A DNA stretch of 64,000 nucleotides, from NCBI RefSeq assembly GCF_014199915.1, contig NZ_JACHOO010000001.1, forward strand, positions 248,001 through 312,000, given 5' to 3'. The notes beneath the pieces are model-generated. The model saw only the letters and a list, made by a program, of their open reading frames with translations, did not search any database and was not told the origin of the DNA. The stretch is from Prosthecomicrobium pneumaticum (GTDB lineage: Bacteria; Pseudomonadota; Alphaproteobacteria; Rhizobiales; Kaistiaceae). Positions within the stretch are counted from its first letter, which is position 1. The number at the start of each line of letters is the position of its first letter. This document shows positions 1 through 64,000 of this stretch, piece by piece. A program made the position numbers and the translations under genes.

Positions 1-1123
<1,123 letters not shown>

Positions 1124-1131
<8 letters not shown>

Positions 1132-2236
1132 GATCGATCGTGTCGAAGTCCTGATGGTCGACCTGAAGCCGAAGGTCAAACGGGTCGACGCGATCCAGTC
1201 CTTCGTCAGCCAGGAGACCCCGTTCGTGCGCATCTTCGCCGACGACGGTTCGGTCGGCACCGGCTACACCTTCACGATCGGCACGGGCGGCCACTCGATC
1301 GTCGAGCTGATCGTGCGCCATCTGGCGCCGCAGCTGATCGGCCGCGATCCGGCCTTCATCGAGGAGATCTGGCGCGACCTGCTCTTCCATACCCATGCGA
1401 CGGCGGTCGGCGCGATCACCTCGCTCGCGCTCTGCGCGATCGATACGGCGCTCTGGGATCTGCGCTGCCGGGTCGCGGGGCGTCCGCTCCATGTCGAAGC
1501 GGGCGGCGCGAAGTCGTCGGCCCGGCTCTACACGACCGAGGGCGGCTGGCTGCAGATCGAGACGCCGGCGCTCGTCGAGGACGCGCTGAAGGCGAAGGAG
1601 GCGGGCTTCGGCGGCTCGAAGATGAAGGTCGGCCGGCCGATCCATCAGGATGTCGCCCGCCTGCAGGCGGTCCGCGAGGCGGTCGGCCCGGATTTCGAGA
1701 TCATGATCGACGCCAACCAGGCCTTCACCGTCGACGAGGCGATCCGCCGGGCCCGCCATTACGAGCCCTTCGACGTCGCCTGGTACGAGGAGCCGCTGCC
1801 GGCGGAGGACCTCGGCGGCCACATCCGCCTCTCGGCGGCGACGACGCTTCCTGTCGCGGTCGGCGAATCGATCTACAGCGTCTCCCATTTCCGGGAGTAC
1901 CTGCAGCGCGAGGCATGCTCCATCGTCCAGGCGGACGTGGCACGAATCGGCGGTATCACACCGTGGCTCAAGGCAGCCCATCTCGCCGAGGCGTTCAACG
2001 TGCCGATCTGCCCGCATTTCCTGATGGAGCTGCATGTCGGCCTCGTCTGCGCGGTTCCGAACGGCCGCTGGGTCGAGTATATCCCGCAGCTCGATATCCT
2101 CACCGAGAAGGGGCTCCGGATCGAGAACGGCCGGGCGGTCGCCTCCGACGAGCCGGGCCTCGGCATCGCCTGGAACTTCGAGGCGATCGAGCGGATGCGG
2201 GTGGACGGCCGGACGCATGTGATCGGCCGAAACTGA
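1124..2236 (+). CDS. Mandelate racemase / muconate lactonizing enzyme family protein
   Basis: A 370-residue member of the enolase superfamily. These enzymes abstract a proton alpha to a carboxylate in a Mg2+ site and act mainly on sugar acids (dehydratases) or as racemases. The family residues are in place: a K-x-K pair at about 166/168 (SKMKVG), metal ligands near D196 (DANQ), E222 (YEEP) and E248 (VGES), then D271, H298 (CPHF) and E319. The ATG lies inside the end of the upstream transporter gene. Together with the sugar importer and the GntR regulator downstream, this suggests catabolism of an imported sugar or sugar acid. Subfamily and substrate are not determinable here. Confidence 0.9.
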
Positions 2237-2255
2237 CGGGGAGCGAGGCGGCGCC

Positions 2256-3257
2256 ATGACGCTCGCGGCGGACGGCGCCGGCAAGGATGGGGACGGGCTT
2301 CCGCTCTACGAGCTGATCTACCGCGTTCTCCGCCGTCATCTCGCCGATGGCGCGTTGCCGAAGGGCCTCGTCATCGGCGAGGCGGCGGTTGCCCGCGCCT
2401 TCCGCTCGAGCCGCATCCCCGCCGCCGCGGCGCTGCGCCGTCTGCGCGACGAGGGGCTTCTGACGAGTTTCGAGGGCCGCGGCCTGATCGTCGAGGGCGG
2501 CGAAGAGCCGCTCAGGATCGACCTCGCCGAGGCCGGACTCGTCCTTCCCGAGACGCTCGGCGGCGAACCGAAGGCCCGCAACCGCCGCGTCCGCATCTAT
2601 CCGGAGGTCGAGCACATCGTCGCCTCCTGCCTGCCCTATGGCCGTTTCCAGCTGAACGGCAGCCTGCTCGCCGATCATTACGGCGTCAGCCGCACCGTCG
2701 CGCACGAGGTGCTGACCCGGCTCGAACGCGCCGGACTGATCGTCCAGGACCGCAATCAACGCTGGTATGCCGGGCCGCTGACGCCGGAGCTGATGCAGGA
2801 GCATTTCGAGCTGCGCTGGCTGCTCGAGCCGGTCGCGCTGACCCAGGCGCCGGACATCGACCGGGTCGATCTCGAGGCGAAGCGGGCGCGGCTCGTCAAG
2901 CTCCAGACGGGCAAGCGCACCGTCGCGGCGATCGAGCGGCTGGAGGAGGACCTGCACGTCGACACCGTGCTGCGCTGCCGCAACCGGCAGCTCCGCCAGG
3001 CGATCCGCCGCAGCCAGCTGCCGCTGATCGCGACGCATCACACCTTCGAGCGGCACCTGCACACGGAGGAGGTGGACCTGATGCTCGCCGAGCATCGCGA
3101 GGTGTTCGATCGCCTGATCGCCGCGGATCTGCCCGGCGCCACCGCGGCGCTCGAACGCCATCTGCGCCGGTCCTTCACCTCGAACGTCGCGCTCCTCGCC
3201 GCCCTCGGCCCGCTGCCCGAGCGCCACCGCGTGCCGTTCCTGATCGAGGTCGGCTGA
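2256..3257 (+). CDS. GntR-family regulator with two winged-helix domains and an FCD-like ligand domain
   Basis: A transcription factor of 333 residues, probably controlling the sugar transport/enolase-superfamily operon directly upstream (19-base gap). Residues about 15-75 look like a GntR winged helix. A second region, about 110-170 (with LADHYGVSRTVAHEVLTRLE), looks like another complete winged helix. The rest (about 175-300) is helical and resembles the FCD ligand-binding domain, with EHREVFDRLIAADLPGA near its end. FCD regulators are usually about 220-250 residues with one DNA-binding domain, so this protein is long by roughly one domain. The effector is likely the sugar acid or a product; that is inference from position. 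Confidence 0.85.
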   Translation: MTLAADGAGKDGDGLPLYELIYRVLRRHLADGALPKGLVIGEAAVARAFRSSRIPAAAALRRLRDEGLLTSFEGRGLIVEGGEEPLRIDLAEAGLVLPETLGGEPKARNRRVRIYPEVEHIVASCLPYGRFQLNGSLLADHYGVSRTVAHEVLTRLERAGLIVQDRNQRWYAGPLTPELMQEHFELRWLLEPVALTQAPDIDRVDLEAKRARLVKLQTGKRTVAAIERLEEDLHVDTVLRCRNRQLRQAIRRSQLPLIATHHTFERHLHTEEVDLMLAEHREVFDRLIAADLPGATAALERHLRRSFTSNVALLAALGPLPERHRVPFLIEVG

Positions 3258-3394
3258 GCTCGCGTCTCCCGGGCGTGTCGCCGTCCGTCAAGGCGATGCG
3301 CCGGACCGTCGTCGATCCGGCTGCGCCCGTGGACGAGTACGCAGCGTCTCCCGAAGCCGCGGCTACGATGGAGGGTCGCGATGCGTGGCCGGTC

Positions 3395-4933
3395 TCAGCT
3401 CGGAACGCGGACCGGACGCAGCAGGAATTGCGGGACGTGGTCGCCGAGGCCGACCGGGGTCGGGCCGTCGTGATCGTCGCGCCGGCCACGGCCACGGCGC
3501 TGGTCGCCCTGCGGGGCGTCGTTGCGGGGGCGCTGCACGGAGGGGCTCGCCGTCCCCTGCGTGACGGGGCCGGAGCGCGGCGCGGAGGAGGGGATGGCGG
3601 TTTCGGCCGTTCCGGCGGGCTCCGCCTCGCGCGGCGCACGGCGGCGTTCGGCCTCCTGGCGCGGCTTCGTCTCGCGGGCCTTCGCCTCCGACGGCTTCGC
3701 CTCGGGCGACCTGCCTTCTGAAGACCTCGCCTCGCGGGATTTGTCACTCCGGCGGCCGCGACCGCGGGCGGGACGCTCGTCCTCGGCCGTATCGCCGGAA
3801 CCGGTCGAGACACCGGGCTCGAGCCAGCTCACATTGTCGCCGGTCAGCTTCTTGATGGCGTCGACATATTTCGTCTCGGCCGGGGTGACGAGCGTCACCG
3901 AGGTGCCGGAGCGACCCGCGCGGCCGGTGCGGCCGATCCGGTGGACATAGTCGTCGGCGTGGGTCGGCACGTCGTAATTGTAGACGTGGCTGACATCCGG
4001 AATATCGAGGCCGCGCGCCGCGACGTCGCTCGCCACGAGCAAGGTCAGCCGGTTGTTCTTGAAGGCGTCGAGCGTCGCCATGCGCGCCCGCTGGTCCATG
4101 TCGCCGTGCAGCGCGCCGACCGAGAAACCGTGCCGCTCGAGCGAGCGGGCGACCACCGCGACGTCGCGCTTGCGGTTGCAGAAGATGATCGCGTTCTTCA
4201 GATCGACGGCGCCGCGGATCAGGTCGCGCAGCGTCGCCCGCTTGTCGGCGCTCTCGCGGCCGCAGGTGATGAAATGCTGCGCCACCGTCTTCGCCGTCGT
4301 CGCCGGACGGGCCACCTCGACACGGACCGGATTGGTCAGGAAAGCGTCGGCGAGGCGAGTGATCTCCGGCGGCATGGTCGCGGAGAAGAAAAGGGTCTGC
4401 CGCGTGAAGGGCAGCATCTTGCAGATCCGCTCGATGTCCGGGATGAAGCCCATATCGAGCATACGGTCGGCCTCGTCGATCACGAGGATCTCGACGCCGG
4501 TCAGCATCAGCTTGCCGCGCTCGAAGAGATCGATCAGCCGGCCGGGCGTCGCGATCAAGACGTCGACACCGCGATCGAGCTTCTTCTCCTGATCGCCGAA
4601 AGAGACGCCGCCGATGATCAGCGCGACGCTCAGCTTGTGGTTCTGGCCATAGCGGACGAAGTTCTCCTCGACCTGCGCGGCGAGTTCGCGCGTCGGCTCG
4701 AGGATCAGGGTGCGGGGCATGCGGGCGCGGGCGCGGCCCTGTTCGAGCCGCGTCAGCATCGGCAGCACGAAGGAGGCCGTCTTGCCGGTGCCGGTCTGGG
4801 CGATACCCAGTACGTCACGGCCCTCGAGCACATGGGGGATCGCGCCGGCCTGGATCGGCGTCGGGGTGGTGTAGCCGCTCGTCGTAACGGCAGCCAACAC
4901 TTTGGGGCTCAGTCCGAGCTGGTCGAAATTCAT
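3395..4933 (-). CDS. rhlE: ATP-dependent RNA helicase, RhlE-like DEAD-box protein
   Basis: A 512-residue DEAD-box helicase that unwinds RNA duplexes, with roles in RNA turnover, ribosome assembly and cold adaptation in this family. Motifs are complete: Q-motif (PTPIQ), Walker A AQTGTGKT at 45-52, DEAD at 153-156, SAT at 184-186, HRIGRTGR at 331-338. The core ends near residue 380. The remaining 130 residues are a charged, low-complexity tail rich in Arg, Glu, Ser and Pro, typical of RhlE proteins and probably RNA-binding. A good promoter and a leader hairpin precede it. No clear Shine-Dalgarno sequence stands directly before the ATG, which may matter for regulation. Confidence 0.93.
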   Translation of the reverse strand: MNFDQLGLSPKVLAAVTTSGYTTPTPIQAGAIPHVLEGRDVLGIAQTGTGKTASFVLPMLTRLEQGRARARMPRTLILEPTRELAAQVEENFVRYGQNHKLSVALIIGGVSFGDQEKKLDRGVDVLIATPGRLIDLFERGKLMLTGVEILVIDEADRMLDMGFIPDIERICKMLPFTRQTLFFSATMPPEITRLADAFLTNPVRVEVARPATTAKTVAQHFITCGRESADKRATLRDLIRGAVDLKNAIIFCNRKRDVAVVARSLERHGFSVGALHGDMDQRARMATLDAFKNNRLTLLVASDVAARGLDIPDVSHVYNYDVPTHADDYVHRIGRTGRAGRSGTSVTLVTPAETKYVDAIKKLTGDNVSWLEPGVSTGSGDTAEDERPARGRGRRSDKSREARSSEGRSPEAKPSEAKARETKPRQEAERRRAPREAEPAGTAETAIPSSAPRSGPVTQGTASPSVQRPRNDAPQGDQRRGRGRRDDHDGPTPVGLGDHVPQFLLRPVRVPS

Positions 4934-4946
4934 GTCTTAGAAGAAA

Positions 4947-4959
4947 GGACCTTTGGTCC
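4947..4959 (-). promoter_or_regulatory. Hairpin with U-rich tail in the rhlE leader (attenuator-like)
   Basis: On the transcribed strand the leader reads GGACC-AAA-GGTCC followed by TTTCTT, ending about 13 bases before the rhlE ATG. A 5-bp stem with a pyrimidine tail looks like a weak intrinsic terminator or a ribosome-access switch. RhlE-type helicases unwind such structures, so autoregulation is conceivable; that is inference. Confidence 0.4.
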
Positions 4960-5009
4960 GGGTCTGGACGAGGCGCGAGCGCTATCGCCTTCGGTCATCG
5001 ATGAGCTGC

Positions 5010-5037
5010 AATATGGGAATTACTGGCCTCTTGTCAA
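5010..5037 (-). promoter_or_regulatory. Predicted sigma-70-type promoter of rhlE
   Basis: On the minus strand a perfect TTGACA (5037-5032) is followed after 16 bases by CATATT (5015-5010). Transcription would start near 5003 and give a leader of about 70 bases containing the hairpin at 4947-4959. Confidence 0.6.
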
Positions 5038-5146
5038 TTCGCCGCACAGGAAATCGGCTCGGCGCAGCCATTTTTTCGCGGCTGCGGCAAAGGTGAGACG
5101 GCGTATCGGGCCGGATTGAACGGCCGGCCCGCGTGCTGCTCGCGTC

Positions 5147-5593
5147 TCAGTTGCTGGCGGGGCCGAAGGTGTATGTGCCGTCGGTGTTGAGGAAAAGTTC
5201 GTAGGTATCGGAGCCGTTGCCGCTCGAATCGGCCAGTTCGACGAAGATCGACAGGCCGTTGTCGTCCGGCTCGGCGACATAATCGTCGATGTCGCGCTTC
5301 ATGGTCTCGAGCTCCTTGATCTCGACGGAGCGCTGGACCACCTCGGCGCCGTCCGGACCTTTGCCGATCCACTGCACGAAGAGACGGGCGACCGGGGGCT
5401 CGGCGGTGCTCCGGGCGATGACGACGCGATAGCTGCCGGTGCCGCCGCCCGGAACGTCGAAGCTGCCGACGACGCGGACGTCCTCGACGGCGGTCGGCAT
5501 CGCCCCGACGCCGTCGGCGAGCGGATCGGCCGCGACCGGGGCCGCATGGAGCGCGAGGAGGAGCGGAAGGGCGAAGAGGAGGCGGGTCTGCAT
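5147..5593 (-). CDS. Small secreted protein of unknown function
   Basis: A 148-residue protein I do not recognise. It starts with a clear Sec signal peptide (MQTRLLFALPLLLALHAAPVAA, likely cut after VAA-D), so the mature part of about 126 residues is periplasmic. The mature part is acidic and looks beta-rich, ending in a short Thr/Tyr/Gly-rich strand region. The start was chosen because GGGAG lies at the right distance upstream and the signal peptide begins there; longer in-frame extensions have no such support. It lies between rhlE and a divergent small secreted protein gene. Function cannot be inferred. Confidence 0.75.
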   Translation of the reverse strand: MQTRLLFALPLLLALHAAPVAADPLADGVGAMPTAVEDVRVVGSFDVPGGGTGSYRVVIARSTAEPPVARLFVQWIGKGPDGAEVVQRSVEIKELETMKRDIDDYVAEPDDNGLSIFVELADSSGNGSDTYELFLNTDGTYTFGPASN

Positions 5594-5713
5594 ATCGTCT
5601 GATCTCCCGGACGAGGGCGGCGGAGAGGCTAACCGAACTCGGGCGGTGGCGGAACCGCCCCCGCCGCCGCAGCGTTCATGGCGCCGAGGGGAGTTGCTCC
5701 GAAGGAGTGAGCC

Positions 5714-6004
5714 ATGAGCAGAATGCTCGGTCTGATACTCGCCGCCGCCGTCGTAATTCCGCTCGGGACCGCAGAGGCCGCGCCCGTCGCGTCCCCCGCG
5801 GTGCCCGAAGCGGGCGTGATCAAGGTGGCCGACGGTTGCGGCCGGTTCTGGCACCGCAATCCGTGGGGTCGCTGTGTCCCCAATCGCGGCTACCGCGAAC
5901 ATCGGCGCCCGCCGGCGGTCTATTTCGGCTTCGGCCCGCGCTGGGAACGCGAGGACCGCTGGGATCGGCGCGATCATCACCGCCGCCATCGCGACTGGGA
6001 CTGA
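5714..6004 (+). CDS. Small secreted His/Arg-rich protein with GCG...CVPN motif
   Basis: A 96-residue protein with a signal peptide (residues 1-22, cut near AEA-AP). The mature segment contains GCGRFWHRNPWGRCVPNRGY, matching the Gly-Cys-Gly / Cys-x-Pro-Asn pattern I associate with small secreted alphaproteobacterial proteins annotated 'GCG_CRPN' (from memory, unchecked). The C-terminal 30 residues are packed with His, Arg, Asp and Trp, which could bind metal or be disordered. GAAGGAG sits 8 bases before the ATG. A strong palindrome follows the stop. No function is known to me. Confidence 0.75.
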   Translation: MSRMLGLILAAAVVIPLGTAEAAPVASPAVPEAGVIKVADGCGRFWHRNPWGRCVPNRGYREHRRPPAVYFGFGPRWEREDRWDRRDHHRRHRDWD

Positions 6005-6018
6005 GCGTCCGGCGCTGC

Positions 6019-6046
6019 GCATGCCGGCCCTGCGGGGCCGGCATGC
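6019..6046. terminator. Perfect 12-bp hairpin between convergent genes
   Basis: GCATGCCGGCCC, loop TGCG, GGGCCGGCATGC. It lies between the small secreted protein gene and convergent parE and could act in both directions. There is no T-run, so it may stabilise mRNA ends rather than terminate alone. Confidence 0.55.
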
Positions 6047-6076
6047 CGGAGGCATCGCCGCTGCCGCGCGGCCGGC

Positions 6077-8131
6077 TCAGATGTCGAGCTCGGTCGCGAA
6101 GGCGGCGTTTTCCTGGATGAAGCGGAAGCGCTCCTCCGGCTTGTTGCCCATCAGCTGCTCGACCGTCTCGCGCGTCAGCGTAACTTCATCCTCGACGATG
6201 CCGACCCGCAGCAGGGTGCGATGGGCCGGATCCATCGTTGTCTCCTTCAACTGCGCCGGCATCATCTCGCCGAGGCCCTTGAAGCGGCCGACCTCCACCT
6301 TGCCGCGCCCCTTGAAGACGGTCGCGAGCAGTTCCTCGCGATGCGCATCGTCCCGCGCGTAGAGCGTCTTGCCGCCCTGCGTCAGCCGGTAGAGCGGGGG
6401 CACGGCGAGATAGAGATGGCCGCCACGGATCAGCTCCGGCATCTCCCGGTAGAAGAAGGTGATCAGCAGCGAGGCGATATGCGCGCCGTCGACATCGGCG
6501 TCGGTCATCACGATCACCTTGTCGTAGCGCAGATCCTCCTCGCGATAACTCTTTCCGGTGCCGACCCCGAGCGCCTGGATGAGATCGGCGAGCTGCTGGT
6601 TGGCGGCGAGCTTGTCGCGGCCGGCGCTCGCCACGTTGAGGATCTTGCCGCGCAGCGGCAGCACCGCCTGATTGGCGCGGCTGCGCGCCTGCTTGGCGGA
6701 GCCGCCCGCGGAATCGCCCTCGACGATGAAGATCTCGCTCCCCTGAGCAGCCGTCTGGCTGCAATCGGCGAGCTTGCCCGGCAGCCGGAGCTTGCGCACC
6801 GCGGTCTTGCGGGCGACGTCCTTCTCCTGGCGGCGGCGCAGCCGCTCGTCGGCCCGCTCGAGTACCCAGTCGAGCAGGCGTGTCGCCTCGGCGGGCGATG
6901 CGGCGAGCCAATGGTCGAACGGGTCGCCGACCGCCTTCTCGACCAGACGCGCCGCCTCGGCGGTCGAGAGCTTGTCCTTGGTCTGGCCGACGAATTCCGG
7001 CTCGCGCACGAAGACGGAGAGGAGGGCGGCGCAGGAGGTCATCACGTCGTCGGAGGTGATGATCGAGGCGCGCTTGTTGCCGGACAGTTCGGCATAGGTC
7101 TTGAGGCCGCGCAGGAGCGCCATGCGCAGGCCCTGTTCGTGCGTGCCGCCCTCCGGCGTCGGAATGGTGTTGCAATAGGAGCGGACGAAGCCGTCGCCGG
7201 GATACCAGGCGACCGCCCACTCGACCGCGCCATGGCCGCTCGCCTTCTCGGTGCGGCCGGCGAACATGGCGTTCGTCACCTGGCGCTCGCCGGTCAGCTC
7301 GACGGCGAGCGAGTCCTTGAGGCCGCCGGGAAAATGGAAGACCGCGGTGGTCGGCGTATCCGTGCCGGCGACGAGCTCGGCGGCACAGGTCCAGCGGATC
7401 TCGACGCCGCCGAACAGATAGGCCTTGGAGCGCGCCATCTTGAAGAGGCGCTCCGGCTTGAAGCGGGCGCCCTTGCCAAAGATCTGCTCGTCGGGCCGGA
7501 AACGGGTCCGCGTGCCGCGGCGGTTGTGCACCTCGCCGAGCGCCTCCAGGCCGGTCACCGGAGCGCCGCGCGAAAAGCGCTGCCGCCACAGCTTCTTGCC
7601 ACGCGCCACCTCGACTTCGAGCGTTTCGGAGAGCGCGTTGACGACGGAGACGCCGACGCCGTGCAGGCCGCCCGAGGTCTCGTAGACCTTCGAGTCGAAC
7701 TTGCCGCCGGAATGCAGCGTCGTCATGATCACTTCGAGCGCCGACTTGTCCTGGAACTTCGGGTGCGGATCGACCGGGATGCCACGGCCGTTGTCGGTGA
7801 CGGTGAGGAAACCGTCGGCCTCGAGTTCGACACCGATAAACGTGGCATGGCCGGCGACCGCTTCATCCATCGAATTGTCGATCACCTCGGCGAAGAGATG
7901 ATGCAGCGCCTTCTCGTCCGTGCCGCCGATATACATGCCAGGCCGGCGGCGGACGGGCTCGAGCCCTTCGAGCACCTCGATGTCGGCGGCGGAATAGCTC
8001 TCGGCGACCGGAGCCGGCGTCTTGGCGCGCTGGCGCGCCTCCTCGCGCCGCGCGGCGGCCTTGTCGGCGATCGATCGGATATCGGCGGCGGCGCCGGTCG
8101 CGGCGCCGAAGAGGTCGTCGGTTTCGGCCAT
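6077..8131 (-). CDS. parE: DNA topoisomerase IV subunit B
   Basis: The ATPase subunit of topoisomerase IV, which with ParC decatenates daughter chromosomes. The 684-residue length fits ParE of alphaproteobacteria rather than the longer GyrB. Visible features: the GHKL ATP site (EVIDNSMDEA, then DNGRGIPVD), the ATP-lid glycines (SGGLHGVGVSVVNAL), and the TOPRIM motifs EGDSAGGSAKQ and DADVDGAHI. The N-terminal 50 residues are a variable Ala/Arg-rich extension. It is convergent with the small gene at 5714 and divergent from the VOC protein gene. Confidence 0.95.
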   Translation of the reverse strand: MAETDDLFGAATGAAADIRSIADKAAARREEARQRAKTPAPVAESYSAADIEVLEGLEPVRRRPGMYIGGTDEKALHHLFAEVIDNSMDEAVAGHATFIGVELEADGFLTVTDNGRGIPVDPHPKFQDKSALEVIMTTLHSGGKFDSKVYETSGGLHGVGVSVVNALSETLEVEVARGKKLWRQRFSRGAPVTGLEALGEVHNRRGTRTRFRPDEQIFGKGARFKPERLFKMARSKAYLFGGVEIRWTCAAELVAGTDTPTTAVFHFPGGLKDSLAVELTGERQVTNAMFAGRTEKASGHGAVEWAVAWYPGDGFVRSYCNTIPTPEGGTHEQGLRMALLRGLKTYAELSGNKRASIITSDDVMTSCAALLSVFVREPEFVGQTKDKLSTAEAARLVEKAVGDPFDHWLAASPAEATRLLDWVLERADERLRRRQEKDVARKTAVRKLRLPGKLADCSQTAAQGSEIFIVEGDSAGGSAKQARSRANQAVLPLRGKILNVASAGRDKLAANQQLADLIQALGVGTGKSYREEDLRYDKVIVMTDADVDGAHIASLLITFFYREMPELIRGGHLYLAVPPLYRLTQGGKTLYARDDAHREELLATVFKGRGKVEVGRFKGLGEMMPAQLKETTMDPAHRTLLRVGIVEDEVTLTRETVEQLMGNKPEERFRFIQENAAFATELDI

Positions 8132-8319
8132 GTCGTCCTGACGCTGTGGCGGCGCCGGCGGCGGAGATCCGACCCGGACCGGCGCGCGGCCCTGGCTTTC
8201 CTGAGAGCGGCTGCCCGTGCTTCGTATCGCCTTTGTTCACGGCCGCCGCAAGCGGAAATCCGCGGCCGTCCACCGCTTTCGGCGGCCTGCCGGAGCTGGC
8301 AGGAAAGGAGAGTCCCCCG

Positions 8320-8700
8320 ATGATCGGCCATATCGACCATTTCGTGCTCACCGTGCGCTCCGTCGAAGCGAGCTGCGCCTTCGACGGCCGGGTGCTCGGC
8401 TTCCGGCGGGTCGATGCGCCCGGCCGGCCCAGCGCGCTCGCCTTCGGGCATCAGAAGATCAACCTGCACGAGGTGGGTCGCACCTTCGAGCCGAAAGCCG
8501 CGGCGCCGACGCCCGGCAGCGGCGATTTCTGCCTGATCGCGGCGGTGCCCATCGAGACCGTGCGCGACCGCCTGCTGGCCGAGGGCGTCCCGATCGAGCT
8601 CGGTCCCGTCGAGCGGGAAGGGGCGCAAGGTCCGATGACCTCGCTCTATTTCCGCGATCCGGACGGCAATCTCGTCGAGGTCGGCTCCTACCGAAGATGA
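8320..8700 (+). CDS. VOC-fold (glyoxalase/bleomycin resistance-like) protein
   Basis: A 126-residue single-domain vicinal-oxygen-chelate protein. It starts with the typical strand IDHFVLTVRSVE, has the mid-motif FGHQKINLHE, and ends YFRDPDGNLVEVGSY, the usual second metal-binding half (the Glu of LVEV and the His of IDH are the normal metal ligands). Related proteins annotated as biphenyl-2,3-diol-dioxygenase-like or virulence proteins have this size; the reaction is not predictable. AGGAAAGGAG lies 9 bases upstream of the chosen ATG. Confidence 0.85.
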   Translation: MIGHIDHFVLTVRSVEASCAFDGRVLGFRRVDAPGRPSALAFGHQKINLHEVGRTFEPKAAAPTPGSGDFCLIAAVPIETVRDRLLAEGVPIELGPVEREGAQGPMTSLYFRDPDGNLVEVGSYRR

Positions 8701-9077
8701 TCCGAGAGGGAACCGCGGCGGTGACTCGCGGAGTCTGTGTCGACCCCGCAACAGGTCCGATGAGTCCTGTTCCATGACTCGCGCATCGGCCCCATTCGCC
8801 GCCTTTCAGCCATAAATAGAAACGAGCGTCGCCGGCGTTGGGGGCGGATGGAAGCGCAGCGACAAGCCGGCGAATGTGCACCGGACGGACGGCCTCTGGC
8901 CGCGCCGCCGAAGCCTTTGCCGTAGCCGGACGGGCGCCTCGGATTCGCCGGAAACCAATCCTATCTCCCGCCGGACCGTGGATGCACGGCGGCGGTGGGC
9001 CTAGGCGGAAGTCACGCGTGGGAGAGACGACGGCGGGGGCCGTCGGCGGCGACCGCGCTACTCAGAAACGGCGTACC
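8701..9077. other. 377-base non-coding stretch upstream of exoR
   Basis: No convincing gene on either strand. An open frame runs through part of it in phase with exoR, but it lacks a signal peptide or conserved-looking sequence and the exoR start is well supported. An AT-richer patch (CATAAATAGAAAC, near 8811-8823) is the only candidate promoter region I see. The exoR leader is probably here. Confidence 0.5.
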
Positions 9078-9887
9078 ATGCGGATCGGTGTTGCGTTCGG
9101 TGTCAAGGCGATGATGGGGCTGCTGGCGGCCGGGCTGTGCTCGGTGGCGGCCTTCGCCTTCGACGCCAAGCACATGGACGAGAATTTCTCGCCCGGCGAG
9201 GCGTTCCGCTTCGGCTTCAACGCCTACAAGCAGGGCGACAAGTCGACCGCGGTCGAAGCGCTCACCTATGCCGCCGACAAGGGCCATGCCATTGCGCAGT
9301 GGAAACTCGGCCGGATGTATGCCGAGGGTGACGGTCTGAAGAAGGACGACGCCAAGGCCTTCAAGCTGTTCAGCGAGATCGTCAATGTGCATGCCGAGGA
9401 CAATCCCAACGCGCCCTCGGCCCGTTTCGTCTCGAATGCCTTCGTCGAGCTCGGCGGCTATTACCGCAACGGCATTCCCGGCTCCGACATGGCGCCCGAT
9501 CTCGGCCGTGCCCGCAGCATGTATGCCTATGCCGCCTCCTATTTCGGCGACCCCGACGCGCAGCTCGCGCTCGCCCGCATGTATTATGACGGCGAGGGTG
9601 TCGACCGCGACCCGCTGCAGGCGGCGCGCTGGGCGAAGCTCGCCGCCGACAAGGGCAATGTCGGGGCGCAGGCGCTGCTCGGCCACATGCTCTTCGAGGG
9701 GGAGGGGATCGAGCGCCAGCCGGTGCTCGGGCTGATGTTCCTGTCGCTCGCCCGCGATCGCGCGCCCGGCCAGGACTGGATCCTGCGCATGCACGAGCAG
9801 GCCTTCTCGGTCGCCGACGAGACCGAGCGCCGTACCGCCCTGGCGCTCGCCGAAAAATGGGAAACCAAGAACGCGCCGACGCAATAA
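9078..9887 (+). CDS. exoR: Periplasmic Sel1-repeat regulator ExoR
   Basis: In Sinorhizobium and Agrobacterium ExoR is a periplasmic protein that binds the sensor kinase ExoS/ChvG and restrains the ChvI response, controlling exopolysaccharide, motility and host entry. This 269-residue protein has the right length (S. meliloti ExoR is 268), a signal peptide ending AFA before FDAKHMDE, and Sel1-type repeats: ALTYAADKGHAIAQWKLGRMY, LARMYYDGEGVDRDPLQAARW and AADKGNVGAQALLGHMLFEGEG. It closes with the ExoR-like stretch EQAFSVADETERRTALAL. The ATG at 9078 was chosen because the signal peptide starts there. The partner exoS/chvI genes are not in the window. Confidence 0.85.
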   Translation: MRIGVAFGVKAMMGLLAAGLCSVAAFAFDAKHMDENFSPGEAFRFGFNAYKQGDKSTAVEALTYAADKGHAIAQWKLGRMYAEGDGLKKDDAKAFKLFSEIVNVHAEDNPNAPSARFVSNAFVELGGYYRNGIPGSDMAPDLGRARSMYAYAASYFGDPDAQLALARMYYDGEGVDRDPLQAARWAKLAADKGNVGAQALLGHMLFEGEGIERQPVLGLMFLSLARDRAPGQDWILRMHEQAFSVADETERRTALALAEKWETKNAPTQ

Positions 9888-10104
9888 GCCGCACCCCCCG
9901 GCGGCCCGGGCGCGTCCCTATCCTGTTGGCAGTCTTCGTTTTCCCGACCCGCATCGCTTGCGGCGCGCCGCCGACTCCGAAAAGATGAAGAGAATCTGAA
10001 CGACCGGCGGTCGGCGCCCGGCGGAGACGCGATGTGAAGAGACGGTTCGGGACGGCCGACGGGGTGCACGGCCGTTGCCGCCTCGGGGGAGGCCGCGCGC
10101 AGTG

Positions 10105-12237
10105 ATGCCCTGGCGACAGTGGCTCCGGTCCGGAACGGTGATCGTCACGCTCCTGACGCTCGTCGCGCTGTTGGCGACGCTGCGCGGCATCGAGAGCGAT
10201 CTGGCGCGCCGGGTCGACGGGGCGCTGGTCGTCGACGGCCAGGGCTGGGCGACGGCCGAGGTGAGCGGCCGCGTCGTCACGGTGATGGGCACGGCGCCGA
10301 CCGTGCTGGCGCAGCGGCTGGCGCAGGAATCGGCGCAGCGTGTCTGGGGCGTCGCCGAGGCGATCGACGGCACCGGCCTGATCCCACTCGAACGCCCCTA
10401 TAGCTGGCGGGCGACGCGCGGCCAGACCGAGCTGCGCATCGGCGGCTTCGCGCCTTCCGAGGAGGCGCGCCGGTCGATCCTCGCCGCGGCCGCGCTGCGC
10501 CTGCCCGATGTCGCGCTGATCGACGAGATGAAGCTCGCCCGCGGCCAGCCATCGGGCTTTCTCGTGCTCGTCGACTACACGTTCCGCCGTCTCGCCGAGC
10601 TGTCCGAGGGGACGGTGACGCTCACCGACACGCGGCTTTCGGTCGACGGCACGGCAGCGGACGAGGCCGCCTATGCGGAGATTCAGACCGCGCTCGCCGG
10701 ACCGCTGCCCTCCGAGGCGACGTTGACGGGCCTGCGCATCCTGCCGCCCCACGCCGACAGCTTCCGTTGGGAGGCGCGCTACGACGGAAAGGCGGTGACG
10801 ATCGACGGTTTCGCCCCGTCGGAACCGGCACGCGCGGAGATCGCCGCTGCGGCCCGGCAGGCGCTGCCCGGCGCGACGCTCGCCGACACGACCCGGCTCG
10901 CCTCGGGCGCACCGGTCGGCTTCACTTCCGCCGCCGCATTCGCGCTCTACCAGCTCGCTTATCTCACCTCCGGCTCGGTGGTGATCGACAATGGTACGCT
11001 CGCCGTGAAGGGCACCGCCCGCTCGGTCGACGCCTATGAGGCGGCGATCGCCGAGATCGAGGCGCGGCGCGACCGCCGGCTGTCCGGCGTGCTGATCGAC
11101 AGCGCCGACATCCTGCCGGCCTCCGTCGACCCCTATGTCTGGAGGGCCGAGCGGAACGGCGACAGCGCGACGGTGACCGGCTATGTGCCGAGCGAGGCGG
11201 CGCGCGACGAGATCACCCGCGCGCTCGCGGCGCGGTTGCCGGGCGTGCGGATCGAGAACCGGATGCGCGTCGCGGAGGGCGATCCGCGCATGGACTGGAT
11301 CGGCGCGCTGAAATTCGCCATCGAGCAGCTCTCCCGCCTCGCCAAGGGGTCGGTCTCGCTGTCGGGTCCGAGCTATGAGATCACCGGCGAGGCGGCGAGC
11401 GCGGCGGCCTATACCGCGCTCGTCGAGCGGCTGAAGACGACGCTGCCGGCGAGCATGACGCTGCGGCGGCAGTCGATCGCGCCGGCGGCGATAGCACCCT
11501 TCGTGTTCTCCGCCGCGCAGAGCGGCGACACGCTGCTGCTCGGCGGCTATGTGCCGACCGACGAGACGGCGCAGGCGATCGTTGCCGCGGCACGGCCGAA
11601 ATTCGGCAATGTGACGATCGAGATGCGGCTGCTGCTCGCCGGTGGCGCGCCGGACGGTTTCGTCACCGCGGTGACCGCCGGGCTTCAGGCGCTGTCCCGG
11701 CTCGAGGGCGGCACGTTCGATCTGACCGACCGCAAGCTGACGCTGACCGGCGCCGTCCATGGTGCCTCCGGCCGGGCTTCGATCGAGAGCGCGCTCGCGG
11801 AAGCGCTGCCCGAGGGCTTCGAACCGACCCTTTCGCTGACCGAGGTCGAGGACGGCCCGATGATGAGCGCGGAGGAGTGCCAGACGGCGCTGCGGGGCGA
11901 GGCGGCCAAGGGCCGGATCGATTTCGGGGACAATGACGACCGGCTGCAGCTGGACGCCTTCGGCCTGCTCGACCGCATCGCGGCGGTTGCGCGCCGGTGT
12001 CCGGGCGCGACGATCGAGGTCGGCGGGCACACCGATTCCGGCGGCGGCCGCAGCCGGAACCAGGCGCTCAGCGAGCGGCGGGCCCAGGCGGTGGTCGATT
12101 ACCTCGTGGCCGCGGGCGTGCGGCCGGAGCGTCTCGCGGCGGTCGGTTACGGGGAGAGCCGGCCGATCGCCTCCAATTCAAACGCCGCCGGCCGAATCCA
12201 GAACCGCCGCATCGAATTCAACGTGGTGGGGCAGTAG
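10105..12237 (+). CDS. OmpA-family envelope protein with tandem BON-like repeats
   Basis: A large envelope protein of about 710 residues. It begins with one membrane segment (roughly residues 8-27). About 500 residues of a repeated module follow: a beta-rich stretch ending in G[FY][AV]PSE-x-AR, then a helix ending LPG, then a second half with L-x-L-x-x-G-x-V. I count four copies of about 140 residues, each like a pair of BON domains. The C-terminus is an OmpA peptidoglycan-binding domain (VGGHTDSGG, then LSERRAQAVVDYL, then NRRIEF). Such proteins tether the inner membrane to peptidoglycan. GTG at 10102 is an alternative start, with GGGGGAGG upstream. It opens a three-gene operon. Confidence 0.85.
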   Translation: MPWRQWLRSGTVIVTLLTLVALLATLRGIESDLARRVDGALVVDGQGWATAEVSGRVVTVMGTAPTVLAQRLAQESAQRVWGVAEAIDGTGLIPLERPYSWRATRGQTELRIGGFAPSEEARRSILAAAALRLPDVALIDEMKLARGQPSGFLVLVDYTFRRLAELSEGTVTLTDTRLSVDGTAADEAAYAEIQTALAGPLPSEATLTGLRILPPHADSFRWEARYDGKAVTIDGFAPSEPARAEIAAAARQALPGATLADTTRLASGAPVGFTSAAAFALYQLAYLTSGSVVIDNGTLAVKGTARSVDAYEAAIAEIEARRDRRLSGVLIDSADILPASVDPYVWRAERNGDSATVTGYVPSEAARDEITRALAARLPGVRIENRMRVAEGDPRMDWIGALKFAIEQLSRLAKGSVSLSGPSYEITGEAASAAAYTALVERLKTTLPASMTLRRQSIAPAAIAPFVFSAAQSGDTLLLGGYVPTDETAQAIVAAARPKFGNVTIEMRLLLAGGAPDGFVTAVTAGLQALSRLEGGTFDLTDRKLTLTGAVHGASGRASIESALAEALPEGFEPTLSLTEVEDGPMMSAEECQTALRGEAAKGRIDFGDNDDRLQLDAFGLLDRIAAVARRCPGATIEVGGHTDSGGGRSRNQALSERRAQAVVDYLVAAGVRPERLAAVGYGESRPIASNSNAAGRIQNRRIEFNVVGQ

Positions 12238-12243
12238 CGCGCC

Positions 12244-12375
12244 ATGACTTATGTCCTCGCCTTCTACTGGCCCTATATGGCGGTCGCCCTCGGCCTGGGC
12301 GTCGTCATCGGCTGGTGGACCGAGGGCCGGCGCGAGATCGGCGAACCGCCGAAGAGCGGGGAGGGCGGGTCATGA
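12244..12375 (+). CDS. 43-residue membrane microprotein
   Basis: A short gene between the OmpA-like gene (6-base gap) and the next gene (ATGA overlap). The peptide has one hydrophobic helix, roughly residues 4-25 (starting MTYVLAFYWPYMAVALGLGV), then a charged tail with TEGRREIGEPP. Support comes from its tight packing in the operon, the classic ATGA stop-start coupling and the membrane-like composition. It may assist the two neighbours at the envelope. I know no family for it. Confidence 0.7.
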   Translation: MTYVLAFYWPYMAVALGLGVVIGWWTEGRREIGEPPKSGEGGS

Positions 12376-13877
12376 TTCGCCACGCCGCCGAACTCTGGCT
12401 CGGCTTCGCGCTCGTCTTCCTGACCGGCTGTCTGATCGGCAGTCTGATCGAGCGGACCATCGCCCAGACCCGCGCCGGCCGGCTGCAGCGGCGCTGCGTG
12501 CTGGGCTTGCTGCGGATCGGCCGCGGCATTCTGTGGCGGCTCTTCCCCTGGCGCGGGCAGGCGCCGGAGGTGCCGGTCTCCGTGGCGATCCCGGCGCCCG
12601 CCTATGGCACAGCGGTCAACCAGATCGGCGGGCTGGTGCCGCACGACCTGCCGCCGGGGCCGCCGTCCGACGAAGAGGAGGAGGGCGAGCCCGGCGTCGG
12701 GCCGCCGCGGCGGCCTTCGGCCGCGACGGAACGGCGACGTGCCGAGTCGCTCGCCCGCGCCGAAGCCTCGGGCGGCCATCGGCCGATGGCGCTCGCAGCG
12801 CCCCGCGGTGGCAAGGCGGATGCCTTGATCGCCATCGACGGGGTGAGCCGCAGGGAGGCCCGCTGGCTCGGCGAGATCGGCATCTATCATTATGGCCAGA
12901 TCGCCGCCTGGACGCCCGTCGAGCTGACCTGGGTCGCCGCCTATCTCGGCCGCACCGAGCCGGTCGACGAACTCGCCTGGGTCGCCTCGGCGACCGCGCT
13001 CGCGACCGGTGCATCGCCCCCGAAGCGGCGCCCGAAACCACGGCCGGCGGGCGGCGATGCGAGGGAGATCGTAGAGCCGCTCAACACCGAGGATGCCCCG
13101 GCTGTCGCGCCCGACGACGGCCCCGCGGAGGCCCGAGCCATCGATGCAACGCCGGCGGCGATGGTGCCGCTGCAGACGACGGACGGGTCGGCAGCCGTCG
13201 GTCCGCCGCCCGAACGAGGGGCGTCCGTCGCGCCGCCGCCGCCGGCGGCGGAGCCGGCCGAAGCCGCCGCGCCGGCCGACACGGACGATGCCGGACTCGA
13301 ACCGCGCGTGCCCGCCGCGATCCCGGCCGCCGCCGAGCCCGATGAGGCGGCGGTCCCGCCGGCCGCGGCTCCGATCGAGGCCGCCACCGCGCATGCGGAG
13401 CCGCCGGCGATCGGGACGCTGCCGCCTGCAGAGAGTGAGGCGCTGCCGCCCGCAGAGAGCGGAGCGGCCGAGCCCGAGGCGGCGGCGGGCGATACCGACC
13501 TGGGCGTCGGTGACGACGCGCCATCCGAATCCGGCGGCGCCGGCGATGCATCGGGCGAGGCGGCTGCGGCGCTTTTCGAGACCGCGCCGCCCGAGGGGGC
13601 GACAAGGAACGATCCGCCGGCGCAGCGGAGTGTGGCCCTCGCGGTTCCTCCCGCTTCCGAGCGGCCGGACGAAGCGGAGGAAGCGCCCGTGCGCGCGGCC
13701 TCGGCCGGCGACATCCCGGCCGAAGAGGCGCAGGCGACGGACGGCCGCGTGGCCGGAACGGCCGGCGATGCCGCGGAAAAACCAGAAGGGGAGAGCGCGC
13801 CGCTGTCGTCAGGCGACGGTGCGCTCGTCCAGCCGGAGGAGAAAACCCGCGATCGTCGTGACGAGAGCGCCCCGTAG
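12372..13877 (+). CDS. Membrane-anchored protein with helix-hairpin-helix-like domain and long Ala/Pro/Glu-rich tail
   Basis: A 501-residue protein. Residues about 9-27 form a membrane helix (FALVFLTGCLIGSLI). A region near 150-195 reads LIAIDGVSRREARWLGEIGI then YGQIAAWTPVEL, resembling the helix-hairpin-helix 'complex I 41 kDa-like' segment found in many alphaproteobacterial envelope proteins; it is not an oxidoreductase. The last 280 residues are low complexity, dominated by Ala, Pro, Glu and Gly, and probably disordered. It is coupled to the microprotein and OmpA-like genes, so the three probably act together at the envelope. Its 3' end overlaps the convergent hydrolase gene by 69 bases. 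Confidence 0.7.
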   Translation: MIRHAAELWLGFALVFLTGCLIGSLIERTIAQTRAGRLQRRCVLGLLRIGRGILWRLFPWRGQAPEVPVSVAIPAPAYGTAVNQIGGLVPHDLPPGPPSDEEEEGEPGVGPPRRPSAATERRRAESLARAEASGGHRPMALAAPRGGKADALIAIDGVSRREARWLGEIGIYHYGQIAAWTPVELTWVAAYLGRTEPVDELAWVASATALATGASPPKRRPKPRPAGGDAREIVEPLNTEDAPAVAPDDGPAEARAIDATPAAMVPLQTTDGSAAVGPPPERGASVAPPPPAAEPAEAAAPADTDDAGLEPRVPAAIPAAAEPDEAAVPPAAAPIEAATAHAEPPAIGTLPPAESEALPPAESGAAEPEAAAGDTDLGVGDDAPSESGGAGDASGEAAAALFETAPPEGATRNDPPAQRSVALAVPPASERPDEAEEAPVRAASAGDIPAEEAQATDGRVAGTAGDAAEKPEGESAPLSSGDGALVQPEEKTRDRRDESAP

Positions 13878-14732
13878 CATCGGCGGGTGGCCTTCACCGG
13901 GCGCCACCGCAACCTCGAGGCCCGGATGCGCCGTGGCCATTGCCTCGACCGTCTCGGCGGTCAGGAGATCGCTCGTGCCGCCGCGGATGACGAGGGTGGG
14001 GACGGCCGCGAGCGCCGCGAAGGCTGCCGACAGGTCGAGCGGCGCGGTGTCTTCGGCCACGCCGTCGAGGGTGCTGGCGAGCGCGGGATCGTAATCCGGC
14101 TCCGGCCGGCCGTCGACGTCGCGGAAGGTCAGGCGGGCGAGGGCGGCCCAGTCCTCCGCGCCATAGGCCGGAAACTGCGCGCCGTGCAGCGCCGCGAGCG
14201 CCCGCGCGGCCTCCGCCCAATCGGACGGCGCGGCGCCGCGCCCGACATAGGACTTGATCCGCATCAACCCCGCGGTCTCGATCCGGCTGCCGATGTCGAC
14301 GAGCACCGCGCCGGCAATGATGTCGGGGCGGACCGCCGCCATCAGCATGGCGAGGATGCCGCCGCGCGACGTGCCGACCACCGCGACGCGCGTGAGGCCG
14401 CGGGCGGCGAGGCCGGCGAGCGCGTCGGCGAGTTCGACGCCGGGCTGATAGCGGCTCGGATCGGGGTCGCGTTCGGAAGCGCCACGGCCGCGTGAATCGA
14501 GGGCGAGCACCCGCCGCGGCCGCATCGGATCGGTCGCGAGCGCGGTCGCGAGGACCTCGAAATCGCGCACCGTGCGGGTCAGGCCGGGCAGGCAGAGGAC
14601 CGGGACGCCGCCGCCCTCGCGCGGGCCGTAATCACGCCCCGCGAGCGTCAGCCCGTCCGCCGAGCGCCAGCCGAAGGCCTCGTATCCGGCCGCCTCGTCG
14701 CGGCGGGCCTCAGGGGGCGCGGGCGGGCTCAG
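13809..14732 (-). CDS. Alpha/beta hydrolase
   Basis: A hydrolase of the alpha/beta fold. The core shows an early oxyanion region (VLCLPGLTRT), the nucleophile elbow VGTSRGG (Ser in G-T-S-R-G), an acidic residue in VIRGGTSD and a C-terminal His in GEGHPPML. The catalytic triad therefore looks complete. The substrate is unknown. The start is unusual: no ATG, GTG or TTG lies near the beginning of the domain. The best candidate is CTG in a CTGA overlap with the stop of the upstream lytic transglycosylase gene, giving 307 residues. An ATG at 14918 would need a 62-residue Arg/Pro-rich extension inside that gene. Confidence 0.8.
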   Translation of the reverse strand: MSPPAPPEARRDEAAGYEAFGWRSADGLTLAGRDYGPREGGGVPVLCLPGLTRTVRDFEVLATALATDPMRPRRVLALDSRGRGASERDPDPSRYQPGVELADALAGLAARGLTRVAVVGTSRGGILAMLMAAVRPDIIAGAVLVDIGSRIETAGLMRIKSYVGRGAAPSDWAEAARALAALHGAQFPAYGAEDWAALARLTFRDVDGRPEPDYDPALASTLDGVAEDTAPLDLSAAFAALAAVPTLVIRGGTSDLLTAETVEAMATAHPGLEVAVAPGEGHPPMLRGALVTTIAGFLLRLDERTVA

Positions 14733-16879
14733 GCTGGACCCCCGCGGCGCAGGTCGCGCTCGATCTTCAGCGCCGGCTCGCCGAGCCGGGCGCGGTAGAC
14801 CTGCAGGTTCTCCATGCAGCGCATCACGTAGTTGCGCGTCTCGGTATAGGGGATGCGTTCGATCCAATCGACTACGTCGACGCCCGGGTCGCGCGGATCG
14901 CCATAGTCCGCGACCCATTTCAGCACCCGGCTGCGGCCCGCATTATAGGCCGCGAAGGTCATGATGTAGGAGCCGTTGAAGCCGTCGAAGAGATCGCCGA
15001 GATGGGCCGCCCCGAGCGTCGCGTTATAGGCCGGGTCGCTCGTCAGCCGCTTCTCCGAATAGGGCAGGCCGGCCGCCTTCGCCGTGATCCGCGCCGTCGC
15101 CGGCATCAGCTGAAGGAGGCCGCGCGCGCCGGCCCGGCTGACCGCGCCTGGGTTGAAGCCGCTCTCCTGGCGGGCGATCGCATAGACGACCGAGCGTTCG
15201 ACCCCGGCGGTCTTCGCCGATTTGGGGATGGCGGCGACCGGATAGGCGAGGGCGTCGACGGGGAGGCCGCGCCCCTGCGCCTTCTTGCCGATCGCCAGCG
15301 CGGTCTGGTGATCGCCCTCCTTCTCCGCCATGTCGGCGAGGATGGCGATCTCGACGGGCTCGGAGAGCGTGTCGGCGAGATGGTTGAGGAACTGGCGGGC
15401 GAGCCGGTCGGCGCCCGCGGCCTCGAGGAGCCGGTGGGCGCGCACCAGGTCGCGCGCCTCGAAGCGCGCGAGTGCGGCCTTGTCGATGCGCGGCGCACGC
15501 GGAATCGAGAGTTCGCGAATGCCGAGCCGGGCGGTGGCGAGCTGGCCGTAATAGGTGGTCGGGTAGGCGGCGGCGCGGCGATACTGGCGCTCCGCCTCGC
15601 CCTTGTCGCCCGCCGCTTCCGCGGTTCGGGCGAGCCAGTATTCGGCGCGCGCCTGGCTGATCGGCATCGAGGAGATGCGCTGGATCTCCTCGAAGTGCCG
15701 CCGCGCCGTCTTCGCGTCGCCGATGAAGCGGAGCGCATACCAGCCGGCGTGGAACTCGGCCTCGGCGCGCTCGGCCGACGACTCGGCGGAATGCGCGGCG
15801 GCGAGCCGGTAGGCGGTGCGCGGGTCACCGAGATCGAGCAGTTCGCGCGACAGCACGCGGCGTTCGACCCACCAGGCGTCCGGGTCGACGAGCGATGCCG
15901 CGTCGCGCGGTGCCTCGAGCATCATCTTCGTCGCGTCGCGGTATTTCTCGGCGCGGCGGAGCTGCTGCACCTGCGCGAAGAGATAGCCGGGATCGCGCTT
16001 CATCTTCGCCGGCAGGGCGGCGAGCAGCGCGTCGGCGTTCTTCTGCCGGCGGATCACCGCGGCCCAGGCCTGGGCGAGGGCGCGGGTGTCCTTGTCGAGA
16101 AACTGCGCCACCTGCAGCGCCGCCTCGGCATTGCCGCGATAGAAGAACATCGCCATCCGGGCCTTGTGGTCGGCCGGGGTGAGGAGGTTCGCGAATTCCT
16201 TGGTGACGGTGAGCTGGAGCGCGGGCGAGAGCTCCTCGCTGCGCCATTTCGGCCGGATCACCGCGGCGGCGTCCTTCGCCCGGCCGGCGGCGAGATAGGC
16301 CCGCACGAGCAGCGCGACGCCCTCGTCGGAGGAGGGCGGGCTGCCGCGGAACGCGTCGATGATGCGGGCCGGCTGCTCGTTGCTGCGCGCGAGCGCCTGT
16401 TCGGCGCGCCGCCGCAGCATCGCCTGGCCCGGCCAATGGGCGAGTTCGAGCGACACCGCGGTGATCTGCTCGACCGGAACGTCCGGGCTGCCGCTCTGCG
16501 CGACGAGCCACTCGACGATGTTGCGGGCGACCGGGTCCGGCATCAGCCGGGCGACGGCGAGCGCCTTGCCGACATTGCCGTCGTCGATCAGGGCGAGCGC
16601 GGCCTTGAGGCCGACATTGCTCGGCGACAGGCTCTCGAGAAGCCCCGACGCGGCGGCGCCGGCGGCCGAGGCCTGGACCGGGCGGACGAGGGCGGGCTTC
16701 GCGACCGGGATGACGGCACCGGTGATGTCGCCGGCATCGGCGACGCGGACCGGATTGGGCCGGGGCATCGGCGCGGAGGCGAACGCCGCCTCGCCGGCGA
16801 CCAGGAGGGCGAGCACGCTCGCGAGCGACCGCCCGGCGACCGCGCGCCGCCGCATGCTCCTCATCCGTTCTACCGTCAT
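14729..16879 (-). CDS. slt: Soluble lytic murein transglycosylase
   Basis: A periplasmic enzyme that cleaves the glycan strands of peptidoglycan to 1,6-anhydro-muropeptides. The 716-residue protein has an N-terminal signal segment (about residues 14-38), a long alpha-superhelical region of TPR-like helices (about 60-540) and a C-terminal SLT catalytic domain. Catalytic Glu is near residue 572 in ARQESGFNP, followed by GARGLLQLMP and AAYNAGRSRV, as in the Slt70 family. The ATG at 16879 has GAGGTG just upstream; a second ATG 15 bases in is possible. It is divergent from dapA and overlaps the hydrolase gene downstream by 4 bases. Confidence 0.92.
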   Translation of the reverse strand: MTVERMRSMRRRAVAGRSLASVLALLVAGEAAFASAPMPRPNPVRVADAGDITGAVIPVAKPALVRPVQASAAGAAASGLLESLSPSNVGLKAALALIDDGNVGKALAVARLMPDPVARNIVEWLVAQSGSPDVPVEQITAVSLELAHWPGQAMLRRRAEQALARSNEQPARIIDAFRGSPPSSDEGVALLVRAYLAAGRAKDAAAVIRPKWRSEELSPALQLTVTKEFANLLTPADHKARMAMFFYRGNAEAALQVAQFLDKDTRALAQAWAAVIRRQKNADALLAALPAKMKRDPGYLFAQVQQLRRAEKYRDATKMMLEAPRDAASLVDPDAWWVERRVLSRELLDLGDPRTAYRLAAAHSAESSAERAEAEFHAGWYALRFIGDAKTARRHFEEIQRISSMPISQARAEYWLARTAEAAGDKGEAERQYRRAAAYPTTYYGQLATARLGIRELSIPRAPRIDKAALARFEARDLVRAHRLLEAAGADRLARQFLNHLADTLSEPVEIAILADMAEKEGDHQTALAIGKKAQGRGLPVDALAYPVAAIPKSAKTAGVERSVVYAIARQESGFNPGAVSRAGARGLLQLMPATARITAKAAGLPYSEKRLTSDPAYNATLGAAHLGDLFDGFNGSYIMTFAAYNAGRSRVLKWVADYGDPRDPGVDVVDWIERIPYTETRNYVMRCMENLQVYRARLGEPALKIERDLRRGGPA

Positions 16880-17021
16880 GCGCACCTCACTCTTCCGCCG
16901 CGACCGATCGAGATGCCCCTTCCCGGCCGAATCAGGATCATGGCCCGTCTGCCCGCCGGCCGTAAGGCTAAGGCAACGTGGTGAACGAAGTTTTGACGTG
17001 ACGACCGAATGCGCCGCATCC

Positions 17022-17050
17022 TTGCCCTGTTTCCGAGCACGCTTTATGGT
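17022..17050 (+). promoter_or_regulatory. Predicted promoter of dapA
   Basis: TTGCCC at 17022-17027, a 17-base spacer and TATGGT at 17045-17050, about 78 bases before the dapA ATG. A moderate match to the housekeeping promoter pattern. Confidence 0.4.
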
Positions 17051-17127
17051 CCCCGCCCCATGAGCCGAGGCGGCATGCGCGAACAATGCGCCCGCAGTTC
17101 GGCCACAAGACGGCAAGGGCGGAAACC

Positions 17128-18003
17128 ATGCTAGAGGGTTCGATCACGGCGCTCGTCACGCCGATGCGCGAGGGAACCGTCGACGAGGCGGCCTTTCGCG
17201 AATTCGTCGACTGGCAGATCACCGAGGGCAGCCACGGCCTGGTGCCGGTCGGCACCACGGGCGAGAGCCCGACGCTCTCGCACGAGGAGCACAAGCGCGT
17301 CGTCGAAATCTGCATCGAGGTCGCGAACGGCCGGGTGCCGGTGATCGCCGGGGCGGGGTCCAACAACACCACGGAGGCGATCGATCTCGCCCGCCATGCC
17401 GAGGAGGCCGGCGCCGACGCCGTGCTCGTCGTCACGCCCTATTACAACAAGCCGAACCAGGAAGGGCTCTACCAGCACTTCAAGGCGATCAACGATGCGA
17501 TCGGCATTCCGATCGTGATCTACAACATTCCGCCGCGTTCGGTGATCGACATGTCGGTCGAGACGATGGCGCGGCTGTTCGAACTGAAGAACATCGTCGG
17601 CGTCAAGGACGCGACCGGCAAGATCGAGCGGGTGAGCCAGCAGCGGCTGGCGATGGGTCCGGATTTCGTCCAGCTCTCCGGCGAGGACGCGACCGCGCTC
17701 GCCTTCAACGCCCATGGCGGCCGCGGCTGCATCTCCGTCACCGCGAATGTCGCGCCGAAGCTCTGCTCGGAATTCCAGGAGGCGATGCTCGCTGGGGATT
17801 ACGCGAAGGCGCTCGGCTATCAGGACCGCCTGATGCCGCTCCACCAGGCCCTGTTCATCGAGCCGAACCCGACCGGCGTGAAGTATGCGCTGTCGGTGCT
17901 CGGCAAGATGGAGGCAACCGTGCGCCTGCCGCTCGTCGGCATTACCGAGCCCACCCAGGCCGCCATCCGCAAGGCGATGGTGCATGCCGGGCTGACCAAT
18001 TGA
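17128..18003 (+). CDS. dapA: 4-hydroxy-tetrahydrodipicolinate synthase
   Basis: Condenses pyruvate with aspartate semialdehyde, the first committed step to lysine and diaminopimelate. The 291-residue length is standard. Key residues are present: the Schiff-base Lys160 in GVKDATG, Tyr132 in IYNIP, Thr43-Thr44 in GTTGES, Tyr106 in TPYYNKP and Arg137 after NIPP. AAGGGCGGA precedes the chosen ATG; an upstream in-frame ATG would add 14 residues lacking family similarity. smpB follows after 10 bases, so the two are probably co-transcribed. The substrate aspartate semialdehyde is also used by Hom (51369-52694). Confidence 0.96.
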
Positions 18004-18013
18004 GGGTTCTTCC

Positions 18014-18493
18014 GTGACCACCGCCAAAGGCGGCGACCCGCGCTTCCGCCTCGCCGCCGACAACCGTCGCGCCCGCTACAATTTCGAGATCGGCCAGACC
18101 TTCGAGGCGGGCATCGCGCTCACCGGCACGGAGATCAAGTCGCTGCGCGGCGGCCGTTCGAACATCCAGGATTCCTATGCCGCCGAGCACAATGGCGAGC
18201 TCTTCCTCTACAACGCCTACATCCCGGAATATCTTCAGGCGAACCGCTTCAATCACGAGACGCGGCGGCCGCGAAAGCTCCTGTTGCACAAGCGGGAGAT
18301 CAACCGGCTGACCGGCGCGGTGCAGCGCGAGGGCATGACGATCGTGCCGCTGAAGATCTATTTCAACGATCGCGGCCGGGCGAAGGTCGAGATCGGCCTC
18401 GCGCGCGGCAAGCAGCTGCACGACAAGCGCGCCGCCGAGCGCGACCGCGACTGGGGCCGCGAAAAGGCCCGCCTGCTCCGCGACAAAGGCTGA
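18014..18493 (+). CDS. smpB: SsrA-binding protein SmpB
   Basis: Binds tmRNA and delivers it to stalled ribosomes for trans-translation. The 159-residue protein shows family segments [29 protein letters not shown] and [14 protein letters not shown], and the basic C-terminal tail ([20 protein letters not shown]) that mimics an anticodon arm. It uses a GTG start preceded by GAGGG. It lies 10 bases after dapA, the usual partner in this order. I did not find the tmRNA gene in the window. Confidence 0.95.
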
Positions 18494-18578
18494 GGCTCGA
18501 CCGACACACCGGGCGGCCCGGGACGACGTAGAACGGGGGGCGCTCCGTGTCCGGCGGGCGGCCGACCGGCGATCGGCC

Positions 18579-19181
18579 CTACAACCCCTCGATCGGGATG
18601 CCGGCAGGCTGCGGCGCGGGGGAGCGGCGGCCGGCGAGGTCGAGGAGGGTGGGGACGATGTCCTCGGCCCGTTCGACGACCACGAAGCCGACCTCGAAGC
18701 CGGGCCGGATGAAGCCTTCCCGGTCCATGTGGCGCAGCAGCGCGACGAGCGGATCCCAGAACCCCTCGATATTGGCGATCAGCACCGGCTTGTCGTGCCG
18801 GCCGAGCTGCGCCCAGGTCATCATCTCGACCAGTTCCTCGAGCGTGCCGATGCCGCCGGGAAGGGCGACGAAGGCATCCGCCCGCTCGAACATCTCCTGT
18901 TTGCGCTGATGCATGTTCTCGGTGACGAGAAGCTCGTGCGCCGCGTCGAGCATGATCTCGCGCTGCTTCAGGAATTCCGGGATGATGCCGGTGACCCGGC
19001 CGCCGGCCTCCATGACATGGCGGGCGACCAGGCCCATCAGCCCGATCGATCCGCCGCCATAGACGAGGCGAAGGCCCGCATCCGCCATGGCACGACCAAG
19101 GACCGCGGCCGCCTCGGCATAGGCGGGGTGGGCTCCGGCGGCGGAACCGCAATAGACGCAGATGGAGGAGAGCGCTGTCAT
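18579..19181 (-). CDS. LOG-family (TIGR00730-type) nucleoside monophosphate phosphoribohydrolase-like protein
   Basis: A Rossmann-fold protein of 200 residues of the 'Lonely Guy' family, whose members hydrolyse AMP or cytokinin nucleotides to the free base and ribose phosphate. Both signature motifs are present: GGGSIGLMG at 42-50 and PGGIGTLEE at 108-116, with QRKQEMF between them. Bacterial members were long misannotated as lysine decarboxylases. The start was set at ATG 19181 because GAGGAAG stands 6 bases upstream. It is divergent from the LysM protein gene. Confidence 0.88.
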   Translation of the reverse strand: MTALSSICVYCGSAAGAHPAYAEAAAVLGRAMADAGLRLVYGGGSIGLMGLVARHVMEAGGRVTGIIPEFLKQREIMLDAAHELLVTENMHQRKQEMFERADAFVALPGGIGTLEELVEMMTWAQLGRHDKPVLIANIEGFWDPLVALLRHMDREGFIRPGFEVGFVVVERAEDIVPTLLDLAGRRSPAPQPAGIPIEGL

Positions 19182-19392
19182 ACCGTCTTCCTCGCACCGC
19201 AGCATGAGGCCGTCAAGGATCGCGGCGCGGTGCGGGAAGTCGCAGAATTACGCCATCCTCGCGGCTTGTGGCATGCCGGAATCCGCGTATAACTGCCTTG
19301 GGGGCGCCGGATTTCGTTGAGTTCGGGGGGCGGTTCGCCGGCGAAGCCGATCCGCCGTGACAATCTGTGCAGGGACGCCGGATCGGAACGCA

Positions 19393-21024
19393 ATGGCTGA
19401 GCAGAACAGGAACTCCGGTCCGCTGGCGACCATCGTGCTGATCGTCGTTCTGGCGCTCGCCGGCTGGTTCGGCTTCGTCTACGAGATCCCGAAGAAGGCG
19501 GCGGAACCGGCCGGGACGACCGCGGAGAGCGCGCCGGCCGCGGAGACCCCGGCGGCCGATTTGTCGGAGACGGCACCGGGCTCCGCCTCGTCCGACGCCG
19601 CAGCCCAGCCCGACGGCGCCGCGCCGGCTGCGGCCGAGGCCGCGCCGGGCGGGACGGAAGCAAGCGGGGGCGGAGCGACGGCTTCGTCCGGCGCCGCTTC
19701 GGACGCGACCGCGGAAGCGCTCCAAACGGCGACCCAGACATCGCCGGCCGATGCCGAATCGGCGCCGGCACCTGAACCGTCGAGCCAGGCGGCGGCCACG
19801 GCGCCCTCGAACGCGCCGGGCGGCGACGGGACGCCCGCGAGCGAGACCTCGACGCTTGCCGGTCCGACCTTCGACGTCGTCCGCGTCGAGCCGTCGGGCG
19901 AGACCGTCGCTGCGGGCCTCGCCGAGCCGAAGGCGACCGTCGAACTGCTCGACGGCGCCCAGCCGATCGCCAGGACCGAGGCGAACGAGCGCGGCGAATG
20001 GACCGTGCTGCTCGACAAGCCGCTCGCGCCCGGCACGCACGATCTCGGCATCCGCACCATTTCGCCCGACGGGCGCACCGAGTCGCTGTCGGAGCAGCGG
20101 GTCGCCGTCGATGTGCCCGAAAAGGCCGGAGAGCAACCGCTCGTTGTCCTGAACACGCCGGAAGAGCCGAGCCGCGTGCTGCAGGCGCCCGAGCCGGTGA
20201 CGGAGACGGGGGGCGCGGAGACGGCGCAGGCTCCGACCGATGCCGCCGCCTCTTCCGCCGCCGGTGGCGCCGAGGCCGAGCCCGCCGCTCCGTCGTCCTC
20301 GAACGGAACAGACACCGCTGCAGACACGGGTGCTCCGGCCGATTTCCTGCCCCAGACTGCCGCCGGCGAGCCGCCGGCCCCTTCTGCAGACACCGAGGCC
20401 GCACCCGCGGCGGAGGCGCCCTCCGCCATCGCTGCGGACGGCGAGACCCCGGCCGCCCCGGTCGACACGCCTGCGCCCGCGGCTATCGCGAGCGAGCCGA
20501 AGGTCGCGGTCGAGGCCGTCGAGATCGAGAACGGCCGCCTCTATGTCGCCGGCTCGGCCTCGGGTCCCGAGACGGTGCGGGTCTATGTCGACGATCAGCC
20601 GGTGGGCGAGGCGAAGCCGGACGAGAACGGCCGCTGGATCCTCGAGGCGAACCGCGATCTCGATCCCGGCCAGCACGCGGTGCGCGCCGATCAGGTCGGC
20701 GCCGACGGCCAGGTGATCGTGCGGGCGGAGGTCGATTTCCTGCGCGAGCCGGACACGGTGGCGCTGGCGCCGGTCGTCGTCTCGCCCGGCGCCGCAGGCG
20801 GCGGCGCGGCGGGCGCAACCGTCGACGTGGCGATGCCGCAGACGCAGACCGTCATCATCCGCCGGGGCGACAATCTCTGGCGGATCGCCCGCCGCCTCTA
20901 TGGCCGCGGCATCCGCTACACCACGATCTATTCGGCCAATGACGATCAGATCCGAAGCCCGCACCGGATCTATCCCGGACAGGTCTTCGTCGTGCCGGCG
21001 GGCGATCTGCGCTGGACGAACTGA
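19393..21024 (+). CDS. Membrane-anchored LysM peptidoglycan-binding protein with Ig-like repeats
   Basis: A 543-residue envelope protein. A single N-terminal membrane helix (about residues 11-30) leads into a disordered Ala/Pro/Glu-rich stretch. Two Ig-like beta segments follow, near 157-240 and 375-460; both contain a pattern like G-E/R-W-x-x-x-L/E then PG-x-H. A LysM domain closes the protein (about 485-540), starting VIIRRGDNLWRIARRLYG and ending RIYPGQVFVVP. It should sit in the inner membrane and bind peptidoglycan. Similar proteins are common in Hyphomicrobiales; no enzymatic domain is visible. The ATG was chosen at the start of the membrane anchor. Confidence 0.85.
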   Translation: MAEQNRNSGPLATIVLIVVLALAGWFGFVYEIPKKAAEPAGTTAESAPAAETPAADLSETAPGSASSDAAAQPDGAAPAAAEAAPGGTEASGGGATASSGAASDATAEALQTATQTSPADAESAPAPEPSSQAAATAPSNAPGGDGTPASETSTLAGPTFDVVRVEPSGETVAAGLAEPKATVELLDGAQPIARTEANERGEWTVLLDKPLAPGTHDLGIRTISPDGRTESLSEQRVAVDVPEKAGEQPLVVLNTPEEPSRVLQAPEPVTETGGAETAQAPTDAAASSAAGGAEAEPAAPSSSNGTDTAADTGAPADFLPQTAAGEPPAPSADTEAAPAAEAPSAIAADGETPAAPVDTPAPAAIASEPKVAVEAVEIENGRLYVAGSASGPETVRVYVDDQPVGEAKPDENGRWILEANRDLDPGQHAVRADQVGADGQVIVRAEVDFLREPDTVALAPVVVSPGAAGGGAAGATVDVAMPQTQTVIIRRGDNLWRIARRLYGRGIRYTTIYSANDDQIRSPHRIYPGQVFVVPAGDLRWTN

Positions 21025-21144
21025 TCCGCCGTCCTTATCTGCGGGCGAGACACGGGCGCGGCTTCGCGGGGCGGTGAGTCCCCGCGGCCTCTTCGTGCTT
21101 TCTCTCGCGGCCTCGGCGCCGATCTCGACAAGAAGGAGGACGCG

Positions 21145-23082
21145 ATGAGCGTCCAGGCCGGTCCGACGGCAACCGGCGCCGCCAAGGCGCAACAGGCGCA
21201 GCAGGCGCGAGACGGCGAAGGCGGCCTCGCGACCGTCCGCCGGCTGTGGCCCTATATCTGGCCATCCGACCGGCCCGATCTGCGGCTCCGCGTCTTCCTC
21301 GCCATCGTCGTTCTGGCGCTCGCCAAGGTCGTCACCGTCTACGTGCCCTATTTCTACAAATGGGCCACCGACGCCCTGGTCGGCCCGGCGGCGGCTGGAT
21401 CGGCGGAGGCGCGCGGTCTCGCCGTCGCGGTCACCGTGCCGGTCATGCTCGTCGTCGCCTATGGCATGGGCCGGGTCCTGGCGACGGCCTTCAACCAGAT
21501 CCGCGATGCGCTCTTCGCGCGGGTGAGCGAGCACGCCATCCGCCGCCTCGGCCACCGCGCCTTCGTCCACATGCACCAGCTGTCGCTGCGCTTCCATCTG
21601 CAGCGGCGGACCGGCGGCCTGTCGCGCACCATGGATCACGGGATGAAGGGCATCGACGCGATCGTCGACCACATCATCCTCAATGCCGCGCCGACCGTGC
21701 TCGAGTTCGTGCTCGCGGCGGGCGTCATCGCCTGGCACTTCGATTCGCGCTATCTGGCGGTGATCGTCGTGACGATCGTCCTCTATGTCTGGTTCACGGT
21801 CGTCGCCTCGAACTGGCGGATCGCCATCCGCCGCGAGATGAATGCGGCCGACACCGAGGCGAGCGGCAAGGCGGTCGACAGCCTGCTCAATTACGAGACG
21901 GTCAAGTATTTCGGCAACGAGCCGATGGAGGCGGCGCGCTATGACCGCAGCCTCGCCCGCTACGAAGCCGCCTCGGTCAAGACCTGGACCTCGCTCGCCT
22001 GGCTCAATCTCGGCCAGACGGTGATCTTCTCGATCGGCATGATCCTCTGCATGGTGCTCTCCGGCATCGCCGTGATGCGCGGCACGCAGACGATCGGCGA
22101 TTTCGTGATGATCAATGCGCTGCTGATCCAGCTCTCCATGCCGCTCAATTTCATCGGCATGATCTATCGCGAGCTGAAGCAGGGGCTCGCCGATGTCGAG
22201 GCGATGTTCGCGCTGCTCGATGTCGATCCGGAGGTGAAGGACAGGCCGAATGCGGCGGATCTCGCGGTCTCGGCCGCGACGGTGCGATTCGAGAACGTCT
22301 CCTTCCACTATGATCCGGCACGTCCGATCCTGAAGGACGTCTCCTTCGAGGTGCCGTCGGGCAAGACCGTCGCGATCGTCGGCCCCTCCGGCGCCGGCAA
22401 GTCGACCATTTCGCGCCTGCTCTTCCGCTTCTACGATGTCACCGGCGGGCGCATCCTGATCGACGGGCAGGACATCCGCGACGTCAACCAGGCGAGCGTG
22501 CGAGCGGCGATCGGCATGGTCCCGCAGGACACGGTGCTCTTCAACGACACGATCGCCTACAACATCCGCTACGGCCGACCGGCGGCGACCGATGCCGAAC
22601 TGCACGCCGCCGCCGCGATGGCTCAGATCGGCGGCTTCATCGAGAGCCTGCCGGACGGTTATGCGACGGAGGTCGGCGAACGCGGCCTGAAGCTCTCCGG
22701 CGGCGAGAAACAGCGCGTCGCGATCGCCCGCACCATTCTGAAGGCGCCGCCGATCCTCGTTCTCGACGAGGCGACCTCGGCGCTCGACACCCATACCGAG
22801 CGCGAGATTCAGGAGGCGCTCGACCGCGTCTCGACGGGCCGCACCACGCTCGTCATCGCGCACCGGCTGTCGACCGTCGTCAATGCCGACCAGATCATCG
22901 TGCTCGAGGCCGGGCGGATCGCCGAGCGCGGCACGCATGACGAACTGATCGCCGAGGGCGGGCTCTACGCCTCGATGTGGAGCCGGCAGCGCGAGGCGGC
23001 GGAAGCGGCCGAGCGGCTGCGCCAGGTCGAGGCGACGGACACGCTCGGTATCGTCAGGCGCGGCGTGCCGGCGGCGGAATAG
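21145..23082 (+). CDS. Atm1/HMT1-like ABC exporter (permease fused to ATPase)
   Basis: A 645-residue half-transporter working as a homodimer. The N-terminal half carries six membrane helices (about residues 45-330) and includes the family segments TKAL-like YFYKWATDAL, RRTGGLSR and NYETVKYFGNE, which match Atm1-type exporters of glutathione conjugates or persulfides. The ATPase half has Walker A GPSGAGKST near 413, signature LSGGEKQR and Walker B ILVLDEATSALD. Bacterial relatives (for example from Novosphingobium) export metal-glutathione complexes. It is preceded by AAGGAGG and follows the LysM gene on the same strand after 120 bases. Confidence 0.9.
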   Translation: MSVQAGPTATGAAKAQQAQQARDGEGGLATVRRLWPYIWPSDRPDLRLRVFLAIVVLALAKVVTVYVPYFYKWATDALVGPAAAGSAEARGLAVAVTVPVMLVVAYGMGRVLATAFNQIRDALFARVSEHAIRRLGHRAFVHMHQLSLRFHLQRRTGGLSRTMDHGMKGIDAIVDHIILNAAPTVLEFVLAAGVIAWHFDSRYLAVIVVTIVLYVWFTVVASNWRIAIRREMNAADTEASGKAVDSLLNYETVKYFGNEPMEAARYDRSLARYEAASVKTWTSLAWLNLGQTVIFSIGMILCMVLSGIAVMRGTQTIGDFVMINALLIQLSMPLNFIGMIYRELKQGLADVEAMFALLDVDPEVKDRPNAADLAVSAATVRFENVSFHYDPARPILKDVSFEVPSGKTVAIVGPSGAGKSTISRLLFRFYDVTGGRILIDGQDIRDVNQASVRAAIGMVPQDTVLFNDTIAYNIRYGRPAATDAELHAAAAMAQIGGFIESLPDGYATEVGERGLKLSGGEKQRVAIARTILKAPPILVLDEATSALDTHTEREIQEALDRVSTGRTTLVIAHRLSTVVNADQIIVLEAGRIAERGTHDELIAEGGLYASMWSRQREAAEAAERLRQVEATDTLGIVRRGVPAAE

Positions 23083-23100
23083 GCGGGCCGGCTTCTCGCT

Positions 23101-23895
23101 TTATGCGGTGTGTGGCCGCCGGCGCTTCAGCGCCGACCAGGTGAGCGCCGTCGCGACCGTGATGACGACGAAGATCACGCCGATCACATTGATCACCGGG
23201 GTCAGGCCGAAGCGGAAGCGGGCGCCGATCTCGGTGACGAGCGTCCATTCGCTGCCGATCGTGAAGACGGTGGTGTTGTAGTTCTCGATCGACTGCAGCA
23301 CGGCGATCAGCGTCGCGGCGCCGATCGAGGGCATCAGGAAGGGCAGGGTGATCCGCCGGAAGACCAAGAGCGGGGAGGCACCGAGATCGAGCGCCGCCTC
23401 CTCGAGGCTGCGGTCCTGCCGCTGCAGCCGCGCCATGAACATCAGCATGGCGTAGGAGGCGATGAAGGTCGACTGGGCGATCGTGGCGAGGAACAGGCCG
23501 CCGCCGACGCCGAGGGGCCGCCAGAATACGAGCGTCGAGATCGCGATGATGATGCCGGGCGTCAGCACCGGCGAGACGAGCGCGCCGTAGAGAAGGCCAC
23601 CGAACCGGGACGAGAGGCGCGTCAGGACGAGCGCGCCGGCGAGGCCTAGCGGGATCGAGAGCGCGACGACCCCGGCGGCGACCATGAAGGAATTGAGGAG
23701 ACCCCGCAGGATCCGCGCGTCATGGACGAGGGCGGAGAACCATTCGAGCGTGAAGCCGCGCCACTGCGTCACCGACGGGTAGGGATAGGCGTTGAAGGCG
23801 GCGAGCGACATCACCGCGAGCGGCGCGAACAGATAGACGAGGAACAGCGCCATATAGCCGGAAAGCAGCGCATCGGCGAGGCGGGACCGGCTCAT
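23101..23895 (-). CDS. ABC transporter permease, PotC-like
   Basis: One of two inner-membrane permeases of a spermidine/putrescine-type importer. The 264-residue protein has about six hydrophobic segments and the cytoplasmic EAA loop EEAALDLGASPLLVFRRITLP, which docks the ATPase. The ATG overlaps the stop of the PotB-like gene (ATGA), so the genes are translationally coupled. The last gene of the four-gene operon running 27334 to 23101; it ends 19 bases from the convergent Atm1-like gene. Substrate assignment to polyamines is by family only. Confidence 0.92.
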   Translation of the reverse strand: MSRSRLADALLSGYMALFLVYLFAPLAVMSLAAFNAYPYPSVTQWRGFTLEWFSALVHDARILRGLLNSFMVAAGVVALSIPLGLAGALVLTRLSSRFGGLLYGALVSPVLTPGIIIAISTLVFWRPLGVGGGLFLATIAQSTFIASYAMLMFMARLQRQDRSLEEAALDLGASPLLVFRRITLPFLMPSIGAATLIAVLQSIENYNTTVFTIGSEWTLVTEIGARFRFGLTPVINVIGVIFVVITVATALTWSALKRRRPHTA

Positions 23896-25025
23896 TTGGC
23901 GATGTCCCGGATGCCGACGCCGAACAGCCGCATGACGGCGAAGATGAAGACGATGCAGACGATCAGCAACGCGAAGGAATAGGCCGCACCGACATTCCAG
24001 TCGTTCGAGACGAAGAACTGCCGGTAGACGAGCTGCGAGAACCAGTCGCCCGAGAGCCCGCGCGTCATGATCTGCGGCACCGAATAGGAGCCGACCGAGA
24101 GCATGAAGGTCATGATGCAGCCGACCGCGATGCCGGGCTTCGCATGCGGGATGATCACCCGCCAATGGGTGCGCGGCGTCGAGGCGCCGAGATCCTGCGC
24201 CGCCTCGATCTGGTTGCGGTCGAGCGTCTGCAGCGCATTGAGGATCGGGAACACCATGAAGAGCACATAGGCGTAGACCATCGCGACGAAGACCGCCGCC
24301 GGGCTCTCGAGGAAGGGGATCCAGGTCTTCTGCTCGAAGGAGACGAGCCCGATCGTCTGCAGGAAACCGTTGATGACGCCCTGATAGTCGAGGATCATCA
24401 GCCAGGCATAGACGCGCAGCAGCTCGTTGATCGCATAGGGCACGGTGAGGCAGAGCAAGAGCACCGCCGCCTTCGCCGGCTTTGCGACATGCGCGATCAT
24501 ATAGGCGACGGGATAGCAGACGACGAGCGAAAGCAGCGTTACGAGAAGGGCATAGAGGATGGTCTTCACGAAAATGTAGAAGTGCAGGCCGCTCATACGC
24601 GTGTAGTTCTGCAGCCCGTAGACCTTCGGGGGTTCCTTCTCCTGCGCTTCGAGCGTGGCGATCTCGGCTTCGAGTGCGGCGACCTTCTCTTCCATCGCCG
24701 GCTTCTCCGCCGCCGGCGCGGCCTGGAGGTCGAAGCGCAGGAGATCGATCTCGGTATAGGCCCGGTCGATCCGGAGCGACACGTCGCCCGCGCTCTGCCG
24801 GCTCCACAGCGACTGTTCGAGCATCATCGCCTGCGGCAGCACGATCATCACGACGAGCCAGAACGCGCAGAGGAGCAGCGCGAGCGCGGCGATGCCGCCG
24901 CCATAAGCGCGCCGGAAGGTGGCAAAGCCGCCGATGCCCGCCGAAGGCCGACGCCGGCGGGGCGTCGCCGCCGGCGCGGCGCCGAGGCCGATCGGGGGAA
25001 TGTCGCCGAGCGGGCGCGCCGTCAT
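23892..25025 (-). CDS. ABC transporter permease, PotB-like, with a periplasmic coiled-coil insertion
   Basis: The second permease of the importer, 377 residues against about 280-300 for typical PotB. The extra length lies in a cytoplasmic N-terminal tail (about 1-40) and a stretch after the first membrane helix (about 75-145). That stretch contains the heptad-like run KPAMEEKVAALEAEIATLEA and should form a short periplasmic coiled coil. The remaining five or six helices and the EAA loop (EAAQDLGASTPRTHWRVIIP) are normal. The start ATG is 4 bases after the stop of the ATPase gene. Confidence 0.9.
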   Translation of the reverse strand: MTARPLGDIPPIGLGAAPAATPRRRRPSAGIGGFATFRRAYGGGIAALALLLCAFWLVVMIVLPQAMMLEQSLWSRQSAGDVSLRIDRAYTEIDLLRFDLQAAPAAEKPAMEEKVAALEAEIATLEAQEKEPPKVYGLQNYTRMSGLHFYIFVKTILYALLVTLLSLVVCYPVAYMIAHVAKPAKAAVLLLCLTVPYAINELLRVYAWLMILDYQGVINGFLQTIGLVSFEQKTWIPFLESPAAVFVAMVYAYVLFMVFPILNALQTLDRNQIEAAQDLGASTPRTHWRVIIPHAKPGIAVGCIMTFMLSVGSYSVPQIMTRGLSGDWFSQLVYRQFFVSNDWNVGAAYSFALLIVCIVFIFAVMRLFGVGIRDIAK

Positions 25026-25029
25026 CGCC

Positions 25030-26142
25030 TCAGCCTTCCGCGAGGCCGCCGGCGGGCAGGACCCGCGCATCGGCGGCAGCGAAGCCGATCGTGTGGCGGC
25101 TGCCGGGCTCGGCCGCCGAGTCCGCCTCGCCATTGGCGAGTTGAACCCGGATCGGCTCGCCACCCGCGGCGAACATCAGCGTGACGAAGGAGCCCTCGAG
25201 ATCGCGCCGCAGGAGTTCGGCCGGCAGCGCCGCATCCGGGATCGTGCCGTTCGCGAAGCGCATCCGCTCCGGCCGCACGAAGAGCATCGCCTCATCGCCC
25301 ACCGCGAGCCGTCCGCCGGGCCGGCCGCGTAACGGGCCGAAGGGGGAGGCGATCTCCGCCGTGTCGGCGTCGAGACCGGTGACCTTGCCGCGGAAAACGT
25401 TGTTCTCGCCGACGAAGGTGGCGACGAAGGGCGTCGCCGGTCGCGCATAGATCTCGTCCGCCGTGCCGATCTGCTCGACCCGGCCGCGCCGCATCACTGC
25501 GATGCGGTCGCTCATCATCAGCGCCTCGCCCTGGTCATGGGTGATGAAGACGAAGGTGACGCCGGTCTGGCGCTGGATCTGCTTCAGCTCGGCCCGCATG
25601 TGCTGCCTGAGCTTGAGGTCGAGCGCGGAAAGCGGCTCGTCGAGGAGAAGAACGGCCGGCTCGACGGCGAGCGCCCGGGCGATCGCGACGCGCTGGCGCT
25701 GGCCGCCGGACATTTCGGAGGGCTTCTTGCCGCCCTGGCCGGCGAGGCCGACCAGCGCCAGCAACTCCTCCGCCCGATCGCGCCGCCTCGCCTTCGACAT
25801 GCCGCGCGCCTCGAGGCCGAAGGCGACGTTCTCGGCGACGCTCATCAGCGGGAAGAGCGCGAGATTCTGGAAGATGAGCGCCGTCGGACGGGCGTTCGGT
25901 CCTCTTCCGGCCATGTCCTCGCCGCCGATCAGCACGCGGCCGGCGGTCGGCTCGATGAAGCCGGAGATCATCCTGAGGATCGTCGTCTTGCCGCAGCCGG
26001 AGGGCCCGAGGATCGAGAAGAACTCGCCGGCCCGGATGTCGAGCGAGGTTCGCTCGACGGCGAGGAAATCGCCGAACTGCATCTCGACATCGACGAGTTC
26101 GACCGGTCTGCCGCGCGCAGCTGTGCCGCCGGATGCGCTCAT
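25030..26142 (-). CDS. ABC transporter ATP-binding protein, PotA-like
   Basis: The ATPase of the polyamine-type importer, 370 residues. Walker A GPSGCGKTT is at 46-54, the Q-loop in LIFQNLALFP, the signature in EMSGGQRQRVAIARAL, Walker B in VLLLDEPLSALD and the switch His in FITHDQGEA. The C-terminal 110 residues form a TOBE domain, the regulatory part of PotA/MalK-class ATPases. A strong hairpin separates it from the binding-protein gene upstream, a usual way to keep ATPase levels below those of the binding protein. Confidence 0.94.
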   Translation of the reverse strand: MSASGGTAARGRPVELVDVEMQFGDFLAVERTSLDIRAGEFFSILGPSGCGKTTILRMISGFIEPTAGRVLIGGEDMAGRGPNARPTALIFQNLALFPLMSVAENVAFGLEARGMSKARRRDRAEELLALVGLAGQGGKKPSEMSGGQRQRVAIARALAVEPAVLLLDEPLSALDLKLRQHMRAELKQIQRQTGVTFVFITHDQGEALMMSDRIAVMRRGRVEQIGTADEIYARPATPFVATFVGENNVFRGKVTGLDADTAEIASPFGPLRGRPGGRLAVGDEAMLFVRPERMRFANGTIPDAALPAELLRRDLEGSFVTLMFAAGGEPIRVQLANGEADSAAEPGSRHTIGFAAADARVLPAGGLAEG

Positions 26143-26180
26143 GGACGTCCTCTGTCGATCGCGGGGGGCGAGGCGGAGGA

Positions 26181-26205
26181 GGGGCTCCGGCAGAACCGGA
26201 GCCCC
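26181..26205. terminator. Perfect 10-bp hairpin between binding-protein and ATPase genes
   Basis: GGGGCTCCGG, loop CAGAA, CCGGAGCCCC, directly after the stop of the binding-protein gene (minus strand). No T-run follows in the transcribed direction, so partial termination or mRNA 3'-end protection is more likely than full termination. Confidence 0.65.
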
Positions 26206-26212
26206 CTTCGTA

Positions 26213-27334
26213 TCAGGCGTTGGTCAGCTTCTCGGTGTATTCGGCGCGCAGAGCCGCATAGAAATCGGTCTGCATCGGCCACCAGAAGAGATTGTCGATC
26301 GTGCCGGCCGGATAGGCGGCGGCAAAGTCCTCCTTCGCCTCGGCCGACAGGTGCTGGTCGGAGTCGACGGCGCAGGAGTTGTAGCCGGTGGCATTCGCAA
26401 AGGTGCCGCCGACTTCCGGCTGGAACAGGTAGTTCGCGAAGGCATAGGCCTGGTCGAGATTGGCCGCACCCGCCGGAATGGCGAGCGTGTCGGTCCAGGC
26501 GAGGCCACCTTCCTTCGGCATGCCGTAGCGCCACTTCGGATCGGTCTTGCGCTTCAGCAGAATGCCGGTCGTGTCCCAGGTCTGGCCGATCGAGCAGGCG
26601 GCGTCGGTGAAAGCGGCGGTCGCCTCGGTCGCATTGTTCCAGTAGGCGCCGATATTGGCGCGGTGCTCGAGGACGAACTTCAGGCAGGCCTCGAAGACGC
26701 GGCGGCTGTCCGCCTCGGACTTGTACATGTCCATGGCGCGGTCGGACTTCTCGATGCCGGCCGCGTCGAGATAGAGCGCGACGCTGTTGAAGACCGATTT
26801 CTGGCGGATCGCGACCTGCTTATCGAGGCCCGACGTCCACATGTCGCCATAGGAGAGCTCGCCCGACTTCAGGTCGTGCTTGGTCGAGTCCCAGGTGACG
26901 GCCTCGGTGCCCCAGTCGAAGGGCACGAGATAGCGCTTGCCGCGATGCGAGGCGCCGAGGGCGAGCGAGTTGCGGTAGATCGCCGGGATCACCTGCTCGA
27001 CCTTGAACTTCGCTTCGTCGATCGGCTGCAGAAGGTTGTCCTTGTAATAGTTCGGGCCGGTGTCGACCGAGGGGAAGAAGATGTCGTAGCCCTTGCCGCC
27101 GGCGGCACGCAGCTTGTTCTCGATCTCTTCGTTGCCGCCATAGGTCGAGAGGTTCACCTTGATGCCGGTGGCCTTCTCGAAATCGGCGATGATGGTGTTC
27201 TTGTCGAAATAATCGCCCCAGGCGGCGACGTCGACGCTGCCCGAGGAGGACAGCGCGTCGTGGGCGCGCAGGATGACGGGCGCGGCGAGGAGCGCGGCGC
27301 TCGTCTTGAGCACGGTACGGCGGTTGATCGTCAT
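26213..27334 (-). CDS. ABC transporter substrate-binding protein, PotD-like, with Tat-type signal
   Basis: Periplasmic receptor of the importer, 373 residues. The N-terminus MTINRRTVLKTSAALLAAPV has the twin-arginine pattern R-R-x-x-L-K followed by a hydrophobic stretch, so export is probably through Tat. The mature protein shows PotD-like strands (VDVAAWGDYFDKNTIIADFE, later GYDIFFPS) and tryptophan-rich ligand-site candidates (DWGTEAVTWD). Ligand identity, whether spermidine, putrescine or another amine, cannot be assigned. First gene of the operon. Confidence 0.92.
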   Translation of the reverse strand: MTINRRTVLKTSAALLAAPVILRAHDALSSSGSVDVAAWGDYFDKNTIIADFEKATGIKVNLSTYGGNEEIENKLRAAGGKGYDIFFPSVDTGPNYYKDNLLQPIDEAKFKVEQVIPAIYRNSLALGASHRGKRYLVPFDWGTEAVTWDSTKHDLKSGELSYGDMWTSGLDKQVAIRQKSVFNSVALYLDAAGIEKSDRAMDMYKSEADSRRVFEACLKFVLEHRANIGAYWNNATEATAAFTDAACSIGQTWDTTGILLKRKTDPKWRYGMPKEGGLAWTDTLAIPAGAANLDQAYAFANYLFQPEVGGTFANATGYNSCAVDSDQHLSAEAKEDFAAAYPAGTIDNLFWWPMQTDFYAALRAEYTEKLTNA

Positions 27335-27555
27335 TGTTCCGTTCCTCTCTTCGCGTCCCTGAAAGGTCCGGCCTCGGTCGCGCGGGGCGCGTCACGGTGG
27401 CGGGCCGCCGGGCCAAGGCACTCCCCCGGGTACCAGCTCGCCTCTAGCGAGGCCCCGTGACGGCTGTGTGACGCCGGGCGAGCTTGGGTTGCGGCCATCA
27501 TGCCCGTGGCGCGGGCATACTGACAAGGCGGATTGCGACGCCTTAGCCGACGAAG

Positions 27556-27587
27556 AAAAGCCCCCGCCGCGATGATGCGACAGGGGC
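27556..27587 (-). terminator. Rho-independent terminator of the patatin gene
   Basis: On the minus strand an 11-bp stem (GCCCCTGTCGC / GCGGCGGGGGC, with two G-U pairs), loop ATCATC, and a TTTTCTTC tail, 33 bases beyond the stop of the patatin-like gene. Confidence 0.8.
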
Positions 27588-27619
27588 CGGGCCGGGAAGA
27601 GGAAACGGGAGGGCGGCGC

Positions 27620-29173
27620 CTACCAGGCGCCGGCACGGATCGGCTGGTCGAGCCCGGCGGAGGCGGGCGCGGCGGCCTCGATCGGAGCCTGAACGCCGCC
27701 GGGGGCGGGCAGGGCCGGCGCCCGTGCCCCGCTCGTCACCGGCTGAAGGCTCTTCAGTGCATCGGCGAAAGCGTCGTTGCGGCGGAGCGCCTCGCGGCCG
27801 GCGGCAATCACCAGATCGACCTGCGCTTTCGGCAGCTTGAGCCGGGTCGGCACGCGCTGCAGCTCGGCGCGCTCTCCGGCATCGAGTTCCTCGAAGCCCA
27901 CTTCGCCGACGAAGAGTTTCACGTCGCGGCAGTTCCAGCCATTGACCGAGCCGCGCAGCCGCTCGACCTCGTTGCGCGGCAGACCGCAACGCCAGTCGAT
28001 CAGCTGCTTGTGCCAGCGCTGCATTTCCTGGCGCAGGCTGTCGAACCCTTCGCGGACCGACGCGTCGATCGCGGTATCGGTGACCGCCATGACGAGATCG
28101 GCGAGGCCGGGCTGCTCCGTCGAGGAGGCCCAGTCGGCGTTCTGCGTCTGCCCAGCATTGCCGACGAGGAACACGAGCCGGCGCATCTTCACCGCCTCGG
28201 AAGGCGAGAGCGGGCCATAGGGCGTCTGCGACGAGGCGCGCGCGATCGAGAAGCCGGTGATGCCGAAATTGTCGGTGATGCCGCCGTCGACGAGTTTTAC
28301 GAATTTCAGCTTCTCGGGATCCTGATAGCTGTCGAGCGCCCGGGCATAGGCCTTCAGCCCGCTCGAGACATTGGGCGTGTTGAGCGCCGAGACGAGCCAG
28401 CCGGGCTGCTTGTAGCCGCAGCTGCCGCCATAGGCGGCGAGCTGGATCGGCGCAAAGACGACCGGCACCGCCGCGGAGGCGGCGACGGCCTCGGCGATCG
28501 GCAGCTGGTCGAGATCGCTGCAGAGCGCGGAGAAGGTGTCGTAGGTGAAGAGGAAGGGGGTACGGTTGTAGAGGTCGGTCGCGTTGATCCAGACGGTCGG
28601 CGCGCCCGGCCGGCGGAGCTGGCCGAAGCGGGCTCCGGAGAAGACGTTCTTGTCGAGCCAGCGGCCGAAGCTGCTGCGGTCGTTCACGCCGCCGCCGATC
28701 GCCCGCAGGATATTGGTCGGCTGCATCACCGAGGTGCGCATCGACGCCTCGCCGTCGCGGATCAGGAAGCGCTCGCGGAAATCGCGGTAGCCGCGCGTGC
28801 CGTTGAGGCCGAAATAGGCGGCAGCGACCGAGCCGCCCGAGACGCCCGACACCATGCGCACCGAATCGAGCATCGAGCCCTCGCCGCCCGGCAGCGGCGT
28901 CGCTTCGAGTTCCCGCATCATGCCATAGGCGAAGGCCGCGGCGCGCGTGCCGCCGCCCGAGAAGGCGAGGCCGACGACGGTCGAGCCGGACGTGTCGAGG
29001 CCGGCGATGGCGGCGGAGGCGGGCATCGGCGCCACGGTCGCGGCGACCGGCGCGTTGATCGGCTCGTTGATCGCGCTCAGGCAGCCGGAGAGCGCGAGCG
29101 CCGCTCCGAGCGCGGCCGCGAGGCCCAGCCGGCGGGCGCGCTTGTCTCTCGTCGCGTTCTCGATCTGCTGCAC
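27620..29173 (-). CDS. Patatin-like phospholipase lipoprotein
   Basis: A 517-residue lipid hydrolase. The N-terminus carries a lipoprotein signal with lipobox LALSGC (lipidated Cys31), so the enzyme is membrane-anchored outside the cytoplasm. The patatin core is complete: oxyanion loop FSGGGTRAA at 71-79, nucleophile Ser112 in GVSGGS, and catalytic Asp296 in KLVDGGITDN. About 200 residues beyond the core are not recognised and end in an Ala/Pro-rich tail. Patatins release fatty acids from phospholipids and can be virulence factors; here the target is unknown. A terminator follows. Confidence 0.88.
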   Translation of the reverse strand: MQQIENATRDKRARRLGLAAALGAALALSGCLSAINEPINAPVAATVAPMPASAAIAGLDTSGSTVVGLAFSGGGTRAAAFAYGMMRELEATPLPGGEGSMLDSVRMVSGVSGGSVAAAYFGLNGTRGYRDFRERFLIRDGEASMRTSVMQPTNILRAIGGGVNDRSSFGRWLDKNVFSGARFGQLRRPGAPTVWINATDLYNRTPFLFTYDTFSALCSDLDQLPIAEAVAASAAVPVVFAPIQLAAYGGSCGYKQPGWLVSALNTPNVSSGLKAYARALDSYQDPEKLKFVKLVDGGITDNFGITGFSIARASSQTPYGPLSPSEAVKMRRLVFLVGNAGQTQNADWASSTEQPGLADLVMAVTDTAIDASVREGFDSLRQEMQRWHKQLIDWRCGLPRNEVERLRGSVNGWNCRDVKLFVGEVGFEELDAGERAELQRVPTRLKLPKAQVDLVIAAGREALRRNDAFADALKSLQPVTSGARAPALPAPGGVQAPIEAAAPASAGLDQPIRAGAW

Positions 29174-29279
29174 GGTCTCACTCTCGCACCCGACACCCCG
29201 GCGGAGCCATGGCCTGCGACAAGGGCGAAGGTATGGCGCGGAGAAGGCGCGAATCGGCCCCCGCGGCCCGCCGCAGGAG

Positions 29280-30251
29280 TCAGGAGGGGGCGCCGAGGGC
29301 TCCCGTCTCGCGGTCGAACCGCCAGACCTTGTGGCCGTCGAGCCGGGTGCCGCCCCACCAGCGGTCGAGCCCGCTCATCGCGACGTGATCCTCCTCGCCG
29401 GCGAGCACCGCCTCGCCCAGTTCGGAAAGGAACAGGTCGGCGAGGAGATAGTCGTCCCGCTCGGTCTCGAGCGTCGGATAGATGTGCGGCAGACCCTCGA
29501 CGAGCGGAACGGCGCAGAAGGCGAGATCGTCGAGCAGCCGGTAGAAGCTCCAGTCGCCGAGGAAAGGCGCCGTCTCGCCGAGCGCCACATGGCGGAAGAG
29601 AGAACGGGGCGTCGCCTCGCCGCGGCCCACCGATTCGAGGATGCGCGCCTCGGTGAGGCCGAGGCCGCTCTCCGGCGCCGGCAGTTCCTCGACGAAACGG
29701 CGCAGCGCCGCGTCGAGGAAGGGCAGGGCATCGCCGAGCGTGCCGAGCCGGGCAACGATGTGCTCCGGTGTCGAGCGGCCGAGATCGGCAAAGACGCCCT
29801 GCGCGAGATCGAGATCGGCCGCCGTGAGCGGCCGGGCCCGCGCGGCGAAGCGGCCGATCGTCTCCGGCCGCTGTCGGGTCAGGAAATCGTCCGCCTGGAC
29901 GAGCACCACACCCTCGGTCCGTCCGACCGAGGCGAAGAAATCGAGGATCTGCAGCAATTGCAGCTGGTCGTAGAGGTCGTGCTCGAGCCAGATCTCGATC
30001 CGGTCGAAGGCGCCATGGTCGTGCATCACCTCGTCGCGGTCGACGAAGCCGACCGCCAGCGCCTCGTCGGGCAGGCCGAAGCGGCGGCGCAGATATGCGA
30101 CCCGCAGGGCCGACAGGCCCTCGAGGCTCGCGCCGGCGACGATCGGCCCCTCGTGCAGCGCGTCGCGCCAGGGAAGGACCGGTCCGTCGAGCGTGGTCGC
30201 CCGAAGCAGTTCGGCCGCGGCGTCGCCATTGGTGAGGTAGAGCGTCGTCAT
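29280..30251 (-). CDS. DUF1835-domain protein
   Basis: A 323-residue protein resembling the uncharacterised DUF1835 family: it begins TLYLTNGDAAAELLRATTL, followed by LPWRDALHEGP and later EIWLEHDLYDQLQLLQIL, segments I associate with that family. No membrane segment or catalytic motif of a known enzyme is visible. It is a stand-alone gene between the patatin gene and divergent eno. Its function is unknown; annotation rests on family recall. Confidence 0.75.
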   Translation of the reverse strand: MTTLYLTNGDAAAELLRATTLDGPVLPWRDALHEGPIVAGASLEGLSALRVAYLRRRFGLPDEALAVGFVDRDEVMHDHGAFDRIEIWLEHDLYDQLQLLQILDFFASVGRTEGVVLVQADDFLTRQRPETIGRFAARARPLTAADLDLAQGVFADLGRSTPEHIVARLGTLGDALPFLDAALRRFVEELPAPESGLGLTEARILESVGRGEATPRSLFRHVALGETAPFLGDWSFYRLLDDLAFCAVPLVEGLPHIYPTLETERDDYLLADLFLSELGEAVLAGEEDHVAMSGLDRWWGGTRLDGHKVWRFDRETGALGAPS

Positions 30252-30342
30252 CGGTCCTTCATCGTCAGGGGCGAGGAAGAATGCAAGGCGCCCAAGAGAA
30301 ACGAACGGCGCGCCCCTTCCGCCGTTCCGCCCTTGGCGCTAG

Positions 30343-31653
<1,311 letters not shown>

Positions 31654-31662
31654 TCGCTCTTC

Positions 31663-31688
31663 GGGGCGGCGCGACGAAGTGCCGCCCC
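31663..31688 (+). terminator. Hairpin after eno
   Basis: GGGGCGGC, 10-base loop, GCCGCCCC, starting 10 bases after the eno stop. There is no T-run, but position and stem strength favour a terminator. Confidence 0.55.
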
Positions 31689-31787
31689 GTCTGCCATGCT
31701 CCCATTCGGGATTCCGCACACGCGGTGCTTGTGGGACAGGCTGAGGCGCCTTAGGAGATCGGCCGCATCTCCGCTTCGGGTTCCGTC

Positions 31788-33095
31788 ATGTCGCGCCACC
31801 GCGGGAAATCCCAGTCCTCGCCGGCGGTCGTTCTCGTTGCGACGCAGCGAAGCCATTGGGGCGCCTGCCGTTTTCCTTCCGCCTTGCGGCGGGGCGGGTT
31901 CTTCGTCGTCATCCTCGCCCGGCCGCGGAGCCTGATCGCACTCGGCCGCGACCGAATCCGTGATCGGTTCGTTCTGTTGCGCAGCCGGCGGCTGGTGCCC
32001 GTCATGCGTGCCGATCTCGAACACGCCATCCAGGGCCTCTCCGACCTGCGCATCGTGCCGACCGACGACGGCGCCCATCACCTGCTCGCCCGGCTGCTGC
32101 GCGACGACACCGACCGCAGCGCTCCGCTCTCGCCGACGCTCCGCTCGGCGCTCGATCGGTCTCTCGGCGCGGCGGACAACGTGGCCATGCGCACAGACAA
32201 GACGGCGATCCAGGCCCTAGCGCAACGGACTGGCGTCGACGTACCAGCGGGCGGCCCGGTCGAGAGCGAGGACGAGGCGCTCCGCCTCGGGGCGGGACTC
32301 GGCTACCCGGTGCTCCTGAAGCTGCCGCGCGGCGCGGGCGGCGGCGGCATCGCGCTCTGCGAAGATGCAGCGAGCCTCACCGCGGCCTATCGGCGTCTCG
32401 TTCCGGACGCGAAGACGCCCCAAGGCGCCATCCGCCGCTTCATGGAACGGCTCGTCCTTTCGGACACGCCCGGGACGCCTTCGGTACAGAAATTCATAGC
32501 CGGCGAGACGGGGATCAGCTGCGCCTATGCCGAGGAGGGCCGGACGCTGGCCGTGATGACGGCGCTCGTCATCGCGCAGCGCGGGCCGACACGGCCGGCG
32601 ACCGCCGTGCGGCTGGTGCGCCACCCCGCCATGGAGGAGGCGACCGCCCGCATGGTGGCGGGGCTCGGCGCGTCGGGCTTCCTGTCCTTCGACTTCGTCA
32701 TCGAGCCGGGGACCGGCAGGGCCTTGCTGCTCGAATGCAATCCGCGGCCGATCCAGATGATGCCGCTCGGACCCAGGATCGGTGCAGACCTCATCGGCGC
32801 GATGCGCGCCGGACGATCCGGCCGGCTGGAGGGGCCGGCCGACCCGCTCGACGTCGCGCTCTTCCCGCAGGAATGGGGCCGTGATCCGCAGAGCCCGCTG
32901 CTCGTGCACGGCATCCATGACGTGCCCTGGGACGAGCCGCTGCTGCTCGCTGCGATGATGAAGCGGGCAGAGCGCCATCACCGCAGCCTCGTCTCGGAAG
33001 GCCTCGCCGGGCCGGCGGAGGAACCGCCGGTCGCGCCCGCCTCCTGGCCTGCCCTCGACACGCCGTCGCAGGCGGCGCGCGTTGCTGAACCGTGA
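31788..33095 (+). CDS. ATP-grasp domain protein (carbamoyl-phosphate-synthase-like)
   Basis: A 435-residue enzyme of the ATP-grasp superfamily, which joins a carboxylate to an amine or thiol at the cost of ATP. A pre-ATP-grasp segment (VVLVATQRSHWGACRFPSAL) is followed by ATP-binding strands (GYPVLLKLPRGAGGGGIALC) and VQKFIAGETG. The metal-binding end FDFVIEPGTGRALLLECNPR has the E-x-N pattern. It resembles stand-alone ATP-grasp proteins found near amino-acid-ligase or antibiotic loci, but no partner gene lies nearby. Substrates are unknown. The ATG has no strong ribosome binding site. Confidence 0.75.
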   Translation: MSRHRGKSQSSPAVVLVATQRSHWGACRFPSALRRGGFFVVILARPRSLIALGRDRIRDRFVLLRSRRLVPVMRADLEHAIQGLSDLRIVPTDDGAHHLLARLLRDDTDRSAPLSPTLRSALDRSLGAADNVAMRTDKTAIQALAQRTGVDVPAGGPVESEDEALRLGAGLGYPVLLKLPRGAGGGGIALCEDAASLTAAYRRLVPDAKTPQGAIRRFMERLVLSDTPGTPSVQKFIAGETGISCAYAEEGRTLAVMTALVIAQRGPTRPATAVRLVRHPAMEEATARMVAGLGASGFLSFDFVIEPGTGRALLLECNPRPIQMMPLGPRIGADLIGAMRAGRSGRLEGPADPLDVALFPQEWGRDPQSPLLVHGIHDVPWDEPLLLAAMMKRAERHHRSLVSEGLAGPAEEPPVAPASWPALDTPSQAARVAEP

Positions 33096-33144
33096 CGGGG
33101 CGCCGGCGTTCTGATACGCACGCAGCGGGCCGGAGCCAGCACCC

Positions 33145-33441
33145 ATGTTTCTCGTCAAGATCTATGTCGTGATCGCCATCATCTTCTCGGCGATCACCTT
33201 CATGTCGCTCGAAGCGAACGACTATACGGACGATTCGATTCGCCGCTGCGCCGACCTGTCGAGCGATGTCGGCGGCGTGCGGATCCCCGCCAAATGGCAG
33301 TTCGCGCTCTACAAGGGCTTTCTGTGGCCGGTCAGCCTCTGGAACGAGTACGTCCAGAGCAACAATCGCAGCTTCACCGACTGGCTGATGACCTGGTACG
33401 ATCCCTTCGAGGGCGAGTGCCGCCAGCGCCCGGCGCGCTGA
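33145..33441 (+). CDS. Small membrane protein of unknown function
   Basis: A 98-residue protein with one N-terminal hydrophobic helix (residues 2-22, VKIYVVIAIIFSAITFM), which could be an uncleaved anchor. The remaining part has two Cys residues (RRCADL and GECRQ) and several Trp (KWQF, LWPVSLWN, DWLMTWYD). I do not recognise a family. It follows the ATP-grasp gene by 49 bases on the same strand, so co-transcription is possible. A weak hairpin follows the stop. Confidence 0.6.
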   Translation: MFLVKIYVVIAIIFSAITFMSLEANDYTDDSIRRCADLSSDVGGVRIPAKWQFALYKGFLWPVSLWNEYVQSNNRSFTDWLMTWYDPFEGECRQRPAR

Positions 33442-33451
33442 GCGGCGCGGA

Positions 33452-33479
33452 AGGCCGGGAGACGGGCAGCACCCGGCCT
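33452..33479 (+). terminator. Possible terminator after the small membrane protein gene
   Basis: AGGCCGGG, 12-base loop, CCCGGCCT then CTTC. The 8-bp stem is GC-rich but the tail is short. Confidence 0.4.
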
Positions 33480-33628
33480 CTTCAGCCGGCCCTGCGACGG
33501 CCGGGGCGGGGTTTCGTCGATGACGAAGGCCGGCGACGGCCGGGCGTCACACGGGGGAATCTACCCGGTTGCCCGCCCGCCGCGCTCTCCGAATTGCCTC
33601 TGCCGGAGCCGTGGCGCGCCGGCCGCGA

Positions 33629-34414
33629 TCAGGCTGCCCTGGCGGCGAGCGCCTGATCGGCGGTGATCGCCGTTTCCGGCGTTCCGGAGACGATCAACTC
33701 GAGCACCTCGTGCTCGTCGGTGTGGGCGATGTAGCGGTCGCCGACATTCTGGCCGCGCTTCAGCACCATGATGCGGTCGCCGACCTCGAAGATGTCGGTC
33801 AGGCGGTGCGAGATGATGATCTGCGCGACGCCCTGCCGCTTCAGCTCGGCCATGGTCTCGAGCAGCCGCTCGGTCGCCATCACGGAGAGATTGGCGGTCG
33901 GCTCGTCGAGGATGACGACGCGCGGGTTGAAGGAGATCGCGCGCGCGATCGCCACCGATTGCTGGCGGCCGCCCGACAGGCTCTCGACCTTCTGGAACAC
34001 CGAATTGACGTCGACCTTCAACCGCGACAGCACGGCCTCGGCGTCGGCATACATCCGCTTGCGGTCGACGAACAGGCCGCGCCGCGGCCAGCGGCCGAGG
34101 AAGATGTTCTGCGCGATGTCCATGTTCCCGCAGAGCGCGAAATCCTGGTAGATCATCTCGATCCCCTTGTCGCGGCTCTCGTGCGGGCTGCGGAAGTCCG
34201 TCGGCTGGCCGTCGACGAGCACATCGCCCGTGTCGCGGTGGTAGGCGCCGGTCAGAACCTTCATCAGCGTCGACTTGCCGGCCGAATTGTCCCCGACGAG
34301 ACCGAGGATCTCGCCGGGCGCCAGCGTGAAGTTGACGTCCTTCAGCGCCTGGACCGGACCAAACGCCTTGTTGATGTTCCGCATCTGGATGAGCGGGGTC
34401 TTGGTCTCAGGCAT
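33629..34414 (-). CDS. Sugar ABC transporter ATP-binding protein, single-domain (FrcA-like)
   Basis: A 261-residue ATPase with one nucleotide-binding domain: Walker A GDNSAGKST at 41-49, Q-loop in IYQDFALC, signature LSGGRQQ at 146-152, Walker B VVILDEPT at 166-173, and switch His in IISHRLTD. CUT2 sugar importers usually carry a tandem ATPase of about 500 residues; the single-domain form is known from the fructose importer FrcA. Here it pairs with a permease whose two domains are fused, which would need two ATPase copies per transporter. Its start overlaps the permease stop by 8 bases. Confidence 0.92.
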   Translation of the reverse strand: MPETKTPLIQMRNINKAFGPVQALKDVNFTLAPGEILGLVGDNSAGKSTLMKVLTGAYHRDTGDVLVDGQPTDFRSPHESRDKGIEMIYQDFALCGNMDIAQNIFLGRWPRRGLFVDRKRMYADAEAVLSRLKVDVNSVFQKVESLSGGRQQSVAIARAISFNPRVVILDEPTANLSVMATERLLETMAELKRQGVAQIIISHRLTDIFEVGDRIMVLKRGQNVGDRYIAHTDEHEVLELIVSGTPETAITADQALAARAA

Positions 34415-36695
34415 GAGCGCTTCCCTTGGCGGGGGTCGAACGACGAGCGAAACGGCGGCGGATCGAGCCGACGAGGTCGCCCTGTCGGAACCAGATGTCG
34501 CCGAGCACAGCGGTGATCAGGATGAGGCCGATGAAGACGTTCACCCAGTGCTGCGGCATCACGAAGGAACTGCCGTCCGGCAGCAACACCTGCAGCGACA
34601 GGAGCGCGCGGATGAGCGCGATCACCGCCGCGCCGGCGAGCGCGCCGATCACCGTGCCATAGCCGCCGAAGATCGATCCGCCGCCGATGATCACGGCGGC
34701 GATCGCGTCGAGCTCGCGGAGCTGGCCGGCGGACGGATTGAAGCTGCGCAGGAAGGCGATGTAGATCACGCCCGCCGCCGCGGCGCAGAGCGCCGAGAAG
34801 ACGAGGCTGAGGAAACGCACCCGGTTGGTGTTGATGCCGGCATATTCCGCCGCGCGGCGGTTGCCGCCGGTCGCATAGACCATCTGGCCGAACGGCGTCT
34901 TGGCGAGCACGATGCCGGCGACGAGCGCGACGAGGAGCATGAAGATCGTCTGCACGCTCAGCGCCGCGGCGATCTCATAGGCGAGCGAGCCCGGCTCCGG
35001 CGCGATGCCGAAATAGCGCAGCACCTCGATCAGCTTGCGCCCGAGGAGATTGAAGTTCTCGCTGAAGCCGGAGAGCTGGCGTCCCGCCACCATCCACGCG
35101 CCGATGCCGCGCGCCATATAGAACATGCCGAGCGTCGCAACGAAGGCCGGCAGGCCGAAGCGCACGGTGAGCAGGGCATTGACGAAGCCGGCCGCGGCGC
35201 CCGCGGCGAGCGCGATGAACACCGCCGACCAGGGGTCGAAGCCGAGCTGCTTCATCAGGAAGGCGGCCGTCGCGCCCGACAGCGCCAGAACGGAGCCGAC
35301 CGACAGGTCGATGTCGCCGTTGGCGATCACATAGGTGAGGCCGATCGAGAGCAGGCCCACCTCGGTGAAGGAGAGCAGGAGATTGAAGGAATTGTCGATC
35401 GAGCCCCAGAAATCGGGGCGCAGATAGAGGCCGACGGCCCACAGCACGATCGTCAGCATGATCGCCGCGGCGTCACGCCGGGCGAGGAACTTGCCGAGGC
35501 CGCGCGCCCGGAGCGCCTTGTCCGACGCCGTGGAGCCTTTCGTCTGAGCGCCTTCGATGGCGACGCCGCCGACCTCGATCAGCGGCGGCAAGGGCCGGCC
35601 GCGCAGCCGCGCGAGCAGGCGCGGGAACACCTGGCGGCGGATGATCCAGGGCTCGATGAGCACGGCGAGGAGCAGGATGATGCCGAGGAAGGCCGGCACG
35701 GCGCCTGGCGGCAGCTGCGCCATGCCCTGCACCTGCATCTCGACATCGCCGACCTTGACGATCCGCGTCATCGGGATGCCTTCGCGCAACACCTTGTCGA
35801 TCAGGGTCACCAGCATGGCGCCGAGCGCGCCGCCGAGCACGCGGCCCCGGCCGCCGAGGATCGACGCGCCGCCGACGATCACCGCGGCGATCACGATCAG
35901 CTCGGCGCCCTGGCCGTATTGCGAGGTGACGCCCTTGTCCTGCGCGACGTTGAGCAGGCCGGCGAGGGTGGCGCAGAGCGCCGAGAGCACATAGGCGCGG
36001 ATGCGCACCCGCTTGGTCGGAATGCCGGCATAGCTCGCCGCCATCTCGTTGCCGCCGGTCGCATAGGTCTCGTAGCCCCAGCGCGTCTTGGCGAGCGCAA
36101 ACACGCCGACCAGCGCGACGAGGGCGAAGACGAGGATCTGGTTGTTGAAGCCGAAGCCGTTATTGGCGCCGAGGGCGAAGAACCAGCCGCCATCGCTCGT
36201 CGCCTTGTCGGAATAGGAGATCGTCTTGCCGCCGGTCAACCCGAGCACCAGGCCGCGCCCGATGAAGAGCATGGTCAGCGTGGTGATGAAGGAAGGGACG
36301 CGCAGCGTCGTGACGAGGAAGCCGTTGACCAGTCCCACCGCAACGCCGAAGGCGACGGCGGCGAGGATCGAGGGCACGATGCCGAGATCGTAGTGCGAGC
36401 GGGCGAAGCAGATCGAGAAGACGGTGGCGACGAGGCCGACCGTCGATCCGACCGAAAGGTCGAGATCCTTGTTGACGATCACGAAGGTCATGCCGACCGC
36501 CATGATGCCGACGCGCGCGGTGTCGCGCAGCACCGAGACGAGCGCGTCGGCCTTGCCGAAGAAGACCGGATTGATGAAGACGCCGACGAGATAGAGCAGC
36601 GCCATGAAGAGGATGAGCCCGACCTCCCAGCCGCCGATCAACTCGAGCGGCAGGCGGCGTGAGGGCTTGGGCGAGGAAACGGTCGCAACGGCCAT
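34407..36695 (-). CDS. Sugar ABC transporter permease, two RbsC-type domains fused in one chain
   Basis: A 762-residue permease, about twice the usual 330-350. Residues about 20-365 and 415-745 each look like a complete RbsC/FrcC permease. Each half has the conserved cytoplasmic pattern G-G-N-x-x-A-A-x-Y-A-G-I-x-T-x-R-V-R (near 214-231 and 609-627), and each begins with a similar V-I-x-N-x-D-x-D-L-S-V-G-S stretch. A charged linker of about 50 residues joins them. The halves are clearly related but diverged, so this is an old fusion of two permease genes into a pseudo-dimer. It is 105 bases from the binding-protein gene. Confidence 0.93.
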   Translation of the reverse strand: MAVATVSSPKPSRRLPLELIGGWEVGLILFMALLYLVGVFINPVFFGKADALVSVLRDTARVGIMAVGMTFVIVNKDLDLSVGSTVGLVATVFSICFARSHYDLGIVPSILAAVAFGVAVGLVNGFLVTTLRVPSFITTLTMLFIGRGLVLGLTGGKTISYSDKATSDGGWFFALGANNGFGFNNQILVFALVALVGVFALAKTRWGYETYATGGNEMAASYAGIPTKRVRIRAYVLSALCATLAGLLNVAQDKGVTSQYGQGAELIVIAAVIVGGASILGGRGRVLGGALGAMLVTLIDKVLREGIPMTRIVKVGDVEMQVQGMAQLPPGAVPAFLGIILLLAVLIEPWIIRRQVFPRLLARLRGRPLPPLIEVGGVAIEGAQTKGSTASDKALRARGLGKFLARRDAAAIMLTIVLWAVGLYLRPDFWGSIDNSFNLLLSFTEVGLLSIGLTYVIANGDIDLSVGSVLALSGATAAFLMKQLGFDPWSAVFIALAAGAAAGFVNALLTVRFGLPAFVATLGMFYMARGIGAWMVAGRQLSGFSENFNLLGRKLIEVLRYFGIAPEPGSLAYEIAAALSVQTIFMLLVALVAGIVLAKTPFGQMVYATGGNRRAAEYAGINTNRVRFLSLVFSALCAAAAGVIYIAFLRSFNPSAGQLRELDAIAAVIIGGGSIFGGYGTVIGALAGAAVIALIRALLSLQVLLPDGSSFVMPQHWVNVFIGLILITAVLGDIWFRQGDLVGSIRRRFARRSTPAKGSAHA

Positions 36696-36800
36696 GGTGT
36701 CTCGGCGTGGGCGAGAGGCGTCGATACGGAGCGGACTGCGCCCGTCGGGGCGCAGTCCTCAACCGTGGTGCGGGGCCCGCGAAGGCTCCCGCGCGGGACA

Positions 36801-37883
36801 TCAGTTCTCGAAGCGCTTGCCGACCTTGTCGACGTTCTCTTTGGTGACGAGCTGCGCCTTGGTGTCGAGGTCGGCCGCCTGAACGCCGCGGTCGATCTCG
36901 AGATAGAGCTGCGCGACGGGCCAGAAGCCCTGCAGGAAGGGCTGCTGGCCGAGCGAGCCGGTGAGCGCGTCGCTCTTGATCAGCTCCTGCTGCTTCGGAC
37001 CGAGGTCGAAGCCGAAGGCGCAGACCTTGCCGTTCATGCCGAGCTGGGCGATCGCGTCGCCGAGCGCCGGCGTCACGAAGGCGTTCGCCGCGAAGGCGCC
37101 GACGACATCGCCGCGCGACTCGATCAGGCTGACGATCGAGTTGACGATGTCGTCCTTGTTGACGTCGACGCCGATGTTCTCCGGGCCGGCATCGACCTTG
37201 AAGTTGGCGAGCTTGCCGGCGTCGTTGAGCGTCTTGACGATCGCCTCGAAGGCGGCGGTGACGCGGCGGTTGACTTCCACATTGCCGAGCGTGGTGGTCG
37301 ACGGCAGGATGATCGAGCCGCCCTCGACGCCCTTGTCGAGCAGGCACTTGGCGAGCGCCTCGCCGCCGACGGCGGCGGCCGCCGACGACTGGCCGGTGTG
37401 GCTGATCTGGTTGCGGTGGGCGAGCGCGGGGTCGAACGAATTGGTCGTGGCGACCGGGATGCCGTTGGCGAAGGCCTTGTTGACGATGTCGTCATAGGCG
37501 CCCGACTGCGGCGTCGTCATCACGATGCCGTCGATCGTCGGATCATTGATGACCTGGTTGAGGATCTCGATCTCGCGCGGAATATCGTCGACCGGCGCTT
37601 CCGAGCCGAGCATGATCAGGTTGATGCCGAACGCGTCGGCCGCCACTTTCGCGCCGACATAGGTCGGGTCGAAGAAGCCGTTGCCGGCGGTGTGCGTGAT
37701 GACGGCAAAGGTCAGCTTGCCGTCGGCGGAATGGAAGTTCTTCGTCCCCTCGGCTTCCTTGGCGGCATCGCCGAAGGTGTAGCCGCCGACGGCCTTCTCC
37801 AGAACGCCCGACTGCGCATGCGCGAAGGTCGCGACGACGGAGACGGAGGCGCAGAGCGCCATCGTCTTCAGTACCGATTTCAT
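36801..37883 (-). CDS. Sugar ABC transporter substrate-binding protein
   Basis: Periplasmic receptor of the fused-permease importer. The 360-residue protein begins with a Sec signal peptide (residues 1-23, cut near AHA-QSG). The mature protein has the periplasmic-binding-protein type I fold, with TFAVITHTAGN, GIVMTTPQSGAYDDIVNKAF and later VGAFAANAFVTPALGDAI. It resembles receptors for fructose, ribose or inositol; the ligand is unassigned. GGGAGG is 6 bases before the ATG. First gene of the operon; the lactonase gene is divergent on the other side. Confidence 0.92.
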   Translation of the reverse strand: MKSVLKTMALCASVSVVATFAHAQSGVLEKAVGGYTFGDAAKEAEGTKNFHSADGKLTFAVITHTAGNGFFDPTYVGAKVAADAFGINLIMLGSEAPVDDIPREIEILNQVINDPTIDGIVMTTPQSGAYDDIVNKAFANGIPVATTNSFDPALAHRNQISHTGQSSAAAAVGGEALAKCLLDKGVEGGSIILPSTTTLGNVEVNRRVTAAFEAIVKTLNDAGKLANFKVDAGPENIGVDVNKDDIVNSIVSLIESRGDVVGAFAANAFVTPALGDAIAQLGMNGKVCAFGFDLGPKQQELIKSDALTGSLGQQPFLQGFWPVAQLYLEIDRGVQAADLDTKAQLVTKENVDKVGKRFEN

Positions 37884-38077
37884 TGTGATCCTCCCAAGAT
37901 CGCTCCCCCGAAATGATACGATCATTCCGAGCGGGCCGCAGCATAGGCAAGCCTGCGGCCGGCTGCAATCGGGGTCCGAAGAAAAGGCTGACGCGGGGGA
38001 AGCGCCGTCGACGCGGCATCCCCTCTGTGCGAAGTTCGCCGCCGCCCGAACCCACCCGCCGACCTGCCGAGGACAAG

Positions 38078-38962
38078 ATGGCCGAGATCGCGTTCGTCCC
38101 GCTGACGCCCACCCTGCACCGGCTCGCCGAGGGGCCCTCGTGGGACGATCGCCGGGGCGCGCTGCTCTATTGCGATATCCCCGAGGGCCGCATCCGTGCG
38201 GTGACGCCGGACGGGCTCGAGGTCGACCTGTGGACGCTGCCCGACATCGTCTGTTCGTTCGGTCTCTGCGAGTCGGGGCGGCTGGTCGTGGCGCTGCGCG
38301 ACCGGGTGGTGCTGTTCGACCCCTCGAGCGGTGGCATCGAGACGCTCGCCACCATCGAGGCCGACAATCCGGCGACCCGGCTCAATGACGGCAAGGTCGG
38401 CCCGGACGGCGCTTTCTGGGTCGGGACGATGGACGAAAGCCCGGCGAAGCGGAAGGTCGGGGCGCTCTACCGCGTCACCGCCGACGGCTCGGTCGAGAAG
38501 AAGGTGGAGGGGCTCGGCGTCTCGAACGGCCTCGCCTTTGCCGCCGACGGCCGCACCCTGTTCCATGCCGACAGCCGGGGTCCCTGGATCGATCGCTGGA
38601 CGCTCGACCCGGCGACCGGCGCGCTGTCCGACCGCGTCCGCCTCGCGGAGCTCGACGAGGCCACCGGCCGGCCGGACGGCGGCGCGACCGATGTCGAGGG
38701 CTATTACTGGAGCGCCGGCGTGTCGGCGGCCCGCCTCAACCGCTTCGCGCCCGACGGGCGACTCGTGGAAAGCCATTCCATTCCGGCCGCTGCGCCGACC
38801 ATGCCGTGCTTCGGCGGACCCGACATGAAAACGCTTTTCGTCACCAGTCTCAGGACCGGCCGCACCGAGGAACAGCTCGCCCGTTATCCCTTGAGCGGAT
38901 CCGTATTCGTAGGACGATCCACCGTCGCCGGCGTCCCCGTCGGCCGATTCCGCGGCGTCTGA
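38078..38962 (+). CDS. SMP-30/gluconolactonase-family sugar lactonase
   Basis: A 294-residue beta-propeller enzyme that opens sugar lactones (for example gluconolactone or arabinonolactone) using a divalent metal. Likely metal ligands are Glu18 (LAEGPSWD), Asn150 (VSNGLAF) and Asp200 (GRPDGG), with Asn103 (RLNDGKVGPDG) as the usual second asparagine. It begins with the family-typical start and is full length. Divergent from the sugar importer operon (195 bases between starts), so lactone hydrolysis after import and oxidation of the sugar is a reasonable pathway. Dehydrogenase genes for such a path are not in the window. Confidence 0.9.
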   Translation: MAEIAFVPLTPTLHRLAEGPSWDDRRGALLYCDIPEGRIRAVTPDGLEVDLWTLPDIVCSFGLCESGRLVVALRDRVVLFDPSSGGIETLATIEADNPATRLNDGKVGPDGAFWVGTMDESPAKRKVGALYRVTADGSVEKKVEGLGVSNGLAFAADGRTLFHADSRGPWIDRWTLDPATGALSDRVRLAELDEATGRPDGGATDVEGYYWSAGVSAARLNRFAPDGRLVESHSIPAAAPTMPCFGGPDMKTLFVTSLRTGRTEEQLARYPLSGSVFVGRSTVAGVPVGRFRGV

Positions 38963-39060
38963 GCGCGGGCCGGCGCGGCAGCAGCGCGTGCACCGCAAAC
39001 GCTCCGTTAATCCTCTTTGGCGATGGTTCGTTCACCATGCGCCAATTCCGGAGATCAGCG

Positions 39061-39393
39061 GTGACGACACGCCAGCGCCGGCGATCGATGCTCGGCATGT
39101 TGATCGTTCCCGCCGCCTCGGTCGCGATGCTCGGCTATTTCGCCTATCACTCCTTCAACGGCGATTACGGCATCTGGTCGCGCGAGCGGATGGAGGCGGA
39201 GGCGGTGCGGCTCGAGGCCGAGCTCGCTGCGCTGCAAAAGGAGCGCAAGGCGCTCGCCTTCCGTGCGGACCTTCTGCGCTCGGAAAGTCTCGATCCGGAC
39301 ATGGTCGACGAGCGCGCACGGCGCAATCTGAACGTTCTCCACCCCGATGAGCTGATGATCGACATGGGTGCGCTGCAGCAAGACGGACGCTGA
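39061..39393 (+). CDS. ftsB: Septum formation initiator, FtsB/DivIC-like
   Basis: A 110-residue bitopic cell-division protein. One membrane helix (about residues 11-30, MLIVPAASVAMLGYFAY) is followed by a coiled coil, RMEAEAVRLEAELAALQKER, and the FtsB-like tail RSESLDPDMVDERARRNLN. It recruits FtsL/FtsQ at the septum. GTG at 39061 is preceded by CGGAG at 7 bases; an ATG at 39037 would add 8 residues. It stands upstream of pdhA as in related genomes, but eno is not next to it here. Confidence 0.88.
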   Translation: MTTRQRRRSMLGMLIVPAASVAMLGYFAYHSFNGDYGIWSRERMEAEAVRLEAELAALQKERKALAFRADLLRSESLDPDMVDERARRNLNVLHPDELMIDMGALQQDGR

Positions 39394-39567
39394 CTCCGCC
39401 CCGTCTCATTCGTCCGATCAACCGGATTTTGGTTCATTTCTATTTTCGCAGCGAAGTCATGTATTTGGCGCATGGCTTCGATGCTCGCCGCGCATCTTTC
39501 CTTGCCCCTCGCCTTGCGGTAACGTCCGCGCCATCAAGGGGTAGGATAACGCTCGGAGAACTTCCGC

Positions 39568-40656
39568 ATGGCCGTAGCCAAGAGGGCAGGGGGCCGCACG
39601 GCCGCCGCTTCCGCAGCACGCAAGCCGGCGACGCGTTCGGGCGGCAAGGCCGCGACGAAGGCGGCCGCCGTCGAGACGCCGGCTTTCACCAGGGACGAGG
39701 AACTCTTCGCCTATCGCGAAATGCTGCTGATCCGCCGCTTCGAGGAGAAGGCGGGCCAGATGTACGGCATGGGGCTGATCGGCGGCTTCTGCCATCTCTA
39801 TATCGGCCAGGAGGCCGTCGTCGTCGGCATGCAGATGGCGATCCGCGACGGCGAGGATCAGGTCATCACCGGCTATCGCGACCACGGCCACATGCTGGCG
39901 ACCGGCATGGACGCGAAGGGGGTGATGGCCGAGCTGACCGGCCGGCGCGGCGGCTATTCGCGCGGCAAGGGCGGCTCGATGCACATGTTCAGCCGCGAGA
40001 AGCAGTTCTTCGGCGGCCACGGCATCGTCGGGGCGCAGGTCTCGCTCGGCACCGGCCTCGCCTTCGCCAACCGCTACCGCGGCAACGATACCGTCTCGCT
40101 CACCTATTTCGGCGATGGCGCGTCCAATCAGGGCCAGGTCTATGAGAGCTTCAACATGGCGAAGCTCTGGAGCCTTCCCGTCGTCTATATCATCGAGAAC
40201 AACCGCTACGGCATGGGCACCTCGGTCGCTCGCGCTTCGGGCCAGCCGGACCTCCACCGCCGCGGCGCCTCGTTCGACATTCCCGGCGAGCAGGTCGACG
40301 GCATGGACGTGCGCGCCGTGCGCGCGGCCGGGGAGCGGGCGGTCGCCTGGTGCCGGGCCGGCAAGGGTCCCTATATCCTCGAAATGCTGACCTACCGCTA
40401 TCGCGGTCATTCCATGTCCGATCCGGCGAAATACCGCTCGAAGGACGAGGTGCAGAAGATGCGCACCGAACATGATCCGATCGAACAGGTCCGTGCGCGG
40501 CTGCTCGCGGAGGGCTGGGCGAGCGAGGACGAACTCAAGGACATCGACAAGCAGGTCCGCGACATCGTTGCCGAGGCGGCGGATTTCGCGACCCACGATC
40601 CCGAGCCCGATCCGTCGGAGCTGTGGACCGACATCGTCAAGGAGACGGTGGCCTGA
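39568..40656 (+). CDS. pdhA: Pyruvate dehydrogenase E1 component, alpha subunit
   Basis: With PdhB it forms the thiamine-pyrophosphate E1 enzyme that decarboxylates pyruvate and acetylates E2. The 362-residue protein has the TPP motif GDGASNQGQ at about 182, the NN of ENNRYGMG, and the phosphorylation-loop region YRYRGHSMSDPAKYR. The first 35 residues are an Ala/Lys/Arg-rich extension common in alphaproteobacteria. The operon continues pdhB-pdhC-lpdA. Confidence 0.96.
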   Translation: MAVAKRAGGRTAAASAARKPATRSGGKAATKAAAVETPAFTRDEELFAYREMLLIRRFEEKAGQMYGMGLIGGFCHLYIGQEAVVVGMQMAIRDGEDQVITGYRDHGHMLATGMDAKGVMAELTGRRGGYSRGKGGSMHMFSREKQFFGGHGIVGAQVSLGTGLAFANRYRGNDTVSLTYFGDGASNQGQVYESFNMAKLWSLPVVYIIENNRYGMGTSVARASGQPDLHRRGASFDIPGEQVDGMDVRAVRAAGERAVAWCRAGKGPYILEMLTYRYRGHSMSDPAKYRSKDEVQKMRTEHDPIEQVRARLLAEGWASEDELKDIDKQVRDIVAEAADFATHDPEPDPSELWTDIVKETVA

Positions 40657-40764
40657 GGCCGCCCGGCCGGCGTGCCGCCGGCCGATCAGAGGGATGACCG
40701 CTTCCGCGCGGCGCGACAGGCCGAGCCTCGCGCCCGGAAGCCGCAAGCTGGGACACGACCGCTC

Positions 40765-42183
<1,419 letters not shown>

Positions 42184-42196
42184 AGGGGAGGGCGCC

Positions 42197-43603
42197 ATGC
42201 CCATCGACATCACGATGCCCGCGCTCTCCCCGACCATGGAGGAGGGCACGCTCTCGAAATGGCTGGTCAAGGAGGGCGACACCGTCAAGTCGGGCGACGT
42301 CATCGCCGAAATCGAGACCGACAAGGCGACCATGGAAGTCGAGGCGGTCGACGAGGGAACGGTCGGCAAGATCGTCGTGCCGGAGGGCACGGAAGGCGTG
42401 AAGGTGAACGCCGTGATCGCCGTGCTGCTCGGCGACGGGGAAGACAAGGGCGCGCTCGCGTCCGGCGCGGCGCCGGCCAAAACCCAGGCCGCCAAGGCCG
42501 AGGCACCCAAGGCCGAGGCGGTGAAGGCCGAGGCGGTGAAGGCCGAGCCGGCGGCCTCCGAGGCGCCGAAAACGGCGAACGGCGCCGGCGCCGTGCCGCG
42601 CGAAGGGCTGCACGACGCCGCGCCGAAGGCGGAGGGCGCGCGCCTGTTCGCCTCGCCGCTCGCCCGGCGGATCGCCAAGGACGCCGGCATCGATCTCGCC
42701 GCCGTGAAGGGCTCGGGGCCGCACGGCCGCATCGTCCAGGCCGATGTCGAGGCGGCGAAGAAGGGCGGCGCGCCGAAGCCGGCTCCCGCTCCGGCCGCTG
42801 CTCCGGCTCCGGCCGCCAAGCCCGCCGCAGCGCCGGCTGCCGCCGCTCCGGCGGCGCATCCGGCTTCGGATGCCCAGGTGCTCAAACTCTTCGCCGAGGG
42901 CTCCTACGAGATCGTCCCGCACGACAACATGCGCAAGACGATCGCGCGCCGGCTGACCGAATCGAAGCAGACGGTGCCGCATTTCTATCTGACGATCGAC
43001 ACCGAGCTCGACGCGCTCCTGAAGCTGCGCGAGGAGGTCAACGCCGCCGCACCGAAGGACAAGGACGGCAATCCGGCCTACCGCGTCTCGGTCAACGACA
43101 TGATCATCAAGGCGATGGCCTTGTCGCTGAAGAAGATCCCGGCGGCGAACGCCTCCTGGACCGATGGCGGCATGGTCGTGCACAAGGTGGTCGATGTCGG
43201 CGTCGCGGTGGCGATCCCCGGCGGCCTGATCACCCCGGTGGTGCGCCATGCCGACCAGAAGACGCTGTCGGCGATCTCGAACGAGATGAAGGACCTCGCC
43301 AAGCGGGCGCGTGACCGCAAGCTGAAGCCCGAGGAATACCAGGGCGGTACGACCTCGGTCTCCAATCTCGGCATGTTCGGCGTCAAGGATTTCGCCGCCA
43401 TCATCAACCCGCCGCACGCGACGATCCTCGCGGTCGGCGCCGGCATCCAGAAGCCGGTGGTGCGGAAGGGCGAGATCGCCATCGCGACGGTGATGTCGGT
43501 GACGCTGTCGACCGACCACCGCGTCGTCGACGGCGCGCTCGGCGCCGAGCTGATGCAGGCCTTCAGGGGCTTCATCGAGAAGCCCATGTCGATGCTCGTC
43601 TAG
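42197..43603 (+). CDS. pdhC: Dihydrolipoyllysine acetyltransferase (PDH E2)
   Basis: E2 core of the pyruvate dehydrogenase complex, transferring acetyl groups to CoA. One lipoyl domain (residues 1-82, Lys43), an Ala/Lys linker with [13 protein letters not shown] repeats, a peripheral-subunit-binding domain (about 146-182, [16 protein letters not shown] then [11 protein letters not shown]), an Ala/Pro linker and the catalytic domain with His441 in DHRVVDG. 468 residues. GAGGGGAGG precedes the start. A G/C palindrome and 124 bases separate it from lpdA. Confidence 0.96.
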
Positions 43604-43619
43604 AGAAAGCGCCGCGACC

Positions 43620-43644
43620 CCCCTCCCTCGCAAAGGGGGAGGGG
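43620..43644. repeat. REP-like palindrome between pdhC and lpdA
   Basis: CCCCTCCC, 9-base loop, GGGAGGGG. C/T-rich palindromes of this kind are frequent between genes in Hyphomicrobiales. It may stabilise the upstream pdhABC message. Only one copy is seen in the window. Confidence 0.5.
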
Positions 43645-43727
43645 AGGCGGATCGCGCCTGCGGGCGGCCGGTGCCGCTCTCCTTCCTCGATGCCGCAGTC
43701 GCCTAGAAACCAGGAAAGAGGCTCGAC

Positions 43728-45146
43728 ATGGCCGACAGCTACGACCTCCTCATCATCGGCTCCGGGCCGGGCGGCTATGTCGCGGCGATCCGGGCGGCGC
43801 AGCTCGGACTCAAGGTGGGCGTCGTCGAACGGAAATATCTCGGCGGCATCTGCCCGAACTGGGGTTGCATCCCGACCAAGGCGCTGCTGCGGTCCGCCGA
43901 CGTCTATCACGCGATGCTGCATTCCGCCGAATACGGGCTCTCGGCGGACGGGATCCGCTTCGACCTGCCGGCGATCGTCAAGCGTTCGCGCGGCATCGCC
44001 GCGCAGATGAGCGGCGGCGTCGGCATTCTCCTGAAGAAGAACAAGGTCGACGTGATCTGGGGCGAGGCGACGATCACCGCGCCGGGCAAGGTCAGCGTCA
44101 AGCCGGCCGACGGCGCGCCGAAGGGGGCGCTGACCGGCGGCGGCGATTTCACGGCGAAGAACCTGATGATCGCGACCGGCGCCCGGCCGCGTGCTCTGCC
44201 GGGCATCGAGCCCGACAAGAAGCTGATCTGGACCTATTTCGAGGCGATGGCGCCGGACGTGATGCCGAAGTCGCTGCTCGTGATGGGCTCGGGCGCGATC
44301 GGCATCGAGTTCGCCTCCTTCTATCGCACGCTCGGAGCCGAGGTCACCGTGGTCGAGCTGCTGCCGCAGATCCTGCCCGTCGAGGACGAGGAGATCGCCG
44401 CTCACGCCCGCAAGCGCTTCGAGAAAGAGGGCATGAAGATCGTCACCGGGGCCAAGGTGACGAAGGTGACGAAGGCCGCCGATTCGATCACCGCGACCAT
44501 CGAGACCGCCGACGGCAAGACCTCCGAGGTGACGGCCGACCGGCTGATCTCGGCGGTCGGCGTGCAGGGCAATATCGAGGGCCTCGGCCTCGAGGCGATC
44601 GGTGTGAAGACCGAGCGCGGCATCATCGCCGTCGATCCGCTCGGCCGGACGAGCGTGCCGGGCGTCTGGGCGATCGGCGACGTCGCCGGCCCGCCGATGC
44701 TCGCCCACAAGGCGGAGCACGAGGGCGCGCTCGCCGCGGAGGCGATCGCCGGCCTCCACCCGCACGCCATGGACAAGGCGAAGATCCCGGGCTGCACCTA
44801 TTGCAACCCGCAGATCGCCTCCGTCGGCCTGACCGAGAGACGCGCGAAGGAGGCCGGCTACGACGTGCGCGTCGGCAAGTTCCCCTTCATCGCCAACGGC
44901 AAGGCCGTCGCGCTCGGCGAGGCGGAAGGCCTCGTCAAGACGGTGTTCGACAAGAAGACCGGACAGCTGCTCGGCGCCCACATGGTCGGTGCCGAGGTGA
45001 CCGAGCTGATCCAGGGCTTCGTCGTCGCGATGAATCTCGAGACGACGGAAGAGGACCTGATCGCGGCCGTCTTCCCGCACCCGACGATTTCGGAGACGAT
45101 GCACGAGAGCGTGCTGGCAGCCTATGGCCGGGCCATCCACATCTGA
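43728..45146 (+). CDS. lpdA: Dihydrolipoyl dehydrogenase (PDH E3)
   Basis: FAD enzyme that reoxidises lipoyl groups of E2 with NAD+. The 472-residue protein has the FAD-binding GSGPGGYVAA at 11-20, redox cysteines Cys42 and Cys47 in GGICPNWGCIPTK, the NAD-binding GSGAIGIEFASFY, a second FAD motif WAIGDVAGPPMLAH and the C-terminal catalytic HPHPTISE. GGAAAGAGG is upstream of the ATG. Completes the PDH operon. Confidence 0.97.
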   Translation: MADSYDLLIIGSGPGGYVAAIRAAQLGLKVGVVERKYLGGICPNWGCIPTKALLRSADVYHAMLHSAEYGLSADGIRFDLPAIVKRSRGIAAQMSGGVGILLKKNKVDVIWGEATITAPGKVSVKPADGAPKGALTGGGDFTAKNLMIATGARPRALPGIEPDKKLIWTYFEAMAPDVMPKSLLVMGSGAIGIEFASFYRTLGAEVTVVELLPQILPVEDEEIAAHARKRFEKEGMKIVTGAKVTKVTKAADSITATIETADGKTSEVTADRLISAVGVQGNIEGLGLEAIGVKTERGIIAVDPLGRTSVPGVWAIGDVAGPPMLAHKAEHEGALAAEAIAGLHPHAMDKAKIPGCTYCNPQIASVGLTERRAKEAGYDVRVGKFPFIANGKAVALGEAEGLVKTVFDKKTGQLLGAHMVGAEVTELIQGFVVAMNLETTEEDLIAAVFPHPTISETMHESVLAAYGRAIHI

Positions 45147-45157
45147 GGGGAAGTGCC

Positions 45158-45406
45158 ATGGAAGCGCGTGAAGTTCTGATCTGGATCGTCATCGGCCTGA
45201 TCGCCGGCTGGCTGGCGAGCCTCGTGCTCGGCGGCGGCGGTCTGTTGCGCTATATCGTGACAGGCCTGATCGGCGCGATCGTCGGCGGCTTCCTGTTCCG
45301 CCATCTCGGCATCGACTTCACCCTCGGCAACAGCTTCGTCGACCAGGTCGTGGTGGCTGCGATCGGTGCCGTCATCGTAGTCGCGATCGCCCGGCTGATC
45401 GCCTGA
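45158..45406 (+). CDS. GlsB/YeaQ/YmgE-type small membrane protein
   Basis: An 82-residue protein of three hydrophobic helices with the family glycine pattern [19 protein letters not shown], then [14 protein letters not shown]. Family members (transglycosylase-associated proteins) are stress-related; the mechanism is unknown. It lies 11 bases after lpdA, with GAGGGGA before the ATG, so probably in the same transcript. A paralogue of the same length is 100 bases downstream. Confidence 0.85.
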
Positions 45407-45505
45407 GGCCGCCAGCATGGGCCTCCCGGCGCGGCGCTCTGGTGGCGGCCGCGCCGCGGGACTATATGCTGGCGGACGGATCGAGAGAGGGTCGAGGAGC
45501 GGACG

Positions 45506-45754
45506 ATGACGGGTGTGGGCATTTTCCTGGCGATCGTCGTCGGCATCCTCGCCGGCTGGATCGCCGAGCGCGTGATGAAGCGCAATCACGGCCTGATCAC
45601 CAATCTGATCGTCGGCCTGATCGGGTCCTTCATCGGCGGCTGGCTCGTTTCGGCCCTCAATCTCAATCTCGCGCCGGGCTTTCTCTCGAGCCTCGTCGTC
45701 TCGACGGTCGGCGCGATCATCCTGCTCTATCTCTTCAGCCTGCTGCGGCGCTGA
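45506..45754 (+). CDS. GlsB/YeaQ/YmgE-type small membrane protein (second copy)
   Basis: Also 82 residues, with [20 protein letters not shown] and [15 protein letters not shown], the same three-helix design as the gene at 45158-45406 but clearly diverged. The pair looks like an old tandem duplication or co-inherited paralogues. It lies between that gene and lipA on the same strand. Confidence 0.82.
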
Positions 45755-45780
45755 GCGCGGCGGCGAGACCGGAGTCCGCA

Positions 45781-46740
45781 ATGGTCGTCCTTCTCGATAC
45801 GATCACCGCCGACCGGCGGCCGCGCCATCCCGAGAAGGCGAACCGGCCCGACACGCCGCTGCTGCGCAAGCCCGAATGGATCCGGGTCCGCGCGCCCGGC
45901 TCGCCGGTCTATCGCGAGACCAAGGAGATCGTGAAGACGAACGGCCTCGTCACCGTCTGCGAGGAGGCCGGCTGCCCGAACATCGGCGAATGCTGGTCGC
46001 AGAAGCACGCGACCTTCATGATCATGGGCGACACCTGCACGCGGGCCTGCGCCTTCTGCAATGTGCGCACCGGCCTGCCCGAGGCGCTCGATGGCGATGA
46101 GCCGGAGAAGGTCGCCGATGCGGTCGCCAAGCTCGGCCTGCATCACGTCGTGATCACATCGGTCGACCGGGACGATCTCGCCGACGGCGGTGCCGCGCAT
46201 TTCGCCCGTGTCATCCGTGCCATCCGCGCCCGCACGCCCGCCACCACGATCGAGGTGCTGACGCCGGATTTCCTGCGCAAGCCGGGGGCGCTCGAGGTGG
46301 TGGTCGAGGCCCGGCCGGACGTCTTCAACCACAATCTCGAGACCGTGCCGTCGAAATATCTGACGGTGCGGCCGGGTGCGCGCTATTTCCACTCGATCCG
46401 GCTGTTGCAGCGGGTCAAGGAGCTCGACCCGACCCTCTTCACCAAGTCCGGCATCATGGTCGGCCTGGGCGAAGAGCGGAACGAGGTGCTGCAGCTTATG
46501 GACGACCTGCGCTCCGCCGATGTCGACTTCCTGACGGTCGGGCAATATCTGCAGCCGAGCCGCAAGCACCATCCCGTCGCTCGCTTCGTCACGCCGGACG
46601 AGTTCAAGTCCTTCGAGACGATCGCCTATGCGAAGGGCTTCCTGATGGTCTCGGCGAGCCCGCTCACCCGCTCCTCGCATCACGCCGGAGACGATTTCGC
46701 CAAGCTCCGGGCGGCGCGGGACGCGCTGCACCGCGGCTGA
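45781..46740 (+). CDS. lipA: Lipoyl synthase
   Basis: Radical-SAM enzyme that inserts two sulfurs into octanoyl groups on lipoyl domains, here on PdhB and PdhC just upstream. The 319-residue protein carries the auxiliary cluster cysteines Cys60, Cys65, Cys71 ([12 protein letters not shown]), the radical-SAM cysteines Cys86, Cys90, Cys93 (CTRACAFC) and the C-terminal [10 protein letters not shown] that ligates the auxiliary cluster. A longer open frame extends upstream, but ATG 45781 with CCGGAG before it is the sound start. Confidence 0.97.
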
Positions 46741-46752
46741 AGCGAGGATAGA

Positions 46753-47211
46753 ATGCCGCATTTCACGACGGAACGGCGCGTCCGCCATTCGGCCGACGAG
46801 ATGTTCTCCCTCGTCGCCGATGTCGAGCGCTATCCGGAATTCGTGCCGCTCTGCGAGAAGCTCGTCGTGCGCGGCCGGCAGAAGGAGGGCGAGCGCGAGA
46901 TTCTCGTCGCCGATATGACGGTCGCCTACAAGCTGATCCGCGAATCCTTCACGAGCCGGGTCGTGCTCGACCGGCCGGCGCTCGCCATCCGGGTCGACTA
47001 TCTCTCCGGCCCGTTCCACCATCTGAAGAACGACTGGACCTTCGTTGCGGTCTCCGAAGAGGCCTCGATCATCCGCTTCGCGATCGACTACGAATTCCGC
47101 TCGCGCATGCTGTCCGTGCTGATGGGCAGCGTCTTCGACAAGGCCTTCAGGAAATTCGCCGAAGCCTTCGAAGAGCGCGCCGACGCCGTCTACGGCGTCG
47201 GCGCGGTCTGA
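46753..47211 (+). CDS. COQ10/RatA-like START-domain protein
   Basis: A 152-residue protein of the polyketide-cyclase/COQ10 family, which binds ubiquinone or similar lipids and supports respiration; the E. coli relative RatA was described as a toxin affecting ribosome association. It starts MPHFTTERRVRHSADEMFSL and continues DVERYPEFVPLCEKLVV, the family's N-terminal hallmark. 12 bases after lipA, as in related genomes. Confidence 0.88.
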   Translation: MPHFTTERRVRHSADEMFSLVADVERYPEFVPLCEKLVVRGRQKEGEREILVADMTVAYKLIRESFTSRVVLDRPALAIRVDYLSGPFHHLKNDWTFVAVSEEASIIRFAIDYEFRSRMLSVLMGSVFDKAFRKFAEAFEERADAVYGVGAV

Positions 47212-47313
47212 GGCGGCACGACGGGGACGAGTGAACCGCCTCCGACGAGGGTCGGATCGACCGGCGGGGGCGCCGATCATGCGGGCAGCTTCGTCGACCC
47301 CGCCGGCCGCGGC

Positions 47314-47330
47314 AACTTAAGGAAACTTAA
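47314..47330. repeat. Short direct repeat in the convergent coq10-like/phaC gap
   Basis: AACTTAA-GGA-AACTTAA, followed 8 bases later by the palindrome GGCGG-AAATT-CCGCC (47339-47353). AT-rich islands are rare here. It may be part of a termination region between the convergent genes, or a protein site. Confidence 0.3.
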
Positions 47331-47394
47331 TCTCGGACGGCGGAAATTCCGCCGCAATCCGGCGTTCCGCGGCGGGGCGGGACCCTGCGGCCGG

Positions 47395-49500
47395 TCACGA
47401 GCGGCGTGCGACGTAGCGGCCGGGCGCGTCCTCGATCGGTCTGTATCGTGCGCTGCCGACGGTGCGGGCCGGCACCCGGTCGGACGCCTGCCGCTCGACC
47501 CAGGCCTGCCAATGCGGCCACCACGAACCCGGATGCTCCTGCGCAGCGCCGAGCCAGCTGTCATAGCCGTCGCCCTTCGGCGCCGGACCGGTCCAGTACT
47601 GGTATTTGCCGCGCGCCGGCGGATTGACGACGCCGGCGATATGGCCCGATCCGGACAGGACGAAGGTGACCGGCCCGCCGAAGAAGGACGAGCCGAGGAA
47701 CACCGATCGGGCAGGCGCGATATGGTCCTCGCGGGTGGCGAGGTTATAGAGGGGAACGGTGACGCGGCCGAGATCGAGGCGGACATTGTCGACGGTCAGC
47801 TGCCCCTGCGCCAGCCGGTTGTCGAGGTAGCAATTGCGCAGGTAATAGGAGTGGTTCGCCGCCGGCATCCGCGTCGCGTCGGCGTTCCAGTAGAGCAGGT
47901 CGAAGGGCGCCGGCTCCTTCCCCTTGAAGTAATTGCCGATCACATAGGGCCAGACGAGGTCGTTCGGCCGCAGCATGTTGAAGGCGGCGGCCATCTTCCT
48001 GCCTTCGAGATAGCCGCGCACCCCCATCGTCTTCTCGATCGCGTCGATCTGCGCCTCGTCGACGAAGACCTTCAGGTCGCCGGCGTGACGGAAATCGACC
48101 TGCGTCGTCAGCAGCGTCGCCGAGGCGATCCGCCGGTCGTTCTGCGCCGCCATATAGGCGAGGGTGAAGGCGAGGAGGGTGCCGCCGACGCAATAGCCGA
48201 TCGCGTTCACCGCGTGGGCGCCCGTCACCTCCTCGATGACGTCGAGGGATTCGAGGATGCCCTCGCGCATGTAGTGCTCGAAGGATTTCTGCGCCTGCTC
48301 CTCGTCCGGGTTCACCCAGGAGACGACGAAGACGGTGTGGCCCTGGTCGACGCACCACTTGATGAAGGATTTCTCCGCCGTCAGGTCGAGGATGTAGAAC
48401 TTGTTGATCCAGGGCGGCACGATCAGGAGCGGCCGCTCGATGACGGTTTCGGTCGACGGGCTGTACTGGATCAGCTGGCGGACGCCGTTCTCGGCGATCA
48501 CCTTGCCGGGCGTGGTGGCGAGGTTGACGCCGACCCGGAAGCGGGAAAAGTCGGTCTGGCGCAGCCGCAGGTCGCCTTCGCCGGCCTCGATGTCCTCGGC
48601 GAGCATTTTCATGCCGCGGACGAGGTTCTCGGCGTTCTCGTCGAGAGTCGTGCGCAGCACCTCGGGATTGGTGAGCAGGAAGTTCGAGGGCGCAATCGCA
48701 CTCGCGATCTGCCGGACGTAGAACTCCGCCTTGTGCCGGACATGCGGCGCGAGCGAATCGGCCTCGGTCGCCATCGCCTCCGCCCAGCGGCTGGTGATCA
48801 GATAGAACTGCTTCAGGAAGTCGAAGAACTGGTTCTCCGACCATTCCGGGTCCTGGAAGCGCTTGTCGCGCGGGTCGGGCTCGACAGCGGGGGGAACCGT
48901 CTCCCCCATCATCCGGCGCATCGAGCTGTTCCACAGCGCGAGATAGCCGCCGATCAGCCGGGTCTGCGCCTCGACGCGACGCTCCGGCTCGGCCATCCAG
49001 TATTCCCCGACCTCGGCGAGCGTCTTCACCACGTCGCTGATCTGTTCGGAATAGTCGCTTTCGACCTTGCCTTCCTGGCGCGGCTTGATGAAGGCGGTGG
49101 CGGCCTTGCCGGCCTCCTCGATGAGGCGCGAGAGGTTCTTCGCGAAGGCCTCGGGATCGCGCGGCACGAAGCTGAGCGGCGGCCGTTCGGCGGCGCCGGG
49201 GGCCGGCTTCACAGCGGGTCGCTCGCGGGGCGCGACGGTCGCCGGGGGCGGTTCGGTGGCGAGCGCGATTCGCTCTGAGGACGGCACGGGCGCTGCGGCC
49301 TTCGCGGCCCGCGCCGGGCGCCGCGGCTTGGAGGGCGGACGCTGCGGCTCCGCTTCCGGCGCCGGACGGAGCTCGGGGGAGGCGGCCGCCGACCGACTCC
49401 GCGCCGTCCGCACCGTCCGCTTCGGCTTTGCGGTCGGCGCGGTCTCCGCACCCGTCTCGGCCGCTCCATTCTCCTCGCCCGCCTTCGGCCGCTTCGCCAT
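47395..49500 (-). CDS. phaC: Poly(3-hydroxyalkanoate) synthase, class I, with long N-terminal extension
   Basis: Polymerises 3-hydroxyacyl-CoA to the storage polyester PHA/PHB on granules. Catalytic residues are readable: Cys437 in GYCVGG, Asp592 in ATREDHIAP and His620 in SGSGHIAG. The core (about 110-700) is normal for class I. The first 105 residues are an extra segment rich in Ala, Pro, Arg and Lys, with no acid cluster; 701 residues exceeds the usual 580-610. The tail may bind DNA or granule proteins, which is inference. It is convergent with the COQ10-like gene and divergent from a lipoprotein gene. Confidence 0.95.
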
Positions 49501-49641
49501 TCTCTCCCCTTTTACGTTCCCGCCTCCGGTGTTCCGGATGGCCGCCTTCCTATCCCGCGTGGAGTGTAATAGTTTCCCGGCGCCAGAGATATGGCGGAGC
49601 CGTTGACCCTTCGCTCACCCTGCCCGTGGGAGCCTACCGAA

Positions 49642-50031
49642 ATGCATTGCGCTGTGATGACGCGACGGTTCGGTCGGGTCGCGATGGCGGTGGCCGTCGG
49701 CCTGACGCTCGCCGGCTGTTCCTCGACGCTCGCCAATCTCACCGACAAGGATCCGGAGATGGAGCGGCCGGGCGCCTACCCGAACATCAACCAGGCCGGC
49801 GGCCAGCCGCCCGGCAAGCTGCTGACGCCGGAAGAGCAGGCCAAGGCCCGCGCCGATCTGGAGCGCCGCGCGTCGCAGGCCTCGGCGCGCAGCGGTGCCC
49901 GGGTCGCGGCGAAGCAGAACGCGGCCGGCGACCAGTTGCAGAAGCGCGCGGCGACGCATGGCGAGGACCGGCTGCGCGAGCTCGAATGTGGCGCGCAGGG
50001 CGCAGACGACGCCACGAAATGCCCGCAATGA
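49642..50031 (+). CDS. Small putative lipoprotein
   Basis: A 129-residue protein with a lipoprotein signal (MTRRFGRVAMAVAVGLTLAG then Cys), giving a lipidated N-terminus followed by SSTLANLTDKDPEMERPG. The rest is helical and charged, with two Cys near the C-terminus (ELECGAQ and TKCPQ) that could form a disulfide. GGGAG at 9 bases favours the ATG at 49642; ATG 49657 is an alternative. I do not recognise the family, but it resembles small SH3-less lipoproteins of rhizobia. Confidence 0.7.
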   Translation: MHCAVMTRRFGRVAMAVAVGLTLAGCSSTLANLTDKDPEMERPGAYPNINQAGGQPPGKLLTPEEQAKARADLERRASQASARSGARVAAKQNAAGDQLQKRAATHGEDRLRELECGAQGADDATKCPQ

Positions 50032-50118
50032 GGGCGTGAAGACAATTCGATCGTCGCCCGGACGGGACGTCGCCGGCGGTTCGGCGGGGCAAACCGGGCA
50101 TTGAGCGGAAGCGGAGCC

Positions 50119-51339
50119 ATGAGCGAGTTCCACAGCGTGCGGCGTCTGCCGCAATACGTCTTCGAGCAGGTCAACCGGCTGAAGGCGAGCGCTCGGGCCG
50201 CAGGCGCAGACATCGTCGATCTCGGCATGGGCAATCCCGACCTGCCGACGCCGAAGCACATCGTCGAAAAGCTCGCCGAGACCGCGGCGCGCGAGGATGT
50301 GCACGGTTATTCCGCCTCGCGCGGCATCAACGGGCTGCGCAAGGCCCAGGCCGGCTATTACGCCCGCCGTTTCGGCGTGAAGCTCGACCCGAACACCCAG
50401 ATCGTCGCGACGATCGGGTCGAAGGAAGGCTTTGCCAATATGGCGCAGGCGATCACCGCGCCGGGCGATGTCGTGCTCTGTCCCAATCCGAGCTATCCGA
50501 TCCACGCCTTCGGCTTCCTGATGGCCGGCGGCGTGATCCGCTCGGTGCCCTCCGAGCCGGGGCCGGAGTTCTTCCGCGCCATGGAGCGCGCGGTGATGCA
50601 CTCGATCCCGAAGCCGATCGCCGTCGTGCTGTGCTACCCGTCGAACCCGACGGCGCACGTCGCCGATCTCGACTTCTACCGCGACGTCGTCTCGTTCGCC
50701 CGCAAGCACGATATCTTCGTGCTGTCGGACCTCGCCTATGCCGAGATCTATTTCGACGACGTGCCGCCGCCCTCGATCCTGCAGGTGCCGGGCGCGATGG
50801 ATGTCGCGGTCGAGTTCACCTCGATGTCGAAGACCTATTCGATGGCAGGCTGGCGGATGGGCTTCGCGGTCGGCAATGAGCGGCTGATCGCGGCGCTCGC
50901 GCGGGTCAAGTCGTATCTCGACTACGGGGCCTATACGCCGATCCAGGTCGCCGCGACGGCGGCCTTGAACGGCCCGCAGGAGTGCATCGAGGAGATGCGC
51001 CAGACCTACAAGCGGCGGCGCGACGTGATGGTCGACAGCTTCGGCCGGGCCGGCTGGGTGATTCCCCCGCCGCGCGCCTCGATGTTCGCCTGGGTGCCGA
51101 TTCCGGAGCCGTTCCGCGCGCTGGGCAGCGTCGAGTTTGCCAAGCTCCTGATCGAGAAAGCGGATGTGGCGGTCGCCCCGGGCATCGGCTTCGGCGAGCA
51201 CGGCGACGACCATGTCCGCATCGCCCTCGTCGAGAACGAGCAGCGCATCCGGCAGGCCGCCCGCAACATCCGCCGCTTCCTTGAAACGGCTGACAAAACA
51301 TTGCACAACGTCGTCCCCATCAGCAGCGCCCGGCGGTAG
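50119..51339 (+). CDS. Class I/II aminotransferase, AlaC-like
   Basis: A PLP-dependent aminotransferase of 406 residues. PLP-binding Lys238 is in SMSKTYSMAGWRMG; also visible are DLGMGNPDLP, YPSNPTAH and the carboxylate-binding Arg in DHVRIALVEN. It is closest by recall to glutamate-pyruvate aminotransferase AlaC, often annotated as LL-diaminopimelate aminotransferase. It stands 29 bases upstream of hom in the run alaC-like / hom / glpX / recJ. TTG at 50101 could add six residues. Confidence 0.9.
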   Translation: MSEFHSVRRLPQYVFEQVNRLKASARAAGADIVDLGMGNPDLPTPKHIVEKLAETAAREDVHGYSASRGINGLRKAQAGYYARRFGVKLDPNTQIVATIGSKEGFANMAQAITAPGDVVLCPNPSYPIHAFGFLMAGGVIRSVPSEPGPEFFRAMERAVMHSIPKPIAVVLCYPSNPTAHVADLDFYRDVVSFARKHDIFVLSDLAYAEIYFDDVPPPSILQVPGAMDVAVEFTSMSKTYSMAGWRMGFAVGNERLIAALARVKSYLDYGAYTPIQVAATAALNGPQECIEEMRQTYKRRRDVMVDSFGRAGWVIPPPRASMFAWVPIPEPFRALGSVEFAKLLIEKADVAVAPGIGFGEHGDDHVRIALVENEQRIRQAARNIRRFLETADKTLHNVVPISSARR

Positions 51340-51368
51340 AGCGGCCGGGCCGTCTTCGGGACGGAACC

Positions 51369-52694
51369 ATGCAGCATGCCCTCAGGCTCGGCGTCGCCGG
51401 TCTCGGAACGGTCGGCGCCTCGCTGGTGCGGCTCGTCCAGCGGCACGGCAACGAGCTCGCCGTCCGGTCCGGCCGGGCGGTGGTGATCCAGGCGGTCTCC
51501 GCCCGCAGCCGCGGGCGGGATCGCGGCGTCGATCTCTCGGCGATGCGCTGGGAGGACGATCCGGTCGCGCTCGCCCGTGCCGAGGACATCGACGTCTTCG
51601 TCGAGCTGATGGGCGGCGCGGAAGGCTCGGCGCTCGCCTCGGTGAACGCCGCGCTCGACGCCGGCAAGCACGTCGTCACGGCCAACAAGGCGCTGCTCGC
51701 CGCCCATGGCGGCGCGCTCGCCCGCAAGGCCGAGGCGATGGGCGTCAGCCTCAACTTCGAGGCAGCGGCGGCCGGCGGCATACCGATCATCAAGACATTG
51801 CGCGAAGCCCTTGCGGGCAATACGATTTCGCGCGTCTATGGCATCCTCAACGGGACCTGCAACTACATCCTCACCCGGATGGAGCGGGAAGGGCTGTCCT
51901 TCGACGCCTGCCTCGCCGAGGCGCAGCGGCTCGGCTATGCCGAGGCCGACCCGACCTTCGACATCGACGGCCACGACACCGCCCACAAGCTCGCCCTGAT
52001 GACGGCGATCGCCTTCGGCAGCGAGATCGACGCCGAGGCGATCTATGTCGAGGGCATCCGTTCGATCACCTCCGCCGACATCGAGGCGGCGGACGAGCTC
52101 GGCTACCGTATCAAGCTGCTCGGCGTCGCGACCCGCAGCGACAGCGGCATCGAACAGCGCGTCCACCCCACCATGGTGCCGAAGTCCTCGCCGATCGCCC
52201 GGATCGACGGCGTCACCAATGCGGTGGCGGTCGAGGCCGATTTCGTCGGCCGGCTGGTGCTGCAGGGGCCGGGCGCCGGCGGCGACGCCACCGCCTCGGC
52301 GGTGATGAGCGACATCGCCGATCTCGCCCGCGGCGATCTGATCGGCACGTTCGGCCGGCCGGCGACGGCGCTCGCACCCTATCGGCGGGCGACCATGCCG
52401 CGGCACGAGGGCGGCTATTACATCCGCCTCTCCGTCTATGACCGGCCCGGCGCCTTCGCGGCGATCGCCGGCCGCATGGCCGAGCAGGGCATCTCGCTCG
52501 AATCGATCGTCCAGCGCCGCCGCGCGCCGCGCTCGGATGCGCCGGAGCATCCCGTGCCGCTCGAGCCGCAGCCGGTCGTCCTCGTCACCTACGACACCGC
52601 CGAGGCTCAGGTGAAGGCGGCCCTCGCCAATGTGACGGCGGACGGTCATATTGCCGAACAGCCGCAAGTGATACGCATCGAGCCGCTCGCCTGA
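51369..52694 (+). CDS. hom: Homoserine dehydrogenase
   Basis: Reduces aspartate semialdehyde to homoserine for threonine and methionine. The 441-residue protein has an N-terminal NAD(P)-binding fold (LGVAGLGTVGASLV), the catalytic-domain segment YGILNGTCNYILTRM, EADPTFDIDGHD with catalytic Lys in AHKLALM, and a C-terminal ACT domain (about 350-430, RLSVYDRPGAFAAIAGRMAE) that senses threonine in this family. The stop overlaps the glpX start (TGATG). Confidence 0.96.
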   Translation: MQHALRLGVAGLGTVGASLVRLVQRHGNELAVRSGRAVVIQAVSARSRGRDRGVDLSAMRWEDDPVALARAEDIDVFVELMGGAEGSALASVNAALDAGKHVVTANKALLAAHGGALARKAEAMGVSLNFEAAAAGGIPIIKTLREALAGNTISRVYGILNGTCNYILTRMEREGLSFDACLAEAQRLGYAEADPTFDIDGHDTAHKLALMTAIAFGSEIDAEAIYVEGIRSITSADIEAADELGYRIKLLGVATRSDSGIEQRVHPTMVPKSSPIARIDGVTNAVAVEADFVGRLVLQGPGAGGDATASAVMSDIADLARGDLIGTFGRPATALAPYRRATMPRHEGGYYIRLSVYDRPGAFAAIAGRMAEQGISLESIVQRRRAPRSDAPEHPVPLEPQPVVLVTYDTAEAQVKAALANVTADGHIAEQPQVIRIEPLA

Positions 52695-53722
52695 TGGAGG
52701 CCACCCCGATGGATCTGGAGCTCGCCGTGAAGCCCGCCCGCCGTGCCGGCAAGGGACTCGACCGCATCCTGACGCTCGAACTCGTGCGTGTGACCGAGCG
52801 GGCCGCCGTTGCGGCCGCACGCCTGCGCGGCCGCGGCGACGAGAAGGCGGCCGACCAGGCCGCGGTGGACGCCATGCGCAACGAACTCAACCGGCTGCCG
52901 ATCTCCGGAACGGTGGTGATCGGCGAGGGCGAGCGCGACGAGGCGCCGATGCTCTATATCGGCGAGGAGGTCGGCACCGGCAGCGGCCCGAAGGTCGACA
53001 TCGCGCTCGACCCGCTCGAGGGCACCACGATCTGTGCCAAGAACCAGCCGAACTCGATCGCCGTGATCGCGATCGCCGAGGCGGGCAGCCTGCTCAACGC
53101 GCCCGATGTCTACATGCAGAAGCTCGCCATCGGTCCCGGCTATCGGCCCGGCCTGATCGATATCGATGCGCCGCCGGCCGAGACGATCCGCGTGCTCGCC
53201 CGCGAGAAGGGCGTGTCGGTCGCCGAGATCACCGCCTGCATCCTCGACCGGCCGCGCCACGCCAAGCTGATCGAGGAGGTGCGCTCGACCGGCGCCGCGA
53301 TCCGCCTGATCGGCGACGGCGACGTCGCGGGCGTGATCCACACCACGAGCCCGGACGAGACCGGCATCGACGTCTATCTCGGTATCGGCGGCGCGCCGGA
53401 GGGCGTTCTCGCCGCGGCGGCGCTGCGCTGCATCGGCGGCCAGATGCAGGGCCGGCTCGTCACGCATTCCGAGGAGCAGCGCCAGCGCGCCGCGCGGATG
53501 GGCGTCGTCGACATCAACCGTGTCTTCACCCATGAGGAGATGGCGCGGGGCGACGTGCTCTTCGCCGCGACAGGCGTGACGGACGGCAACATGCTGTCGG
53601 GCGTCCGCTTCGGCAAGACGGGGATCACCACCGACACGGTGGTGATGCGCTCCTCGACCGGCACGGTTCGGTGGATCAAGGCGACCCACCAGGATCTGGA
53701 AAAGTTCGACGAGGCGGGTTGA
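52694..53722 (+). CDS. glpX: Fructose-1,6-bisphosphatase, class II
   Basis: Gluconeogenic phosphatase, 342 residues, with the metal-binding segments VVIGEGERDEAPMLYIGE and DIALDPLEGTT, and the C-terminal TDGNMLSGVRF. The start overlaps the hom stop; a second ATG at 52709 is possible. GlpX between hom and recJ is a conserved arrangement in Hyphomicrobiales. Confidence 0.95.
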   Translation: MEATPMDLELAVKPARRAGKGLDRILTLELVRVTERAAVAAARLRGRGDEKAADQAAVDAMRNELNRLPISGTVVIGEGERDEAPMLYIGEEVGTGSGPKVDIALDPLEGTTICAKNQPNSIAVIAIAEAGSLLNAPDVYMQKLAIGPGYRPGLIDIDAPPAETIRVLAREKGVSVAEITACILDRPRHAKLIEEVRSTGAAIRLIGDGDVAGVIHTTSPDETGIDVYLGIGGAPEGVLAAAALRCIGGQMQGRLVTHSEEQRQRAARMGVVDINRVFTHEEMARGDVLFAATGVTDGNMLSGVRFGKTGITTDTVVMRSSTGTVRWIKATHQDLEKFDEAG

Positions 53723-55554
53723 GCGGCTCCGGCCGGGCCGAGGGCCGGCACCCCGATCCCTCGCACGGTCCGATCTTCCTCGGCGTCTCCGAATCGGTCA
53801 CCGGCCGCGTCTGGCGCGACCGGCTCGGCGTGATCGAGTCGCGCGCCTCGGCCGCGATGGTCGAGCGGCACGCCATTCCCGAACTCGTCGCGCGGGTGAT
53901 GGCGGGCCGCGGCGTCGGCATCGACGAGGCGGTGGATTTTCTCGACCCGACGCTGCGCCGGCTGATGCCGGATCCCGCCGTTCTCACCGACATGGAGGCG
54001 GCTGCGGAGCGGCTCGCCGATGCCGTCGCAGCCGGAGAACGGGTGGCGATCTTCGGCGACTACGACGTCGACGGCGCCACCTCCTCGGCGCTCCTCTTCC
54101 GCTATCTCGCCGCGCTCGGGCCGACGCCGCGGATTTACATCCCCGACCGGATTTTCGAAGGCTACGGCCCGAATCGGGAGGCGATCCGGCTGCTCGCAGG
54201 GGAGGGGCATCGCCTGCTCGTCACGGTCGATTGTGGCGCGACGAGCCATGAGGCGCTCGGCGAGGCGGCGGAGCTCGGCCTCGACGTCGTCATTCTCGAT
54301 CACCATCAGATGGGCGCGGCGGGCCCGCCGGCCGTCGCGCTCGTCAACCCGAACCGGCCGGACGATCTCTCGGGCCTCGGCCATCTCGCCGCCGTCGGCG
54401 TGACCTTCCTCACGCTCGTCGCCACCAACCGGGCGCTCCGCCGTCGCGGCGCCTTCGGGTCCGCTCGGCCCGAACCGGATCTGCTGCGCTGGCTCGACCT
54501 CGTCGCGCTCGGCACGATCTGCGATGTCGTTCCGCTGAAGGGGCTCAACCGCGCCTTCGTGACCAAGGGCCTGATGCTCGCCCGCGCGCGCTCGAATGTC
54601 GGCCTCGCCGCGCTCGCGACGGTGGCGCGCTGCGAGGGGCCGATGGCGCCCTGGCATTGCGGCTTCCTCATCGGTCCGCGCATCAATGCCGGCGGCCGGA
54701 TCGGCGATGCGGCGCTCGGCGCCCGGCTGCTCACCGAGGACGATCCGGCCCGCGCCGAGGCGATCGCCGTCGAACTCGACCGGCTGAACCAGGAGCGCCA
54801 GGCGGTCGAGGCGGCGATGGTCGAGGAGGCGGTCGCGGAGGCCGATGCCGAAATCGGCGGCGGGCCGGGACCGGCCGTGCTCGTCACCGCGAGCGAACGG
54901 TGGCATCCGGGCATCGTCGGTCTCGTCGCGGCGCGGCTCAAGGAGCGATTCGGCCGGCCCGCCTTCGCCATCGCGCTGACCGGCAATGGCTTCGGCACGG
55001 GCTCGGGCCGCTCGATCGCCGGCGTCGATCTCGGCGTGGCGGTCCGTGCGGCGGTCGAGGCCGGACTTCTCGTCAAGGGCGGAGGCCATGCCATGGCGGC
55101 TGGCCTGACCATCGCCCGGGAGAAGCTCGGCGCTTTCCGCGCCTTTCTCGACGAGCACCTTGCGGAACAGGCGAGTGCGGCGCGCTCCGCCGACGCGCTC
55201 CTCGTCGACGCGGCGCTCACTGCCCGGGCGGCGACGCCCGAGCTCGTCGACCGGCTCGAACGGGCCGGGCCCTATGGTGCCGGCCATCCGGAGCCGGTGC
55301 TCGCCTTTCCCGCCCACCACGTCACCTATGCCGAGGTGGTCGGCAGCGGCCATGTCCGCGTGACGCTCTCGGGCGGCGACGCGGTGCTGAAGGGAATCGC
55401 CTTCCGCTCCGCCGACGGGCCGCTCGGCCGGGCTCTGCTCGCCGCGCGCGGCAGGCCGCTGCACGTCGCCGGGACGCTCTCCGTCGAACACTGGAACGGA
55501 CGGCGGCAGGCGCGATTAAGGCTGATTGACGCCGCACAACCGGCGCAAATGTGA
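53719..55554 (+). CDS. recJ: Single-stranded-DNA-specific exonuclease RecJ
   Basis: 5'-3' exonuclease for RecF-pathway and mismatch repair. The 611-residue protein shows DHH-family motifs: DYDVDG near 114, VDCGATSHEA, DHH at 194-196 and, in the second domain, GGGHAMAAG. The C-terminal region is the OB-like domain. The start is placed at TTG 53719, in a TTGA overlap with the glpX stop, because the conserved FLGVSESVTGRVW begins shortly after it and no ATG or GTG lies between. An ATG at 53671 would extend into glpX. Confidence 0.92.
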   Translation: MSGSGRAEGRHPDPSHGPIFLGVSESVTGRVWRDRLGVIESRASAAMVERHAIPELVARVMAGRGVGIDEAVDFLDPTLRRLMPDPAVLTDMEAAAERLADAVAAGERVAIFGDYDVDGATSSALLFRYLAALGPTPRIYIPDRIFEGYGPNREAIRLLAGEGHRLLVTVDCGATSHEALGEAAELGLDVVILDHHQMGAAGPPAVALVNPNRPDDLSGLGHLAAVGVTFLTLVATNRALRRRGAFGSARPEPDLLRWLDLVALGTICDVVPLKGLNRAFVTKGLMLARARSNVGLAALATVARCEGPMAPWHCGFLIGPRINAGGRIGDAALGARLLTEDDPARAEAIAVELDRLNQERQAVEAAMVEEAVAEADAEIGGGPGPAVLVTASERWHPGIVGLVAARLKERFGRPAFAIALTGNGFGTGSGRSIAGVDLGVAVRAAVEAGLLVKGGGHAMAAGLTIAREKLGAFRAFLDEHLAEQASAARSADALLVDAALTARAATPELVDRLERAGPYGAGHPEPVLAFPAHHVTYAEVVGSGHVRVTLSGGDAVLKGIAFRSADGPLGRALLAARGRPLHVAGTLSVEHWNGRRQARLRLIDAAQPAQM

Positions 55555-55602
55555 AGATACGCGGGTGCAACCGCGTTTTCTCTTGGAAGATCAGAGGGTA
55601 AA

Positions 55603-55702
55603 ACGGTTGTGGGCAGGGGTGTCGCCCGGCTGCCGGTAGGCCGCAGCCGGGCGTCCGGAGGATGATCGGGGGCGGTCGTCCGTCCAGCAACACGGTTGTG
55701 GG
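55603..55702 (+). promoter_or_regulatory. Pair of direct repeats ACGGTTGTGGG upstream of the XRE-cupin gene
   Basis: ACGGTTGTGGG occurs at 55603-55613 and 55692-55702, 89 bases apart, each followed by a G/T-rich run. The second ends 14 bases before the regulator's ATG. They could be autoregulatory operators; the sequence alone cannot show it. Confidence 0.35.
55624..55652. terminator. 10-bp hairpin after recJ
   Basis: GCCCGGCTGC, 9-base loop, GCAGCCGGGC, 70 bases after the recJ stop and lying between the two direct repeats. It has no T-run and could be terminator or leader structure. Confidence 0.4.
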
Positions 55703-55716
55703 GTGGGGTAGCGGCG

Positions 55717-56364
55717 ATGCCAAGCGACGAAAGTGTTAAGATCGGAGACCGTATTCGGGACGCGCGGAAGGCGCGCCGGTTGACATTGCAGCGCGTCGCG
55801 GACGCGACCGGCCTGTCGATCGGATTTCTCTCCCAGGTGGAGCGGGACATCACGACGCCCTCGCTCTCCTCGCTGGTGACGATCGCCCGCGCACTCGACG
55901 TGTCGATCAACGCGTTTCTGCAGGCCGTCGAGATTCCGAACGGCGTCACCCGCCGCGAGGATCGCGCCGTCTATTCGCTGCATCCGAGCTGGATCGTCTA
56001 TGAGCGCCTGTCGAGCGAGGCGCAGGGCCAGTCGCTGAGCGCGGTGAAGATGCGCATCCCGCCGCATTACCTCTCGGAGACGTCGACGCACGAGGGCGAG
56101 GAGGTCGTCTACATCCTCAGCGGCACGTTGCGCTACGCGATCGAGGGCACGGTCTACGAACTCAATGCCGGGGATTCCCTGCATTTCTCGCCGCAGCGGC
56201 CGCATAAGGTGCACAACCCGACCGACCAGCCCGTCGATGCCATCCTCGTCGGGACGCAGCCGCTCTTCGTCGATTTCGCGACCCCACTCAGCGACGGCGG
56301 CCTCGCGGCAGCGGCCGCCCAGCCGGTCGGCCGGACCGAGAGCGCGTCCAAGGTTCTCGGCTGA
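55717..56364 (+). CDS. XRE-family transcriptional regulator with cupin domain
   Basis: A 215-residue regulator. Residues about 7-62 are a helix-turn-helix (RIRDARKARRLTLQRVADAT, then IGFLSQVERDITTPSLSSL). A linker leads to a cupin sensor domain (about 105-190) with HEGEEVVYILSG, LNAGDSLHFSP and PHKVHNP, whose His/Glu residues could hold a metal or bind a small ligand. Family members such as PuuR-like proteins sense amines, sugars or amino acids. It is not linked to an obvious target operon; lon is 262 bases downstream on the same strand. Confidence 0.9.
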   Translation: MPSDESVKIGDRIRDARKARRLTLQRVADATGLSIGFLSQVERDITTPSLSSLVTIARALDVSINAFLQAVEIPNGVTRREDRAVYSLHPSWIVYERLSSEAQGQSLSAVKMRIPPHYLSETSTHEGEEVVYILSGTLRYAIEGTVYELNAGDSLHFSPQRPHKVHNPTDQPVDAILVGTQPLFVDFATPLSDGGLAAAAAQPVGRTESASKVLG

Positions 56365-56478
56365 ACCGCGGCGTCCTCGCTGGCCGGCACCGTCCCCCCC
56401 GCGGAGCGGGCGCGGCGCGCGGGTAACCCGCCGCTTTCGCGGGGCCGCCATGCGTGCTGCTATGGCGAAGGCCGGCCG

Positions 56479-56510
56479 CTTGACACCCCCCGGGACCAAC
56501 GCCACCTAAT
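56479..56510 (+). promoter_or_regulatory. Possible heat-shock (RpoH-type) promoter of lon
   Basis: CTTGACA at 56479-56485 and CCTAAT at 56505-56510. The -35-like CTTGAC resembles the alphaproteobacterial RpoH pattern and lon is a usual heat-shock gene, but the -10 match is weak. The leader to the ATG would be about 110 bases. Confidence 0.35.
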
Positions 56511-56625
56511 GGTCAACGCGCTGCCAGGCGCACCTGCCCCGCGAGTCGACCGGCCCCGTTCCTCCGGATCCGGTCGCCCGCCCGAGACCCCGGCCTCCCC
56601 GGCCGCGGGCTGAAAGGACGAAGAC

Positions 56626-59055
<2,430 letters not shown>

Positions 59056-59080
59056 CCGCGCCGGCCCGGCCGAGACGACG

Positions 59081-59103
59081 ACGCCCGCCTCTCCGGCGGG
59101 CGT
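59081..59103 (+). terminator. Rho-independent terminator of lon
   Basis: ACGCCCGCC, loop TCTCC, GGCGGGCGT, then TTTTCGTTTGTTTTT; a perfect 9-bp stem with a long T-rich tail. Confidence 0.9.
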
Positions 59104-59265
59104 TTTCGTTTGTTTTTCTCGGAGAATCGCCCGCTGGACGGCGGAATTCGGCCGTTTCTGCTTGAAACGCCGACGGAGTTGAGGAAAGTGTCCCGCCACG
59201 GCCGGCCGTTTTCTCTCCTGGAATCGTGACCGGCCCCGAACGCTCACGGGAAAGGAAGACCCCCC

Positions 59266-59538
59266 ATGAACAAGAACGATCTCATCGCGGCCGTCGCGGA
59301 GCAGACCGGTCTTTCCAAAGCCTCGGCGGGTGAAGCTGTCGATGCCACGTTCAAGGCCATCGAGGGCGCCCTGAAGGCGGGCGACGAAGTGAAGATCATC
59401 GGCTTCGGCAACTTCTCGGTCGCCAAGCGCGCCGCCACCGAAGGCCGCAATCCGCGCACGGGCGAGACGATCGAGATCGCCGCGTCGAACACGCCGAAGT
59501 TCAAGGCCGGCAAGGGCCTCAAGGACGCGGTCAACTGA
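59266..59538 (+). CDS. hupB: DNA-binding protein HU
   Basis: Nucleoid-associated protein of 90 residues that bends DNA as a dimer. It shows the HU fold sequence: [20 protein letters not shown] at the start, the conserved IIGFGNFSV, and the DNA-binding arm [30 protein letters not shown] lies upstream. lon-hupB adjacency is standard in alphaproteobacteria and other proteobacteria. A long hairpin follows. Confidence 0.97.
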
Positions 59539-59565
59539 GGTAGCCTGTGGGGTCAGGGGTTATGT

Positions 59566-59605
59566 GGAAACGGCTCCGCCCGGGCGACCGGGCGGGGCCG
59601 TTTCC
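59566..59605 (+). terminator. 18-bp hairpin after hupB
   Basis: GGAAACGGCTCCGCCCGG, loop GCGA, CCGGGCGGGGCCGTTTCC; 18 pairs with a single G-T. The 3' arm includes GTTTCC rather than a clean T-run. Very stable; terminator of hupB. Confidence 0.75.
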
Positions 59606-59615
59606 ATTCGATCGC

Positions 59616-59644
59616 TTGAAGCGCCGGCTCCGAACGCTTAAACC
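59616..59644 (+). promoter_or_regulatory. Predicted promoter of tRNA-Val
   Basis: TTGAAG at 59616-59621, a 17-base spacer, TAAACC at 59639-59644, 17 bases before the tRNA. Confidence 0.5.
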
Positions 59645-59661
59645 GGACGCGCCGGAGGGAA

Positions 59662-59737
59662 GGGCGGTTAGCTCAGTCGGTAGAGCGCCTCGTTTACACC
59701 GAGGATGTCGGGAGTTCGAGTCTCTCACCGCCCACCA
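59662..59737 (+). tRNA. tRNA-Val (anticodon TAC)
   Basis: Full cloverleaf: acceptor GGGCGGT / ACCGCCC, D-stem GCTC/GAGC, anticodon stem CCTCG/CGAGG around TTTACAC, T-arm GGGAG-TTCGAGT-CTCTC, discriminator A, and an encoded CCA (59735-59737). Confidence 0.97.
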
Positions 59738-59807
59738 CTCCTGGATGGCCTTTTTCGAGTTGTCCCCAGGATGTTCGAACGAAGTTTTGAGAGCGGGCGC
59801 GGCCCGC

Positions 59808-59836
59808 TTGACAGGCCCGGAGCGGTGCCGTAATCA
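59808..59836 (+). promoter_or_regulatory. Predicted promoter of tRNA-Asp
   Basis: TTGACA at 59808-59813, exactly 17 bases, TAATCA at 59831-59836, 51 bases before the tRNA. A strong match, showing tRNA-Asp is transcribed independently of tRNA-Val. Confidence 0.65.
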
Positions 59837-59887
59837 GCGCCCACACGACGCGGCGACGCCGCGCCGGCCCCGAAAGGGGACCCTAGC

Positions 59888-59964
59888 GGGGGTGTAGCTC
59901 AGTTGGTTAGAGTATCGGCCTGTCACGCCGAGGGTCGCGGGTTCGAGCCCCGTCACTCCCGCCA
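59888..59964 (+). tRNA. tRNA-Asp (anticodon GTC)
   Basis: Acceptor GGGGGTG / CACTCCC (one G-T), D-stem GCTC/GAGT, anticodon stem TCGGC/GCCGA around CTGTCAC, T-arm GCGGG-TTCGAGC-CCCGT, discriminator G and encoded CCA (59962-59964), followed by a TTTTCTTCTC stretch. The accessory genes to 62648 begin after it. Confidence 0.95.
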
Positions 59965-60104
59965 TTTTCTTCTCATCTCGTTCCGATGATCTCGACCGGT
60001 GCTGGCTCGGGCGCGTTCCGGTCGCAGTGCTTGGACCGGTTCGACGGAGACCCGTTGCGTCGCCCCGTCGGCGACCGACCGGTCCGGCTGGCCCGGAACC
60101 CCTC

Positions 60105-61073
60105 ATGATCGTGCTGATCACGACCCGCGGGCACGGCTATACGCTGGGCTCGATCAACAAGGGCACGTTCGGCGTGCCCACGCCGCCTTTCCGCCGCACC
60201 ACCTATGACCGCATGTTCCGCCGCTTCCGGGCGCCGCGCGCGACCTATGTCTTCGCCGACCTCGAGAGGCTTTCACCCTTCGAACTGAGCCTCGCCGCCG
60301 ATCTCTACCGCGCCCTGACGGCGGCCGGCTTCCGCTGTCTGAACGACCCTGCGCGGGCGATGAGCCGGGTCGAGCTGCTCGTCGCGCTCGAGGCGGCGGG
60401 GATCAATCCCTTCGGAGCGTACCGGGCCGACACTGCGCCGAGGCCGAAGCGATTTCCGGTCTTCCTCCGCTCGGAGCAGGACCATGTGCAAGCGGCCGAT
60501 ACGCTCTATCCCGACCAGGACACGCTCGATGCCGCGCTCGTCCGTCTGCGGGCCGCGGGAACGCCTTTGCGGGGCCTTCTCGTCGTCGAGCAGGCGGCCG
60601 AACCCTATGCCGAGGGCCGCTGGGCGAAATGGGGAACCTGGCGGGTCGGCGACCATATGAGCGTCGATCACATCGCGGTCGACGACACATGGCTGGTCAA
60701 ATATGGCGACCATGCCAAGGTGACCGGCGCGATCGCCGAGGACGAGCACGACGCCGTTCTCTCGAACCGATTCGCCGAGCCGGTGCGCCGCGCCTTCGAC
60801 ATCGGGGGCATCGCGTTCGGGCGCGCCGATCACGGCAGCTTCGGCGGCCGCCCGGTGGTCTACGAGATCAACACCAACGCCTATCTGGGACGCTACTCGA
60901 ACCACAAGAACCCGCTCCGCGCCGAGGCGCATCGGGTCGCGCGGACGCGATTCGCCGAGGCGCTCGAGGCGATCGACAGCGAGGGCGGCGGCTCGGTGGC
61001 ATTGCCGGCGACGCCGCTCCGCCGGCCGCTCGCCTGGTGGCAGATCGGCTTCGTGGGGCCGAAGCGGCCCTGA
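60105..61073 (+). CDS. ATP-grasp-like enzyme of unknown substrate
   Basis: A 322-residue protein with features of the ATP-grasp fold: an N-terminal nucleotide-fold-like start (MIVLITTRGHGYTLGSINKG), a middle with FPVFLRSEQDH, then TWLVKYGDHAKV, and an end AFDIGGIAFGRADHGSFGG followed by VVYEINTNAYLG, whose E-x-N-T-N is the usual Mg-binding site. Family members ligate amines or alcohols to carboxylates. It lies after the tRNA genes and is convergent with a repeat-peptide gene 63 bases away; a functional link is inference. No strong Shine-Dalgarno; the ATG was chosen at the start of the fold. Confidence 0.65.
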   Translation: MIVLITTRGHGYTLGSINKGTFGVPTPPFRRTTYDRMFRRFRAPRATYVFADLERLSPFELSLAADLYRALTAAGFRCLNDPARAMSRVELLVALEAAGINPFGAYRADTAPRPKRFPVFLRSEQDHVQAADTLYPDQDTLDAALVRLRAAGTPLRGLLVVEQAAEPYAEGRWAKWGTWRVGDHMSVDHIAVDDTWLVKYGDHAKVTGAIAEDEHDAVLSNRFAEPVRRAFDIGGIAFGRADHGSFGGRPVVYEINTNAYLGRYSNHKNPLRAEAHRVARTRFAEALEAIDSEGGGSVALPATPLRRPLAWWQIGFVGPKRP

Positions 61074-61091
61074 ACGCCGATCAAACGAAAA

Positions 61092-61114
61092 GAGCCCCGG
61101 CGGGGCCGGGGCTC
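61092..61114 (-). terminator. Terminator of the repeat-peptide gene (may also serve the ATP-grasp gene)
   Basis: GAGCCCCGGC, loop of 3, GCCGGGGCTC: a perfect 10-bp stem. On the minus strand it is followed by TTTTCGTTTG, an ideal rho-independent terminator 22 bases past the peptide stop. Confidence 0.9.
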
Positions 61115-61136
61115 GCACGCGAAAATCACTCGGGGA

Positions 61137-61394
61137 TCAGCCGGGCGGCGGACCCATAGGGGCACGCCCGAGCGGAGCGGTCGGCGGCGGGCCCATCGGC
61201 GCACGGCCGAGCGGTGCGGTCGGCGGCGGACCCAGCGGGGTGCGTGCTACGACCGCGACGCCCGGCGGCGGACCCATCGGCGCACGGCGGGCAACAGGCG
61301 CAGGCGGAATGGGCGGCGGACCCATCGGCGCACGCCCCAGCGGTGCGGTCGGCGGCGGCCCCATGGGCGAAGAGAGCTTTGCAGCAACAGCCAT
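61137..61394 (-). CDS. Repeat peptide with six [S/A/T]P[M/L]GPPP units (candidate modified-peptide precursor)
   Basis: An 85-residue peptide with a short leader (MAVAAKLS) and six tandem units: SPMGPPPTAPLGR (9-21), APMGPPPIPPAPVARR (22-37), APMGPPPGVAVVAR (38-51), TPLGPPPTAPLGR (52-64), APMGPPPTAPLGR (65-77) and APMGPPPG (78-85). It has 30 Pro, no Cys, no acidic and no aromatic residue; Arg ends each full unit. GGGAG stands 7 bases before the ATG and a strong terminator follows, so it is expressed as a gene. Repeat copies differ by synonymous codons. The DUF6065-like gene is 67 bases upstream on the same strand. No signal peptide. I know no family; a RiPP-like precursor or Pro-rich binding protein are both possible. 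Confidence 0.8.
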   Translation of the reverse strand: MAVAAKLSSPMGPPPTAPLGRAPMGPPPIPPAPVARRAPMGPPPGVAVVARTPLGPPPTAPLGRAPMGPPPTAPLGRAPMGPPPG

Positions 61395-61436
61395 ATCTTG
61401 TCTCCCGGAATGCTCGGCCTCACGGACCCCGCCGAG

Positions 61437-61465
61437 ATGATCCTCCGCCGACAACCGGGGGTCAA
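61437..61465 (-). promoter_or_regulatory. Possible own promoter of the repeat-peptide gene
   Basis: On the minus strand TTGACC (61465-61460), a 17-base spacer and GATCAT (61442-61437), overlapping the end of the DUF6065-like gene. Transcription would begin near 61430, about 36 bases before the ATG, allowing the peptide to be made in excess of the upstream protein. Confidence 0.45.
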
Positions 61466-62241
61466 GTCCCGCTCGTCACGTCCGGATCCCGGGGCGCCGC
61501 TGCCGGGCGGTTCCGCGGCGCGGCGACGCGAAGTTTCGAAAGGTGGCGCGGATTTCCGGTCTCGCCGGAGGGCGTCTTGCCGCGGAAGTACCACTTTTGC
61601 CAGCCGGCGCGCACCGTCTCCGGATCTCCCTCCCTCAACCTTTCGTTGAATTCCTGGCGCAAGCGCGAATAGTCGCGGAACGTGTCGCGCAGTTCGGGTG
61701 CGTCGTCGAGCGCCACCACCTCCGGCACGACATCGTCGAGCGCGCGGTATTCGACCGGCGTGACGAAGCAGAACGGCTCGCCTTGCGCGAAGCGCACGAG
61801 GCCGGGCCGGGTGAACTGCCAGTTCATGGTGAAGGTGAAGGCGAGCCAGTCGGTCTCGACGATGCCTTCGAGCGGCGCGATGCCGTCCTTCGGCAGGTTG
61901 GGAACGCCGCGCACCCAAAGGCCGAAGCCGGGATCGGTGCGGAACAGGTAGCGGACGTGGAAGGTCAGGACGCCATGGCCGAAATGCGACGAGGCGATTC
62001 CCTCGGCGGACCCGCCGTCCCCGGTCGTCACGGTGATCGCGTCGAGACCCATTTCGCCGTTCCATTCGGCGACGATCCCGGTCGGACAGAGAATCTCCCA
62101 GCCCATGCTGTTGGCGATGGTGAGCGGCAGGCAGCGATAGGCGAAGCGCTCGTCGGTCAGGTCCATCCAGTCCCGCTCGGCCCGTCCCGGCACGATGTCG
62201 GAGGCCTCTTCTTCCAGACGATAGCAGACGAGCTTGGTCAC
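61462..62241 (-). CDS. DUF6065-like protein of unknown function
   Basis: A 259-residue soluble protein. It begins TKLVCYRLEEEASDIVPG, then ERDWMDLTDERFAYRCLPLT and ANSMGWEILCP, and continues through a beta-rich middle (SHFGHGVLTFHVRYLFRTD, GLWVRGVPN) to a helical end with DYSRLRQEFNERL and GWQKWYFRGK. This resembles, from memory, the uncharacterised family DUF6065; that match is unverified. The last 30 residues are Arg/Pro-rich and variable. GTG start with GAGGG upstream. Its adjacency to the repeat-peptide gene on the same strand suggests it acts on or with that peptide; there is no direct evidence. Confidence 0.65.
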   Translation of the reverse strand: MTKLVCYRLEEEASDIVPGRAERDWMDLTDERFAYRCLPLTIANSMGWEILCPTGIVAEWNGEMGLDAITVTTGDGGSAEGIASSHFGHGVLTFHVRYLFRTDPGFGLWVRGVPNLPKDGIAPLEGIVETDWLAFTFTMNWQFTRPGLVRFAQGEPFCFVTPVEYRALDDVVPEVVALDDAPELRDTFRDYSRLRQEFNERLREGDPETVRAGWQKWYFRGKTPSGETGNPRHLSKLRVAAPRNRPAAAPRDPDVTSGT

Positions 62242-62329
62242 GACGGGCCCTCGCGTTAGGCGGCGCGAATGTCGAGCGGCCTTTAGCACACGCGGCGGAG
62301 CGCGTCGTGGCCTCGCACCACCGATGTGA

Positions 62330-62354
62330 AAGGGCCGGCGCTCGGCCGGCCCTT
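62330..62354 (-). terminator. Terminator after the Pro/Ala-rich membrane protein gene
   Basis: AAGGGCCGGC, loop of 5, GCCGGCCCTT, a perfect 10-bp stem ending CCCTTTCAC on the minus strand, 24 bases after the stop at 62379. Confidence 0.75.
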
Positions 62355-62378
62355 CTGGTCTCGCGACGCCCCTGACGG

Positions 62379-62648
62379 TCAGGGCGAGGTGGGAGCCGCA
62401 GGAGCCGGCTCGGTCGCCGGCGGTGCCGGCGTGGCGGGCGCCGGGGGAGGGGTGTCCGCGGCTGGCGGCGGCGTCGCGGGGGCCGGAGCCTCGGGCGCCG
62501 GGGTCGCCGGCGCAGGAGCCGGTGCGGTGGTGTCGGCAGCCGGGGCGGGCGGCGGGGGCGGCGTGGTGCCGCGGCCGAAGAACAGGAAGGCGACCACGAT
62601 GACGAGAATGATCACCGCGATCGCGGCCCACAGGTTTCGCTGCTGCAT
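62379..62648 (-). CDS. Single-span membrane protein with Pro/Ala-rich tail
   Basis: An 89-residue protein: a membrane helix at residues 6-25 (LWAAIAVIILVIVVAFLFFG) then about 60 residues almost entirely Pro, Ala and Thr (for example PPPPPAPAADTTAPAPAPAT). GGAGGAAA precedes the ATG by 3-4 bases and a strong terminator follows, supporting a real gene. Such anchors with disordered tails are common in Hyphomicrobiales and may span the periplasm. It lies upstream of the DUF6065-like gene on the same strand but is separated by the terminator. Confidence 0.7.
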   Translation of the reverse strand: MQQRNLWAAIAVIILVIVVAFLFFGRGTTPPPPPAPAADTTAPAPAPATPAPEAPAPATPPPAADTPPPAPATPAPPATEPAPAAPTSP

Positions 62649-63133
62649 GCATTTCCTCCGAGCGGCTCGTTGAGCGCGCCGGACCGGACGGCCCGGCGGT
62701 ATCCGCCCCGTCCGCTGCTTTCGCGGCGCGGACGGGGCCTTGGCGGCAACGGTCTCGGGCCGGACCGGTTCCGCCCGGCCGGCGCCGCGGCGGCTGTCGG
62801 CGCTCCAGGGCGACGCGCCGCGGCGCGCGGGACATTTAGCCGCGTCCTCCCGAACGGGCCGCGTGCTTAAATTCCTACAGTTCTAAGATTTGCGGCGAAC
62901 CGCCTGAAAACGTGGCGCGCTCCATCGGTCGACCGGCCGAACCAGGGCTTGCGCGCCCCCCGCCCCTCCGCTAAGCCTCGCCCCAGTCTTCGAACTGCCG
63001 CACCGCCGTTTCCGCGCTTGACGGACGAGGGCGATCGGTAGGTCAATGAACCGCTTGGCAGACTGCTGCGCCGCAACATCCCGCGGTCGCCGCCGCCCGT
63101 CCGGGCAGAGCCGAGGAACGAACGAGGGCTTTG
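62649..63133. other. 485-base intergenic region before the nuo operon
   Basis: No gene I can support. It holds an 11-bp hairpin (GCCCCGTCCGC, 12-base loop, GCGGACGGGGC, 62705-62738) in the leader of the minus-strand membrane protein gene and an AT-richer patch near 62866-62890. A weak TTGACG (63018-63023) lacks a good -10. The nuo promoter is presumably between 62870 and 63100; a small RNA in the G/C hairpin region cannot be excluded. Confidence 0.5.
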
Positions 63134-63499
63134 ATGGAAGACCTCCTCAGAGACTATCTTCCGATCGTGGTGTTCATCGGCATCGGCGCCGTGATCGCCA
63201 TCGCACTGATGGCTTCCTCGTTCCTGATCGCCTACCGCAATCCGGATCCGGAGAAATTGTCCGCATACGAATGCGGCTTCAATGCGTTCGACGACGCGCG
63301 CATGAAGTTCGACGTGCGGTTCTACCTGGTCGCGATTCTCTTCATCATCTTCGACCTGGAAGTGGCCTTCCTGTTCCCGTGGGCGATCACGTTCGGCGAC
63401 CTCGGCTGGTATGGCTTCTGGTCGATGATGCTGTTTCTCGGCGTTTTGACGGTGGGCTTCATCTACGAATGGAAGAAGGGAGCGCTCGAATGGGACTGA
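63134..63499 (+). CDS. nuoA: NADH-quinone oxidoreductase subunit A
   Basis: Membrane subunit of respiratory complex I, 121 residues with three membrane helices. The conserved loop [20 protein letters not shown] and the helix [15 protein letters not shown] are diagnostic. GAGGG lies 7 bases upstream of the ATG at 63134 (a TTG just before is not needed). Its stop overlaps nuoB by 10 bases. Confidence 0.97.
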
Positions 63500-64000
63500 G
63501 CGAAACCTCCGGCACGCTCGTCGCGCCGGCCCCGAAGGGCCTGGTCGATGCGACCGGCAAGCCCATCGGCCACGACGATCCGTTCTTCCGTGAGGTCAAT
63601 GACGAGCTCGCGGACAAGGGCTTTTTCATCGCCGCCGCGGACGATCTGATCACCTGGGCCCGGACCGGCTCGCTGATGTGGATGACCTTCGGCCTCGCCT
63701 GCTGCGCGGTCGAGATGATGCAGATGTCGATGCCGCGCTACGATGTGGAGCGCTTCGGCCTCGCGCCGCGCGGCTCGCCGCGCCAGTCCGACGTGATGAT
63801 CGTCGCCGGCACGCTGACCAACAAGATGGCGCCGGCGCTGCGCAAGGTCTACGACCAGATGCCCGAGCCGCGCTACGTCGTCTCGATGGGCTCGTGCGCC
63901 AATGGCGGCGGCTATTACCACTATTCCTATTCGGTGGTGCGCGGCTGCGACCGGGTCGTTCCGGTCGACATCTATGTGCCGGGCTGCCCGCCGACCGCCG
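63490..64000 (+). CDS. nuoB: NADH-quinone oxidoreductase subunit B (3' end outside window)
   Basis: Iron-sulfur subunit of complex I that carries cluster N2 next to the quinone site. The first 170 codons are present. Cysteines for the cluster are visible: Cys71-Cys72 in [10 protein letters not shown], Cys136 in GSCANGG and Cys166 in PGCPPT. The start is inside the nuoA end, a common arrangement. The gene runs off the right edge. Confidence 0.97.

Follow-up and report, generated by a model that had tools for sequence, protein, structure and literature searches.

A repeat-built, proline-rich peptide gene linked to one clade of ATP-grasp ligases: a candidate precursor of an undescribed kind of enzyme-modified peptide

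Results

The locus

Toward the end of the window, by which we mean the whole 64,000-nucleotide stretch of Prosthecomicrobium pneumaticum DNA analysed, a short gene for a proline-rich repeat peptide lies between an ATP-grasp ligase gene and a gene of the DUF6065 family (Table 1). When the interval of the short gene was translated on both strands, the repeat-peptide frame proved to be that of the minus strand; the corresponding plus-strand frame gives an Arg/Thr-rich stretch. An earlier note, made from the sequence, had described an 85-residue peptide built of six [SAT]P[ML]GPPP units, and the translation agrees. In order the units are SPMGPPP, APMGPPP, APMGPPP, TPLGPPP, APMGPPP and APMGPPP, at spacings of 13, 16, 14, 13 and 13 residues. 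Proline makes up 30 of the 85 residues, and Asp, Glu and Cys are absent. The good ribosome-binding site noted earlier is there, the GGGAG ending 7 bases upstream of the start ATG at 61394. The terminator, which had been called ideal, is present as a 10-pair hairpin that begins 22 bases past the stop and is followed by the tail TTTTCGTTTG, but it is statistically weak, the scan giving 2 overlapping sites where shuffled sequence gives 0.9 on average. A consensus scan for promoters found one site, TTGACC-17-GATCAT, against a mean of 0.0 in shuffles.

The DUF6065 gene lies upstream of the repeat-peptide gene on the same strand, and the ligase gene converges on the peptide gene tail-to-tail, so that peptide and ligase do not form one operon. 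A search of Rfam over 59500-64000 returned two tRNAs and nothing else, and PADLOC matched none of the three cassette proteins. Upstream of the DUF6065 gene, at 62379-62648 on the minus strand, is a gene for an 89-residue protein that has a single hydrophobic, helix-like stretch at its N-terminus and a tail rich in Pro and Ala; tblastn, with the low-complexity filter on, found no match to it in the loci compared.

Table 1. Features of the cassette, in window positions.
Feature	Position	Strand	Basis
RimK/LysX-type ATP-grasp ligase (predicted), 322 aa, C-terminal tail LRRPLAWWQIGFVGPKRP, convergent with the repeat-peptide gene	60105..61073	plus	AlphaFold2, Foldseek, VIA-align, alignment columns, tree
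Terminator-like hairpin after the repeat-peptide gene, tail TTTTCGTTTG	61092..61114	minus	scan
Repeat-peptide gene, 85 aa, six [SAT]P[ML]GPPP units	61137..61394	minus	translation, shuffle test, codon-position bias, homologous peptides in seven further genomes
Ribosome-binding site GGGAG of the repeat-peptide gene	61402..61406	minus	upstream sequence, read by eye
Promoter-like site TTGACC-17-GATCAT, just upstream of the repeat-peptide gene	61437..61465	minus	consensus scan; weak evidence
DUF6065 protein, 259 aa, predicted dUTPase-like fold	61462..62241	minus	Pfam, AlphaFold2, structural alignment

A coding frame

Is the repeat peptide the product of a gene, or is the locus a GC-rich tandem DNA repeat that merely reads as a peptide? 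The window does contain a GC-rich direct repeat here, with 4 copies of 59 nt that are 61-90% identical to a reference copy. Chance reading of such DNA, however, fails to produce the frame. When the 388 bases that separate the neighbouring genes were put through 3000 dinucleotide shuffles, an ORF with one [LMFY]GP(x)PP unit appeared 17 times and an ORF with at least two units never; when all eight cassette intervals described below were treated in the same way, single-motif ORFs arose in 0 to 20 of 3000 shuffles and two units were never reached. The repeats themselves also diverge as coding sequence does. Among the 15 pairs of six 7-codon blocks, base differences number 14, 0 and 34 at codon positions 1, 2 and 3, which is the pattern of a translated frame, and the codon differences comprise 29 synonymous and 14 non-synonymous changes. 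Against this, between the closest pair of peptides, those of Azospirillum melinis and Azospirillum sp. TSH64, all 4 changed codons are non-synonymous. Finally, the motif is found at the corresponding place in 8 genomes of at least five genera (three genera of one family, plus Azospirillum and Dongia), and its single-unit forms sit in intervals of only 54-60% GC. We can give the non-gene explanation hardly any credence. That 61137-61394 encodes a real repeat-built gene, as the earlier note had held, is confirmed.

The cassette in other genomes

The peptide is a poor probe for its own relatives. With phmmer the window peptide found none beyond the window genome among 61 genomes, a second match within that genome being set aside as it looks like part of unrelated reading frames, and a profile of four peptides matched only the window genome among 289. 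The homologous cassettes were found instead by linkage, via the ATP-grasp gene. A ligase search of 81 relatives gave matches in 10 genomes, the window genome included. In two of them (G002 and G007; Bauldia litoralis MAG MH-09jul19-191 and Bauldia sp. MAG SJ509) the ligase is 65% and 60% identical to that of the window, DUF6065 is near, and the two genes enclose a short ORF of Pro-rich repeats. A contig scan with these three ligases returned 12 loci, two of which are the Bauldia records themselves. Seven of the eight loci whose ligase is at least 50% identical carry a motif peptide between the ligase and the next gene; they belong to the two Bauldia MAGs, Rhizobiales bacterium 65-79, A. melinis, A. 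endophyticum, A. sp. TSH64 and Dongia deserti. The earlier note had let its proposal depend on homologous repeat peptides in relatives, and with these there are seven other genomes that have one.

The eight peptides range from 18 to 122 residues and hold one to six strict [LMFY]GP(x)PP units. The peptide of Rhizobiales bacterium 65-79 has four AYGPxPPP-type units; its start is uncertain, the longest frame being 104 aa, and internal starts were used in later comparisons. Those of A. melinis, A. endophyticum and A. sp. TSH64 (28, 26 and 28 aa) have one unit each, as does the 18-residue Dongia peptide, MSDHLLGPLPPPPPAPVL. All that the eight have in common is hydrophobic-Gly-Pro-(x)-Pro-Pro: the N-terminal portions vary from lineage to lineage, the C-terminal residues show no conservation, and no peptide contains Cys. 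It had been claimed that each unit ends in Arg, so that a trypsin-like protease could release the units. Arg does precede most units of the window peptide (5 of 6) and all four in 65-79, but the pattern is not general, as four of the eight peptides contain a single unit and lack Arg altogether. Among the annotated neighbours of the cassettes we recognised no protease and no exporter.

Might these ORFs serve to control translation, with a proline run that stalls ribosomes in an EF-P-dependent manner and so regulates neighbouring genes? Some of these very short ORFs have as many as eight consecutive prolines, which would suit such a device. However, the 3' end of the ORF faces the convergent ATP-grasp gene in 8 of 8 loci, so that no gene lies directly downstream on its strand to be controlled, and the window units, with PPP alone, provide no long runs. 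We consider a stalling role very unlikely.

The maximum-likelihood tree, which covers 25 ligases, groups those of the eight cassettes with one further ligase, that of locus L068, in a single clade (support 95/93). A motif peptide ORF is present on the 3' side of the ligase in 8 of the 9 clade genomes, the window included, and in 0 of 24 control stretches, of which 23 flank ligase paralogues outside the clade and one flanks L068. These same counts describe a short ribosomal peptide conserved beside a candidate modifying enzyme, which is the general mark of a RiPP. L068 shows no motif peptide in the 13 kb analysed, and none was seen beside the ligases of four more distant loci (L074-L077). The repeat peptide is in fixed linkage with one ATP-grasp clade.

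The cassette is rare. Across 385 genomes of the class, where the best few candidates per genome were scored, a cassette-level ligase occurs in the window genome only and four other genomes have distant paralogues; among 82 Azospirillum-family genomes, only the three known ones match the ligase at E <= 1e-70; plasmids gave 2 distant ATP-grasp matches and nothing more. A cassette so rare, and so scattered over the Rhizobiales, Azospirillum and Dongia lineages, suggests transfer between these lineages.

The ligase

The ligase gene is unannotated. Its product scores above the cut-off of no Pfam family, nor does any NCBIfam family match it at E up to 1, and sequence searches found no solved structure for either the ligase or the DUF6065 protein. 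An AlphaFold2 model built from an alignment of homologues (pLDDT 90.7) resembles RimK most closely: Z is 16.6 against 5zct (rmsd 3.9 over 257 residues) and 15.8 against 3vpd, compared with 12.8 against the graspetide ligase PsnB (7drm). Identity in the structural alignments to RimK/LysX-type enzymes is 10-16%. The predicted fold is that of the RimK/LysX branch of ATP-grasp enzymes. The putative metal ligands D242, E254 and N256 are invariant in all 25 aligned ATP-grasp homologues; we take these to be the metal positions of RimK, and their spacing, D-x11-E-x1-N, is presumably RimK's as well. ATP-grasp enzymes of the RimK type join a carboxylate to an amine. Six of the nine clade ligases end in a Trp/Arg-bearing tail, which the Azospirillum ligases lack.

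DUF6065

The DUF6065 protein matches PF19541 with E 5.8e-98 (327.5 bits against a curated cut-off of 26.6). Its AlphaFold2 model, made from 16 sequences (pLDDT 82.9), aligns with dUTPase 3lqw at Z 11.3 (rmsd 5.6, 127 residues), and the fold is predicted to be dUTPase-like. The earlier note had looked to DUF6065-like genes as the partner of the peptide. DUF6065 does adjoin the peptide in five of the eight cassettes, but in the three Azospirillum genomes it lies elsewhere, without a motif peptide alongside, and it is far commoner than the peptide, being present in 30 of 289 genomes of the class (E <= 1e-40). What stays constant beside the peptide is the ATP-grasp gene, on which the note is silent.

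We judged 45 DUF6065 loci by eye and saw no constant neighbour. The idea that DUF6065 generally accompanies Pro-rich or collagen-like sequences was rejected, since the 45 loci gave two clear cases and one weak one (L055). In two related genomes a protein with a collagen-like Gly-x-y tail is encoded directly upstream of DUF6065 (L061:7607-8884, L062:5422-6864). In other genomes DUF6065 is fused to a Cupin_8/JmjC-type domain, as in all four of the long-frame proteins tested (L141:4994-6691, L146:4075-5724, L150:2075-3910 and L139:4124-5797); these fusions are a hint that in other bacteria DUF6065 may serve a 2-oxoglutarate-hydroxylase-like enzyme.

Sugar-pathway neighbours

Genes of sugar metabolism neighbour three cassettes, in three lineages. 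A eukaryotic-type UDP-galactopyranose mutase gene directly precedes the ligase in G002 (L041:11811-13160; E 8e-124 against 4dsg) and in Rhizobiales bacterium 65-79 (L067, about 4645-5994), the two copies being 71% identical. Directly upstream of DUF6065 in the same two genomes is a GT2-like gene, 69% identical between them; their Pfam E values of 0.002 and 0.02 are both below the curated cut-off. GT8 genes occur in 65-79 and Dongia, and GalE lies upstream in G002. Two Azospirillum genes (L070, 4791-5852 and 7216-8229) look like glycosyltransferases by eye, match no family, and are not counted.

Do these neighbours, taken with the hydroxylase-like fusions of DUF6065, mean that the product is a Pro-rich glycopeptide, in which prolines are hydroxylated and then glycosylated with galactofuranose or a similar sugar, while the ATP-grasp enzyme adds an amino acid to the sugar or the peptide? 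The position of the mutase directly before the ligase is in keeping with such a pathway, as are the glycosyltransferase genes. A search of nine genomes, the eight cassette genomes among them, found a strong mutase match in G002 and 65-79 only, however; the best match in the window genome has E 1e-5 over 41 residues, and we count that genome as having none. With the mutase confined to two of eight cassette genomes and the window genome without one, a sugar is at most an extra. Nor was a hydroxylase recognised among the annotated cassette neighbours. We regard glycosylation of hydroxylated prolines as the core of the system as quite improbable.

Sister ligases and other paralogues

The relatives of the ligase outside the cassette clade offer a view of what the family does. 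A sister clade of five ligases has moderate support (86/84), below the starred level of the tree program. All five, and two further homologues, lie near one hydroxylase homologue of about 315-350 aa, found by tblastn in seven loci (L043-L048 and L079). These hydroxylases match no Pfam family; the four tested with HMMs all match TIGR04267, the aKG-HExxH-type peptide beta-hydroxylase, with E from 4.3e-26 to 2.5e-32. Characterised RiPP enzymes are found among the HExxH enzymes of this family (PMC12636437). With such genes for neighbours, the sister ligases tie the ligase family to clusters for peptide modification.

Near the sister hydroxylase genes there are short ORFs that have ribosome-binding-like sites and are candidate precursors; examples are L044:3522-3734 (minus), L046:3679-3870 (plus), L047:9032-9214 (plus) and L079:3502-3738 (minus). 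Four of the loci, picked by eye from ORF lists, have repeated units of AKVGxxK, SKRGxxK or LKEGKPx type (AKVGAIK/AKVGLNK, AKVGNTK/AKVGILK, AKVGIDK/NKVGLPK, SKRGIVK/SKRGFKL/SKRGIKP and LKEGKPI/LKEGKPN), and in two loci that are close relatives there are several paralogous peptides containing LFGF. How repetitive are these peptides? The longest exact internal repeat was matched by 0 of 5000 shuffles for L079, 4 for L048 (a glycine run) and 33 for L047, which are clear cases; one L044 peptide is middling (219 of 5000), and the other L044 peptide (557 of 5000), that of L046 and three of L043 are not significant, so that for five of the nine sister peptides at least 11% of shuffles do as well. Judged from their gene content, the sister clusters, with ATP-grasp, aKG-HExxH and candidate precursor genes, are possibly an undescribed RiPP group.

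More distant paralogues keep other company. A sulfotransferase-family gene (Pfam; L049:8335-9225) adjoins one, and a gene that is sulfotransferase-like by eye (L054:8444-9325) adjoins another. The window genome has a second paralogue (L050, G000:C14, about 8699-9724), perhaps a third sub-family of this ligase, with a methyltransferase-like gene at 7785-8702 next to it. Such neighbours mean that the ligase family need not always act on peptides.

Discussion

What might the ligase and the peptide do together? We consider it probable that the repeat peptide is the precursor, or a scaffold, of a RiPP-type pathway served by the RimK-like ligase. The earlier note had offered two options, the precursor of some modified peptide whose class is unknown and a Pro-rich binding module, and these are still the two leading readings. 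For the first we infer a scheme that takes in the action of the ligase on the peptide, its site, the cleavage, and the roles of DUF6065 and sugar. The Pro-rich unit [LMFY]GP(x)PP(P), single or in tandem, would be the part that the dedicated ligase recognises. The ligase would form an amide bond at one of the peptide's free termini, either the C-terminal carboxylate, as in RimK, or the N-terminal amine, as in the pheganomycin ligase; where a peptide has several units, ligation might take place at new ends created by cleavage between units. DUF6065 would most likely play an accessory part, and some lineages may add a sugar by means of glycosyltransferases and UDP-galactopyranose mutase. The common unit consists of Gly, Pro and one hydrophobic residue and has no reactive side chain, so that the remaining shared sites are the peptide ends. 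Ligation at an end, be it one or the other, is therefore the most likely reaction for the ligase.

A precursor is also suggested by the way in which the unit stays constant while peptide length and copy number vary, as in multi-core precursors, and by the sole peptide-less member of the clade, L068, which adjoins a class III lanthipeptide synthetase. On the other side, no leader/core border was identified in the peptides, the ATP-grasp and peptide genes are convergent and not co-operonic, and conservation of the C-terminal residues, which ligation at the C-terminus would lead one to expect, is lacking.

The second reading is that the peptide is an unmodified polyproline-II rod, whose [LMFY]GPPP motifs dock the ATP-grasp enzyme, DUF6065 and any glycosyltransferases into a single complex, and that the substrate of the ligase is a glycan or small molecule. 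A conserved unit of Gly, Pro and a hydrophobic residue, with no reactive side chain, is what one would expect of a docking motif, and its copy number varies as it does for avidity motifs. The Trp/Arg-bearing tail of six of the nine ligases could likewise be read in this way, as could the GT8, GT2-like, GalE and mutase genes that neighbour three cassettes. But the Azospirillum ligases go with a peptide and have no tail, the one-unit Dongia peptide is hardly able to bridge several proteins, and the sister ligases, in going with peptide-hydroxylase genes, point to peptides as substrates. We think docking unlikely, and prefer the precursor.

How does such a precursor compare with known systems? 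Graspetides such as microviridin and plesiocin likewise pair a short ribosomal peptide with an ATP-grasp ligase of similar fold (MdnC, PsnB). Graspetide rings join acidic and Ser/Thr/Lys side chains, whereas Asp and Glu are missing from the window peptide, and the unit that all eight peptides share lacks acidic residues as well as Ser, Thr and Lys. Membership is rejected because the acidic donor and the Ser/Thr/Lys acceptor are not in the core unit, and the earlier judgement that the peptide does not fit the graspetides stands even though its neighbour is an ATP-grasp enzyme, as in graspetides. RimK, the glutamate ligase of ribosomal protein S6, together with LysX/ArgX, supplies the best structural match; no S6 or LysW partner is seen here, and in its place there is a dedicated short polyproline peptide. 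In the pheganomycin pathway the ATP-grasp ligase PGM1 reportedly joins a small acid to a ribosomal precursor peptide, and PGM1 is a workable model for cores with inert side chains. As to graspetide precursors and bonds, excerpts of PMC5934393 describe multi-core precursors, and those of PMC13097080 derive the linkages from side chains.

Two further kinds of cluster come near. The sister ligases resemble the members of aKG-HExxH-type RiPP clusters (TIGR04267; PflC/PosC, BpmH) in lying near TIGR04267-type genes and short candidate precursors; in the window cassette that place is taken by DUF6065. That the cassette belongs to them is rejected, as tblastn with the HExxH proteins of L048 and L044 found no match at E 1e-4 in the eight cassette loci, including the window. 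Class III lanthipeptide clusters (RamC/LanKC) enter through L068, where a protein with RamC_N, Pkinase and LANC_like domains is encoded directly upstream of the ATP-grasp gene (L068:3328-5916). No synthetase is found, however, among the annotated neighbours of the other eight loci, and the eight peptides lack Cys.

Has such a system been described? In a library of open-licence full texts we found no paper on DUF6065, and the titles and abstracts that searches of it returned contain no description of a Pro-rich peptide with an ATP-grasp enzyme. The main text of a 2022 graspetide survey (PMC8939145) names neither Azospirillum nor polyproline, and excerpts of a 2026 graspetide paper (PMC13097080) and of the CDC123 ATP-grasp paper (PMC4431377) contain no description of a Pro-repeat/ATP-grasp system. 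The repeat peptide beside its ATP-grasp enzyme is a good candidate for the precursor of an undescribed kind of enzyme-modified peptide. More tentatively, one may imagine a new RiPP class, in which side-chain-inert polyproline cores from single or tandem precursors would be end-capped by a RimK-like ligase, with a dUTPase-fold DUF6065 partner and, in some lineages, furanose glycosylation; its products would be bacterial counterparts of Pro-rich glycopeptides.

What was an odd orphan ORF becomes part of a system that is conserved and open to test, in which an uncharacterised ATP-grasp family is paired with its peptides. Some of the peptides, at 18, 26 and 28 aa, are short enough for a synthetic peptide to serve as substrate. 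DUF6065 gains a predicted fold and a genomic context. If the ligase does act on peptides, ATP-grasp peptide chemistry would extend to substrates without a usable side chain, and the sister clusters, with their ATP-grasp enzymes, aKG-HExxH hydroxylases and short, partly repeated peptides, would be a larger group to explore.
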